The notes beneath the pieces are model-generated. The model saw nothing but the letters and a program-made list of their open reading frames with translations. It ran no database searches and was not told the origin of the DNA. A stretch of DNA of 56,087 nt, from assembly GCA_031288865.1 (NCBI GenBank), contig JAITQN010000110.1, positions 1 to 56,087 of the forward strand. Direction: 5' to 3'. The position numbers were made by a program, and so were the translations under genes. Numbering within the stretch: position 1 is the stretch's first letter; each line of letters starts with the position of its first letter. Below are positions 1 to 56,087 of this stretch, piece by piece. This DNA comes from Prevotellaceae bacterium. Its GTDB lineage: Bacteria; Bacteroidota; Bacteroidia; Bacteroidales; UBA932.

Positions 1-1027
1 ACGAAGCCACCTCCGGAAAAACGTAGCCCAAGCTTAGGGCAAGTTGCAGCGGCGTAACTAAGTTGTAATTGATCTCGTTCTCCGGTTCATAAGGATAGCT
101 GTCATTGCCATAAACCGAATTGGCGGGAAATATCATTTTTCCCTCCGAACGTTTGGTGAATGAATAGAAAGTGGGTACCTGCAGCGACAGCCCTATAGAA
201 AATTCGGGAATCGGCAGGATGAGTATGCCCACCCTTCCTCCGAAACCTAATCCCGACAAGTTGTACATGCGGTTGTAAGAATACCGGTAGTCCGTATCAA
301 TCACACTTTCTTCGTTCAATTCGGCCACAAAGGATTTTCTGCTGTCACGCACGATAAAACTTGCACCCAGGTATATTTTTTCGGAGATATTCGCCCCGAA
401 GGAAAGTGCATATTCACCCACATGGCCAGTTGTAGTATACATGGCGCGCTGACCAATGTCCCCAAGCAGCGCACTATACAGCGTACCGTCTTGGTTAAAT
501 AAATATTTTCCGTCGCCGAGTTCTTTATGGTCATCCACAAATTGTTCATCGCGTTCATTCCCCATTTTGGCTACTTGCCCTATATAAGACTCCTCGCTGG
601 GCACGTTGGGCGCGTTTATACGTTCATTGGCATTGAAAAAGTTCTGCTTATTGTATGCAAACCCAATATTATACCGGGTAGACGAGCGCCTGGGTTGAAT
701 CGCAAACACAACACCCGCATTATTGATGTTGACGCCGTTCTTAAACCTTGAATTAAGCTGGTCGTAATAATTGGTGGTCGACTCTACCCTGTAGAACTCG
801 GGCGTGAAAATTAATTCATTGGTTTTGTAGGTAACAATAGCAGCCGGGTTTACGGCAATGGCGCCCATCTCGGAACCCAATGCGCCGGAAGCCCCGCCCA
901 TGGCGGCCGACCGTGCGGTAGAGAAATAATAGGGCTGCGAGAACAGCAACGCGTCATACGCTTCTTGCTGTGCAAAAGTAGTATTCACAAGGAATAGGGT
1001 AGCAATAATTAAAGAGGTTTTTTTCAT
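1..1027 (-). CDS. Outer membrane protein transport family (OmpP1/FadL-like) protein, 3' end truncated by window edge
   Basis: Reverse-strand frame open from ATG at 1027 to window start: MKKTSLIIATLFLVNTTFAQQEAYDALLFSQPYYFSTARSAAMGGASGALGSEMGAIAVNPAAI...; same layout as the next gene (signal peptide, LLFSQ, AMGGA.GALG, AVNPA). Confidence 0.75.
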   Translation of the reverse strand, partial: MKKTSLIIATLFLVNTTFAQQEAYDALLFSQPYYFSTARSAAMGGASGALGSEMGAIAVNPAAIVTYKTNELIFTPEFYRVESTTNYYDQLNSRFKNGVNINNAGVVFAIQPRRSSTRYNIGFAYNKQNFFNANERINAPNVPSEESYIGQVAKMGNERDEQFVDDHKELGDGKYLFNQDGTLYSALLGDIGQRAMYTTTGHVGEYALSFGANISEKIYLGASFIVRDSRKSFVAELNEESVIDTDYRYSYNRMYNLSGLGFGGRVGILILPIPEFSIGLSLQVPTFYSFTKRSEGKMIFPANSVYGNDSYPYEPENEINYNLVTPLQLALSLGYVFPEVAS

Positions 1028-1035
1028 AATATAAA

Positions 1036-2583
1036 TTAAAATCGAAAGCCTAAAGTTATAAGAAATTTCCCGGCAAAGTTAGTATTTTTTAAATTATTAT
1101 TATCCGCATAGAGCGATAAAGTTTCTTTTTTATATGGTGATAAAGTTTCTTTATTTCCGGGAGAGGCTGAATATACGGCATCTATAAAATACCCGCCGCT
1201 TTGGTAACCCGCACCTGCCGAAATGATATGACGGGCATAGCTATCATCGTTTTTCACCGGACTGCCGTAGTAGGCATAGCCTCCCCGGAGAGCATACTGC
1301 TTGATGCGGTACTCCACACCCGCCCGGATATGGGTGGCTACCTTGAATTCTTCACGGACTTCATCATCCACATCCGTCCACCTTACGTAATAGTTGTCTT
1401 CGAGTCCATACATTTTGAGGGTGGAATAATCCGTGCCCTCGTAGTCTATGCTTATTAAGCCATAATTATCAAAAATATAGGCAAATCCCGTACCCCATTT
1501 CACCGGGGTGACCACCTTATAGTCGGATGTAGAGGATACATCACTGCTGAAGCGATCGCCGTCTGAAAAGTGCGAATTTATTTGTTCCGAAAATTTATCG
1601 GTAAGGTACATCCATGTGGGAGAATGGAAATAGGCGCCCCAGCGCAAACCGGCTGCCGGCTTCCAAATAAAGCCCAACTTAACGTTATACCCCGTACCCG
1701 ACGTGTTTAAGCGTTCCGAATAGGTGAAATCGCTAAATTTCGTAGGATTTTCCGCAGTATCGAAATCAGACGGATTAACTGCTGTTTCGGAATATTTTTT
1801 GTAATATTCGTTCCGAATGGCCTGCATTCCGGCCGTGAAGCCAAAATAAAACCTGTTGGAAATATTACCGCCCAGGCTGAATACATATTCACCGGTGTGC
1901 CCGGCTTGTTCGGCATAATAGGCGTGTTTCAGCAAACCACTCTGGCTAAGGTCTGAGGCATTTTCAGTAGCGGTAATGTATTTTTGATTAATAGTGTCAA
2001 TTAGTCCGGTTTGCCACGCTAAAATATGCGACCAATACGCTGAACTCAAATTATCAAAAATATTATCTGTATCAAGTTCATGGCTAAGAGTAGGAGGATG
2101 AGCCTCTGTTAGCTCATTGGCCAAGACTGTAAGTATAGATGAATTTCCCGAAGTCCCACTGGCTGTAATGCGGCGGTTGGTCACATTATGCAGCTTGTTA
2201 TAGCCCACACCCCAATTCAGGCTTACCAGACCGTCACTTCCGTGTGCATCGCCAAACACTATGCCTAAATTATTAACGCCCACATTCACATAAGAGTCGG
2301 TTATCGGGTTTCCGGCGAGGTATTTGGCCTCGGTGTTGCCGTGATTGAACGCCAGGGAAAAGGTGAGTTCCGTATTGCGGTACACGCCAATGCCGGCCGG
2401 ATTGACGCTCAATGTCGTAAAGTCGCCGCCTAATGCGGCAAATGCGCCGCCCATAGCTGTGAAGCGGGCGGTGCCCTCATATTGCGTTTGGGAAAGAAGC
2501 AACCCGTCCCATGCGCCCTGGGCATTTGCGGCACTTACGGCCGCCATAGTCAATATAAAAGATAAAAGTATTCTATTCATCAT
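1036..2583 (-). CDS. Outer membrane protein transport family (OmpP1/FadL-like) beta-barrel protein
   Basis: 515 aa ORF with signal peptide, 'TARFTAMGGAFAALGGDFTTLSVNPAGIGVYR' motif and aromatic C-terminus; paralog of the upstream truncated gene. Confidence 0.75.
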   Translation of the reverse strand: MMNRILLSFILTMAAVSAANAQGAWDGLLLSQTQYEGTARFTAMGGAFAALGGDFTTLSVNPAGIGVYRNTELTFSLAFNHGNTEAKYLAGNPITDSYVNVGVNNLGIVFGDAHGSDGLVSLNWGVGYNKLHNVTNRRITASGTSGNSSILTVLANELTEAHPPTLSHELDTDNIFDNLSSAYWSHILAWQTGLIDTINQKYITATENASDLSQSGLLKHAYYAEQAGHTGEYVFSLGGNISNRFYFGFTAGMQAIRNEYYKKYSETAVNPSDFDTAENPTKFSDFTYSERLNTSGTGYNVKLGFIWKPAAGLRWGAYFHSPTWMYLTDKFSEQINSHFSDGDRFSSDVSSTSDYKVVTPVKWGTGFAYIFDNYGLISIDYEGTDYSTLKMYGLEDNYYVRWTDVDDEVREEFKVATHIRAGVEYRIKQYALRGGYAYYGSPVKNDDSYARHIISAGAGYQSGGYFIDAVYSASPGNKETLSPYKKETLSLYADNNNLKNTNFAGKFLITLGFRF

Positions 2584-3758
2584 TATCTCCTCCTTGATGA
2601 CCCGCCACTACTGCTGCCGGTACTTCTGTTGCTGCTACTGCTGCTGTTGCTGCTGCTCCTGACCTGACTCGAAGAAGACGAACTTCTGGAACTGCTGTTG
2701 TAGCTTGGCGATTGGCTGCTGCGACTACTGCTATTACTATTACTATTACTGTATGAGGTATTGCTGCGGCGAGAATTGGTAGTGGTGCTATTATTATAGG
2801 TAGAGGTTGATGTCCCCCTTGAGGTATTGCTATTGCTGCGGGTATAGTTGGCGCTTTGTGCGCTTGAGCCTGTGCTCCGTGACGTTACTGCAGTCCTGCG
2901 GCTGGTGCCCGTGCTTTGCTGCGTCGAAACGCTTGTGCCGGTGCTGCCGGCTGTAGAAACGCTCCGGCGGCTGGATACCGCACTGTTGCTGCTTTGCCGG
3001 GTTCCGCCCACTTGCTGGATTTGCGGTTGGGTGCGGGAAGCAGCGCGCCGTGACACGCCTGTTGAGCCGGTGTTGGCGCCGGCGTCCGGCGAAACGCGCC
3101 TTACCGTTCCTGTGCCGGTTAAGCGGCGCCCGTAATTCACGTTATTATTGTGGTAATAATAGTTGTGGTGATGCGGGTAGTGATGAGAATAGTAATGCGG
3201 GTAATGATACCCGTAGTATCCGCCATAATACCACGAATGGTAATAGCCCGGATAGTGATAGTACCACGGATCCCAGTAATCGTACCACGCCCATGAAGTC
3301 CTCCCGTACCACGGAGCGTAATATGACCCGTAACGCCACCACGGACGGTACCACGAGTAAGGATCGCCGTAGCCCGCGTCGATATTGATGTTCACGGTGG
3401 GCGGCACGTATTCCTCGTCATCGTCGAACATGCGCAGCCGGCGGGCATACGAGTCGCTTTCATCCATGATGAGGCAGGTCTTATCGGGTTCTGCATCAAT
3501 GTCTACCGTGCGGTTTTCATCGGTCACATAAAGCGTGTCTATCTGTTTTTTGCTGGCCGTTGAAGCTGCCCGGGCAGCCACTGCAGTCTGTGTTTTTTCG
3601 TTTAATTGTTTGGCTTTGGTCATCGCGGGCGTAGGCGCCGGAATATAGGGCTTGTCGGGGTTAAAGTAAATGCCGTCTTCCGATGAGGTATACTGGCCGG
3701 AAGCACACGCACTCAACACGAACGTGGCGGAAATCAGAATATAGTTTAAAGTTTTCAT
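2583..3758 (-). CDS. Low-complexity lipoprotein: Tyr/His/Trp-rich middle, Ser/Thr/Arg-rich C-terminus
   Basis: ORF 2583..3839; likely start at ATG 3758 (MKTLNYILISATFVLSACASG, lipobox LSAC) preceded by AAGGAGGAATGC on the minus strand. Confidence 0.7.
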   Translation of the reverse strand: MKTLNYILISATFVLSACASGQYTSSEDGIYFNPDKPYIPAPTPAMTKAKQLNEKTQTAVAARAASTASKKQIDTLYVTDENRTVDIDAEPDKTCLIMDESDSYARRLRMFDDDEEYVPPTVNINIDAGYGDPYSWYRPWWRYGSYYAPWYGRTSWAWYDYWDPWYYHYPGYYHSWYYGGYYGYHYPHYYSHHYPHHHNYYYHNNNVNYGRRLTGTGTVRRVSPDAGANTGSTGVSRRAASRTQPQIQQVGGTRQSSNSAVSSRRSVSTAGSTGTSVSTQQSTGTSRRTAVTSRSTGSSAQSANYTRSNSNTSRGTSTSTYNNSTTTNSRRSNTSYSNSNSNSSSRSSQSPSYNSSSRSSSSSSQVRSSSNSSSSSNRSTGSSSGGSSRRR

Positions 3759-3791
3759 GCATTCCTCCTTTTTTATTCGGTTAATATTTAT

Positions 3792-3799
3792 TACTTTTG
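3792..3799 (+). promoter_or_regulatory. Bacteroidota -7 box (TACTTTTG) upstream of proS
   Basis: Matches TAnnTTTG, ~90 bp upstream of the proS ATG; no clear -33 TTG. Confidence 0.4.
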
Positions 3800-3805
3800 C
3801 ACCGT

Positions 3806-3836
3806 CAAAGATACGGACTTTATATAAACTATTCAA
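3806..3836 (-). promoter_or_regulatory. Bacteroidota promoter (TTG-N20-TATCTTTG) for the lipoprotein gene
   Basis: Minus strand TATCTTTG at 3813-3806 and TTG at 3836-3834. Confidence 0.5.
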
Positions 3837-3888
3837 CAAAAAGATTTATAAAAAACGTTAAAATACATATTGCAAAGGTACTAAAAAT

Positions 3889-5361
3889 ATGGCAAAAGAA
3901 ATAACAAATCGGGAAGAAAACTACTCCTTATGGTATAATAATTTGGTGGTGAAGGCTGATTTGGCTGAAAACTCGGCGGTTAGGGGCTGTATGGTGATCA
4001 AGCCTTATGGATATGCGATTTGGGAGAAAATGCAAAGAACGTTGGATGAAATGTTTAAGGAAACAGGACACGTCAATGCCTACTTTCCGCTGTTTATTCC
4101 GAAGTCGTTTTTGAGCAAGGAAGCCGAACATGTAGAGGGCTTTGCAAAAGAATGTGCGGTGGTGACGCATCACCGCTTGATGAACGACCCCGACGGAAAG
4201 GGCGTGGTGGTCGACCCGTCGGCGAAATTAGAGGAGGAGCTGATTATCCGCCCCACGTCGGAAACGATTATCTGGAACACGTATAAAAACTGGATTAAGT
4301 CGTATCGCGATTTGCCGGTGCTGTGCAACCAGTGGGCCAACGTGGTGCGGTGGGAAATGCGCACCCGGCTGTTCCTGCGCACGGCGGAGTTTCTGTGGCA
4401 GGAAGGGCACACGGCGCATGCCACGCAACAGGAGGCGGTGGAAGAAACCGAACGCATGGTGCAGGTCTACGCGTCGTTTGCGCGCGACTGGATGGCCATG
4501 CCGGTGCTTGTGGGCAGCAAAACGCCGAGCGAACGCTTTGCCGGTGCGCTGGATACGCTATGTATCGAGGCGCTGATGCAGGATGGAAAGGCGCTGCAGG
4601 CGGGCACGTCGCACTTCCTGGGACAGAATTTCGCGAAAGCGTTCGACGTGCAGTTTGCCGGCAAGGAGGGTAAGCTGGACTACGTGTGGGCTACGTCGTG
4701 GGGCGTGTCTACGCGCCTGATCGGGGCGCTGATTATGGCGCACAGCGACAACAGCGGCCTTGTGCTGCCTCCGAAACTGGCGCCGCTGCAAGTGGTGCTG
4801 GTACCTATTTATAAAGGTGACGAAGAATTGTCGCAGCTCGCGGAGTATTTGCAACCGGTGAAGAAGGCGCTGGAGGCGAAAGGCATTACGGTGAAATTGG
4901 ACGACCGAGACAATGTGCGGTCGGGCTTCAAGTTCGCCGAGTGGGAGATGAAAGGCGTGCCGGTGCGCATCGCAGCAGGCCCGCGCGACCTGCAGCAGGG
5001 AACGCTGGAAGTTGCCCGCCGCGATACGCTCGAAAAACAAAACGTGTCCAAAGACGGGATAGGCGCTTACATCGAACAGCTGCTCGTTGCCATACAGGAT
5101 AATATCTACAAAAAGGCCTACGATTTCAGGGAAGCGCATACGTTCACGGTCGACCGCTACGAGGAGTTTAAAACGCGCATCGAAGACGGCGGGTTTTTCC
5201 TCTGCCACTGGGACGGCACGCCCGAAACCGAAGCGAAAATCAAGGAAGAGACAAAAGCCACCATCCGTTGCATCCCCGCCGGCGTGCCGCCGGAGCCGGG
5301 AACCTGCATGGTTACCGGGAAACCCTCGGCGCAACGTGTGGTGTTTGCCCGTGCATACTAA
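3889..5361 (+). CDS. proS: Prolyl-tRNA synthetase (archaeal/eukaryotic-type)
   Basis: 490 aa; '[57 protein letters not shown]' class II motifs and C-terminal ProRS domain ending in Tyr. Confidence 0.95.
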
Positions 5362-5379
5362 ATTTTAAATTTAAATATT

Positions 5380-6087
5380 ATGCCAACAACAGAAGTGCCT
5401 CCCCGAGAGGCGATCCTCAACCACCTCACCGGAAAGTCGGTCGTGAAAGAGCAGGTTTACGATGCTACACTCGACGTCTTCAACCAAATCAAGGAAATAT
5501 CACACGAATTGTGTAACGACATCAACGAGATGTTGCCCGAAAACCTCAGCCGCCGCGTGCGTCTGGAATACCGCGACCGCGGGAAGTTCGAGGCCGAAAT
5601 CAAAGTGGCCGGCGACGTCCTTATCTTCAGCATGCACTCCGACGTGTTCCACTTCGACCGCGGCCACGCCGTCTGGAAAGCCGGCTATACGGGCAGGGAT
5701 CCGTATAACGCGTATTGCGGTGTCATCAGTGTGTACAACTTCCTGTCCGATTCCTTTAAATATAACCGCAACGACGACCTGGGTTACCTCATAGGCCGTA
5801 TTTTTATAAACAAAGACAAGCACTTTTTCGTGGAAGGGAAGCGTCAGGAGGCCTTTGGCCACCGCCGTTTCGGCGAAAAGCCCATCACCCCGGCCGACCT
5901 CGTGTCGATTATGGAAACGGCCATTCTGTATGCCATAGAATTCGACCTGCTCAGCCCTCCCTACGAGCTGGTGAAGCTGGCGACCGTAGAGCAGATGAAT
6001 GCGAAAATCGAAAGCGCCAGGATGCAAACCGGCAAGCGGATAGGCTTTCAGTTTAGCACCGACGACGTGCTGGGCGCTTCAGCATAA
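5380..6087 (+). CDS. Conserved hypothetical protein
   Basis: 235 aa complete ORF directly downstream of proS, codon usage consistent with neighbours; family not recognised. Confidence 0.7.
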   Translation: MPTTEVPPREAILNHLTGKSVVKEQVYDATLDVFNQIKEISHELCNDINEMLPENLSRRVRLEYRDRGKFEAEIKVAGDVLIFSMHSDVFHFDRGHAVWKAGYTGRDPYNAYCGVISVYNFLSDSFKYNRNDDLGYLIGRIFINKDKHFFVEGKRQEAFGHRRFGEKPITPADLVSIMETAILYAIEFDLLSPPYELVKLATVEQMNAKIESARMQTGKRIGFQFSTDDVLGASA

Positions 6088-6102
6088 ATGTATATTTGAA
6101 TT

Positions 6103-6516
6103 ATGGCGCGTATCGTGGCGATTGACTATGGCTTGAAGCGTACGGGGCTGGCGGTGACCGACCCCCTGCAATTAATTGCTACGCCTTTGGCCACGGTCGA
6201 CACAACGGCGCTGATGGATTATTTGAAAGAATATGCCGGCAAAGAGGCGGTGGAGTGTTTTGTGGTGGGGTATCCGAAAAACCTGGACAACACGCCGGCA
6301 GCGGCCGCCCGCCATGTCGACCCGTTTTTGCAGCACTTGCGCAGGCAGTTTCCCGGCGTCGGCGTGGTGCTGGAGGACGAGCGCTTCACGTCGAAAATCG
6401 CGTTCAGGGCGATGATCGACGGAGGCGTGAAGAAGATGGACAGGCGCAACAAGGGCATGGTCGACAGGGTGAGCGCCGTCATTATTTTGCAATCGTATTT
6501 AGAAAGAAAACAATAA
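6103..6516 (+). CDS. ruvX: Holliday junction resolvase RuvX/YqgF family
   Basis: 137 aa; 'MARIVAIDYGLKRTGLAVTDP', 'VVGYPKNLDNT', 'EDERFTSKIA' RNase H-like motifs. Confidence 0.92.
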   Translation: MARIVAIDYGLKRTGLAVTDPLQLIATPLATVDTTALMDYLKEYAGKEAVECFVVGYPKNLDNTPAAAARHVDPFLQHLRRQFPGVGVVLEDERFTSKIAFRAMIDGGVKKMDRRNKGMVDRVSAVIILQSYLERKQ

Positions 6517-6517
6517 A

Positions 6518-7069
6518 ATGATTTTATCAATTTATGTGTACGGCTCTGCCGTGTTGAAGAAGAAGGCGCTGCCGGTAACGGAAGACTACGAGGGCTTGCA
6601 GCAACTCATTGCCGACATGAAAGAAACCCTCGCCAATGCCGAGGGCGTAGGCCTCGCGGCGCCGCAGGTGGGACATTCCATCCGTTTGTTTATTGTCGAC
6701 GGTGCGCCGTTCAAGAAGAACGAGGCGGCGCTGGCCACTTTTCAGCGGGTGATGATTAACCCCGAAATCACGGAATACAGCGCCGGCACGAGCTCCTTTA
6801 ACGAGGGCTGCCTCAGTATTCCCGACATTCATGAAGACGTGGTGCGCCCCAACGAGGTGCGCATTCGCTATCTCGACGAACGCTTTGAGGCGCAGGAAGA
6901 ACACCTGAAAGGCATTGCGGCGCGTATTGTGCAGCATGAGTTCGACCATTTGGAAGGAAACGTGTTTACCGAAAAATTATCGCCCATTCGTCGAAAATTA
7001 GTAAGCGGGAAGCTCAAAAACATTGCGCGTGGAAAGGCCTCTGCATCATACAAGACACGCATCGCCTGA
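6518..7069 (+). CDS. def: Peptide deformylase
   Basis: 183 aa; motifs 'GVGLAAPQVG', 'EGCLSIP', 'QHEFDHLEG'. Confidence 0.96.
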   Translation: MILSIYVYGSAVLKKKALPVTEDYEGLQQLIADMKETLANAEGVGLAAPQVGHSIRLFIVDGAPFKKNEAALATFQRVMINPEITEYSAGTSSFNEGCLSIPDIHEDVVRPNEVRIRYLDERFEAQEEHLKGIAARIVQHEFDHLEGNVFTEKLSPIRRKLVSGKLKNIARGKASASYKTRIA

Positions 7070-7154
7070 ATAAAATTTAGCATTAGTTAACATTTCTGCG
7101 GGTTCTACTTTTTCGAATTGTGTGTACCTTCGTGCAACAAAAAAATGGTATTAT

Positions 7155-7164
7155 TGTTCTTTAA
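7155..7164 (+). promoter_or_regulatory. boxA-like motif TGTTCTTTAA
   Basis: Sequence match to rRNA-leader boxA consensus (TGCTCTTTAA-type); no rRNA in the window. Confidence 0.3.
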
Positions 7165-7296
7165 TTCTCTTCACTGGCGTTGCTTTTGACTCTGTGTAAA
7201 GGAACTTACGAACTTTTAAAGATACTATCTGAGGAACAAAGATAACGCCCTCTTTTTTATCTATTTTTATCCCAACACCGCCTCCCCGAGGCGTAT

Positions 7297-7334
7297 GGCC
7301 GCCCGGCGTTTTGCAAACCACCGGGCGGCCCCTT
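7297..7334. terminator. Terminator-like hairpin, perfect 10 bp GC stem
   Basis: GGCCGCCCGG (7297-7306) / CCGGGCGGCC (7321-7330) followed by CCTTTTC. Confidence 0.5.
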
Positions 7335-7447
7335 TTCAACCTGTTGGAAGCGTTCATAAAGTCGTTTATGAAGTATGAGGATCGTGAATACAATCATAAA
7401 ATAACTGTCTGTTCATGGATAATTAAAATATTTTCGTGAATATTTTG

Positions 7448-7455
7448 TAACTTTG
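7448..7455 (+). promoter_or_regulatory. Bacteroidota -7 box TAACTTTG upstream of the Fic gene
   Basis: TAnnTTTG match 26 bp upstream of the ATG at 7481. Confidence 0.5.
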
Positions 7456-7480
7456 CATCCGGATAATAAACGTATTTTTT

Positions 7481-8359
7481 ATGATTACGCAAACCAAAAA
7501 AGAGAATTTGTTCAAATTGAAGTTGGAGTATGAGCGACTCCGCGCTACACGCAACGATTTGCTGAAAATGATTGCCGAATCGGAACTGCCCGAAATGGTG
7601 TATAACTCAAATGCCATCGAAAATTCGACACTTACACTTAAAGAAACGGAAAAAATTTTGTTGGCACAGGCGTTGATGCGCGAAGTTTCGTTGCGAGAGA
7701 CATACGAGGCAACCAACTTGGCGCGTGTTATAAAATATCTTTGGACACGTCCAAACTATGAACTTTCAGTCGAAAATTTTGAGCTCTTGCACCAAATGTT
7801 GCTCGGCGGTATAAATGACGATTATGCAGGGCGAATTCGTTGCACAGGCGAATATGTACGTGTAGGCTGGCACATTGCGCCTGCTCCCGAATTGGTAAAA
7901 TCAATGCTTGAGAATATTATAAATCAATATAATAGCGATGATGATAAGTATTTTTTGGAGAAAATCACCAGATTTCATTTGCAATTTGAAACCATACACC
8001 CTTTTTGCGATGGCAACGGACGAATGGGACGTCTGATTATAAACCTGCAACTGGCAACTTTGGGCTACCCACCGGTAATTATTCAGAACAAGGGGAAGAG
8101 AGAGGAATATTACCCGATTTTTGACGAATGGCGTGACAAACACAAGTCGGATAAATTTTCCGATTATCTGTACCTTGCTCTGTCCGAATCGCTCAACAAG
8201 CGGCTTGCCTATTTGCGGGGCAGTGAAATTGTAAAACTTTCCGACCACATTAAAGAAAACGCTTTAAACGCCTCTGCAACAACCAATGCCGCCAAACGAC
8301 AAACCATTCCTGCTTTTCGTCAGGAAGGCATTTGGCGAATTGGGAAGTCAATCTCTTGA
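7481..8359 (+). CDS. Fic/DOC family protein (putative AMP transferase), N-terminal inhibitory helix type
   Basis: 292 aa; Fic core 'HPFCDGNGRMGR' and inhibitory (S/T)xxxE(G/N) motif 'SNAIEN' near the N-terminus; appears more AT-rich than flanking genes. Confidence 0.92.
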   Translation: MITQTKKENLFKLKLEYERLRATRNDLLKMIAESELPEMVYNSNAIENSTLTLKETEKILLAQALMREVSLRETYEATNLARVIKYLWTRPNYELSVENFELLHQMLLGGINDDYAGRIRCTGEYVRVGWHIAPAPELVKSMLENIINQYNSDDDKYFLEKITRFHLQFETIHPFCDGNGRMGRLIINLQLATLGYPPVIIQNKGKREEYYPIFDEWRDKHKSDKFSDYLYLALSESLNKRLAYLRGSEIVKLSDHIKENALNASATTNAAKRQTIPAFRQEGIWRIGKSIS

Positions 8360-8837
8360 ATTTGATAATACCTCAATTTTATGAACAATAAAATAAGGTA
8401 CTACATTAAGCGCATTAACCAGCGATTGATGTGCATAGGTGACGCCTCCTGCCCACATACCTGCCGACCCGCCCGGCCCGACAAACCAACTGAAGCCGTA
8501 ATTCTACAGCAATTTCTTTTACTTCTTCCGGCCTTCACGAGCCCGAACGTTCCAGCTGCGCCCGGTGTCGATGCCCCTACCAGTCCCATTTAACAGCACT
8601 TTCATATACATACGCCAGGTGTGGGTAAATAATTGTTGGCAGAACTCGAATGCTATTATTGTACAGATTGGCACGGGCGGTTCTATTGGCAGTGATAGCG
8701 GCGGTGGTTGTGATATGCCGGGTACAACGGTGGATTTCACTGCATTTGTTTTCACAACTTTTATCAACCTTTATCCACCTTTATCGTGTTGGCGTGGCCA
8801 CACGACAACACGTTTATCCATTTTTACCGTATTCCTG

Positions 8838-8864
8838 TAGAAGACGCGGCATGCCACGTCTTTT

Positions 8865-8867
<3 letters not shown>
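8838..8867 (-). terminator. Hairpin overlapping the gyrB stop codon
   Basis: Minus strand AGACGTGGCATGCCGCGTCT imperfect palindrome within TAGAAAAGACGTGGCATGCCGCGTCTTCTA. Confidence 0.4.
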
Positions 8868-10913
<2,046 letters not shown>

Positions 10914-12701
10914 TTAGAAGGAAAGCGTAAGTCCGCCGCCCACGGTAATGCCTTGGTGGTAGTAGAGATAGTAGTGCTGATAATGTTGGTTCAGCAGATT
11001 GTTTCCCTGAAGGAAAACGGAAAGTTTTTGGGTGATGCGGTACTCTGCCGCAAGCCCTAAATTCAGGTATGCATTTGTAGAAGTGGTATGCACCTCATAA
11101 GCTGCAGGCAGCAGCACCGGCGTTTTTCCGCGGAGCAGTGCGTCGAGGGTGAATATGAAAGCGCCTGTCTCGTATCGTGTCTGTAACCCCGCTTCAACAT
11201 TGGGTTTGTGCCATGCCTTTTCCTGTATATCCATTTTGTATTGGATATAATTGAAGAAAAACAACGATTCGAAATTCTTGTATTTGGCGCTCAGTTCGAA
11301 CCCTACCGTGATTTTTGAGATGTTGTCATACTCCACATCGAAGTTGCTGAGAAGCGCGCCCTCCGGGTTCGTTGGTTGCCCGTCGTTGATGGTTTTTATG
11401 CTGTTGACGAAAAAGTACATGCTGTCGATCATCGCGTAGGAGGCGCTCAGGCGATAGGCGAACATGGTGCTGAACTTTCCTTTGGCGCCGGCCTCGCCCT
11501 CTATTCTGGTGCGGGTGTTCGACACGTTCAAACCCGGCAGTACATAAGGGTTCTCGGAAATAATTTTGTCGTAGTTGTTGAGGGTCGAGCCGCCCTTTAC
11601 CTCGAGATAAGGAATGAATACGCCGCCGTAGGTAATGCCGTGAAAGGCCAGGAAAGGATAGAAGTTGAAATTCATTCCGTGTCCGGTGTAAAGGCCTTCG
11701 ATATTCGCGCCCGCCGATGCTTTTATGACATTGTTGTGAAAAGAATAGGACGGGGTGACGTTGAACAGCCCCGACGCGAGTTGCTTGGTCAGGTTGTCGC
11801 GGTTGTATGCCCGGGCGAAAAGTTGTACATTAAAAGCGTGGTATTTGCCCAGTTTCCGGTTGAGGAATCCGTCCAGCCCCACTGTATATTGCCTTGTAGC
11901 CCTGTAGCCGTATTGATGCGCCGATTCCCTGAGGTAATCGAAATGCGCCTGAAGGTCGAACGAAAGCGCTCTGCCGGAATTGTTCAGGGAGTATATGCGG
12001 GCATCGTTTTTGAAGATATTGAATGTTTGGCGCATGAATTTTCTCACAAAATCGTTATCGGCAATGGAGGGGTAATTTTTAAGATACAGTGTGTCCTGGC
12101 CGTGATACAGCAGGGATTGATGCCTGTATTCCGATTTCACGTTTATGGCCGCCTGTTTGTAGAGGTGTTGCAGTTCCACACCGGCTTGTGTTGTTTCGTG
12201 CGCCGATGAAATTTCATTCGCAAGGGGTTGCACAAATACGGGCGCCTGGTCGTAAAGCGGCGATTTTCCCCAGAAGGAGCGGTGTTTGAGGTAAATGCTC
12301 ACTGCCGATTTTCGCGACAGCTGACTGTGGAGGTAGAGGTCGGCTTCGGGCGCCGTGGGGTACAGAAACCCTGCGCGGAGGTAGCCGTATCCCACGCCGG
12401 ACAGGAGCAGATTATCCGTAGCCAGTGAAATGGCGGGAATCGGTTCGAGCGAAAAGCGGCTCTGCATATCACCGGTGATGTATGGATAGGTGAATTTTAT
12501 TTTCGGATGGATGATAGAGTCGTTCGTGTTATAGGGGAGGTCGATTTTATCGGATTCGAGGAGTTTTCCTTTGTAATCGGTCACAACTTCAATGGTAGGA
12601 TCGATTCCCATAGTTGTTTTTGAAGGTTGCTGCGCCACCGTAGCGGCGCTTGTGCAAAGCATCAATCCGGCGATAAATATGACAGTGTAATGTAGTTTCA
12701 T
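10914..12701 (-). CDS. TonB-dependent receptor-like outer membrane beta-barrel protein
   Basis: 595 aa; signal peptide, beta-barrel-like repeats, C-terminus 'NLLNQHYQHYYLYYHQGITVGGGLTLSF' typical of TBDR barrels. Confidence 0.6.
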   Translation of the reverse strand: MKLHYTVIFIAGLMLCTSAATVAQQPSKTTMGIDPTIEVVTDYKGKLLESDKIDLPYNTNDSIIHPKIKFTYPYITGDMQSRFSLEPIPAISLATDNLLLSGVGYGYLRAGFLYPTAPEADLYLHSQLSRKSAVSIYLKHRSFWGKSPLYDQAPVFVQPLANEISSAHETTQAGVELQHLYKQAAINVKSEYRHQSLLYHGQDTLYLKNYPSIADNDFVRKFMRQTFNIFKNDARIYSLNNSGRALSFDLQAHFDYLRESAHQYGYRATRQYTVGLDGFLNRKLGKYHAFNVQLFARAYNRDNLTKQLASGLFNVTPSYSFHNNVIKASAGANIEGLYTGHGMNFNFYPFLAFHGITYGGVFIPYLEVKGGSTLNNYDKIISENPYVLPGLNVSNTRTRIEGEAGAKGKFSTMFAYRLSASYAMIDSMYFFVNSIKTINDGQPTNPEGALLSNFDVEYDNISKITVGFELSAKYKNFESLFFFNYIQYKMDIQEKAWHKPNVEAGLQTRYETGAFIFTLDALLRGKTPVLLPAAYEVHTTSTNAYLNLGLAAEYRITQKLSVFLQGNNLLNQHYQHYYLYYHQGITVGGGLTLSF

Positions 12702-12703
12702 AG

Positions 12704-15703
12704 TTATTGAATTGCAGCTAAACGTGTTTTTACCACATCGATAATTCCGTCTCCTTCTATAGTGTATTCGTTTACGATGCTTTTATATGTGGCTTTCGCC
12801 TGTTCTATTTCGTTTCGTGTCACGTAGATGTCGCCCAGGATGATGAAGCTTTGCGCCAACCAGTAGGGTTGTCTGCTTTGCGCATCCGAGAAAGCGAATA
12901 CGGCGTTTATGGCCTCGTCGGCGCGGTCGCTTTGGTGCAATATTTCGATGAAACGAAATGCGGCTTCGGCGCCTTCGGGCGTCTTGATAAAGTTGTCGGA
13001 GAGTTGTTTGTAAAACACCATGGCCCCCTCGTTATCTCCCAACTGCTGCGTTGATTTTGCGCGTATGAGCATGGCCTTTAGCCTGTCCTGTTCGCCGGCG
13101 GTTGAAAACCGGAGTACACTTTGCGCCATTTCAATCGCTTTTTGATAATTTTTCAGGTTGAAGCAGGCTTCTGTAATCCGCGATGTGGCTTCGAGGTTAT
13201 AGTTTTCTACCTGGGTAGAAGCGAGCAGTTTTTCATACGATTTGATGACCTCGCTGTAATCTTCGAGCCTGTATACGCTGCGTGAATATCCCAGCAAGGA
13301 TAGTTCGGTAAATGCATTTTGAGGCTGTCCGGTCACAAAACCGAAGTGTTTTCTGGCTTCGCTGTATTGCCGCTTGCGGAACAGGCAGTCGCCGAGGTAA
13401 AAATTAACATGGATGGTATGAGATGATGCGGGATACGTTTGCAGGAAATTTCTAAGCGCGTTAATGGCCTCGTCACACTCGCCGGAGAGGTATATCTTTT
13501 CGGCCTGAATGAAGCGGCTGTTTTGTTTTTCAATTTCTCTTTCGGCCTCGCTGCCTTTATCAATCGCCAGTTGGTCGACGAAGCTGTAGTAGCTTTCAAT
13601 GTCGTTGATATCCTGATAGGCGTTTTTCAGCCCCGACAGCGCGTTTTGTGCGTCCTGCGAGCCGGGATTAATTGATATGGCCTTTTTGTAATAGTCGATG
13701 GCTGCAGCATAGTTGCCGGTATTCACGTTGACTAATCCGAGTTCGATGAAAGCCAGTTGGCAGTAGGGGCTCGCGGGGTATTGCCGTGTGATTTTGAGGA
13801 ACGCATTGCCGGCCAGGTCGAATTTATTCAGCCGGAAGTACGTGCGTCCCATCTCATAAATTCCCGGAGGGGTGTATTCGGCCTGCGGAAGCTCTGAACT
13901 GAGGGAGTTAAGTATGTCCAACTTCTGTTGTGTTTTGCCTGCCAGTCCCATGGACATGGCTTTTTGATACATGGCATAATCCACGTGATTGGCTTTGAGC
14001 CGTATGGTTTTGTCGTAGTTTTCGGCCGCTAAGGTATACTTCTGTTGGGTAAAATAACAATCGCCGATGCAGTTGTAGGCGTCGCCGAGGTATTTGGTGT
14101 CGTTCTTTGCCAGGTTTACATATTTCCTGAACCAGCTTATGGCCTCGTCGTGTTGCTGCATCTTTAAGGCGCAATAGCCGATGTTGTAGTGGGCGAGCTG
14201 GAATTCGGATTTGTTGTTGAACGCCCCCTCGGCGTGGATAAAGTCCTCATATTGCTTCTTTGCTTTCCGGTAGTTGCGGCTTTTGTAGAGGGCTTCGGCC
14301 TTCCAGTAGCGCGCCGTAGCAGCAAGATAGGAATCATATTTGCTGTAAGTGAGGGAATAGTCGAATGATTTGATGGCGCTGTCGTATGCCGCGGCGTCGT
14401 ATGAAGCCATAGCCTGGATGAACGCGATGCGCTGGATATCGGCATAGTCCGTGTCGGTGTGTTTAGGCAGGGCGAGGAGCGTTTCTATGGCTTTTTCGTA
14501 ACGTTTATCTACGGTGTAGGCAATAACGAGTATGCGGCTTATGTCTTTTTGCGGATAGGCCTTGTGATAGTCGTAAAGGGGATCGGTGTTGTTATGCAGT
14601 TCCAGCGCCAGCTTGGCGGCGTTAAAGGTGGTAATGTTTTTAATGGCATAGTTGAAATCCATTTTCCCGGCGGCATTGAAGTAATCGAGCGCTTTTTCGC
14701 TGTTTCCCGTTCGCAAGGCGATGTCGCCGGCGTAGTAAAGCGCATTTTGCGCCAGCGAATCGGTGCGGATGGTTAATACGGAGTCGAGCACCTGCAGCGC
14801 TTCGGGATATTGTTTGAGCCGGTAATAAAGCGAGGCCTCCAGGTAATAATCGTTGCGGGTTATCTGTGCGGCATTTTCGCGGTAAAGGTTAAAGTAGCGG
14901 AGCGATTCCTCGTATTGCTGCATCTTAAAATACGCATTGGCGATCAGGTAGGCAATCTCCGGATACCGCGCATCATCAACGGTTTTGAGCAACGGCACGC
15001 CGAGGGTGATTATTTTTTCATATTCCTGTTGATAGGCGTGGATCTGAAGCGTATAGAGGGCAATCAATGAAGCAAAACGGCCGTCGGTGGCTATCTCCTG
15101 TAAGGAGGTGTTGGCCGACAAATAATTTTTGTGCAAATATTCGATGTGCGCATAATAATAAGTAGAGGTAATGCTGTAGTCGCTGAAAGGCAGCGCCCTG
15201 ATGTGGGAAAACAGCGACTGCGCCTTGTTGAAATCATCGGTTTTGAAGTAGGCGTAGGCCTGTAAGTACAGGCATTCTATCCTGTCGTCGGCGTTCAGTT
15301 CCCTGTTGTCGACTTTTTCAAACCACGTGATCGCCTTACGGTATTGCCCGGTGCCGCACAGTTGCTTTGCTAAGGAAAAATGGATGTAGTCTGCGTTTGG
15401 GTTGCCGGGCATTGCTTTGTCAAGCTGTATCACCAGGTCTTCGGTATGGTCTAATTGTAACTTGATGGCGCACAATGTGAGGTGCGACGCAATGTCGATT
15501 TGCAGTATTTCGTTGGAAGCAACCTCCGCAGCTTTTTTAAATTGCGTTTGCGCGTCGGTATATTGCCCTTTTTTATACAGGTCTATGGCGCTGGAATAAT
15601 AGGGGTTGCCAAATCCGGTATGAACCTGTGCCGGTGCAATAAAACGGCTTGTACAAAGAAACAAGGCACAGATAAACAGTCGGTAGCAAAGTTTAATTTT
15701 CAT
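12704..15703 (-). CDS. Large periplasmic tetratricopeptide repeat protein
   Basis: 999 aa, signal peptide and many TPR-like repeats ('YDKTIRLKANHVDYAMYQKAMSMGLAGK', 'AIDYYKKAISINPGSQDAQNAL'). Confidence 0.8.
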   Translation of the reverse strand: MKIKLCYRLFICALFLCTSRFIAPAQVHTGFGNPYYSSAIDLYKKGQYTDAQTQFKKAAEVASNEILQIDIASHLTLCAIKLQLDHTEDLVIQLDKAMPGNPNADYIHFSLAKQLCGTGQYRKAITWFEKVDNRELNADDRIECLYLQAYAYFKTDDFNKAQSLFSHIRALPFSDYSITSTYYYAHIEYLHKNYLSANTSLQEIATDGRFASLIALYTLQIHAYQQEYEKIITLGVPLLKTVDDARYPEIAYLIANAYFKMQQYEESLRYFNLYRENAAQITRNDYYLEASLYYRLKQYPEALQVLDSVLTIRTDSLAQNALYYAGDIALRTGNSEKALDYFNAAGKMDFNYAIKNITTFNAAKLALELHNNTDPLYDYHKAYPQKDISRILVIAYTVDKRYEKAIETLLALPKHTDTDYADIQRIAFIQAMASYDAAAYDSAIKSFDYSLTYSKYDSYLAATARYWKAEALYKSRNYRKAKKQYEDFIHAEGAFNNKSEFQLAHYNIGYCALKMQQHDEAISWFRKYVNLAKNDTKYLGDAYNCIGDCYFTQQKYTLAAENYDKTIRLKANHVDYAMYQKAMSMGLAGKTQQKLDILNSLSSELPQAEYTPPGIYEMGRTYFRLNKFDLAGNAFLKITRQYPASPYCQLAFIELGLVNVNTGNYAAAIDYYKKAISINPGSQDAQNALSGLKNAYQDINDIESYYSFVDQLAIDKGSEAEREIEKQNSRFIQAEKIYLSGECDEAINALRNFLQTYPASSHTIHVNFYLGDCLFRKRQYSEARKHFGFVTGQPQNAFTELSLLGYSRSVYRLEDYSEVIKSYEKLLASTQVENYNLEATSRITEACFNLKNYQKAIEMAQSVLRFSTAGEQDRLKAMLIRAKSTQQLGDNEGAMVFYKQLSDNFIKTPEGAEAAFRFIEILHQSDRADEAINAVFAFSDAQSRQPYWLAQSFIILGDIYVTRNEIEQAKATYKSIVNEYTIEGDGIIDVVKTRLAAIQ

Positions 15704-15775
15704 AGAAAATTAATAATAATTCACAAAGGTATGAAAATTAAATGTAAATGTGAAATTTTGAGGGTAAAAATTACT

Positions 15776-17389
15776 TTAATGCTGCTCAAGTTCTTTTATT
15801 GCCCGCGTCAAGGTGTTGTCGATATTGCTGAGAAAGGGGTAAAAACCTTCGTCGTCGAGAGACGTATTACGCCCTATGTATGCTTTTAAATAATTTTCAA
15901 TAAGGTGCTTGCATTGATTCAGCGCGGCGGGCTTCGGTTTTACGCCCTGGCGTGCCGCATACTCGGCGAAGCGTTGCGGCAAATCGAAAGAAGCGAAAAA
16001 TTTCCGGAGGTCGTCCAGCGTTTTGATCTTGTTGATTTCGGTTCGATGGAGGTCGGAGAAGTGGATGGCGTAGCGGTATATGAGGTTTTTTCTCGACACA
16101 TTGATGAAATATTCGTTCACGCCGGTTGTATCATACGGAACGAACACGTCGGGCGCAATGCCGCCGCCGCCATACACGATTTTCCCACCGGGCGTGGTGT
16201 AGCGCTGTACCGTGTCTTGTTTGATGCTGTCGGCGTCCAGAAATTCACCGTGAAGCTCGCGCTGGAAGATGTCTTCTTCGTAGTTTTTATCTTTGCCGTA
16301 TGGCCTTTGTATGCTGCGCCCGGTGGGGGTGTAATAGCGGGCTATGGTGAGGCGCAGTCCCGAATTGTCGCTGAAGTTAATAGGCTCCTGTACCAGCCCC
16401 TTGCCGAATGTGCGCAGTCCGACAATAAGCCCCCTGTCGTTGTCCTGCAAGGCCCCGGCTACGATTTCGGAAGCAGACGCCGTGGCTTCGTTGGTGAGCA
16501 CGGCCACGTTGATGTGTTGCAGGCGCCCCTGTCCGTTGGCATACAGGTCCTGGCGTTTGCGCGCCCGGCCTTCGGTATATACAATAAGACTTCCGTACGG
16601 GAGAAACTCGTTAGCGATTTCAAAAGCCTGGTCGAGCAGCCCGCCGGTATTGTTGCGCAGGTCGAAGATGAGGTTTTTCATTCCCTTTTTTTGCAAGTCC
16701 AGCGCCGTTTGGAGAAATTCATGGTGCGACGATTTTGAAAACTTCGACAACTTGATGTATCCGGTGTGGTCGTTTACCATGTAGGCCACGTCGACATTTT
16801 TCACGGGGATTTTGCCGCGTGTGACGGGGAAGTGCATCAAATTCGGTTCACCGACGCGCTGTATGCCTATGGTTACTCGCGTGCCCGTTTTGCCGCGCAG
16901 CATTTTCACTATGTTATTCTGGTTGATTTTCTGTCCGGCAATCAGCGAGTCGTCTACCGTAATAATCCGGTCGCCGGGGTGTATGCCCACGCGTTCGGAA
17001 GGCCCGCCGTTGACCACACTGATCACAATCACCGTGTCGTTCGGCATATTGAACGTAATCCCCACGCCGTCGAAGTTTCCTTCTATCGATTCATTGGCCT
17101 CTTCCATCTCCGACGCCTTTATATATATGGAGTGCGGGTCGAGCGCTTTCAGTACGAACGGAATGGTTTTTTCCACCAGGCTGTCGATGTTCACCGGATC
17201 CACGTAGTTTTCCTTAATTTGGCCGAACACGAGTTGGAGCTTGCTCAATTCGAGTTGGGAATGATATACGGGAATGGGAATATACTTGTTGATGTCGGCG
17301 TTTTTGTATAAAAGGTATTGACCGATGATCATGCCGAGCACGATGCATACCAAAGAGGTTAATAGGCGAAGCAGGATGTTTTTATTCAT
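15776..17389 (-). CDS. S41 family C-terminal processing peptidase (PDZ domain)
   Basis: 537 aa; PDZ 'GPSERVGIHPGDRIITVDD', catalytic region 'VLTNEATASASEIVAGALQDNDRGLIVGLRTFGKGLVQ'. Confidence 0.92.
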   Translation of the reverse strand: MNKNILLRLLTSLVCIVLGMIIGQYLLYKNADINKYIPIPVYHSQLELSKLQLVFGQIKENYVDPVNIDSLVEKTIPFVLKALDPHSIYIKASEMEEANESIEGNFDGVGITFNMPNDTVIVISVVNGGPSERVGIHPGDRIITVDDSLIAGQKINQNNIVKMLRGKTGTRVTIGIQRVGEPNLMHFPVTRGKIPVKNVDVAYMVNDHTGYIKLSKFSKSSHHEFLQTALDLQKKGMKNLIFDLRNNTGGLLDQAFEIANEFLPYGSLIVYTEGRARKRQDLYANGQGRLQHINVAVLTNEATASASEIVAGALQDNDRGLIVGLRTFGKGLVQEPINFSDNSGLRLTIARYYTPTGRSIQRPYGKDKNYEEDIFQRELHGEFLDADSIKQDTVQRYTTPGGKIVYGGGGIAPDVFVPYDTTGVNEYFINVSRKNLIYRYAIHFSDLHRTEINKIKTLDDLRKFFASFDLPQRFAEYAARQGVKPKPAALNQCKHLIENYLKAYIGRNTSLDDEGFYPFLSNIDNTLTRAIKELEQH

Positions 17390-17846
17390 AGGTTCTTTTT
17401 ATTGAGAGGTCTGTATGCTGCGTGTTTATGTCAATGTGGATGATCTCAACCCCGGCGCGGCGCAGGAGTTCGATGCCGTCGGTGATGCGGTACTGGTTGC
17501 TGTACACCACGCGGGTAATGCCGGCCTGTATGATGAGCTTTGCGCATTCCATGCAGGGGGAGGTGGTGATGTAGAGCGTGGCGCCCTCGCTGCTGTTGTT
17601 CGATTTGGCCACCTTGGTGATGGCATTGGCTTCGGCGTGGAGCACGTAAGGCTTGGTGAGGCCTTCTTCGTCTTCGCATACGTTTTCGAAGCCGGCCGGG
17701 GTTCCGTTGTAGCCGTCGGATATGATCATGCGGTCCTTTACAATAATGGCGCCCACCTGCCGGCGTTTGCAGTAGGAATTTTTCCCCCACACCGCCGCCA
17801 TTTCGAGATAACTGCGGTCAAATTGCTCCTGTTTTTCAGCGGTCAT
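17382..17846 (-). CDS. dCMP/cytidine deaminase family protein
   Basis: From MTAEKQEQ; zinc motifs 'HAEANAI' and 'PCMECAK'; listed ORF start at 18041 runs through a tRNA and is rejected. Confidence 0.9.
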   Translation of the reverse strand: MTAEKQEQFDRSYLEMAAVWGKNSYCKRRQVGAIIVKDRMIISDGYNGTPAGFENVCEDEEGLTKPYVLHAEANAITKVAKSNNSSEGATLYITTSPCMECAKLIIQAGITRVVYSNQYRITDGIELLRRAGVEIIHIDINTQHTDLSIKRTYE

Positions 17847-17902
17847 GCTTAACAAATAAAGCACAAAGATAGAAAAAAGTCGGTGATTTCTTAAAAAGAT
17901 TA

Positions 17903-17932
17903 TTGCGGAATCAAAAAAAGGTGTTACCTTTG
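17903..17932 (+). promoter_or_regulatory. Promoter of tRNA-Asp (TTG-N19-TACCTTTG)
   Basis: TTG 17903-17905, 19 nt spacer, TACCTTTG 17925-17932; tRNA starts at 17949. Confidence 0.65.
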
Positions 17933-17948
17933 TGTCCCCAAATGAACC

Positions 17949-18025
17949 GGTGTGGTAGTTCAGTTGGTTAGAATACGTGCCTGTCACGCACGGGGTCGCG
18001 GGTTCGAATCCCGTCCGCACCGCCA
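17949..18025 (+). tRNA. tRNA-Asp(GTC), CCA encoded
   Basis: GGTGTGGTAGTTCAGTTGGTTAGAATACGTGCCTGTCACGCACGGGGTCGCGGGTTCGAATCCCGTCCGCACCG+CCA; 7 bp acceptor, TTCGAATC T-loop, loop CTGTCAC. Confidence 0.96.
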
Positions 18026-18027
18026 AG

Positions 18028-18062
18028 CCCGCCTTCAGCAATTAGTCCGAAGGCGGGTTTTT
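18028..18062 (+). terminator. Rho-independent terminator after tRNA-Asp
   Basis: CCCGCCTTC / GAAGGCGGG perfect 9 bp stem followed by TTTTTG. Confidence 0.85.
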
Positions 18063-18077
18063 GTTTGTGAAAAATGA

Positions 18078-19256
18078 TTATTCCACCTGCAATACTAAGC
18101 CCTTTAGGTATTCGCCTTCAGGGTGATAGATGTTGATGGGATGGTCGGCGGGCTGGGTGAGCTGATGCAAGATGCGCACCGGGCGGCCGGAGATGGCGGC
18201 GGCCGAGAAAACGGCGTTGCGGAAGTCGACTTTGTTCACCACCTGCGAGCAACTGAACGTGAACACTATTCCACCCGGCGCAATACGCGAGAAAGCCGCC
18301 GCGTTTAGCCGCTTATAGGCCTGCAGCGCGTTGCGCAACGCCCCTTTGTGCTTGGCGAATGCCGGCGGGTCGAGCGCCATAAGGTCGTAGGTATGGTTGT
18401 CTGAATTGTACAGGAAATCGAACGCATCGGTGGCGAAGGCCTCGTGCGGCGCGGCGCGGAGGAAGTTCAGCGAAACGTTTTCGTTGGCCAGATCAATAGC
18501 CCGCTGCGAACTGTCGACCGAATGCACCCGCGCCGCGCCGCCGCCCAGCGCGTACACCGAAAAGCCGCCGGTGTAACAAAACAAGTTCAGCACGGAGCGC
18601 CCTTTGGCATATTGCGATAACAACCGGCGGTTGTCGCGCTGGTCGAGGAAGAAGCCTGTCTTTTGCCCCTTTTCCCAGTCTACGGCAAAGCGGTAGCCGT
18701 TTTCGGAGATGACCTTTCCGGATTCTCCCGCACGGTACAGGTAGCTGTCGGGAATGGCTTCATTTTCCTTGCTGGTGAGGGTAGCGGCGCTTTTATCGTA
18801 GACTGCCGCGAGTTGGGTTCCGTATACTGTCCGTAAAGCGTCGGCTATGGCGTGGCGTGCGCGAAACATGCCGATGGTGTGGGCTTGCAGCACGGCTGTG
18901 CTGCCGTAGAGGTCGATAATCAGCCCGGGCAGGTTGTCGCCCTCGCCGTGTGCCAGGCGATAGGCTGTGGTGTCGCCTGTGGAGATGACTGCTTTGCGCA
19001 AAACGCGCGCCTTGCGTAGCGCCGCTTCCCAAAAGGCCGCATCAACAGCGCACTGTTGAAACGACAAAACCCTTACGGTGATAGAGCCTTCCTGATAGTG
19101 TCCCGTGGCCAAAAAAACGCCGTCGTGCGTGTATACCTCCACCACATCGCCCTCTGCGGCCTGTCCCTCGTATCGCGCCACTGCGCCGGAAAAAACCCAC
19201 GGATGAAAGCGCCGGAGCGACTCTTCGCGCCCCCGTTTTAAAAATAGTCGCGTCAT
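18078..19256 (-). CDS. Class I SAM-dependent rRNA methyltransferase (RlmI-like, PUA domain)
   Basis: From MTRLFLKRGREESLRRFHPWVFSGAV; 'VLNLFCYTGGFSVYALGGGAARVHSVDSS', 'DPPAFAK', 'FSCSQ'. Confidence 0.88.
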   Translation of the reverse strand: MTRLFLKRGREESLRRFHPWVFSGAVARYEGQAAEGDVVEVYTHDGVFLATGHYQEGSITVRVLSFQQCAVDAAFWEAALRKARVLRKAVISTGDTTAYRLAHGEGDNLPGLIIDLYGSTAVLQAHTIGMFRARHAIADALRTVYGTQLAAVYDKSAATLTSKENEAIPDSYLYRAGESGKVISENGYRFAVDWEKGQKTGFFLDQRDNRRLLSQYAKGRSVLNLFCYTGGFSVYALGGGAARVHSVDSSQRAIDLANENVSLNFLRAAPHEAFATDAFDFLYNSDNHTYDLMALDPPAFAKHKGALRNALQAYKRLNAAAFSRIAPGGIVFTFSCSQVVNKVDFRNAVFSAAAISGRPVRILHQLTQPADHPINIYHPEGEYLKGLVLQVE

Positions 19257-20146
19257 ATTATTACACATTCACATTCTCCGGATTCGGCTCCGGTCTCAAA
19301 TTCAACGGTGACGTGGTGAATTTCAAAGTCATCGCACACCGCCTTGACGGCGGCTTTCAGCGCTTGCCGGCCGGCCTCCGGCAAATTACCATCTATTACA
19401 ACATGTAAGGTCATGATGTGCTGCCGGCCGTCTAATGTCCATACGTGCAAATCGTGAATTTGCAATACGTGATCCAGCGCCCGTAGCGCGGTTTCCAGCT
19501 TTTCCACATCCACGTTTTCGGGAATTTCCTGCAACAGCACCTTTAGCGTCCCTTTCAGGTTTTTATAGGCGTTGCACAGCACCCATACGCAAATGGCGAG
19601 CGACAGTATGGGGTCGATCACCGGAAGGTCGATAAACAGCATCACCACGCTGGCTACCAGCACGGCCATCCAGCCCAGCACGTCTTCCATGATATGCAGG
19701 AACAGCGCCCGTTCGTTGAACGACGATCCTTTTTTCATTTGCAGCGCGGCCAGTCCGTTTATGACGATGCCCAGCACAGCCAGCAGGAGCATGCCTTGGG
19801 CATGGGCGGGCTCGGGCGTGATAATGCGCGCGATGCTTTCCTTAATAATAAATATCGACCCGATGAGGAGCACCACCGAGATGAACAGTGCGCCCAACAG
19901 CGAAAAACGACGGTATCCGTAGGTGTAGCGGTTGTCGCGGCCGCGGTTCGACACTTTTTGCAGGTACCACGATACCCCCAGCGACACGCAGTCGCCGGTA
20001 TCGTGAAAGGCGTCCGACAAAATGGCGACGCTGTTGGTCAGCAATCCGCCCACCAATTCTATGACCGCAAAACCCAGGTTCAAGAAAAACGCCAAACCGA
20101 TGTTTTTCGAAATCCGCTCCTGTGTGTACCCGTGATGATGATCCAT
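19253..20146 (-). CDS. Cation diffusion facilitator family transporter
   Basis: From MDHHHGYTQERISKN; 'NSVAILSDAFHDTGDCVSLGVSW' CDF motif, six hydrophobic segments, C-terminal cytoplasmic domain. Confidence 0.9.
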   Translation of the reverse strand: MDHHHGYTQERISKNIGLAFFLNLGFAVIELVGGLLTNSVAILSDAFHDTGDCVSLGVSWYLQKVSNRGRDNRYTYGYRRFSLLGALFISVVLLIGSIFIIKESIARIITPEPAHAQGMLLLAVLGIVINGLAALQMKKGSSFNERALFLHIMEDVLGWMAVLVASVVMLFIDLPVIDPILSLAICVWVLCNAYKNLKGTLKVLLQEIPENVDVEKLETALRALDHVLQIHDLHVWTLDGRQHIMTLHVVIDGNLPEAGRQALKAAVKAVCDDFEIHHVTVEFETGAESGECECVII

Positions 20147-20177
20147 CTTACAAAGATACATTTTTTTCCGGTTTTAA

Positions 20178-20207
20178 TTGTTTTTTAATAATAAATGCTT
20201 ACATTTG
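20178..20207 (+). promoter_or_regulatory. rpsA promoter (TTG-N19-TACATTTG)
   Basis: TTG 20178-20180, 19 nt spacer, TACATTTG 20200-20207. Confidence 0.65.
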
Positions 20208-20273
20208 CGTGCTCTTTCGTGATGAAAGTTTATAAATAATGTCTAACTTGATAATTTAAAAACATTTACAAAA

Positions 20274-22175
20274 ATGGCAAAATTAAATGAAGAAGTCCTC
20301 CCGGAGGATGAAGTACAAATCCCCAAACCTGAAGATGAAACCGTTGAACCCCTTGTTGAAGACGCTCCCGTTGAAGACGTGCTTCCCCAAAAGCACCGTG
20401 TAAGCAACGCTTCGGTAGATAACCATAAATTCGACTGGGATGCGTTTGAAGAAGAGGCAGTGGTGGATAGCGTGGCCAAAGCGGAAGTCGAAACAAAGTA
20501 TGAACAAACCCTGTCGAAGATCATTGAAAATGATGTAGTGGAAGGCACGGTGGTGAGCATGAACAAGCGCGAAGTGATTGTGAACATCGGGTACAAGAGT
20601 GAAGGGGTGATCAGCATTAGCGAATTCCGTTACAACCCCGACCTGAAAGTGGGTGACAAAGTAGAAGTTTACGTAGAAAGCGCGGAAGACAAACGCGGCC
20701 AGTTGATGCTCTCGCACAAGAAGGCGCGTGCCATGCGCTCGTGGGACCGTGTGAACCAAGCGCTCGAAACGGATGAAATCGTAAAAGGATATATTAAATG
20801 CCGCACCAAAGGCGGTATGATTGTGGATGTGTTCGGCATCGAAGCGTTCCTCCCGGGATCGCAAATTGATGTGAAGCCAATCCGCGACTACGACGTATTT
20901 GTGAACAAAACCATGGAATTCAAGATCGTGAAAATTAACCACGAATTCCGCAATGTGGTAGTGTCGCACAAGGCGTTGATTGAAGCCGAGCTGGAAGCGC
21001 AGAAGAAAGAAATTATCGGCCGTCTCGAGAAAGGACAGGTGCTCGAAGGCGCCGTGAAGAATATCACGTCGTATGGCGTATTCATCGACCTCGGCGGTGT
21101 AGACGGGTTGATTCACATCACCGACCTGTCGTGGGGACGCATTACCCATCCCGAAGAAATTGTACAGCTCGACCAGAAGATTAACGTGGTGATTCTCGAT
21201 TTCGACGATGCAAAGAAACGCATCGCCCTCGGCTTGAAACAGCTCAGCTCGCACCCGTGGGATTCCTTGGACGCCGGCCTGAAAGTGGGCGACAAGGTAA
21301 AGGGACGTGTAGTGGTTATCGCCGACTACGGCGCATTTATAGAAATACAACCCGGCGTGGAAGGCTTGATTCACGTGTCGGAAATGTCGTGGTCGCAACA
21401 CTTGCGCAGCGCACAGGACTTCATGAAGGTGGGCGACGAAGTGGAAGCCGTAGTGCTGACGCTCGACAAGGAAGAACGCAAAATGTCGTTGGGCATTAAA
21501 CAACTGAAACCCGACCCGTGGGCTACGATCGCCGAACGTTACCCTGTGGGCTCGCGCCGTCAGGCTAAGGTGCGCAACTTTACCAATTTCGGCGTGTTTG
21601 TCGAACTCGAAGAAGGCGTCGACGGGCTGGTGCATATCAGCGATTTGTCGTGGACGAAGAAAATCAAACACCCGGGCGAATTTACCGCTATCGGCAGTCC
21701 CCTTGAGGTTATTGTGCTGGAGGTAGATCCGGAAAACCGCCGCCTCAGCCTTGGCCACAAGCAGCTCGAAGAAAACCCGTGGGATGTGTTCGAAACCGTG
21801 TTCCTCGTTGACTCGATACACGAAGGCACCATCACGGCCATTAACGATAAAACCGCTTTCGTAGCGTTGCCTTATGGCGTGGAAGGTATGGCGTCGATCA
21901 AACAATTGCTGAAGGAAGACGGCACAACGGCCAAGGTAGAAGAAAAGATTCCTTTCAAGGTATTGGAATTTAACAAGGGCGCTAAGCGCATCACCTTGTC
22001 GCATACCCGCACATTCGAAGATGCAAAGCATGAGAATGAGGCCAAGGAAAAGAATACAGAGACCGAAAATACGCAAAAAGCCGTTAAAAAATTGAAGGCT
22101 AATCTGGAAAAAACCACGTTAGGCGATATTAGCGAACTGGCTGCGTTGAAATCGGAAATGGAGAACAACCAGTAA
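20274..22175 (+). CDS. rpsA: 30S ribosomal protein S1
   Basis: 633 aa with consecutive S1 domains ('GVFIDLGGVDGLIHITDLSWGRITHPEE', 'GAFIEIQPGVEGLIHVSEMSW', 'GVFVELEEGVDGLVHISDLSW'). Confidence 0.95.
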   Translation: MAKLNEEVLPEDEVQIPKPEDETVEPLVEDAPVEDVLPQKHRVSNASVDNHKFDWDAFEEEAVVDSVAKAEVETKYEQTLSKIIENDVVEGTVVSMNKREVIVNIGYKSEGVISISEFRYNPDLKVGDKVEVYVESAEDKRGQLMLSHKKARAMRSWDRVNQALETDEIVKGYIKCRTKGGMIVDVFGIEAFLPGSQIDVKPIRDYDVFVNKTMEFKIVKINHEFRNVVVSHKALIEAELEAQKKEIIGRLEKGQVLEGAVKNITSYGVFIDLGGVDGLIHITDLSWGRITHPEEIVQLDQKINVVILDFDDAKKRIALGLKQLSSHPWDSLDAGLKVGDKVKGRVVVIADYGAFIEIQPGVEGLIHVSEMSWSQHLRSAQDFMKVGDEVEAVVLTLDKEERKMSLGIKQLKPDPWATIAERYPVGSRRQAKVRNFTNFGVFVELEEGVDGLVHISDLSWTKKIKHPGEFTAIGSPLEVIVLEVDPENRRLSLGHKQLEENPWDVFETVFLVDSIHEGTITAINDKTAFVALPYGVEGMASIKQLLKEDGTTAKVEEKIPFKVLEFNKGAKRITLSHTRTFEDAKHENEAKEKNTETENTQKAVKKLKANLEKTTLGDISELAALKSEMENNQ

Positions 22176-22198
22176 CACACGCGTGTAGAAATAAAAAG

Positions 22199-22229
22199 GC
22201 CGGAACCGCAAAGGATTCCGGCTTTTTTT
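22199..22229 (+). terminator. Rho-independent terminator of rpsA
   Basis: GCCGGAA / TTCCGGC stem followed by TTTTTTT. Confidence 0.85.
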
Positions 22230-22255
22230 GTATCTTTGTTCTTATTTAAAATCGC

Positions 22256-23830
22256 ATGAAGAAAATTCTTACTATCATCCTATATTGTATTTGTGCTATC
22301 ACACTTCAAGCCCAATCTCAACAAGACCTGCAGAAAGGTTATGAGAAGTTCGGGCGGTTGCTCTATTATATCAACAGCCATTATGTGGATACCGCCCAAA
22401 TTCATAAATTGGTGGAGAAAGCGGTGGTGAATACCCTCCGTAACCTCGATCCGCACTCTGTGTACCTGAATGCCGACGATGTGAAGGCCGCCAACGAACC
22501 GCTGGAAGGCAATTTTGAAGGCATCGGCGTGGAGTTTAATATCCTGCTCGACACCCTCACGGTAGTAACCCCCATAGCCGGCGGCCCTTCGGAAATGGTG
22601 GGCATCAAGGCCGGCGACCGTATTGTGGCGGTAGACGGTAAAAATATCGCCGGCATCGGATTAAGGAACAATGACGTGTTTAAGCTGCTGCGCGGGCCGA
22701 AAGGCACGATAGTCGACATGGAAATTATGCGCAAGGGCGTGGAGGAACTCCTCCAATTCCGGGTGATACGCGACAAGATTCCTATCTTCAGCCTCGATGC
22801 GTTCTATGAAGTGGAACCGGGACTGATTTACCTGCGCCTGAGCCGCTTCTCAATGACCACCATTCAGGAGATAAAAGAAGCTTTGGCCAAGTTTAAGAAA
22901 AAACCGGCAAAAATGATCCTCGACCTGCGCGATAATGCCGGCGGGGTGTTGCAAGCCTCTATTGACCTGGCTAACCAGTTTTTTGACAAGGGCTGCCTGC
23001 TGGTTTACAATGAGGGCGTGCACTGGCCCAAAACGATGGAGATATCGACCGACGAAGGATTTTTCAAGGAGGGAGAGCTGGTGGTGCTGGTTGACGAGGG
23101 AAGCGCGTCGGCCAGCGAGATTGTGGCGGGCGCCATACAGGACTGGGACCGCGGAATCCTCGTGGGGCGCCGCACTTTCGGCAAAGGACTGGTGCAACAA
23201 CTGCTGCCCCTTACCGACGGTTCGCAAATACGTTTGACGGTGGCGCGCTATCATACCCCCACAGGCCGCGCCATACAACGCCCCTACGATGCCGGACATA
23301 TCGAAAAATATTACGACGATTTGTATAAACGATATTCTAACGGCGAGATTTACAGCAAAGACAGTATCCATTTCCCCGACTCCCTGAAATATTACACCTT
23401 AAAGGATAAACGTCTGGTGTATGGCGGCGGCGGCATCATGCCCGATGTGTTCATGCCACTGGATACGACATATTATTCGGTGTATTACTCAAGACTGGTG
23501 CGTATGGGGTTGCTCTACCAGTTTGTGCTGCGTTACATGGACGAAAACCGTGCCGCTTTACAGGCGAAATATCAAAAATTTGCCAATTTTGACAGAAAGT
23601 ATGAAGTGGATGAGGCGCTGTTTGAGGAGTTGCTCAATTATGCCGAAAGCCACAAATTGCCGCGCAACAACGATGATATTACTATATCCGCACCGCAAAT
23701 TAAGCTTGTACTCAAGGCTTACATCGCCCGTGCTTTATGGGGTATGAGCGCCTACTTTGAAACAGTGAACAAGCACGACCGGGAATTTCAAAAGGCAGTG
23801 GAACTGTTACGCGCTCCTAAACGAAATTAG
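22256..23830 (+). CDS. S41 family C-terminal processing peptidase (PDZ domain)
   Basis: 524 aa; paralog of 15776..17389; 'EGSASASEIVAGAIQDWDRGILVGRRTFGKGLVQQLLPL'. Confidence 0.92.
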   Translation: MKKILTIILYCICAITLQAQSQQDLQKGYEKFGRLLYYINSHYVDTAQIHKLVEKAVVNTLRNLDPHSVYLNADDVKAANEPLEGNFEGIGVEFNILLDTLTVVTPIAGGPSEMVGIKAGDRIVAVDGKNIAGIGLRNNDVFKLLRGPKGTIVDMEIMRKGVEELLQFRVIRDKIPIFSLDAFYEVEPGLIYLRLSRFSMTTIQEIKEALAKFKKKPAKMILDLRDNAGGVLQASIDLANQFFDKGCLLVYNEGVHWPKTMEISTDEGFFKEGELVVLVDEGSASASEIVAGAIQDWDRGILVGRRTFGKGLVQQLLPLTDGSQIRLTVARYHTPTGRAIQRPYDAGHIEKYYDDLYKRYSNGEIYSKDSIHFPDSLKYYTLKDKRLVYGGGGIMPDVFMPLDTTYYSVYYSRLVRMGLLYQFVLRYMDENRAALQAKYQKFANFDRKYEVDEALFEELLNYAESHKLPRNNDDITISAPQIKLVLKAYIARALWGMSAYFETVNKHDREFQKAVELLRAPKRN

Positions 23831-23978
23831 TTCGCCACCGGGAAAAACAGGAATAGTTGGCTTAACATCAATAAATCTCCCTCTCCATCATTAAAATTTT
23901 AGCAAGCTAATTGTCAGGTTGTTGAAAAATAATTCACATTTTTTTCTTAACATTTGCATAACAATAAAAAAAGTTTCT

Positions 23979-23986
23979 TATATTTG
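23979..23986 (+). promoter_or_regulatory. Bacteroidota -7 box TATATTTG, candidate PUL promoter
   Basis: TAnnTTTG with TTTG at 23953-23956 (22 nt spacer) in the PUL upstream region. Confidence 0.4.
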
Positions 23987-24030
23987 CCACTGCGTTCGTT
24001 TCGTTAGAAGATTGACGGCTTTTACTAAAA

Positions 24031-24247
24031 TTGTCCTAGTCAGTCAAATCGACCACTTGCTTCATGTATATTTAATATTTTCGTAAACTCTCCGTTCCTG
24101 TTAGCCTTGTCGGCCTCTCCACCCTTTCTGTATTGCAATCTCTCTATTGTGATATTCTTCCCCTTTTTCTTCCCCTTTGCAATTTCCCATCTTGTCAATG
24201 TTCTGAAAATCTGTGTTCTATAATCTCGATTTGACTGACTAGAACAA
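24031..24247. mobile_element. Putative MITE-like element bounded by ~22 bp inverted repeats
   Basis: TTGTCCTAGTCAGTCAAATCGA (24031-24052) vs TCGATTTGACTGACTAGAACAA (24226-24247): inverted, one mismatch; core 17 bp perfect (24036-24052 / 24226-24242). Confidence 0.55.
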
Positions 24248-24278
24248 ACCAATTTTTAACCATTAAAAAAACAGAACT

Positions 24279-25613
24279 ATGAAACACAAAAACATTATGA
24301 AACGGGGAGGGCAACTCACACTGCTGGCGTGCCTCCTGTTGCTTTGCATGACACGATGCAAAGAAGAGCCGGCAGACATCGGGGCGCAATACAACCCGGA
24401 TATCCCGCTGGAAGTGGCGCGGTTCACGCCCGACAGCGGCGGCGCAGCTACACAGCTGATGATTTACGGCTCCAACTTCGGAACCGACACCTCGAAAATC
24501 CTTTTGACCGTGGGCGGGAAAAAGGCAACGCTGGTGGGATGCAACGGCTCGGTAATCTATGCGATGGTGCCGCGGCAGGTACGCCCCGATTCGGGGTTTT
24601 GCGAACTGGCGCTCCGCATAGAGGAGCAGGAAGTAACGTGCGACCAACAATTCCACTACGCGCCGCACTATCTGGTGAGCACACTGGCCGGCTTCTTTTC
24701 CAACGAAAACAGGGATGGCTCCATCGTAGACGGCACTTTTGACAAGGCTGGATTCGAATTGCCCTATTGGCTGATATTCGACGAAAAGAAGAACCTCTTC
24801 CTGATTGAAAGAGAACGCGCCCTGCGCTATATCGACCTTGAAAAAGGAGCGGTGACCACCAAATTCCGTACCGGTAACGGTATGAACCGCCCCCGCACCC
24901 TGGCGTTCACGCCCAATTTCGACACCCTGCTCGTTGCCCACGACGCCGGGGAGTGGGCAGATATGTCGCAGGCCATGCTGACCACAGCCGACAATTTTAC
25001 GGACTGGGAACGGGTATGCAATTCCAAGCAATGCAACGGCGGCGCATTCCACCCCGTGCACCACGATTATTATTTCAACAGCTATGAGGCGGCGCAGGTC
25101 TATAAAGTCACCGACCGCTCAAGAATACCCTGGACATACGGAGAACTCTTCAGGTGGGGCGATAAAGATTGGGAATTTAATATCCAGTTCGCACCCAGCG
25201 GCAATTTCGCCTACATGGTGGTGATTAACCGGCATTATATAGTAAGGTCTAACTACAACTGGACTACGCGCAAACTGGAAGCCCCCACGGATTTCGTCGG
25301 GGCACGATGGGGATGGGATCATGTAGACGGCATGGGCACCAATGCCCGCATAGACGATCCCCACCAGGGCGCTTTTGATGAAAACGACAACTTCTATCTC
25401 TGTGAACAGGGGAACCATGTTATCCGGAAAATCACGCCCGACGGCATCGTCACCACCTTTGCCGGCCGGCCCAGGGAATCGGGGTATGTAGACGGCGAAT
25501 TGCGGACAGCCCAGTTTAACAGGCCTACCGGAATTGTCTACGACCGGGACACTAAAACATTCTATATCGCCGACGAGAACAACCGGCGCATCCGAGTAAT
25601 AACTTTTGAATAA
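24279..25613 (+). CDS. IPT/TIG domain plus NHL-repeat lipoprotein
   Basis: 444 aa; 'CMTRCKEE' lipobox-like, 'FTPDSGGAATQLMIYGSNFGTDTSKILLTVGGKKA' IPT/TIG, NHL-like 'NHVIRKITPDGIVTTFAG', 'FNRPTGIVYDRDTKTFYIADENNRRIRVI'. Confidence 0.85.
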   Translation: MKHKNIMKRGGQLTLLACLLLLCMTRCKEEPADIGAQYNPDIPLEVARFTPDSGGAATQLMIYGSNFGTDTSKILLTVGGKKATLVGCNGSVIYAMVPRQVRPDSGFCELALRIEEQEVTCDQQFHYAPHYLVSTLAGFFSNENRDGSIVDGTFDKAGFELPYWLIFDEKKNLFLIERERALRYIDLEKGAVTTKFRTGNGMNRPRTLAFTPNFDTLLVAHDAGEWADMSQAMLTTADNFTDWERVCNSKQCNGGAFHPVHHDYYFNSYEAAQVYKVTDRSRIPWTYGELFRWGDKDWEFNIQFAPSGNFAYMVVINRHYIVRSNYNWTTRKLEAPTDFVGARWGWDHVDGMGTNARIDDPHQGAFDENDNFYLCEQGNHVIRKITPDGIVTTFAGRPRESGYVDGELRTAQFNRPTGIVYDRDTKTFYIADENNRRIRVITFE

Positions 25614-25623
25614 TCGAAACACT

Positions 25624-28600
25624 ATGAAAAAAATCATCTTATTGGGATTACTGGCTTCCCTGTGTACGGTGATACCTGCCGTTGCGCAAACCGCAGACAA
25701 CACGAAGGTAGAAATTACAGGTGCCGTAACCGACGAAAAGGGAGAGCCGCTGATTGGGGTCAACGTCACCGTGAAGAACCAACCGGGCTTGGGAACGACC
25801 ACCAATGTGAGCGGGCAATACCGTATTACCACTGGACTTTACACCACGCTGCTTTTCTCTTACCTCGGCTTCGAGCCGCAGGAAGTATTGGTGAAAGACG
25901 TAACCACAATTAACATCGTAATGAAAGAACATGAGGCCAGCGTACTGGACGAAATAGTCATCACGGCCGTTGGGGCGCAGAAGAAAGAAACCCTGAGCGG
26001 CGCGATAACCACCGTTGACATTAAAACCCTCAAGGCGCCCACGGCCAACATCACCAACGCCCTGGCCGGGAACGTGGCGGGGATTATCTCCATGCAGACG
26101 TCGGGCGAGCCGGGCGCCAACGCGTCGGAGTTCTGGATACGCGGCATCTCCACGTTCGGCGCGGGCTCCAGCGCCCTGATACTGGTCGACGGCTTCGAGC
26201 GCCCGTTCAATGAAATCAACGTGGAAGATATCGAATCGTTCTCCGTATTGAAAGACGCTTCGGCCACCGCCATATACGGCGCACGAGGCGCCAACGGCGT
26301 GGTACTGGTGACCACCAAACGAGGCGGTTCCGGGAAAATCAACATCAACTCCAAAGCGGAATACAGCTACAACACCCGCACCCGCACGCCCGAATTTGTA
26401 GACGGCTACACCTACGCCACCATGGCCAACGAAGCGCGAATCACGCGCAATCTGGAGCCACTCTACACAGCCACCGAACTGGACATCTTAAGGTATAACC
26501 TCGACCCCGACGTGTACCCGAACGTGAACTGGAAAGACCTGCTGCTGCGCGACGGCGCCAGTGTCTACCGGGCGTCGATTAACATGGACGGCGGCGGCGC
26601 TACGGCGCGCTACTACGTGTCGGGCAGCTTCCTCGAAGAAGAGGGCATGTACAAGTCCAACGAATCGTTGAAGGATTTCAAAACCAACGCCAACCTGCAA
26701 CGCTGGAACTACCGCTCCAATATCGACATCGACATCACCCCCACCACCGTGTTGCGCCTCGGCGTATCGGGGTTCTTTGAAAAGAAGAACCAGGCCGGGC
26801 TGAACGACGACCTCTGGAACTCGATTGGCGGCACCACGCCGATAGCTTCGCCGGTAATGTATTCCAACGGCAGGGTGCCGTCCATGGGAAAAAACGAATA
26901 TGTCAACCCCTGGGTAATAGCCACCCAAACCGGGTACAAGGAATTTTGGAGAAGCAAGGCGGAAACCAACATCACCCTCGAGCAGGACTTCAGGTTCATC
27001 ACCGAAGGGCTGCGCTTCGTGGGGCGTTTTGCCTTCGACTCCGACAGCAAGAACAACATCCTGCACGCAATGCTGCCTGAACTGTGGACAGCGGAACGAC
27101 GGCGCAACCCCGACGGTAGCCTGACCTTTAACCGGGTAGCCACCGAACAGCTGATGACGCAGTCCTCCGACTCGTGGGGCGAACGGATTTTCAACCTCGA
27201 GGCGGAACTACATTACAGCCGGCGCTTCCTTGAACATCACAACATGAGCGCCATGCTCAAATATACCCAGCGCGAGCAGGTCGAAACATCAAATGTGGGC
27301 GATGACATCAAACGGGGCATTCCGCACCGCAACCAGTCACTGGCCGGGCGTGTCACGTACGATTTGTTCAGCCGTTACTTTATCGAGTTCAACGGCGGGT
27401 ACTCCGGCTCGGAAGTCTTCAAAAGCGGCTACCAGTTCGGGTTCTTCCCGGCCATCTCTGGCGGCTGGAACATCTCGGAAGAGCCCTGGCTGAAACCGCA
27501 TACCCCCTGGCTCGACATGCTGAAAATACGCTACTCTTACGGGCAGGTGGGCAATGAAAAAATCAATGACGTCCGTTTCCCGTATGTGGAGGAAATAGAA
27601 GAGACGGAGACCGGGTATGATTTCGGTGACAACAACAACACCAACCCTTTTACAGGCCTGCATTACAAAACGGTAGCCGCCGAGTCGCTCACGTGGGAAG
27701 TGTCGACCAAGCACAACCTCGGGATTGACATCCACCTGTTCGGGGACAAGTTCTCCGGCACCATCGACATCTATAAAGACGTGCGGAGCAGTATTTACAT
27801 GGAGCGCAAGAACCTGTCGAAAATGGTAGGCATTACCAGCACCCCATGGGCCAATGTGGGCAAGATGGAAAACCGCGGTTTCGACGGACAGTTCAACTTC
27901 AGCAACCGTTTCGGCGAGGTGGAATTTACCCTGCGCGGAAATATCACCTACACCCACAACAAGGTGCTCGAGTATGACGAAGAAGCCAACGCCCTGCCTT
28001 ACAAAATGACGCAGGGATACCGGTGGGAACAGGCCAAGGGCCTCATTGCACTGGGTCTGTTCAAAGATTTCGACGACATCCGCAACAGCCCGGCACAGAA
28101 GTTCGGGGAATACCTGCCCGGCGACATTAAATATAAGGACGTGAACGGCGACGGCATCATTGACAACAATGACATAGTAGCCATCGGCGCCACCCGCGTC
28201 CCGAGCCTGGTGTACGGGACAGGGCTGTCGGTGTTGTGGAAAGGGTTCGACTTCAACGTCCACTTTCAGGGCGCCGGCAAGTCGGCCTATTTCATCGGGG
28301 GATACGGCGTGTACCCCTTTACGGACGGCGAATGGGGGAACGTGCTCAGCGTCGCGGGCGACCCCAACAACCGGTGGATATCGCGGGAAATATCCGGCAC
28401 GCCCGACACCGAGCGCGCCGACGCGCAGTTCCCGCGCCTGTCGTACAGCAGCCTCCAATGGAACAAGGAACGGGATGGGTATGCCCGTGTAGTGAGCAGC
28501 GGTATCAGTAACAACTACCGCAATTCTACCTTCTGGCTGCGCAACGGCGCCTACCTGCGGTTCAAAACACTGGAAATAGGCTATACCGTTCCGAAAGCCA

Positions 28601-28764
28601 TCACCAACAAGGCGCACATGAATACCGTGCGGGTATTTTTCATCGGCACCAACCTCTTCGTGTGGGACTCGCTAAAACTCTGGGACCCGGAACTCGGCAG
28701 CGGCGACGGCTTGAAATATCCCCTGGCGAAAACCTTCACCTTCGGACTGACGCTTAACATGTAA
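25624..28764 (+). CDS. SusC/RagA family TonB-linked outer membrane protein
   Basis: From MKKIILLG; CarboxypepD_reg-like N-terminus, plug 'SVLKDASATAIYGARGANGVVLVTTKRG', C-terminal 'YPLAKTFTFGLTLNM'. Confidence 0.95.
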   Translation: MKKIILLGLLASLCTVIPAVAQTADNTKVEITGAVTDEKGEPLIGVNVTVKNQPGLGTTTNVSGQYRITTGLYTTLLFSYLGFEPQEVLVKDVTTINIVMKEHEASVLDEIVITAVGAQKKETLSGAITTVDIKTLKAPTANITNALAGNVAGIISMQTSGEPGANASEFWIRGISTFGAGSSALILVDGFERPFNEINVEDIESFSVLKDASATAIYGARGANGVVLVTTKRGGSGKININSKAEYSYNTRTRTPEFVDGYTYATMANEARITRNLEPLYTATELDILRYNLDPDVYPNVNWKDLLLRDGASVYRASINMDGGGATARYYVSGSFLEEEGMYKSNESLKDFKTNANLQRWNYRSNIDIDITPTTVLRLGVSGFFEKKNQAGLNDDLWNSIGGTTPIASPVMYSNGRVPSMGKNEYVNPWVIATQTGYKEFWRSKAETNITLEQDFRFITEGLRFVGRFAFDSDSKNNILHAMLPELWTAERRRNPDGSLTFNRVATEQLMTQSSDSWGERIFNLEAELHYSRRFLEHHNMSAMLKYTQREQVETSNVGDDIKRGIPHRNQSLAGRVTYDLFSRYFIEFNGGYSGSEVFKSGYQFGFFPAISGGWNISEEPWLKPHTPWLDMLKIRYSYGQVGNEKINDVRFPYVEEIEETETGYDFGDNNNTNPFTGLHYKTVAAESLTWEVSTKHNLGIDIHLFGDKFSGTIDIYKDVRSSIYMERKNLSKMVGITSTPWANVGKMENRGFDGQFNFSNRFGEVEFTLRGNITYTHNKVLEYDEEANALPYKMTQGYRWEQAKGLIALGLFKDFDDIRNSPAQKFGEYLPGDIKYKDVNGDGIIDNNDIVAIGATRVPSLVYGTGLSVLWKGFDFNVHFQGAGKSAYFIGGYGVYPFTDGEWGNVLSVAGDPNNRWISREISGTPDTERADAQFPRLSYSSLQWNKERDGYARVVSSGISNNYRNSTFWLRNGAYLRFKTLEIGYTVPKAITNKAHMNTVRVFFIGTNLFVWDSLKLWDPELGSGDGLKYPLAKTFTFGLTLNM

Positions 28765-28787
28765 TCGACTTTAAAATGAAACATATC

Positions 28788-30860
28788 ATGAAAAAAATAA
28801 TATTTATATTCCTTATTATACTGCTCTCAGGAGCCTGCTCCGAATATTTGGACGTGGAACACCTGTTGGAAAACACGATGGAGATACAAACCGTGTTCGA
28901 GAGCAAAGACTATTCCGACCAGTGGCTGGCGGCTGTGTACGCGCATCTAGGAAAAGAAAATATGGACGTGTCCAGTAAAGGGAGCATGCCCTTCAACCTG
29001 ATTTCCGACGACATGTACTTCAACGACCGGCGGAAAACGAGTAATAGGCCCTACAACAAGTTCAAGAACGGCGAATATACCGAATCCGACGAACAGTCCT
29101 CATGGGAGTCGTGCTACCAGGGTATCCGCGACGCGTCGACCTACCTTCGCTACATCGGCAACTGCAAGGAACTGACGCAGGACGAAATCACCGACCGCAA
29201 AGCGCAGGCGCGCTTCGCGCGGGCCTACCTCTACTGGCTGCTGTTGCGCAAGTACGGCCCCATTCCCATCCTGCCGGACGAAGGACTGGACTTCACGAAA
29301 GAGTATGAAGACCTGGCCATACCCCGCAGCACCTACGAAGCGTGCGCCGAGTTTATTGCCGGCGAGTTGGCGATAGCCGCCCGCGATTTGCCCCAAGGTC
29401 TCCGCGACAACCGCGATGTAGCCCGCCCCACCAAAGGAGCGGCCCTGGCTGCCCGCGCCAAAGTGTACCTGTATTCGGCAAGCCCCCTGTTCAACGGCAA
29501 CACCGACCCCTGGGCAGCACAGTTGGTTGACCACGAAGGCAACCGCTTAGTGTCGGAAACGGTAGACGAAACCAAATGGGCCAAGGCCGCCGCCGCCGCT
29601 AAAGAAGTAATGGATTTGGGCGTTTACGAATTACACACCGTTCCTTTCCGCGACTTGCCTTACGACAACAGCAAGAAGGGCTACAACCAGTGGATGACTT
29701 TCGATTATTACTACTATCCGGCCACCATCGCCCCTCCGCATCACGAGATATATTCAAACAACAACTGGCCGGAAGGATGGAAGAATATCGACCCGTTTGA
29801 ATCGTACCGACAGGTTTTTAACGGCGACATGCGGGCATGGGGATCCACGGAGTTGATTTTTACGAGAGGCGTAAACCAGGAGCACAACGAAGACATTAAG
29901 GCGCTGGTCGCCCACCAAATGCCCCGCTCCCTGAACGGATGGGGCACGCACGGCCTGACCCTGAAAATGTATGACACCTATTATATGAACAACGGCGACG
30001 ACTTTCCGTCCGGCAACCGGCCGCAGGGCTATACGAATAATGACCCTGCCAGCCCCAACTACTATGCCAATTATCTGCCCCTGCCACCGAATGTATCGCT
30101 GCAACATGCCCGCCGCGAGCCCCGCTTCTATGCCTCGGTAGCCTATAACGGCAGCATTTGGGAGTGTGAGCGGAACCCCGACCAGAATGACAAAGAACAC
30201 CGCTACAAGCAAGTGTTTTATTACCGCGACAGCAATGACGGCAAACTCCCGGGCGAAACGGAATTTTACCTGCCCACCGGCATCGGCATCAAAAAATACT
30301 ACAACCCGAGGGATTACCGCCGTAATACCAACGATTACGAAGGAATAACGTTTAAGCCGGAGCCGGCCATCCGCTATGCCGAAGTGCTGTTGATTTACGC
30401 CGAAGCGCTGAACGAACTGGCAAGCTCGCACGTGATACCCACCTACGACGGTACAACGTCAATTAGCGTAAGCCGCGACGTCGCGGAAATGAACCGCGCC
30501 ATAAAACAAATCCGCATCCGGGCCGGCCTGCCCAATTTCGAGGCAGCGGTTTACCAAAGTCAGGATGAGTTCAGGAAAAAACTGAAACGCGAACGGCAAA
30601 TCGAACTGATGGGCGAAGGGCATCGCTACTTCGACCTGCGCCGATGGAAAGACGCGCCCACTGAAGAAGCGGAACTGGTGACGGGCTTCGACATGAACAT
30701 GCCTTCTTCACAGAAAGAGCGGTTCGACACCCCCGTGGAAGTGCTCTCCCTGCCGAGCGTCTTCATAAATAAAATGTACCTGTGGCCTATTTCACACAGC
30801 GAACTGAAGAAAAACAGAAAATTAACCCAAAACCCCGGCTGGACTTATTTTACCGACTAA
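28788..30860 (+). CDS. SusD/RagB family nutrient-binding outer membrane lipoprotein
   Basis: 'LLSGACSEYLDVE' lipobox; 'RFARAYLYWLLLRKYGPIPIL'; C-terminal 'KRERQIELMGEGHRYFDLRRWKDA'. Confidence 0.94.
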   Translation: MKKIIFIFLIILLSGACSEYLDVEHLLENTMEIQTVFESKDYSDQWLAAVYAHLGKENMDVSSKGSMPFNLISDDMYFNDRRKTSNRPYNKFKNGEYTESDEQSSWESCYQGIRDASTYLRYIGNCKELTQDEITDRKAQARFARAYLYWLLLRKYGPIPILPDEGLDFTKEYEDLAIPRSTYEACAEFIAGELAIAARDLPQGLRDNRDVARPTKGAALAARAKVYLYSASPLFNGNTDPWAAQLVDHEGNRLVSETVDETKWAKAAAAAKEVMDLGVYELHTVPFRDLPYDNSKKGYNQWMTFDYYYYPATIAPPHHEIYSNNNWPEGWKNIDPFESYRQVFNGDMRAWGSTELIFTRGVNQEHNEDIKALVAHQMPRSLNGWGTHGLTLKMYDTYYMNNGDDFPSGNRPQGYTNNDPASPNYYANYLPLPPNVSLQHARREPRFYASVAYNGSIWECERNPDQNDKEHRYKQVFYYRDSNDGKLPGETEFYLPTGIGIKKYYNPRDYRRNTNDYEGITFKPEPAIRYAEVLLIYAEALNELASSHVIPTYDGTTSISVSRDVAEMNRAIKQIRIRAGLPNFEAAVYQSQDEFRKKLKRERQIELMGEGHRYFDLRRWKDAPTEEAELVTGFDMNMPSSQKERFDTPVEVLSLPSVFINKMYLWPISHSELKKNRKLTQNPGWTYFTD

Positions 30861-30896
30861 GGGAACATGTTGAACAATTTTAATAATTTTTACGCA

Positions 30897-31874
30897 ATGA
30901 AGACAATTAGAAAAACATATATAGCGCTTGCGCTGGCAATACCCTGCCTGTTGCTCCTCGCTTGCAATGACGAATGGACCGACGAGCAATATGAAAAAAC
31001 CGTATCATTCGTCAAATCGGGGTATACGGACGTGTACCTTAAATACCGGGAAAACGGCGTGGCGCCCTACAAAATCCCGCTGGTGGTGAGCGGCTCCACC
31101 GCCAACGACCAGGATGTGGTGGTGACGGTGGCCTTAGACCCCGACACCCTGGTTGACTTGAACCTCGACCGCTTCCGGAATCGAACCGATTTATACTTCA
31201 AAATGCTGGAACCGGAATATTACGACCTGAAATCGACAACGGCAACAATACCTGCCGGAGCAGACGTCGGCCTGCTCGATATTGATTTCAAATTACAGGG
31301 ACTGGACTTGGTCGATAAATACATCCTGCCGCTGAAAATCAAGGCTACTTCGGCGCATGCGCCTTCGCCCCGAAAATGGTACAAAAAAACGATGATGCGG
31401 ATTATCCCTTTCAACGACTTTTCGGGAAACTATATACCTACGAATGCAACAATCTACTGGGGAGATCCCAATAATCCGTCAAGTACGGCCTATGAAGAAC
31501 ACCGGGAAGCCCGTGTGGTAGACTCGAGCACGGTATTCTTCTACGCCGGGCTTATCCAGGAACAGGCGCTCAACCGGGCGCTCTATAAAGTGCGGATGCG
31601 ATTTAACCCCGACAATACGCTGACCTTAACGGCCGACAGTGCACGGATTCAATTCTCCCAGATAGGCGACGGAAATTATGAAATCAAAACCGAAACCGAC
31701 CCTACGATACCCTATCTGGAACAGCGCTATACGATAATCTCCATGGCGTATCAGTTCATAGACCTGACCAACCCCACCGACCCGATAGGTTATCAGGTGC
31801 AGTGCAGGATGACGATGGAACGTAAACGGAACACTTTAATCCCGGAAGAAGACCAGCAATTTATCTTTGACTGA
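30897..31874 (+). CDS. DUF1735/DUF4361-like PUL lipoprotein
   Basis: 'LLLACNDEWTDEQYEKTVSFVKSG...VYLKYRENGVAPYKIPLVVSGS' arrangement; located directly after SusD. Confidence 0.65.
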   Translation: MKTIRKTYIALALAIPCLLLLACNDEWTDEQYEKTVSFVKSGYTDVYLKYRENGVAPYKIPLVVSGSTANDQDVVVTVALDPDTLVDLNLDRFRNRTDLYFKMLEPEYYDLKSTTATIPAGADVGLLDIDFKLQGLDLVDKYILPLKIKATSAHAPSPRKWYKKTMMRIIPFNDFSGNYIPTNATIYWGDPNNPSSTAYEEHREARVVDSSTVFFYAGLIQEQALNRALYKVRMRFNPDNTLTLTADSARIQFSQIGDGNYEIKTETDPTIPYLEQRYTIISMAYQFIDLTNPTDPIGYQVQCRMTMERKRNTLIPEEDQQFIFD

Positions 31875-34402
31875 TGGGAAACAATTCCGTATGGAACAGA
31901 AACGAGAGGGCGCAGCGGGAAAAAAATTATTTACTGTTGTTTCTCCTTGCGCTCTTAGTTATACCGGTGAACGCGGAAGAGTGTATATCATATACAAAAA
32001 CAGGCAACGCCTTTATTTTTAACTGCACCAACGGCGCCAAACTGTCTATGGAGCTTTGCAGCCATTCGGTGATTAAAATCCGGTTCGACCCTGCGGGCGC
32101 GTTTACCCGCCGCAATCCGTCGTTCGCGGTAGTCAACGAACAATTGGAAGAAATGGGAGAAATAGCCGTAAACGAACAGGCGGCTTGCTATGAAATATAC
32201 ACTTCGAAATTACGCATCCGCCTCAACAAAAATCCCATGCAACTGCAAATTTTTGACAAGTGGCAAAGGTTAATTTTTAGCGATTTTAAAGACAAGGGAC
32301 ATATTGCAGATTCCTTATCCAAAAAGGCATATAAGGTATTGCAAAAAGACGAAAAATTCTTTGGGCTGGGCGAAAAAACAGGGACACTCAACCGGCGCGG
32401 ACATTCGTATAAAATGTGGAACAGCGATAAACCGTGTTACAGCGTGTCGGAAGACCCGCTCTACAAGAGCATACCGTTTTTTATGAGCAGCTACCGCTAC
32501 GGCATATTTCTGGACAACACCTACAAAACCGAATTTAAGTTCGGAACCGAGTCGGACGACTACTATTCGTTTGAAGCGCCCGGCGGCGAATTTATATACT
32601 ACTTTATTTTCGGAAAAGATTACAAGGAAATTCAGCAACAGTATATCGCCCTGACGGGAAAGCCGGTCATACCTCCAAAGTGGGCATTGGGCTTTGCGCA
32701 ATGCCGGGGACTCTATACCTCCGAAGCGCAAGCGCTCGACATTGCCGCCGAGTTTCGCAAACGTCAAATCCCGTGCGACATTATTTATCAGGACATCGGA
32801 TGGACACAGGAACTGCAAAATTTCGACTGGCGAAAAGGCAACTATACAAATCCCAAAACAATGTTGGAGACATTGCACCGGCAAGGATTCAAGATGATTG
32901 TATCGCAAGACCCGGTAATCTCGCAATCCAACAAAGCGCAATGGCAAGAGGCGGATAACGCCGGCTATTTTGTAAAGGACGTTCGCACCGGAAAAACGTA
33001 CGACATGCCCTGGCCATGGGGCGGCAACTGCGGTGTGGTGGATTTTACCTTACCCGATGTGGCCGAGTGGTGGGGCGAGTACCAGCAAAAACCGCTGAAC
33101 GACGGTGTGAGCGGCTTCTGGACAGATATGGGCGAGCCGGCCTGGAGCAACGAACATGAGCCCGACCGCCTGAACATGCAGCATCATGCAGGCATGCACA
33201 ATGAAATACACAACGTGTATGGCTTCACATGGGACAAAGTGGTAAAAGAGCAATTTGAAAAACGAAATCCCGGCAAACGCATTTTCCAAATGACACGCAC
33301 CGCCTACGCCGGACTGCAACGTTACACCTTCGGTTGGACAGGCGACAGCGGAAACGGGAACGATGTGCTCGACGGTTGGGCGCAACTGTCCAACCAAATT
33401 GCCGTAGGAATTTCGGCCGGATTGGGAGGGATACCTTTCTGGACAACGGATATTTCTGGCTACTGCGGAGATATTACCGACTACCCGGCTATGGCCGAGT
33501 TATACACCCGGTGGATGCAATTCGGCATATTCAATCCGCTGAGCCGCGCCCACCACGAGGGCGACAATGCCGCAGAGCCGTGGATGTTCGGAGAAGCCAC
33601 AGAGAAAAATTGCAAGGCAGCCATCGAACTCAAATACCAATTGTTTCCTTACCTGTACACCTATGCCCGCAAAGCGCATGACACCGGCCTGCCCATCATC
33701 AGAGGCTTGTTCATGGAATATCCCAACGACAAACAGGCCGCAGGAATAGATGACCAGTTCATGTTCGGTGAAGAATTGCTGGTGGCGCCCGTAGTAAAAA
33801 AAGGCGCACGGACAAAACAGGTTTACTTGCCCGACGGCGAATGGATTGATTTCAATGACAGGCAAGCTGTTTACCAGGGCGGCCAGACCATCACATACCG
33901 GGCACCGTTACATGTAATTCCTGTTTTCGTAAAACGAGGCTCGATAATTCCTCAAATGCCCGTAATGCAGTATATCCATGAGAAAAAAGATTATCCGCTA
34001 TTGGTGCACATATTCCCCCACTACGAAGAGGGAACGGCCTCATTCGAATGGTATGAAGACGAAGGAGAAAATCTGGATTATCTGAACAATATTTGTTCGA
34101 GAACGACATGCCGCTGTACCACGCTGCCCCCCGGTTATATTACGACCATTACAGCCAAAGACAACGGGTTTATTCCATCAGAAAAAAGAAATCTGGTATT
34201 GAAATATCATATTATATCGCCTCCTCGTGAGGTAAAAGTAAATGGGGAAAAGGCTGGGAAGGTGGGAATGGAAACCCTTTCAGAAAAGATGGAAACGGAT
34301 TTCAACGCCGTGCAATGGTCGTGGGACGAATCAACGAAAGAATGTTGGGTAAAGATACCGGATAAAAGAAAGGATACTACTCTTATCGAACTACTGCTAT
34401 AG
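31874..34402 (+). CDS. Glycoside hydrolase family 31 protein
   Basis: 842 aa; 'FFGLGEKTGTLNRRG', nucleophile region 'GVSGFWTDMGEP', 'GWTGDS', 'GGIPFWTTDISGY'. Confidence 0.9.
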   Translation: MGNNSVWNRNERAQREKNYLLLFLLALLVIPVNAEECISYTKTGNAFIFNCTNGAKLSMELCSHSVIKIRFDPAGAFTRRNPSFAVVNEQLEEMGEIAVNEQAACYEIYTSKLRIRLNKNPMQLQIFDKWQRLIFSDFKDKGHIADSLSKKAYKVLQKDEKFFGLGEKTGTLNRRGHSYKMWNSDKPCYSVSEDPLYKSIPFFMSSYRYGIFLDNTYKTEFKFGTESDDYYSFEAPGGEFIYYFIFGKDYKEIQQQYIALTGKPVIPPKWALGFAQCRGLYTSEAQALDIAAEFRKRQIPCDIIYQDIGWTQELQNFDWRKGNYTNPKTMLETLHRQGFKMIVSQDPVISQSNKAQWQEADNAGYFVKDVRTGKTYDMPWPWGGNCGVVDFTLPDVAEWWGEYQQKPLNDGVSGFWTDMGEPAWSNEHEPDRLNMQHHAGMHNEIHNVYGFTWDKVVKEQFEKRNPGKRIFQMTRTAYAGLQRYTFGWTGDSGNGNDVLDGWAQLSNQIAVGISAGLGGIPFWTTDISGYCGDITDYPAMAELYTRWMQFGIFNPLSRAHHEGDNAAEPWMFGEATEKNCKAAIELKYQLFPYLYTYARKAHDTGLPIIRGLFMEYPNDKQAAGIDDQFMFGEELLVAPVVKKGARTKQVYLPDGEWIDFNDRQAVYQGGQTITYRAPLHVIPVFVKRGSIIPQMPVMQYIHEKKDYPLLVHIFPHYEEGTASFEWYEDEGENLDYLNNICSRTTCRCTTLPPGYITTITAKDNGFIPSEKRNLVLKYHIISPPREVKVNGEKAGKVGMETLSEKMETDFNAVQWSWDESTKECWVKIPDKRKDTTLIELLL

Positions 34403-34421
34403 CTGTTACAAAAAAAAATAT

Positions 34422-34429
34422 TATATTTG
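34422..34429 (+). promoter_or_regulatory. Bacteroidota -7 box TATATTTG before the GH43-like gene
   Basis: TAnnTTTG, 27 bp upstream of ATG 34456. Confidence 0.4.
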
Positions 34430-34455
34430 CGACACTTATTAATAACAACAATCTT

Positions 34456-35406
34456 ATGAAAATAAAACAGGCAATTTTCGTGATTATCGCAGCTACGCTG
34501 ACGTCGTGCGGCGAACAAGGCGGAAACCCCGTCTTCGAGGGCTGGTATGCCGACCCCGAAGCTATCATCTACGACAACACCTGCTGGATTTACCCCACAT
34601 ACAGCGACGTGTACGAACAGCAAGTTTTCTTCGACTGCTTCTCGTCCGACGACCTGGTGCATTGGAAAAAACACCCGCGTATCCTCGACACCACCGAAGT
34701 CCGCTGGGCAAAACGAGCCATGTGGGCGCCGTCAGTCATCCGTAAAGACGGAAAATACTACTACTTCTTCTCGGCCAACGACGTGCACGAAGGCGAAATT
34801 GGCGGCATCGGTGTGGCTGTGAGCGACCGCCCCGAAGGCCCCTACAAAGACCTCCTCGGAAAACCGCTCATCAACGACATTGTGAACGGTGCACAGCCTA
34901 TCGACCAGTTCGTTTTCTGCGACAACGACACCACCTACTACCTCTACTACGGCGGCTGGCGGCACTGCAACATAGTGCGCCTGAACGACGATTTCACCGC
35001 CCTCGTCCCGCACAGCGATGGAACAATATACAAAGAAATAACACCCGAAAACTATGTGGAAGGGCCGTTCATGTTCAAGAAAAATGACAAATATTACTTC
35101 ATGTGGAGCGAAGGCGGATGGACGGGTCCCGATTACGCGGTGGCCTATGCCATTGCCGACTCCCCCTTCGGGCCTTTTCACCGCGAAAAGGTAATTTTGC
35201 AACAGGATACCACAGTCGCCACCGGCGCCGGACATCACTCAATAGTCCAACCTCCCGGCACCAACGACTACTACATCGTCTATCACTGCCGACCGTTGGG
35301 TGAAACGCACGCCAACCACCGTGTAACGTGTATCGACCGGCTGTTCTTCGATGAAAACGGACGAATAAAACCGGTGAAAATCACATTTAAAAGCGTGGCA
35401 CGGTAG
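34456..35406 (+). CDS. Glycoside hydrolase family 43-like lipoprotein (five-bladed propeller)
   Basis: 316 aa; 'LTSCGEQ' lipobox, 'GWYADPEAIIYDNTCWIYPT', 'MWAPSVIRKDGKYYYFFS', 'YVEGPFMFKKNDKYYFMWS'. Confidence 0.82.
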   Translation: MKIKQAIFVIIAATLTSCGEQGGNPVFEGWYADPEAIIYDNTCWIYPTYSDVYEQQVFFDCFSSDDLVHWKKHPRILDTTEVRWAKRAMWAPSVIRKDGKYYYFFSANDVHEGEIGGIGVAVSDRPEGPYKDLLGKPLINDIVNGAQPIDQFVFCDNDTTYYLYYGGWRHCNIVRLNDDFTALVPHSDGTIYKEITPENYVEGPFMFKKNDKYYFMWSEGGWTGPDYAVAYAIADSPFGPFHREKVILQQDTTVATGAGHHSIVQPPGTNDYYIVYHCRPLGETHANHRVTCIDRLFFDENGRIKPVKITFKSVAR

Positions 35407-35452
35407 AAACAATTCGCACGGCTATTGGGAAAAACAAGAATGATGCACATTG

Positions 35453-35466
35453 CCGGTTTCGACCGG
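35453..35466. terminator. Small UUCG-loop hairpin between convergent GH43-like and recQ genes
   Basis: CCGGT-TTCG-ACCGG followed by TTTG. Confidence 0.3.
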
Positions 35467-35486
35467 TTTGAATATCGCCCTTTGGA

Positions 35487-37676
35487 TCAGTTCGCCACTT
35501 CCGACATAAATCTGATGCGCACCAGCCGCACTTCTTCCTCCGTGCAGTCGTGGCCTAATGCGGCCATGGCGGCGTCTAATGTTTCATCCTCGGCTTCTTC
35601 CTTGAAATAAGTGTAAATGTCGGTAACCTTGTCTTCATCCATCACCGCCTCGATATAATAATTGATGTTTAATTTGGTTCCCGAATTGACAATCGCTTCG
35701 ATTTCCGTGAACAGTTCTTCCATGGTGAACCCTTTTACGTCGGCAATGTCTTCAAACATCAGCTTGCGGTCGATGCTCTGAATGATAAAAACCTTGGTGC
35801 TTGATTTGTTGACCACCGATTTCACGATAAGATCCTGCGGCCGCGTGATATCTTTTTCGTCGACATATTGTTTGATGAGTTGTACAAAATCCTCGCCGTA
35901 TTTTTTCGCTTTGCCCTCGCCTACGCCCTGGCAGTTCTTCAACTCGTCGAGTGTAATAGGGTATTGGATGGCCATATCTTCGAGCGACGGGTCCTGGAAG
36001 ATGACGAACGGAGGAAGTTGTAACCGCTTGGAAACGCTGCGGCGCAAGTCTTTCAGCATGGCCAGTAATTCTTCATCGCAGGCTGCGCCCTTGTTTTGTA
36101 TGATTACTTCGTCGTTGTCGTCGCTTTCGGAATATTCGCGGTCTTCGGTGAGCTGCACGGGATAGGGGTCTTTCAGGTAGGCGCGGCCCTTGGGCGTCAC
36201 TTTCAGCAATCCGTAATTGTCAATTTCTTTTTCGACGAAATGCAGGATCAACGCATGCCTGATGATCGCATTCCAGAACCGAATATCCTTGTCGGCGCCC
36301 GATCCGAACAGCTCATGTTCATGATGCCGGTATGATTTGATGGTGGAATTTATGATCCCGACAAGAATATTAGTGATGTGCTCGGTTTTGAATTTTTCTT
36401 TTACAGCCAGCATGGTTTCCAGTACCTGTATGAGGTATTCGCGCCCTTCAAATTGTTGTTTCGGGAACAGGCAGTTGTCGCAGTTGCCGCAGTTTTCTTC
36501 AATATAGTCCTCCCCGAAATAATTTAGCAGCAGCTTGCGCCGGCATATACTCGATTCGGCATAGGCCGCTGCTTCCTGCAGCAGTTGCTTGCTGATTTCC
36601 TGTTCGGCTATCGGCTTCCCCTGCATGAATTTTTCGAGTTTATGAATGTCCTTGTAGCTGTAGAACGTGATGCAGCGCCCTTCGCCGCCGTCGCGTCCCG
36701 CGCGCCCTGTTTCCTGGTAGTACCCCTCGAGGCTTTTCGGAATATCGTAATGAATTACAAACCTCACGTCGGGCTTGTCAATCCCCATGCCGAAAGCAAT
36801 GGTGGCCACAATTATGTCGGCGCTTTCCATCAGGAACTGATCCTGATTGTTCGAACGGGTGTTGGCGTCCATGCCCGCGTGGTAAGGCAAAGCCTTGATG
36901 CCATTCACCTTCAGCAATTCGGAAAGGTCTTCCACTTTTTTACGGCTCAGGCAATAGATAATGCCCGACTTCCCTTCGTTATGCTTGATGAATTTGATGA
37001 TTTCCTTTTCGGTATTGACCTTTGAGCGGATCTCGTAATACAGGTTCGGCCGGTTGAACGACGACTTAAACACCTGCACATCCAGCATGCCGAGGGATCG
37101 CTGAATGTCGTGCTGCACTTTCGGCGTGGCCGTGGCCGTGAGCGCAATAAGCGGCGCCGCCCCGATTTCGTTGATGATAGGGCGAATCCGGCGGTATTCG
37201 GGCCGGAAGTCATGCCCCCATTCCGAAATACAGTGCGCTTCGTCCACCGCATAAAACGAAATCTTCAGTTGCCTGAGTAATACCACATTTTCTTCTTTCG
37301 TCAACGATTCCGGCGCCACATACAGCAATTTGGTGGCACCCTTCAGCAGGTCATCGCGCACGTCCTGCGCCTGTTGTTTGGTGAGTGAAGAATTAAGGAA
37401 GTGGGCTACACCGTTATTGTCGGTAATAAATCCGCGGATGGCGTCCACCTGGTTTTTCATGAGTGCAATCAGTGGGGAAATGACTATCGCCGTGCCTTCC
37501 AGCATGAGTGCCGGAAGCTGGTAGCACAATGACTTTCCGCCGCCGGTAGGCATCAGCACAAAAGTATCGTTCCCTTCCAACACGTTTTTGATAATGGGCT
37601 CCTGTAATCCTTTAAAAGCTTCAAAACCAAAATATTTTTTGAGTTGCTCGTAGAGATTCTTGGTTATCGTCTCCAT
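35487..37676 (-). CDS. recQ: ATP-dependent DNA helicase RecQ
   Basis: 729 aa; 'LMPTGGGKSLCYQLPAL', 'DEAHCISEWGHDFRPEY', 'QETGRAGRDG', Zn-binding 'CRRKLLLNYFGE..CGNCDNC', HRDC-like region. Confidence 0.95.
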   Translation of the reverse strand: METITKNLYEQLKKYFGFEAFKGLQEPIIKNVLEGNDTFVLMPTGGGKSLCYQLPALMLEGTAIVISPLIALMKNQVDAIRGFITDNNGVAHFLNSSLTKQQAQDVRDDLLKGATKLLYVAPESLTKEENVVLLRQLKISFYAVDEAHCISEWGHDFRPEYRRIRPIINEIGAAPLIALTATATPKVQHDIQRSLGMLDVQVFKSSFNRPNLYYEIRSKVNTEKEIIKFIKHNEGKSGIIYCLSRKKVEDLSELLKVNGIKALPYHAGMDANTRSNNQDQFLMESADIIVATIAFGMGIDKPDVRFVIHYDIPKSLEGYYQETGRAGRDGGEGRCITFYSYKDIHKLEKFMQGKPIAEQEISKQLLQEAAAYAESSICRRKLLLNYFGEDYIEENCGNCDNCLFPKQQFEGREYLIQVLETMLAVKEKFKTEHITNILVGIINSTIKSYRHHEHELFGSGADKDIRFWNAIIRHALILHFVEKEIDNYGLLKVTPKGRAYLKDPYPVQLTEDREYSESDDNDEVIIQNKGAACDEELLAMLKDLRRSVSKRLQLPPFVIFQDPSLEDMAIQYPITLDELKNCQGVGEGKAKKYGEDFVQLIKQYVDEKDITRPQDLIVKSVVNKSSTKVFIIQSIDRKLMFEDIADVKGFTMEELFTEIEAIVNSGTKLNINYYIEAVMDEDKVTDIYTYFKEEAEDETLDAAMAALGHDCTEEEVRLVRIRFMSEVAN

Positions 37677-37681
37677 TTTTT

Positions 37682-37689
37682 GTATCTTT
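37682..37689 (+). promoter_or_regulatory. Bacteroidota -7 box TATCTTTG upstream of kdsD
   Basis: TAnnTTTG match 45 bp upstream of ORF start. Confidence 0.4.
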
Positions 37690-37733
37690 GCGAGGTCTAA
37701 GATACGATTTTTTTATATATAAAACAAATTTAA

Positions 37734-38705
37734 GTGTTGTATTCTACTAAAAATATATTAAATACGGCTAAAGATGTTATTGAAAATGAGACTGCTGCAA
37801 TAGCTAAAATGGTATCGGGACTGGATGAGCATTTTTCTGAAACGGTCAGGTTAATGTATGAAGGACGCGGCCGGGTGGTTGTATCGGGCATCGGCAAAAG
37901 CGCTATTGTGGCCGCCAAGATTGTAGCGACGCTCAACTCTACGGGCACGCCTGCTATTTTCATGCATGCCGCCGATGCGATCCACGGGGATTTGGGCGTC
38001 ATTCAACCCGACGATATCGTGCTGTGCCTCTCGAAGAGCGGTAATACCGCCGAAATAAAAATATTGGTGCCGCTTATTAAGAATATGGGCAATACGCTTG
38101 TGGGCATGGTGTCGCAACCGGATTCCTACCTGGCGCAACATGCCGACTACGTGCTGCACGTGCCGGTCGACAAGGAGGCCTGCCCGAATAATCTGGCGCC
38201 CACCACCAGCACTACAGCGCAAATGGTGATGGGCGATGCGCTGGCGATTTGTTTGCTGAAAATGCGCGGCTTCACGGCGCAGGATTTCGCGCGGGTGCAT
38301 CCGGGCGGCTCGCTGGGCAAGAAGCTCTACCTCCGCGTATCAGATCTGATAGATCCGGCGCGCAAACCGCAGGTGAACCTACACGACACGATCCCGCAAA
38401 GTATTATGGTGATTTCGGCCAACCGCCTTGGCGCTACGGCCGTGGTGGATGAAAACGGCCGTCTGGCGGGCATTATCACCGATGGCGACGTGCGGCGCAT
38501 GTTGGGGAAATGGCAGCAGTTCGACAAGCTCACGGCCGGCGATATCATGACCAAAAATCCCAAGTTCGTCGAGGCCGGCGAGATGGCTATTAAGGCGTTT
38601 AACTTAATGGACGAGAACCAAATCTCGCAATTGGTGGTGACGGACAACGGACAATATGCGGGAATGGTGCATGTGCACGATATCCTCCGGGAAGGCATTG
38701 TATAG
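37734..38705 (+). CDS. kdsD: Arabinose-5-phosphate isomerase (KpsF/GutQ family)
   Basis: 323 aa; SIS domain 'VVVSGIGKSAIVAAKIVATLNSTGTPAIFMHAADAIHGDLG' and two CBS domains. Confidence 0.93.
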   Translation: MLYSTKNILNTAKDVIENETAAIAKMVSGLDEHFSETVRLMYEGRGRVVVSGIGKSAIVAAKIVATLNSTGTPAIFMHAADAIHGDLGVIQPDDIVLCLSKSGNTAEIKILVPLIKNMGNTLVGMVSQPDSYLAQHADYVLHVPVDKEACPNNLAPTTSTTAQMVMGDALAICLLKMRGFTAQDFARVHPGGSLGKKLYLRVSDLIDPARKPQVNLHDTIPQSIMVISANRLGATAVVDENGRLAGIITDGDVRRMLGKWQQFDKLTAGDIMTKNPKFVEAGEMAIKAFNLMDENQISQLVVTDNGQYAGMVHVHDILREGIV

Positions 38706-38738
38706 AGTTAAGAACTAAGAGTTAAGAATTGAGAAAGA
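38704..38738. repeat. Heptamer (7-bp period) intergenic repeat
   Basis: AGAGTTA AGAACTA AGAGTTA AGAATTG AGAAAGA; 26-mer 38705-38730 recurs inverted at 46182-46207. Confidence 0.8.
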
Positions 38739-39463
38739 TGTTGTTGCATTGTAAAAATTTGATCAAGCGGTATGGCTCGCGCACTGTCGTGAAGGGGGTG
38801 ACCATTAATGTGGAACAGGGCGAAATCGTAGGGCTGCTCGGCCCGAACGGTGCGGGAAAAACCACTACTTTTTACATGTTTGTAGGGCTTATCAAAGCAA
38901 ACAGCGGGCAAATTTTTTTAGATGATACGGATATCACGAAAGAACCGATGTACCGCCGTGCACAAATGGGCGTGGGCTATTTGGCGCAGGAAGCCTCCGT
39001 GTTTCGCCGGATGACGGTGGAGCAAAATATCCTTTCGGTGATGGAAATAACCGCGATGACGAAGGCCCAGTGTTATGAAAAATTAGAAGTACTGATTGAC
39101 GAATTCGGGCTGCACAAGGTGCGCAAGAGCTACGGTGTGCAACTGTCGGGCGGGGAGCGCAGGCGCTGCGAAATTGCGCGGGCGCTGGCCATCTCGCCTA
39201 AATTTATTTTGCTCGACGAGCCTTTTGCCGGCGTGGATCCCATTGCGGTGGAAGATATCCAGTCGATCGTGGCGAAACTGAAAGAAAAAAATATCGGCAT
39301 TATTATCACCGACCACAATGTACACGAAACCCTCGCTATTACCGACAGGGCGTATTTGCTGTATGATGGGAGTATTTTGGAAAGCGGCACCGCCGAAGAC
39401 TTGGCGGCCAATCCGGAAGTGCGCCGGAAATACCTTGGGAAGAATTTTGAATTGAGGCGATAG
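38729..39463 (+). CDS. lptB: LPS export ABC transporter ATP-binding protein
   Basis: 244 aa; Walker A 'GPNGAGKTT', signature 'LSGGERRR', Walker B '[13 protein letters not shown]'; adjacent to kdsD. Confidence 0.92.
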
Positions 39464-39475
39464 GAAAGGGGAACA

Positions 39476-40819
39476 ATGCAGAACACATCTTCAACAAACA
39501 TACTGGAAACGGGAAAGGTAGGCAAGTTGCTCTATCAATACGCCTTGCCGTCGATTATCAGCTCGGTGATGGTGGCGCTTTACAATGTGGTCGACCGCAT
39601 TTTTATCGGACACGGCATGGGGCCTATGGCCATATCGGGACTGGCGCTTACGTTCCCGCTGCTGAACCTGCTGCAGGCATTCGGCACGCTGATCGGCGTG
39701 GGCGCCGCCACCCGCATGTCGATCGTGCTGGGCATGAAAGACGTGCTGTGGGCGGAAAAAATATTGGGGAACAGCCTCCTGCTCACACTCTCCATATCGG
39801 GCACGGTGATTGCCGTGTCTACGATTTTCATGCACCCGATTCTGGAACTGTTCGGCGGAAGTGAACAAACCATCCCCTATGCCGCCGAATACCTGTATTA
39901 CGTGATACCGGGCAGTATTTTCACGTCCCTGAGCTTTAACCATGCCGGATTGATGCGGTCTTCGGGCTATCCGCAAAAATCAATGGTGGTGATCCTCATC
40001 GGCGCCGCGCTGAATATTATACTCGACCCCATTTTCATTTTTGTATTCGACATGGGCATACAAGGTGCGGCGATTGCCACGGTGCTGTCGATGATGGTGA
40101 GCGCGTGGTTTGCCATGCATCACTTTTTTAAGCCCTCGTCGTTTATCCGCTATCGTAAATATGCGTTCAGGGTGGAACGGCGCATCGTGCGTAACATCAT
40201 TGCCATTGGCCTGTCGCCTTTCCTGGTCAACGCCATGGCGAGCATCATCAATATGGTGATGAACCAAATGCTGGTCACGCATGGCGGCGACATTGCCATT
40301 GGGGTGAACGGCATTATTTCCGGATACGGGATTATGGTGGTGATGGTTATTTTCGGGCTGTGCCAGGGCATGCAGCCCATCGTGGGATACAACTACGGCG
40401 CGCAACAGCTGAGGAGGGTAAAAGACGCTTATATGCTCACCGTGCGGGCGGCGACTGTGGTCACGGCGGTGAGTTTCGTGCTGGCCATGCTCATGCCGCG
40501 CCAAATGGCGATGGTGTTTACCGACGACCCGGAACTACTTGATATTTCGACCTCGGCTATTCGCATTTCCTTTATGGCTTTCGCCGTGATTGGCTTTCAG
40601 ATTGTGACAGGACAGTTTTTCCAGTCCATCGGAAAGGCCGGGAATGCCATCTTCCTGAGTTTGTCGCGACAGGCGGTGTTTCTGCTTCCTGCATTATTGA
40701 TAGGCGCTCGTTGCTGGGGGCTTCATGGCGTGTTTATCGCCCTGCCGGTATCCGATTTCCTGGCTACCGTGGTGGCTATGTATATGATTATAAGGGAATA
40801 CAGAATAAATCAATATTAA
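39476..40819 (+). CDS. MATE family efflux transporter
   Basis: 447 aa, multiple TM segments; 'VDRIFIGHGMGPMAISGLALTFP', 'GICQGMQPIVGYNYGA'-type motif (GLCQGMQPIVGYNYGA). Confidence 0.92.
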   Translation: MQNTSSTNILETGKVGKLLYQYALPSIISSVMVALYNVVDRIFIGHGMGPMAISGLALTFPLLNLLQAFGTLIGVGAATRMSIVLGMKDVLWAEKILGNSLLLTLSISGTVIAVSTIFMHPILELFGGSEQTIPYAAEYLYYVIPGSIFTSLSFNHAGLMRSSGYPQKSMVVILIGAALNIILDPIFIFVFDMGIQGAAIATVLSMMVSAWFAMHHFFKPSSFIRYRKYAFRVERRIVRNIIAIGLSPFLVNAMASIINMVMNQMLVTHGGDIAIGVNGIISGYGIMVVMVIFGLCQGMQPIVGYNYGAQQLRRVKDAYMLTVRAATVVTAVSFVLAMLMPRQMAMVFTDDPELLDISTSAIRISFMAFAVIGFQIVTGQFFQSIGKAGNAIFLSLSRQAVFLLPALLIGARCWGLHGVFIALPVSDFLATVVAMYMIIREYRINQY

Positions 40820-40867
40820 TGACGATAAAATTTCTACCGACAGGCATGTAAGTTTGTGAATTTTATC

Positions 40868-40875
40868 TATCTTTG
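40868..40875 (+). promoter_or_regulatory. Bacteroidota -7 box TATCTTTG
   Basis: TAnnTTTG immediately upstream of 40890 ORF. Confidence 0.4.
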
Positions 40876-40889
40876 CTCCATCAAACAAC

Positions 40890-42722
40890 GTGAAGTCTAT
40901 GAGGAGCTATTTTCATTGCAAACCTGTTCTCCTTTTATGGGTATTTTTGCATTTCTCTTTTGTGTTGCCGGCGCGACTCCAGGCAGCAGATCCGATAAAT
41001 ATTAGTGGGGCTGCGATTGCGGCCATTCCGAATGAAACCTACACCGGCTCGGCCCTTAAGCCTCCGCTAACGGTTACTTATGGCGGGAATACCTTGGTGA
41101 AAGGTACGGATTACACGGTGGAGTGGAGTAATAATATCGATGCAGGGCCGGCTACGGTTACTATTAACGGCACAGGTAACTACACGGCTGTGCAATCGGC
41201 AACTTTCACGATACAACAGAAAACCATTGCCGCCTCCGAACTCGCTATAGCGCCGGTGTCTGCCCAAACCTACACCGGCTTGGCTTTTGAGCCAACACTG
41301 ACGGTTACGGAGGGCGCCAACACTTTAACGCTAACGCAGGATTATTCGGTAACTTACGGCAATAATACAAATGCGGGCACGGCGTCTGCTACGGTGACGA
41401 TTACTGATACCGGAAATTACACCGGCAGCGCGTCTACATATACCACTTTTACGATTCTGCCGAGAGATATTAGTGAGGCTACTGTTGATCCTATTCCTGC
41501 AGAAACCTACACCGGCGCTACTATCACGCCTGAGCTAACGGTTACATACGGAGGGAATACCTTGGCAAAAGACACGGATTACACGGTGGAGTGGAGTAGT
41601 AATGTCAATGCAGGGCCGGCCACACTTACCGTTAACGGCACAGGTAATTACACCGGCAGTCTGGAGGTTCCCTTTGAGATTGAAAAAGCAGATCAAACGA
41701 TTGATTTTCCCGATGTGCCCATTCCCCTGTTGCTGTCCGGCGGCTCCTACACCCTTCAGGCTACGGCCACGTCTGGACTACCGGTGACGTACACAAGCAG
41801 TAATCTTGATATTGCGGATGTCGATGGGGCTACATTGCTGTTAAAGCAAGCCGGAACGGTAACGGTGACGGCCATCCAAACGGGGGATGAAAATTACAAT
41901 CCTGCACCGGACGTGTCAAGACAGGTAATCATAGCGGAAAGTGGCAATGTAAACGTTTTATATGCCGTCGTGCTCGATGCGGATGGTGCGGAAATTGATT
42001 CTGTAAAAGGCCGCTATGTCATGGGATGCAATAACAATTTCGTGAACGTGGTTGTAACGCCCGAAGACCATACCGCCCGGGTTTATTATAACGATGACCA
42101 TGGAAATACATTTACCGTGACGATGTCGGAAGCCGGCGTCGGTACCGTTACTTATACGGTGTCCTCGGGAACAAACACCGGGACATATACCATGGAAATT
42201 GCCAAGCCTTTTGTATTTAACGACGTGGTGCAGATGCGGTGGAACAACACCCTCACGGTGATTAATAACCCCGATAACAACGGTGGTTTTAACTTCACTT
42301 CCTTCGCATGGTATGGCAATAACCGGTTCCTTACCGACGGCCAGTCGTTCTCCGCAGGCAATACCGGCCAATATCTGGATCCTGCCGTGAGTTACCATGT
42401 GGAGTTGACTGCCAAAGAATACAACGGCACATTGCCCTCTTGTCCCTCTGTAATCGAGTCTCGACAGATAGCGGCCACGACGGCCTATCCCAATCCTGTG
42501 CCGAAAAATAGCTTCGTCTTTGTGGAAATTGATGGTGACGAAACGCAACTTGATCATGCCGAAATTGAAATCTTCAATCTTGTCGGCGTATCGATGGGCA
42601 GGGTGAAAGTGACGGGACGCATAACGCCGGTGAGCATGTCGTCATTGCCTACGGGAATGTATCTGTTGAATCTGAGAGGAAAAAATAAATGGAGTGAAAT
42701 AATAAAGGTTGTCGTTCAGTAA
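40890..42722 (+). CDS. Secreted Ig-like repeat protein with probable T9SS type A C-terminal sorting domain
   Basis: 610 aa; three ~75-aa repeats 'ETYTGSALKPPLTVTYGGNTLVKGTDYTVEWSNNIDAGPATVTINGTGNYT'; C-terminal 'AYPNPVPKNSFVFVEI...EIFNLVGVSMGRVKVTG...LPTGMYLLNLRGKNKWSEIIKVVVQ'. Confidence 0.82.
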   Translation: MKSMRSYFHCKPVLLLWVFLHFSFVLPARLQAADPINISGAAIAAIPNETYTGSALKPPLTVTYGGNTLVKGTDYTVEWSNNIDAGPATVTINGTGNYTAVQSATFTIQQKTIAASELAIAPVSAQTYTGLAFEPTLTVTEGANTLTLTQDYSVTYGNNTNAGTASATVTITDTGNYTGSASTYTTFTILPRDISEATVDPIPAETYTGATITPELTVTYGGNTLAKDTDYTVEWSSNVNAGPATLTVNGTGNYTGSLEVPFEIEKADQTIDFPDVPIPLLLSGGSYTLQATATSGLPVTYTSSNLDIADVDGATLLLKQAGTVTVTAIQTGDENYNPAPDVSRQVIIAESGNVNVLYAVVLDADGAEIDSVKGRYVMGCNNNFVNVVVTPEDHTARVYYNDDHGNTFTVTMSEAGVGTVTYTVSSGTNTGTYTMEIAKPFVFNDVVQMRWNNTLTVINNPDNNGGFNFTSFAWYGNNRFLTDGQSFSAGNTGQYLDPAVSYHVELTAKEYNGTLPSCPSVIESRQIAATTAYPNPVPKNSFVFVEIDGDETQLDHAEIEIFNLVGVSMGRVKVTGRITPVSMSSLPTGMYLLNLRGKNKWSEIIKVVVQ

Positions 42723-42736
42723 TTAAACGGAATACT

Positions 42737-43690
42737 ATGAGGAAACACTTATTCATATTGCCGCTTGCTGTTGTTGCGTGGTCTGCGTTGTTGGGGCAAG
42801 CGGGTGCTGGTACGCGTCCGCTTTCAAGGCATGAATTTACTTTTTACGCGGGGGGCGGACTGTCGACACTGCACTATGAATCGTCCATAGGATCCTCTAC
42901 AGGCCTGTCCGGCGGGTTGTTTGGCGCCAGTTACCGGGTCTATTTTGCAAAAAAGGTTGGATTCGGTATGGGCGTGGAGCTTTCTTATTATAATGCTAAA
43001 GGAGCAATCGGCGAATATTTGTATGCCGAGCCGGCAAAAGATCCGGAGGGCGCCGATTTTGAGTTTCGTACCATGTTGCGCGACTATGGAGAAAACCAAA
43101 ATATAGCGATGTTTAATATTCCGCTGATGCTCCATTTCAGGGGTGATCCTGAAAAACACCGGCCTTATGCAGCCATAGGGGTGAAAATGAGTATCCCTGT
43201 GTCCGGAAAATATAGAATTGTGGAAGGCGCCTCCTTTAATTCGGGGTACTACGTCTTTGAAGATTATGAATACACCACACAGAAGTTTTTGGGATTCGGC
43301 TCTTTTTCCGGAAACGGAGACCGGGAACTTTCGCTTAAACCGGCTTACCTGCTGGCGATAGAGGCAGGCATGAACTGGCGCCTGAAGTATGTTTTATTAT
43401 ATACCGGCTTCTATGTTGATTACGGGTTGAGTGATGTAGTGGAAAAACGCGACGAGCTAATCGCATCTTACAATCGCGACAATCCCGCCAACCGCTCTAC
43501 GGGAAGCATGATTGATTCGCAGTATAAGCTTGACAATGGACAGTCTGAATATATCACCTCAAAAGTGATTCCTCTGGCCGCCGGATTTAAAATAGGCATA
43601 ACGCTCGGACATGGCCGTAAAAGGGAAATATTCATCGATTACGACCAATCCCCTATGTTCATCCAGTACCAGCAGCAGCGGGATAGATAA
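42737..43690 (+). CDS. Outer membrane beta-barrel protein
   Basis: 317 aa; signal peptide, 'FTFYAGGGLSTLHYESSIGSSTGLSGGLFGASYRVYF' barrel-like pattern. Confidence 0.7.
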   Translation: MRKHLFILPLAVVAWSALLGQAGAGTRPLSRHEFTFYAGGGLSTLHYESSIGSSTGLSGGLFGASYRVYFAKKVGFGMGVELSYYNAKGAIGEYLYAEPAKDPEGADFEFRTMLRDYGENQNIAMFNIPLMLHFRGDPEKHRPYAAIGVKMSIPVSGKYRIVEGASFNSGYYVFEDYEYTTQKFLGFGSFSGNGDRELSLKPAYLLAIEAGMNWRLKYVLLYTGFYVDYGLSDVVEKRDELIASYNRDNPANRSTGSMIDSQYKLDNGQSEYITSKVIPLAAGFKIGITLGHGRKREIFIDYDQSPMFIQYQQQRDR

Positions 43691-43706
43691 TAAACTCCTT
43701 CCTTAT

Positions 43707-43734
43707 AATTCAAAATTCAGAATTCAAAATTCTT
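43707..43734. repeat. Heptamer (7-bp period) repeat overlapping the 3' end of the GldFG-like gene
   Basis: AATTCAA AATTCAG AATTCAA AATTCTT. Confidence 0.8.
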
Positions 43735-46178
43735 GAAGTGTATTTCCGCTTCCTGCGATAGAGGAATACCCCGCCCGAGAGCAACACCAGCCCTATGGGC
43801 AGGATGGTGTTTAGCATGATCCAGTAGGTGCGGTGGATGGCGATTTCGCGTTTGTCGAGCAGCCGCAGCGTGAACTCCCTCCGGCGCGCCTGCATGGTTT
43901 CGCCGTCGTCGAGCAGATAGAGCAGCATATTCTTCACGAGGTTCTTATTGCCGAACTGCACGCCCGTGTAGCGGTCAAAACCCAGCGGCACGATGCGCGT
44001 GTCGCCGGCGCGGTAGATCACTTCATTGCGGATGATATCGCCGTCGGCCACTACAATCATTTTTGTGGGCTCGCTTTTTTCCGCAAAAGTAAAAGGTTTT
44101 CCGTCGTTGTAGTGCTCGTGTGCGCGGTATTGAAAAGCCGACGGGAACACGCCTTCCATGAGTATAGCCACCGGAATGTATGATTGTGAATACTGTTCCG
44201 GCGAGGCCTGCCGGTCGATGTTGGCCTGGCTGATGCGCAGGGGAACAGTCTGCGCGCGGCTGTATTGCGACGTGTGCAGCAAGACGGTTTTATGCACGCC
44301 GCTGTGCCGGTTCACCGTGTCGATGCTGCCCGGATATTCCGATTTCACGAGGTTCAGCCCGCGCGTAATGTCGTTCGATGCGGGCGGAGCAAGCAGAGGG
44401 TAATAAGTCCATGGCGCGGGCTTGAAGTTCGACGTTTGCCCGGCCGGCGCAATATTCACGGGAAGGAATGAACATTGCAAATCCTGTATTACATCGGGGT
44501 TGAGGCGTACGCCGTACTTGAACAGCTGGTCGTCGAGACGGTGCGGGCAAGGCAGGGCAAAAGTGTAATGCCCGTTGGCGAGGCTGTCGTGGTGCACCTG
44601 TGCGGCGTCGATAAACCAGGCCGTGCGCCCGCCCTGCATGATGTACTGGTCGAGCGCCAGCTTGTCGGCCTCGTTCCATGCCTGCATGGGCTTTGCCACG
44701 ATCACGAGGTCGTATTTGTCTAATACGCCTACGCGCCCCAGTATATTGATGCGGTCGATATGGCTGAAGCCGGCCAGCGCCTTGCAGATGTCGCCCGTTT
44801 CGTATTCGCTGAGTTCGCCGTGCCCTTCCACAAATGCAATTAGCCGCTGCTCTTCCCGGCTCATCAGGCTTATGGCGTTGATCAGTTCGTATTCCGCATT
44901 TTCCTGCGCCAGCAGGATATTCGCTTCAGGGTTGGTTTGCGCGTCCTGCTGGATGAAATTCACCGCTATTTCGCGCGATTCCAAATAGGTGGAGTCGCCG
45001 TCCGCCACCGTCACGGCGCAACTGATCAGCGCGCCGGGAAACAAAACCCTTTCGGTACTGCGGCCGCCCGTGTGCTCCTGCATAATAAACGGAACCAGCC
45101 CATGGTCTTGCAGCGAGGCGTAAACATGGTTCAAGGCCTGTGCATCACTGCCGGTTTCGGCTTCCACGTCAATAAATTTATATTGGATACGATTTCCGGC
45201 ATACACCTTCAGTTCGTCGAGCGTTTCTTTGATGGTAGCCTGAAGTTTCTTCATCTGTACCGGGATGTCGCCGGTTAAAAACAGTTCCACATAAAAAGAA
45301 GTTTTCAGATTTTTTGCTGTTTTTTTGCTGATGTCCGACAGGGTGTAGCGTTTATCGGCGGTAAGGTCGATGCGGAAGAACGTGTGCTGCATGACGATAT
45401 TCAGCACAATCAGTACCGCGATGAACCCGCCCGTGCGCAGGCCGCTTTTCCACTTTTTGTGACGCAGGGCCAGCCGGGTAATGCTGAGAAATGCCGCAAT
45501 AGCACTCAGGAAGTACAGCACGTCGCGTGAGTCGACTACGCCACGGCTGATGGATTTGTAGTGCTCGTTAATGCCTGATTGGAGAATGAAATGTCCGGCC
45601 GAAGCAAAGAGGTTGAGCTGCGACAGGCCGTCGAAGCCGGTATAGAAGAAAAAGCAGAGCGCCGCTGCCACGATGTAGGCCGTAATCTGGTTTGCAGTAA
45701 CGGACGAGGCGAAGATGCCGATGGCGGCGTATATGGCTGCCAGGAAACACAAACCGAGGTAGGAGCCCCATGTGCCACCCATGTCCATGTTTCCCACAGG
45801 ATTTCCGATTACGTAGATACTATATACATGTACCAGTGTGGGAAGCAGTGCACACAAAGCCAATACCACGGCGGCTGCGTATTTCCCGGTAATCAGTTGC
45901 GTGGGCGTGATGGGCTTGGTGAGCAGCAATTCCAGCGTGCCCGATTTTTTTTCTTCGGCGAAACTGCGCATGGTAACCGCCGGGATGAGGAACAGGAAAA
46001 TCCACGGCGCCAAGGTAAACAGCGCGTTCAAATCGGCGTAGCCATTGTCGAGCACGTTAAACTCGCCGGGTCCGAGCCATAAGAACCATGCATTCATGAG
46101 CAGGAACACGACCAGTGCGAGATAGCCTGTCAGCGATGAGAAGAACGCCCGAACCTCCTTAACAAATATAACCCACAT
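43710..46178 (-). CDS. GldF-GldG-like fusion: ABC-2 permease domain fused to GldG/ABC-type uncharacterized transport domain
   Basis: 822 aa; N-terminus 'VKEVRAFFSSLTGYLALVVFLL...EEKKSGTLELLLTKPIT' (GldF-like permease); middle 'RIDLTADKRYTLSDISKKTAKNL' (GldG-like), C-terminal TM. Confidence 0.8.
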   Translation of the reverse strand: MWVIFVKEVRAFFSSLTGYLALVVFLLMNAWFLWLGPGEFNVLDNGYADLNALFTLAPWIFLFLIPAVTMRSFAEEKKSGTLELLLTKPITPTQLITGKYAAAVVLALCALLPTLVHVYSIYVIGNPVGNMDMGGTWGSYLGLCFLAAIYAAIGIFASSVTANQITAYIVAAALCFFFYTGFDGLSQLNLFASAGHFILQSGINEHYKSISRGVVDSRDVLYFLSAIAAFLSITRLALRHKKWKSGLRTGGFIAVLIVLNIVMQHTFFRIDLTADKRYTLSDISKKTAKNLKTSFYVELFLTGDIPVQMKKLQATIKETLDELKVYAGNRIQYKFIDVEAETGSDAQALNHVYASLQDHGLVPFIMQEHTGGRSTERVLFPGALISCAVTVADGDSTYLESREIAVNFIQQDAQTNPEANILLAQENAEYELINAISLMSREEQRLIAFVEGHGELSEYETGDICKALAGFSHIDRINILGRVGVLDKYDLVIVAKPMQAWNEADKLALDQYIMQGGRTAWFIDAAQVHHDSLANGHYTFALPCPHRLDDQLFKYGVRLNPDVIQDLQCSFLPVNIAPAGQTSNFKPAPWTYYPLLAPPASNDITRGLNLVKSEYPGSIDTVNRHSGVHKTVLLHTSQYSRAQTVPLRISQANIDRQASPEQYSQSYIPVAILMEGVFPSAFQYRAHEHYNDGKPFTFAEKSEPTKMIVVADGDIIRNEVIYRAGDTRIVPLGFDRYTGVQFGNKNLVKNMLLYLLDDGETMQARRREFTLRLLDKREIAIHRTYWIMLNTILPIGLVLLSGGVFLYRRKRKYTSRILNSEF

Positions 46179-46181
46179 AAT

Positions 46182-46223
46182 AATTCTTAACTCTTAGTTC
46201 TTAACTCTTAACTATTAATTCTG
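46182..46223. repeat. Heptamer (7-bp period) intergenic repeat
   Basis: AATTCTT AACTCTT AGTTCTT AACTCTT AACTATT AATTCTG. Confidence 0.8.
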
Positions 46224-47313
46224 CGGCTCGCAGTGAGGCGCCGCGTTCGCCTACTTTAGTGCGAAGCCGGTTGTATTGCGCCAGCATGGTTTGCCGTTTT
46301 TTCCCTTCGGGAAGAATGTCCTGTAGTTCCTTTTGCAGGTTTTCCCGGTTCATGTCGTGTTGTATTAATTCCGTGACCACCGGCGCATCCATGATCAGGT
46401 TTACTAAGGAAATGTACTTTGTTTTTACAAGACGCTTAGCCACTTGGTAGGAAATTTCATTGCCGCCGTAACATACTACTTGCGGCACGCCGGTCAGTGC
46501 GGCTTCGAGGGTGGCTGTGCCCGACGCCACGATGGCCGCCGTGGCCTGCGCCAGCAGCGGGTAGGTCTGGTTGTATACGATGCGGAACGCGCCGCCGTGC
46601 AGGTATTTCTTGTATTGCGCCTCGTCGATAGCCGGCGCGCCGGCTATCACAAACTGGTAATCGGGGAATTGCCCGGCCAGAAACAGCAGTCGCGGCAACA
46701 CGTAGTGAATCTCCATGACCCGGCTTCCGGCCAGCACCGCGATCACGGGTTTATCAAGCAAGTTATTCCGTGTGGTGAAGGTGTGGAACGATTCCTTTTC
46801 CGCCAGCCGCTCGTCCACGCTGTCGACTAACGGATTTCCGACATAGCAGGCGTCGATGCCCCACCGCTTGAAATAGGACGGTTCGAAGGGGAAGATAACG
46901 AGCAGCCTGTCGACGTAGCGTTTCAGGCGGTGCACCCGCTTTTCTTTCCACGCCCACACTTTCGGCGCAATGTAGTAAAACACCTTTACGCCGTGCTGTT
47001 TTGCGAATTTCGCCATGCGGAGGTTGAAGCCCGGATAGTCAATTAAAATCAATACATCCGGGCGGTGCGCCAGTATATCTTTTTTGCAGAAGCGGATATT
47101 TCGCAGCACGGCGCGCAGCTTGGTCAACACTTCCATGAAGCCCATCACCGCCGTGCTTTTGTAGTGCTTTACGAGATCGCCGCCCTGTGCGGCCATCAGG
47201 TCGCCTCCCCAGAAGCGGAAACGTGCGGCAGGGTCGGCCTGCTTGAGCCCGCGCATCAGGTTGCTTCCGTGCAGGTCGCCCGACGCCTCTCCCGCTATGA
47301 GGTAATAGGTCAT
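46201..47313 (-). CDS. lpxB: Lipid-A-disaccharide synthase
   Basis: 370 aa; 'YYLIAGEASGDLHGSNLMRGL', 'PDVLILIDYPGFNLRMAK', 'YYIAPKVWAWKEKR', 'ASGTATLEAAL'. Confidence 0.95.
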   Translation of the reverse strand: MTYYLIAGEASGDLHGSNLMRGLKQADPAARFRFWGGDLMAAQGGDLVKHYKSTAVMGFMEVLTKLRAVLRNIRFCKKDILAHRPDVLILIDYPGFNLRMAKFAKQHGVKVFYYIAPKVWAWKEKRVHRLKRYVDRLLVIFPFEPSYFKRWGIDACYVGNPLVDSVDERLAEKESFHTFTTRNNLLDKPVIAVLAGSRVMEIHYVLPRLLFLAGQFPDYQFVIAGAPAIDEAQYKKYLHGGAFRIVYNQTYPLLAQATAAIVASGTATLEAALTGVPQVVCYGGNEISYQVAKRLVKTKYISLVNLIMDAPVVTELIQHDMNRENLQKELQDILPEGKKRQTMLAQYNRLRTKVGERGASLRAAELIVKS

Positions 47314-48251
47314 GGCTGCGAAGCTAAAAAGTCTTCAATATTTTTTGCGGTGAACTGCACCACCCGCGCGCGGGCTTCCGTGCTGCTCCATGCCACGTGT
47401 GGGGTCAGTATCAGTTTTTGCTTGTTGTTTACGCACAGGTAGGGGTGGTCGTCGGGCAGCGGTTCGTGTGCGTACACATCGATGGCAGCGCCGGCAATCA
47501 GGTTCTGGTCGATAGCCTTGGCCAGAGCGTCCTCGTTCACAATGCCGCCGCGTCCCATATTAATCAGCACTGCGGAGGGCTTCATCATTTGCAGTGCTGC
47601 GTAATCGATCAGGTTGTTTGTTTTCTCGTTTAGCGGCGCGTGGATCGACACCACGTCGCTTTGGTGCAGCAGCTCGCTCAGGCTGAGGCTTGGGTAATGC
47701 GGGTGCTTGTGCTTCCCCGACGTGGAATAATAACTCACTTTGGCGCCGAAGGCGCTGGCCACGCCGGCCACCCGTTCGCCTATCGCGCCCATGCCGATAA
47801 CGCCGAATGACTTTCCGGCAAGTTCGCTAAAGGTGCGTCCGAAGTGGGTAAATATCGAACTGGTACTGTAGGCGCCGCTTTTCACGTAATAGTCGAAATA
47901 GGAAATGTGGTTTATCAGGGCGAGCAGCGACGCGAAGGTGGTCTGCACCACGCTTTCCGTAGAATAATTGGCTACGTTCTTCACTGCGATTCCTTTTTCT
48001 GCCGCGTATGCCGTGTCGATGTTGTTCGTGCCCGTAGCGGTGATGCATATCAGCTTTAGTTGGGTTGCGGCGTCTATTTCGGGTTGCCTCAGCACGACTT
48101 TGTTTGTGATGATGATGCCGGCGTTTTTGATGCGTTCCGTCAGTTCGTTGGGGAGCGTTTTGCCGAACACCTTGAGCCCTCCCAATGCTTCAAGCGGTGC
48201 GAGGGATATGTCCTTGCCGATGGTGTCGGCGTCGAGGAATACGATATTCAT
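47310..48251 (-). CDS. D-2-hydroxyacid dehydrogenase (NAD-binding)
   Basis: From MNIVFLDADTIG; 'SFGVIGMGAIGERVAGVASAFGAKV', 'INMGRGGIVNEDAL', 'LTPHVAWSSTEAR'. Confidence 0.9.
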   Translation of the reverse strand: MNIVFLDADTIGKDISLAPLEALGGLKVFGKTLPNELTERIKNAGIIITNKVVLRQPEIDAATQLKLICITATGTNNIDTAYAAEKGIAVKNVANYSTESVVQTTFASLLALINHISYFDYYVKSGAYSTSSIFTHFGRTFSELAGKSFGVIGMGAIGERVAGVASAFGAKVSYYSTSGKHKHPHYPSLSLSELLHQSDVVSIHAPLNEKTNNLIDYAALQMMKPSAVLINMGRGGIVNEDALAKAIDQNLIAGAAIDVYAHEPLPDDHPYLCVNNKQKLILTPHVAWSSTEARARVVQFTAKNIEDFLASQP

Positions 48252-48310
48252 TTGTAACTGTAATAAATAATAATTCGCAAATATAGACAAATATTTTTAT
48301 TTTAAAAGAG

Positions 48311-48352
48311 AAAAGCCCCGCAGGCATTGATAAAATGACCCGCAGAGCTTTT
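48311..48352 (-). terminator. Hairpin terminator downstream of the 48388..48996 gene
   Basis: Minus strand AAAAGCTCTGCGGGT...(A/G)CCTGCGGGGCTTTT stem (several G-T pairs) followed by CTCTTTT. Confidence 0.6.
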
Positions 48353-48387
48353 CGTTTTGCATACAAGTGCAGCGTGCTGCAAGTTTG

Positions 48388-48996
48388 TTAGAAGGTGTAG
48401 CGCAGGCTAAACTTTAACGTTGATGCGTCTAAGTTTAATCCGAACGTGTTATTCGTGCGATTATCCGCCCCGGTTTCTTTTACCTCGTTCGAGGTATATC
48501 CCAATGTGCCGAATGAGGCCAGTACGCTAAAATGCGACGACAATGCATAAGACACGCCGGGAAGGAGGCCTACACCCCACGTGGTTGTTGTGCTCTCTCC
48601 CTTGTACGTATCTTCACTTTTTTCTTGGAGAAAATCAACGCCTCCCTGCAAATAGAATCCGAAGTTGTCGCCTTGGTGAAGGAAGTAGCGTACATACGGG
48701 CTAATTCCGAAGTTAAAACTTTTGTCTTTGGTGTCTTTGATAGAAGATCCGCTGATTCCAATAATACCGCCGATAGCTACACGGTCAGATACGTAATAAC
48801 CCAGCTCCGGTGCAAATCCATAAAGAGTTGTCTTATTGTCGCCCGTCGAAATAAAAGAAACACCTGTGCCGATGTAGTTCCCGTCGTGGTTGACGCCGAT
48901 GTTGCTGGCGCCTACATAAAAACTACCTTGTTGCGCGGTTGCATTGAAATTAAAACCGATTAAGGCCAAAGCCGAAATAATAATAAATTTTCTCAT
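48388..48996 (-). CDS. Small outer membrane beta-barrel protein (porin family)
   Basis: 202 aa; signal peptide, 'GLLPGVSYALSSHFSVLASFGTLGY', C-terminal 'STLKFSLRYTF'. Confidence 0.82.
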   Translation of the reverse strand: MRKFIIISALALIGFNFNATAQQGSFYVGASNIGVNHDGNYIGTGVSFISTGDNKTTLYGFAPELGYYVSDRVAIGGIIGISGSSIKDTKDKSFNFGISPYVRYFLHQGDNFGFYLQGGVDFLQEKSEDTYKGESTTTTWGVGLLPGVSYALSSHFSVLASFGTLGYTSNEVKETGADNRTNNTFGLNLDASTLKFSLRYTF

Positions 48997-49088
48997 AATT
49001 GTTTTTTTAGTTAATAAAATTAATAATTAAATGTAATAAACAGTTAAACATGTGAAATGATTTAATCCATTTATCAGCTCTTCTTCTG

Positions 49089-49172
49089 TGCCCGGGACAA
49101 GACTCGAACTTGCACACCGAAACCGGCGCTACCCCCTCAAAGTAGTGTGTCTACCAATTCCACCACCCGGGC
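49089..49172 (-). tRNA. tRNA-Leu(GAG)
   Basis: Minus strand GCCCGGGTGGTGGAATTGGTAGACACACTACTTTGAGGGGGTAGCGCCGGTTTCGGTGTGCAAGTTCGAGTCTTGTCCCGGGCA; 7 bp acceptor, long variable arm, anticodon loop TTGAGGG; CCA not encoded. Confidence 0.93.
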
Positions 49173-49226
49173 AATTTTTTCGGCTGCAAATATAGCACAA
49201 TTTTTGTTCTTCCGAAAAAAAAAATT

Positions 49227-49234
49227 TAACTTTG
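49227..49234 (+). promoter_or_regulatory. Bacteroidota -7 box TAACTTTG, folC promoter
   Basis: TAnnTTTG ends 5 bp before ATG 49240. Confidence 0.5.
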
Positions 49235-49239
49235 TTTCT

Positions 49240-50583
49240 ATGATGCCTGATCTAATGGGGAAAGAACAAACATATTCATACGCCGATGCGACTGCTTTTT
49301 TGTTTAATAGCCTGCCCATGTATCAAAAAATCGGGAAGCTGGCCTACAAGCCCGATCTGAGTACGGCGCTGGCGTTTGACGCATATTTTAAATCGCCCCA
49401 CCGGCGGTATAAGTCTATCCATGTGGCCGGCACCAACGGAAAGGGCTCTGTGTCGCATATTCTGGCTTCGGTGTTGCAGAGCGCGGGCTACACGGTGGGC
49501 TTGTTCACCTCGCCGCACCTGAAGGATTTCCGCGAACGGATCAGGGTGAACGGCGCGCCCATTCCCGAAGAGGAGGTCGTTCATTTTGTGTCGAAGCACG
49601 AAGCGGAAATAAAAACGCTGAGCCCGTCGTTTTTTGAGATGACTTCGGCGCTGGCGCTGGAATATTTTGCGCGGCAACACGCAGACGTCGCCGTGATAGA
49701 AACCGGCATGGGCGGGCGCCTCGACTCTACCAATGTGGTCAGGCCGGTGCTGAGCATCATCACCAATATCGGGATGGACCACACCGAGCATCTGGGCGAT
49801 ACGCCGGAAGCCATCGCCGCCGAAAAAGCAGGAATCATAAAGCAGGATGTGCCCGTGCTGGTAGGAGAGTGGCGCCGCGAAACGGCGCCTGTCTTCGACC
49901 GTGTGGCGCGGGAACAGCATGCGCCTTTATACTACGCCGACCACCTTCTGCGGGTGCTGCGTGCGGAACAGCGTGGCGACATGCAGTGTTTTTCCTTAGT
50001 GGCCGACGGCAGCCTGTTCCCTTTCGAGGCGGCCATCGACCTCAAAGGCCGCTACCAGCAAATAAATATCGTGACGGCGCTGGCGGCGATAAATATATTG
50101 GGCGGCAGGTTCTCGAAAATCAGAAAGCCGCTGCTGTCGATTTCCGATGAGGCGCTGGCGCACGGATTGAGCCATGTGGCGGCGCAAACCGGTTTGCGCG
50201 GGCGCTGGGAAATCATTGCCGAGCGGCCGTTGATTATTTGCGACACGGGGCATAACGCCCACGGACTGGCCGAGACCATGCCGCAGCTTCAGGCGTTGCC
50301 ATATCGCCGTCTGCATTTTGTTTTCGGCGTGGTGCAGGATAAAGACCTCGACAGCATGCTGCCCCTGTTGCCGGTCGACGCCTATTATTATTTCACGCAG
50401 GCCGACCTGCCCCGCGCCATGGATGCGCGGCAACTGGCCGAACGCTGCATTGAATACGGCCTGCAGGGACAGGTGGTGCAAACGGTGTTCAATGCCTTGA
50501 AGGTGGCGCGGGGGAACGCCCTGCCCAGCGATGTCATTTTTGTGGGCGGCAGCACCTTTGTGGTGGCGGAGGCGCTTCCCTGA
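49240..50583 (+). CDS. folC: Bifunctional folylpolyglutamate synthase/dihydrofolate synthase
   Basis: 'SIHVAGTNGKGSVSHILASVLQSAGYTVGLFTSPHLKDFRERI', 'VIETGMGGRLDSTNVV'; listed ORF start at 49147 overlaps tRNA-Leu so ATG 49240 (or 49255) preferred. Confidence 0.93.
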   Translation: MMPDLMGKEQTYSYADATAFLFNSLPMYQKIGKLAYKPDLSTALAFDAYFKSPHRRYKSIHVAGTNGKGSVSHILASVLQSAGYTVGLFTSPHLKDFRERIRVNGAPIPEEEVVHFVSKHEAEIKTLSPSFFEMTSALALEYFARQHADVAVIETGMGGRLDSTNVVRPVLSIITNIGMDHTEHLGDTPEAIAAEKAGIIKQDVPVLVGEWRRETAPVFDRVAREQHAPLYYADHLLRVLRAEQRGDMQCFSLVADGSLFPFEAAIDLKGRYQQINIVTALAAINILGGRFSKIRKPLLSISDEALAHGLSHVAAQTGLRGRWEIIAERPLIICDTGHNAHGLAETMPQLQALPYRRLHFVFGVVQDKDLDSMLPLLPVDAYYYFTQADLPRAMDARQLAERCIEYGLQGQVVQTVFNALKVARGNALPSDVIFVGGSTFVVAEALP

Positions 50584-50707
50584 AAAAAGTGTATTCGCAC
50601 AACACTTTTATCCTGAAAAAAGTGTATGGCATCGGAGTATCAGGCCTCAAATACCAAAATTCTCAAGACTAATTAAATTCGTATAACATATTTTAACACT
50701 TCTGCGC

Positions 50708-50737
50708 TTGCATTTCCAAAAATTGTACTTACATTTG
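50708..50737 (+). promoter_or_regulatory. Strong consensus Bacteroidota promoter (TTG-N19-TACATTTG)
   Basis: TTG 50708-50710; TACATTTG 50730-50737; no ORF immediately downstream. Confidence 0.65.
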
Positions 50738-50743
50738 CGCCGT

Positions 50744-50852
50744 AATCTTTTTGTTCTTTGGATGTTTTTTTAAACAGGCGTGTGTCTAATTTTCTATTTT
50801 TTCGGGTGCTTCGCGGTATCCCTGAAACAAGATTTTAGACACACGTCTTTTT
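50744..50852 (+). ncRNA. Candidate structured small RNA ending in a terminator-like hairpin
   Basis: GCGTGTGTCTAA...TTAGACACACGTC stem followed by TTTTT; inner TTTCGGG...CCCTGAAA stem; flanking CTTTGG/CCAAGAAAG and AAAC/GTTT complementarity; promoter just upstream. Confidence 0.5.
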
Positions 50853-50948
50853 AGTTTACACCCAAGAAAGAAATAAATCAAATTTATTCTACAGTTAAAA
50901 ATACACGTTGCATTTTAAATGCGATGCGGGATTGTATTGTTCTTTGGT

Positions 50949-51015
50949 AAAAGGCCGCTATGAATCAGTTCTTCTTCTTTTATCACCTACTTGCGTACGG
51001 CGGCCTTTTCTTTTT
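50949..51015 (+). terminator. AAAAGGCCGC/GCGGCCTTTT dyad with ~41 nt loop and T-rich tail
   Basis: Arms 50949-50958 and 51000-51009, followed by CTTTTT. Confidence 0.45.
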
Positions 51016-51016
51016 A

Positions 51017-51051
51017 ATTATGAATTTTGAGTTATGAATTTTGAATTAATT
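51017..51051. repeat. Heptamer (7-bp period) intergenic repeat
   Basis: ATTATGA ATTTTGA GTTATGA ATTTTGA ATTAATT. Confidence 0.8.
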
Positions 51052-51065
51052 AAAAAACCTGTATT

Positions 51066-51944
51066 ATGAAAAAAATGTTTTTACTACTATTATGCTGCCC
51101 TGTGGTGCTGGTAGCGCAAAGCGGCATCACCATTTCCGATTATTCGGTAACGCCCGGTGCGCCCGCTACGGTGTCGTTTACCGTGAGCTGGAACAAAGAC
51201 AAAATCGACAGCGCGTGGGTGTTCGTGGATTACAACGATAGCGGCACGATGACCCGCCTGCCGCTATCGGGCGTTACCGCTTCGGCCGGCAGCAGGGCCT
51301 ACATGGTTGATGGCAACGACCGGGGCGCATGGGTGGTCGCCGGCGCTTCCGGCGCTTTTTCGGCCACCGTCCAACTGGTTGCCACTTGTAAGGACGCACG
51401 GCCGTGCGTCCCTACCGGCGCGTGCGTGTATGCCATCGACTACCCGCCGGTGGGGAAATACACGGCGTACAATGAATTTCAATTCCGGGGGACTCCACCT
51501 TTCTATATATGGTTTGCGGAAGGTGGCAGTGATACCCATACTTTATCTAATACCGCGTACTCGCTGCCTGAGAACTTGTCCATCGGAACTTTTACCGACG
51601 CTTCGGGCGCTACCGGGATTATGGACTGCGGGTCCACGTTCACAGCTGGGATCGGCCAATGCAGTACCGTTTGCCGTGTCGAGTATGCCATGGATTATAA
51701 CTCCTGCCGCATCCCATTAGACACCCCGCTTGCAACCATAGCTAATGAGCACTGCACTGATGCTTGTGTTGTGTATACGTATACTGCTTGGAGTTCTTGC
51801 GGTACAGAAAGTGCGCCCCCCTGCCCACCGAACTCCTGGGTTGTAAGTACTCAATCCTCTCATTGCAAATGCCTCGAGTGGAGCGAGTATTATTGTAAAA
51901 AAGAGCTAATGACACTTCGACATCGTTGCATTACATATCTTTGA
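51066..51944 (+). CDS. Secreted hypothetical protein with Cys-rich C-terminus
   Basis: 292 aa; signal peptide MKKMFLLLLCCPVVLVAQSG; contains an in-frame 28 bp palindrome at 51388-51415; family not recognised. Confidence 0.6.
   Translation: MKKMFLLLLCCPVVLVAQSGITISDYSVTPGAPATVSFTVSWNKDKIDSAWVFVDYNDSGTMTRLPLSGVTASAGSRAYMVDGNDRGAWVVAGASGAFSATVQLVATCKDARPCVPTGACVYAIDYPPVGKYTAYNEFQFRGTPPFYIWFAEGGSDTHTLSNTAYSLPENLSIGTFTDASGATGIMDCGSTFTAGIGQCSTVCRVEYAMDYNSCRIPLDTPLATIANEHCTDACVVYTYTAWSSCGTESAPPCPPNSWVVSTQSSHCKCLEWSEYYCKKELMTLRHRCITYL
51388..51415. repeat. 28 bp palindrome (one mismatched pair) inside an ORF
   Basis: GTAAGGACGCACGGCCGTGCGTCCCTAC; inner 20 bp GGACGCACGGCCGTGCGTCC perfect. Confidence 0.9.
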
Positions 51945-52079
51945 TGCTATTCAAATCGCCCATACCGTCCTCAGCGCTCATCTGCTCGCATCCATACTTG
52001 TACTAAGTTGGTGTGCGGGCTGCGGCGTTGCCAAAACGAACGGGGGCTGCGGCGCACAACCCCTTCCCGAGGCGTACGG

Positions 52080-52276
52080 GACACGAAACGAGTATATTGA
52101 TTGGCGTCCCGCAAGCTGCGAGACACGAAACGAGTATATTGATTGGCGTCCCGCAAGCTGCGAGACATGAAACGAGTATATCGATTGGCGTCCCGCAAGC
52201 TGCGAGACACGAAACGAGTATATTGATTGGCGTCCCGCAAGCTGCGAGACACCAAACGAGTAGTTGTTTGGCGTCC
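52080..52276. repeat. 42 bp minisatellite, four full copies plus a partial
   Basis: Units GACACGAAACGAGTATATTGATTGGCGTCCCGCAAGCTGCGA at 52080, 52122, 52164 (two substitutions), 52206; degenerate partial at 52248. Confidence 0.95.
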
Positions 52277-52320
52277 GCGACGGTCCGGGAAAACAAACAA
52301 TGCGTAATGTAACGCCTAAA

Positions 52321-52351
52321 GGTTCGGGGGAGGTTCAACCTCCCCCGAACC
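52321..52351. repeat. Perfect 15+1+15 bp palindrome
   Basis: GGTTCGGGGGAGGTT-C-AACCTCCCCCGAACC. Confidence 0.95.
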
Positions 52352-52372
52352 GGGAACAGCCATCCCCTCAGG

Positions 52373-52519
52373 CATTAGCCGCAACACCTCCGGCATTAGC
52401 CGCAACACCTCCGGCATTAGCCGCAACACCTCCGGCATTAGCCGCAGCACCTCCGGCATTAGCCGCAGCACCTCCGGCAGTAGCCGCAACACCTCCGGCA
52501 TTAGCCGCAGCACCTCCGG
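52373..52519. repeat. 21 bp minisatellite, seven copies
   Basis: CATTAGCCGCAACACCTCCGG with A/G (AACACC/AGCACC) and ATT/AGT variants; closed by TCCGGCA-AC-TGCCGGA hairpin at 52515-52530. Confidence 0.95.
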
Positions 52520-52594
52520 CAACTGCCGGAACCCCCTTGCCGGGCTACGGCACACTTCCGAAAGTGTGGTACGCCTGTGCGCTGTGTGAAGTAT

Positions 52595-52625
52595 TTGTAT
52601 AACTCTATTTTTTAGCGTAACTTTG
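52595..52625 (+). promoter_or_regulatory. Promoter of the prolyl oligopeptidase gene (TTG-N20-TAACTTTG)
   Basis: TTG 52595-52597; TAACTTTG 52618-52625; ATG at 52659. Confidence 0.6.
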
Positions 52626-52658
52626 CATACGTGTTTCTCAGTTTTAATTTTTTATATC

Positions 52659-54770
52659 ATGAAAAAAATAATTATTTTCACCTCAATGGCGCTTCTTATT
52701 ATGAGCAGTTGCACGCGGAATCCGCAAATAAAAGTGGTTTATCCTGAAACCAGGAAAACGGATCATAAGGATGTATATTTCGGAAAAGAAGTGGCCGACC
52801 CTTACCGCTGGCTCGAAGATGACCGCTCGGCCGAAACCGCAGGCTGGGTAAAGGCGCAGAATGAAACGACATTCGGCTATCTGTCGCAAATCCCCTGCCG
52901 GGAAGCGATTGCGGCGTCGTTGACCGAGATATGGAATTACCCGCGTCAGGGGCTGCCCATGAAGGCCGGCGATAAGTATTTGGTGTGGAAAAACGACGGG
53001 CTGCAAAACCAGTCGGTGCTGTATGTCATGGACGGACTGGAGGGCGAGCCGCGCGAGTTTATCAACCCCAACACGCTTTCGGCGGAAGGCACCACGGCGG
53101 TGGGCTCGCTGAGCCCGTCGAACGACAATAAGTATGTGGGCTACACCGTGTCGGTGGGCGGATCCGACTGGAAGGAAATCCGCGTGAAGGACATTAACGG
53201 AAACGACCTCCCCGACGTGATTAACTGGGTGAAGTTCTCGGGCATCTCGTGGGACACCAACGGCTTTTACTATAGCGCCTACGACGAGCCGAAAGGAAGC
53301 GCGCTCTCGCAGAAGAACGAATATAACAAGGTCTACTACCACAAGCTGGGCACCAAGCAGTCGCAAGACAAGCTGGTTTATCAGGACCTGAAAAACCCGC
53401 TGCGCTACAACACCGCGTATGCCACGAAAGACGGCCGGTTTTTGCTGCTCGTGGTGTCGGGCGGCACCAGCGGCAACTCGCTTGCGGTGAAAAACCTGAA
53501 ACAGCCGGGCAGCGATTTCCGCACGCTGGTCGCCGGATTCGACTGGGACTACATGCCCATCGGTAATTTCGACAACCAGCTGTATGTCCTCACCAATGAC
53601 GGCGCACCCCGCTACAAATTGGTTAAAATCGACCCCACCGCCAAAAAGCCGGCATGGGAAACGGTAATCCCCGAAAGCGACGATGTGCTGCAGTCGGTGA
53701 GCGTGATTGGCGGCAAGCTGGTGGCCGAATGCCTGCATGACGCGCACTCCAAACTATATATACATGATAAAACCGGAAAACTCGAAACGGAACTTGCGCT
53801 GCCCGGCATCGGCACGGTGGCCGGCATTAGCGGCGACAAGGACGAAAACGAAATGTTCTACGGCTTTACGTCGTTCACCACACTAAACGATATTTACCGC
53901 TTAGACGTCTCCAATCCGCAGCCGGAGCTGTATAAATCCATATCGCTAAAAGTGAAAACGGGAAAATATGTGACCGAACAGGTGTTCTACGAAAGCAAGG
54001 ACGGCACGAAAGTCCCGATGTTCATTGTGTATAAGGAAGGCACGAAGAAAAACGGGAAGAACCCTACACTGCTGTATGCCTACGGCGGGTTTAACATCAG
54101 CCTCACGCCGAGCTTTAGCGTGAGCCGCATGTTCTTCCTCGAACAGGGCGGCATTTACGCGGTGGCCAACCTGCGCGGCGGCGGCGAATATGGCGAAGAA
54201 TGGCACAAGGCGGGCACCAAGCTGCAAAAGCAAAACGTGTTTGACGACTTCATCGCGGCAGCCGAATACCTTATCAGGGAAAAATACACGTCGTCTGAAA
54301 AGCTGGCCATCCGCGGCGGCTCGAACGGCGGACTGCTGGTGGGCGCCTGCATGACCCAGCGCCCCGAACTCTTCAAGGTGGCGCTGCCGGCTGTGGGCGT
54401 GATGGACATGCTGCGCTTCCACAAGTTTACGGTAGGCTGGGGCTGGGTGTCGGACTACGGCTCGAGCGACAACGAGGAGGAATTTAATTACCTGCTGGGC
54501 TATTCGCCCCTGCACAACATCAAGCCGGGCGTGTGCTATCCTGCCACGCTGGTCACCACCGCCGACCACGACGACCGGGTGGTCCCTGCCCACTCGTTCA
54601 AGTTCACGGCCACCCTGCAGGAAGCGCAGGCATGCGACAACCCCGTGCTGATTCGCGTGGAAACCATGGCGGGACACGGCGCCGGAAAACCCATCTCGAA
54701 GGCCATTGAAGAAGAAGCCGACGTGTGGGCATTTGTGTGCTATAATTTAGGAATAAACGTTAAGAAATAA
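52659..54770 (+). CDS. S9 family prolyl oligopeptidase (lipoprotein)
   Basis: From MKKIIIFTSMALLIMSSCTRN; 'DPYRWLEDDRSAETAGWVKAQN', catalytic 'LAIRGGSNGGLLVGACMTQRPELF', 'DHDDRVVPAHSFKF', 'GHGAGKP'. Confidence 0.94.
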   Translation: MKKIIIFTSMALLIMSSCTRNPQIKVVYPETRKTDHKDVYFGKEVADPYRWLEDDRSAETAGWVKAQNETTFGYLSQIPCREAIAASLTEIWNYPRQGLPMKAGDKYLVWKNDGLQNQSVLYVMDGLEGEPREFINPNTLSAEGTTAVGSLSPSNDNKYVGYTVSVGGSDWKEIRVKDINGNDLPDVINWVKFSGISWDTNGFYYSAYDEPKGSALSQKNEYNKVYYHKLGTKQSQDKLVYQDLKNPLRYNTAYATKDGRFLLLVVSGGTSGNSLAVKNLKQPGSDFRTLVAGFDWDYMPIGNFDNQLYVLTNDGAPRYKLVKIDPTAKKPAWETVIPESDDVLQSVSVIGGKLVAECLHDAHSKLYIHDKTGKLETELALPGIGTVAGISGDKDENEMFYGFTSFTTLNDIYRLDVSNPQPELYKSISLKVKTGKYVTEQVFYESKDGTKVPMFIVYKEGTKKNGKNPTLLYAYGGFNISLTPSFSVSRMFFLEQGGIYAVANLRGGGEYGEEWHKAGTKLQKQNVFDDFIAAAEYLIREKYTSSEKLAIRGGSNGGLLVGACMTQRPELFKVALPAVGVMDMLRFHKFTVGWGWVSDYGSSDNEEEFNYLLGYSPLHNIKPGVCYPATLVTTADHDDRVVPAHSFKFTATLQEAQACDNPVLIRVETMAGHGAGKPISKAIEEEADVWAFVCYNLGINVKK

Positions 54771-54774
54771 ATAG

Positions 54775-56085
54775 ATGGAGATTAAATTTGTAACGCCCGA
54801 AGAGGCGGTAAAAGTAGTGAAGTCGGGCGATCATGTTCATTTCAGCAGTGTGGCCAGCGCCCCGCAAACCTTAATCAAGGCCTTGTGCGCCCGCGGCGAT
54901 CGCGGTGAGTTAAAAGGCGTGCACATTCACCATTTGCACACCGAGGGGCCTGCCCCCTACACCGAAGCAAGGTATGAGGGCATTTTCCAACACGATGCTT
55001 TTTTCGTGGGCGGCAACGTGCGAAAGAATGTGCAAGCCGGTTACGCCGACTATATCCCTGTGTTTTTAAGCGAAACCCAAAAGCTGTATCGCGCCGACGT
55101 GCTGCCTTGCAATGTGGCGATGGTGCAGGTGTCGTCGGTCGACAAGCACGGGTATGTGTCGCTGGGCTCTTCGGTGGATGCCACGCTGGCCGCCATCGAG
55201 ACGGCGCGCCGCTTAGGCGGGAAAGTCATTGCCGTGGTGAACCCGAACGTTCCCCGCGCGCATGGCGACGCCCTGATTTCAACTAAAATGATCGACCTCT
55301 TCGTGGAAGACGATACGCCGCTCGAGCCGGCGCATTTTACCGAACCCAACGACATCGAAGCGGCCATCGGAAAACACTGCGCCGCTTTGGTTGCCGACGG
55401 CGCTTGTCTGCAAATGGGCATCGGCGCTATTCCCAACGCCGTGCTCTCGCAACTGGGAAACCATAAGAACTTAGGCATCCACACCGAAATGTTCGCCGAC
55501 GGCGTGCTGCCGCTGGTGGCGAAAGGCGTGGTAAACGGCGCCAACAAAGCCATCGATCGCGGCAAAATGGTGTCGACGTTCCTCATGGGCTCGCAACTAT
55601 GCTACGACTTTATCGACGACAACCCCATGGTGGCCATGATGGACGTGGCCTACACCAACGACCCGTTCATCATCGCCAAGAACCCGAAGGTGACGGCTAT
55701 CAACTCGGCATTGCAGGTCGACATCACCGGTCAGGTGTGCGCCGACTCGCTGGGCACCACGTTCTATTCGGGCGTGGGCGGGCAGGTCGATTTCACTTAC
55801 GGCGCATCGTTGTCGGAAGGGGGCAAGGCGATAATCGCCATGCCGTCGGTGACCAACAAGGGCGTGAGTAAAATTGCGCCGGTGCTCACTGCCGGTGCGG
55901 GCGTGGTAACCACCCGCAACCATATCCACTGGTTCGTGACCGAATACGGCGCGGTAAACCTTTACGGGAAGACGTTGCAGGAACGCGCGAAGCTCATCAT
56001 CAGCGTGGCGCATCCCGATCATCGCGAAGCCCTCGACAAGGCGGCGTTTGAGCGCTTCGGCCCACACTTCCATTTTAAGGGATAA
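54775..56085 (+). CDS. Acetyl-CoA hydrolase/CoA-transferase family protein
   Basis: 436 aa; 'GDHVHFSSVASAPQTLIKAL', 'GIGAIPNAVLSQLGNHKNLGIHTEMFADGVLPL', 'GVGGQVDFTYGASLSEGGKAIIAMPS'. Confidence 0.92.
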   Translation: MEIKFVTPEEAVKVVKSGDHVHFSSVASAPQTLIKALCARGDRGELKGVHIHHLHTEGPAPYTEARYEGIFQHDAFFVGGNVRKNVQAGYADYIPVFLSETQKLYRADVLPCNVAMVQVSSVDKHGYVSLGSSVDATLAAIETARRLGGKVIAVVNPNVPRAHGDALISTKMIDLFVEDDTPLEPAHFTEPNDIEAAIGKHCAALVADGACLQMGIGAIPNAVLSQLGNHKNLGIHTEMFADGVLPLVAKGVVNGANKAIDRGKMVSTFLMGSQLCYDFIDDNPMVAMMDVAYTNDPFIIAKNPKVTAINSALQVDITGQVCADSLGTTFYSGVGGQVDFTYGASLSEGGKAIIAMPSVTNKGVSKIAPVLTAGAGVVTTRNHIHWFVTEYGAVNLYGKTLQERAKLIISVAHPDHREALDKAAFERFGPHFHFKG

Positions 56086-56087
56086 CG

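What the first reader, a model, noticed from the sequence alone, without database searches (positions are those of the whole stretch)
50700..52600. Dense non-coding composite locus: promoter, hairpin RNA, boxA-like motifs, heptamer repeats, palindromes and two minisatellites around one orphan secreted protein
Within <2 kb: consensus promoter with no immediate ORF, long RNA hairpin with U-tail, two TGTTCTTTGG motifs, a second terminator-like dyad, 7-bp-period repeat, an ORF containing a 28 bp palindrome, a 42 bp array, a perfect 31 bp palindrome, and a 21 bp array closed by a hairpin. The flanking genes folC and prolyl oligopeptidase are ordinary. This is the part of the window least explained by known gene types, and could be a repeat-recruiting hotspot or an uncharacterised RNA/protein unit.
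Basis: partly seen in the sequence, partly recalled or inferred. Interest (0 to 1): 0.72.

Follow-up and report, generated by a model that had tools for sequence, protein, structure and literature searches.

The report
Inserted gene with switchable leader RNA
The crowded stretch is one inserted copy of a repeated unit, a promoter plus a folded leader RNA in front of a secreted-protein gene, and intact relatives of that RNA form a large family, absent from the Rfam catalogue, that occurs across the phylum Bacteroidota and looks like an on/off switch for whatever gene follows it.

Summary
They belong together. Three same-genus genomes have folC directly followed by the S9 peptidase; the window carries a 2,018-bp insertion (50574-52591). 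Its core (Bacteroidota promoter, TGTTCTTTG, hairpin RNA, second terminator, secreted protein) recurs more than 20 times in this genome. The hairpin at 50775-50853 is the surviving 3' part of a ~175-230-nt structured RNA. Intact copies give a covariance model that finds 21 copies in this genome, up to 37 in relatives, 78 of 293 class-level genomes and members elsewhere in the phylum; Rfam 15 has no match. Its helices covary massively (91% of cells paired; score 0.76 against 0.24 shuffled). One strand (b) pairs with an upstream strand (a) or with a downstream strand (c) plus U-run, both covarying. The gene downstream is co-directional in 40 of 42 cases, the one upstream in 19. Best reading: a cis-acting attenuator leader used before many accessory, often exported, genes. 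Signal and switching are inferred, not shown. The window's own copy is truncated and probably only terminates. The minisatellites and palindromes are passengers.

The parts
50574..52591 (.). 2,018-bp insertion that carries the whole composite locus
   Evidence: Homology to the folC-S9 junction of G004 and G002 stops at 50573 and resumes at 52592/52593; folC is directly followed by the S9 gene in G002, G003 and G004
50683..50745 (+). Conserved promoter block: TTG 50708-50710, TACATTTG 50730-50737; left edge of similarity between units
   Evidence: 88-100% identical to many other places in the genome; TAnnTTTG lies before 32/41, 11/21, 20/20 and 36/42 RNA copies against 4.4, 1.7, 2.2 and 4.5 expected
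50752..50761 (+). First TGTTCTTTGG (boxA-like) motif, first segment of the leader RNA in this genus
   Evidence: TGTTCTTTG invariant in alignment A1; absent from many distant copies
50775..50853 (+). Truncated remnant of the leader RNA: strand b, S3'/S2'/S1' and strand c with U-run, i.e. the terminator hairpin; P1, 5' arms of S1-S3 and strand a are missing
   Evidence: Comparison with full-length copies; only a weak model match at 50752-50852 (22.9 bits, E 0.12); fold z -5.4
50895..51016 (+). Second leader block: GTTGCA...TGCGATGC hairpin, second TGTTCTTTGG (50938-50947), terminator-like hairpin 50949-51009 with U-run
   Evidence: About 73-98% identical in at least 10 other copies, stem changes compensated (GGCCGC/GCGGCC, GGCTGC/GCAGCC)
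51011..51048 (+). 7/14-bp period repeat TTTTGAATTATGAA, part of the A+T-rich spacer before the gene
   Evidence: short matches at many places in many relatives, so a common genomic sequence
51066..51944 (+). 292-aa secreted protein of a multicopy family: signal peptide, conserved ~190-residue N-terminal part, variable C-terminus
   Evidence: 30-60% identity to 19 paralogues/homologues; no Pfam/NCBIfam match itself, but some paralogue C-termini carry FISUMP or Ig_7 domains; beta-rich model to residue ~190, mean pLDDT 62.8
51388..51415 (.). 28-bp palindrome inside the gene (GTAAGGACGCACGGCCGTGCGTCCCTAC)
   Evidence: 19 places in the genome with at most 3 mismatches, most at places matched as copies of this gene; some paralogues lack it
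52080..52276 (.). 42-bp minisatellite, about 4.7 copies
   Evidence: related arrays at other unit loci (C72, C101, C161, C73, C117, C154)
52321..52351 (.). Perfect 31-bp palindrome
   Evidence: only copy in the genome within 3 mismatches
52366..52531 (.). 21-bp minisatellite (7.4 copies) ended by a TCCGGCA/TGCCGGA hairpin
   Evidence: no other copy among the genome matches

Best explanation
The locus is one inserted copy of a repeated accessory unit: Bacteroidota promoter, structured leader RNA, gene for a secreted protein. The leader belongs to a phylum-wide RNA family. In intact members the transcript starts with a short hairpin (P1) and then makes a long rod (S1, S2, S3, apical a:b). A 3' strand c, followed by U's, is complementary to b. 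If the rod forms first, b is held by a and transcription runs on into the gene; if the rod is disturbed, b pairs with c and makes an intrinsic terminator. The family therefore most likely works as a transcription attenuator (a regulated stop signal in front of the gene). Shown: the structure and its covariation on the transcribed strand, the exclusive a:b / b:c pairings, the U-run, the promoter motif just upstream, the co-directional gene downstream, the insertion, the multicopy state. Inferred: that termination is regulated, which state is the default, and what the signal is. The window copy has lost strand a and the 5' arms, so it should be locked in the terminator state.
For: Covariation of the rod: 91.3% of cells paired, score 0.757 against 0.237 shuffled and at most 0.09 slid, 86 copies; 91.0%, 0.721 against 0.223, 42 class-wide copies. 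a:b 99.0% and b:c 96.6% paired, with double changes at 6 of 7 and 5 of 7 pairs; b:c was in neither model's structure, and own b:c pairs better than the median foreign pair in 39/42. Triple changes keep both helices, e.g. L190 a CTCACC, b GGTGGG, c CCACCC. G-U pairs far outnumber A-C mismatches (390:74; b:c 39:5; a:b 64:0), so the transcript strand is what folds. U-rich 3' end in 97/126; downstream gene co-directional 40/42 at a median of 55 nt, upstream 19/42; signal-like N-terminus 16/40 downstream against 5/42 upstream. Promoter motif before 36/42. Empty site in three relatives.
Against: No transcript or termination data. In G000 and G002, with long leaders and contig ends, the first ORF found downstream is co-directional in only 7/10 and 9/15. 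Some copies lack a clear U-run. Downstream genes are too varied for one obvious signal. Alignments A4/A5 were fitted to the rod model, which inflates rod counts, though not b:c. The window copy itself barely matches the model.
Confidence: 0.6

Rival explanations
1. The RNA is an independent small RNA that acts in trans, with its own promoter and terminator, and merely sits before accessory genes.
For: Own promoter motif and U-run in most copies; multicopy families of trans-acting sRNAs exist in Bacteroides (FopS, PMC11697453).
Against: 40/42 co-directional downstream genes at a median of 55 nt while upstream genes are random in strand; a stand-alone sRNA needs no second pairing partner for b that competes with its terminator; FopS RNAs are 65-70 nt.
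Confidence: 0.2
2. The structure marks a mobile cassette: a folded recombination or insertion site that travels with the gene behind it, in the manner of integron attC sites.
For: Clean 2,018-bp insertion with an empty site in relatives; many scattered copies before accessory genes, including restriction-modification-like genes; variable stems with conserved joints.
Against: G-U over A-C bias and U-run place the function in the transcript; no target-site duplication or recombinase was seen in the window insertion; promoter motif directly upstream.
Confidence: 0.12
3. The RNA is a riboswitch that binds one small molecule, perhaps a second messenger, which would explain one leader before many gene types.
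For: Variable helices with invariant joints (AA 71/77, ACC or GCC 76/77) and a terminator/antiterminator pair, the usual anatomy of a riboswitch.
Against: No consistent pathway among downstream genes; no ligand known; S1 is remodelled even between near-identical tandem copies.
Confidence: 0.2
4. The locus is a chance pile-up of unrelated repeats in a permissive gap.
For: The 31-bp palindrome and the 21-bp array have no second copy in the genome.
Against: Unit order is conserved over many loci; the gap is empty in three relatives.
Confidence: 0.03

Closest known systems
Transcription attenuators / terminating leader RNAs
   Same: 5' position after the promoter, mutually exclusive upstream and terminator helices, U-run, gene downstream on the same strand
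   Different: No shared pathway or gene family downstream; up to 37 copies per genome; each copy carries its own stem sequences; regulated termination not shown
FopS / GibS small RNA family of Bacteroides (PMC11697453)
   Same: Multicopy RNA family of Bacteroidota, FopS driven by the sigma-ABfr type of promoter
   Different: FopS are 65-70 nt, 14 copies, act in trans; this RNA is 160-230 nt, a leader, with a long rod. Sequences were not compared directly
boxA-dependent and LoaP/UpxY processive antitermination
   Same: A boxA-like TGTTCTTTG directly after the promoter in the genus and some others, two terminators in series
   Different: The motif is missing from many distant members, so it is not a defining part; no Nus or UpxY dependence tested
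FISUMP (TIGR02145 / PF09603) secreted proteins
   Same: Some paralogues of the window protein have FISUMP C-terminal domains
   Different: The window protein itself has no match; its shared part is an unnamed N-terminal beta-rich region

Membership tests
Any RNA family of Rfam 15 | Covariance-model match to a curated family | tested here: not met
   No match to the RNA in 22 loci at E up to 5 or 2, beyond chance-level hits far below gathering score; none in the window at gathering score except a tRNA
Transcription attenuator leader | Two mutually exclusive helices sharing one strand | tested here: met
   a:b 99.0%, b:c 96.6% paired, both covarying; also within the genus
Transcription attenuator leader | One alternative is an intrinsic terminator (stem plus U-run) | tested here: met
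   b:c is followed by a U-rich end in 97 of 126 copies
Transcription attenuator leader | Lies between promoter and the gene it controls | tested here: met
   Promoter motif before 36/42, co-directional gene after 40/42
Transcription attenuator leader | Termination changes in response to a signal | not testable with these tools
   Needs 3'-end mapping or reporters
Metabolite riboswitch | Downstream genes share the ligand's pathway | tested here: not met
   Downstream, by eye: SusC-like receptors, sigma factor, response regulator, lipoproteins, methyltransferases, acyltransferases; a second-messenger riboswitch would not need this
Metabolite riboswitch | Specific ligand binding | not testable with these tools
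   Needs in-line probing
FopS/GibS sRNAs | 65-70 nt stand-alone sRNA | tested here: not met
   Model length 175 nt, leader position; FopS sizes from PMC11697453
Integron attC site | Folded bottom strand, integrase-dependent | tested here: inconclusive
   G-U excess favours the RNA of the top strand; integrase not searched genome-wide
IS110 bridge RNA | Adjacent IS110 transposase | tested here: inconclusive
   No transposase recognised by eye beside the copies of the own genome, but the ORFs were not all profiled
FISUMP protein (window ORF) | Match to TIGR02145/PF09603 | tested here: not met
   No match for the window ORF; some paralogues match

The most novel reading that the evidence does not exclude
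A phylum-wide leader-RNA system in which every copy carries its own private, self-complementary stem (S1), rewritten on both arms even between tandem copies whose downstream DNA is 96-99% identical, so that each gene's leader recognises itself, or a dedicated partner, independently of dozens of sibling leaders in the same cell.
Probability: 0.15. Interest if true: 0.9.

Novelty: new variant of a known kind. Interest (0 to 1): 0.72.

Why it matters
An RNA with this strength of covariation, up to 37 copies in a genome and a range from the window's family to other classes of Bacteroidota should already be catalogued; it is not in Rfam 15. If it is a regulated stop signal, a large set of accessory and exported genes in Bacteroidota, including SusC-like receptors and restriction-modification-like genes, shares one unknown control signal. 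The model, the strands a, b and c, and a named carrier make that directly testable.

Tried and rejected
Rfam search of the window and 22 loci: nothing. P1 loop pairing with the segment before strand a looked convincing by eye but does not beat shuffles (77.2% against 75.3%, 88/500), so dropped. S1 arms as guides to the own locus: 9-mer matches 0.259 per own locus against 0.218 per other locus, no signal. Simultaneous kissing of the GAAA/TTTC and GGT/ACC hairpins: dropped because the four stems join with almost no linker (inference). Leader-peptide control (poly-Phe ORF 50960-51037): several copies have a stop codon before the Phe run, so not conserved. An orthologous pair (L127/L106) shows stems also diverge at orthologous sites. 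Scans of genome contigs and viral contigs failed on the machine or cap, so organism names are mostly missing. Fold search of the secreted protein: no PDB match at E <= 0.001. One pattern search was badly spelt and is ignored. Literature searches found no description of this RNA, but subscription papers and preprints are not held.

Full report
WHAT IS THERE. The window is contig C64 of a 1.63-Mb, 71%-complete draft genome in 167 contigs. All features in the finding are present where stated. The flanking genes are folC and an S9 prolyl oligopeptidase.

ONE INSERTION. In three genomes of the same genus (G002, G003, G004) folC is directly followed by the S9 gene. Against G004 and G002, homology stops at window position 50573 and resumes at 52592/52593, so the composite locus is a 2,018-bp insertion. 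G003, the most divergent of the three (72% protein identity in folC), also lacks it, so a gain in this lineage is simpler than three losses. No target-site duplication was seen.

A REPEATED UNIT. Searching the own genome with 50690-52640 gave 119 matches. They resolve into copies of one order: promoter block, a variable middle, a second leader block, and the start of the secreted-protein gene. Many copies lie at contig ends, as expected of repeats that break an assembly. The protein family has a shared N-terminal region and variable C-termini, with FISUMP or Ig_7 domains in some paralogues. The 28-bp palindrome occurs at 19 places, most of them in copies of this gene; the 31-bp palindrome and the 21-bp array are single in this genome.

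THE RNA. Other copies have about 100 nt in the middle that the window lacks. Aligning 11 of them gave a rod of 44 pairs: 87.4% of cells paired, covariation score 0.500 against 0.212 shuffled and at most 0.13 when slid. The end of the rod (strand b) is also complementary to a later strand c followed by U's: 97.5% paired, 7 of 11 pairs with changes on both sides. The window keeps b and c but has lost strand a and the 5' arms, leaving a plain terminator hairpin; it matches the family model only weakly (E 0.12).

HOW FAR IT GOES. Model R1 found the RNA in 24 of 60 relatives from the same order, with 21 copies in the own genome, 33 and 37 in two relatives, 23 and 11 in members of other families. 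Model R2, built from 86 copies, found it in 78 of 293 genomes of the class at E <= 0.001 and in 26 of 199 at phylum level at E <= 0.0001, nine of them outside the class. Per-genome counts in the wide scans are lower bounds because only the best few candidates were scored. It is also on a Rhizosphaericola mali plasmid (Chitinophagaceae) and in an unverified phage-labelled scaffold. No Rfam family matches.

STRUCTURE TESTS. On 86 copies the rod plus the P1 hairpin has 91.3% of cells paired, score 0.757 against 0.237; on 42 class-wide copies 91.0%, 0.721 against 0.223. These alignments were fitted to the model, but b:c was not part of it and still reaches 96.6% with double changes at 5 of 7 pairs; a:b reaches 99.0%. 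Some copies change a, b and c together so that both helices survive. G-U pairs exceed A-C mismatches 390 to 74 in the rod, 39 to 5 in b:c and 64 to 0 in a:b, so the function lies in the transcript, not in the DNA or the opposite strand. The joints are nearly invariant (AA in 71 of 77, ACC in 71 and GCC in 5) while the stems are not (68 distinct S1 octamers in 77 copies).

WHERE IT SITS. In the class-wide set the next gene is co-directional in 40 of 42 cases, at a median of 55 nt; the gene before is co-directional in 19 of 42. A signal-like N-terminus (a simple hydropathy rule) is found in 16 of 40 downstream and 5 of 42 upstream genes. The Bacteroidota promoter motif precedes 36 of 42 copies against 4.5 expected. 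This is the layout of a leader, not of a free-standing RNA. In the window's own genus the leader is longer and many copies are cut by contig ends, so the strand counts there are weaker (7/10 and 9/15).

MECHANISM. Most likely: transcription starts at the promoter; a:b and the rod form as they emerge; if they persist, b is unavailable and polymerase reads on; if they are disturbed, b pairs with c and transcription stops. The two pairings, the U-run and the position are shown by sequence; regulation, default state and signal are inferred. In G000 a second terminator-like hairpin follows before the gene, so two stops in series are likely there. The TGTTCTTTG motif resembles boxA but is missing in many distant members, so it is a local addition.

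ODD FEATURES. (1) S1 is private to each copy: 17 of 17 distinct in G000, 13 of 13 in G018. In a tandem duplication in G050 the downstream DNA is 96-99% identical, yet S1 differs on both arms with pairing kept. In G000, mean pairwise identity is 0.87 in promoters, 0.75 in unpaired RNA columns and 0.55 in S1-S3. Gene conversion of the flanks could contribute. (2) S2 hardly tolerates G-U: 3 of 818 pairs against 85 of 1,020 in S1. (3) The bases flanking S2' pair with each other, GGT:ACC 95, GGC:GCC 8, GGT:GCC 6, and never GGC:ACC, hinting at a competing small hairpin. No explanation is offered with confidence.

LIMITS. E-values from the session's models are rough; covariation counts ignore phylogeny, although slid controls and the independence of b:c argue against an artefact. 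No expression data were available.

Noticed in passing
L181, L182, L184, L189, L191, L198: A small regulator-like gene, mostly XRE-like by eye, is divergently transcribed 93-117 nt upstream of the RNA in 6 of 42 class-wide copies; not profiled.
   Followed up: partly
L208, L213, L197 (also L077): The RNA sits directly before large restriction-modification methyltransferase-like genes, and twice (L213, L077) downstream of DUF1016-like nuclease genes (by eye).
   Followed up: no
window 50960-51037: The second terminator's loop holds a possible leader peptide MNQFFFFYHLLAYGGLFF...; several paralogous copies have a stop before the Phe run.
   Followed up: partly
rod helix S2 in all copies (e.g. 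L145, L185): S2 excludes G-U pairs (3/818 against 85/1020 in S1), and the bases flanking S2' covary with each other (GGT:ACC to GGC:GCC).
   Followed up: partly
L131 (G050:C295), 2775-2948 and 4676-4855: Tandem duplication of RNA plus two genes: identical and diverged segments alternate; ORF1 is near-identical for about 130 bases and then diverges.
   Followed up: partly
L240 (MT836897.1), 2681-2878: A strong copy of the RNA (80.4 bits) in an unverified phage-labelled scaffold from human faeces.
   Followed up: no
L066, 223-298 and 2713-2747: Group II intron domain (Rfam E 6.6e-11) and a near-threshold DUF805b RNA in the same locus as an RNA copy.
   Followed up: no
L127 (G000:C48) and L106 (G002:C66): Orthologous unit in two species (upstream flank 76% identical over 2.5 kb) with different but still complementary S1, S2 and S3.
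   Followed up: partly
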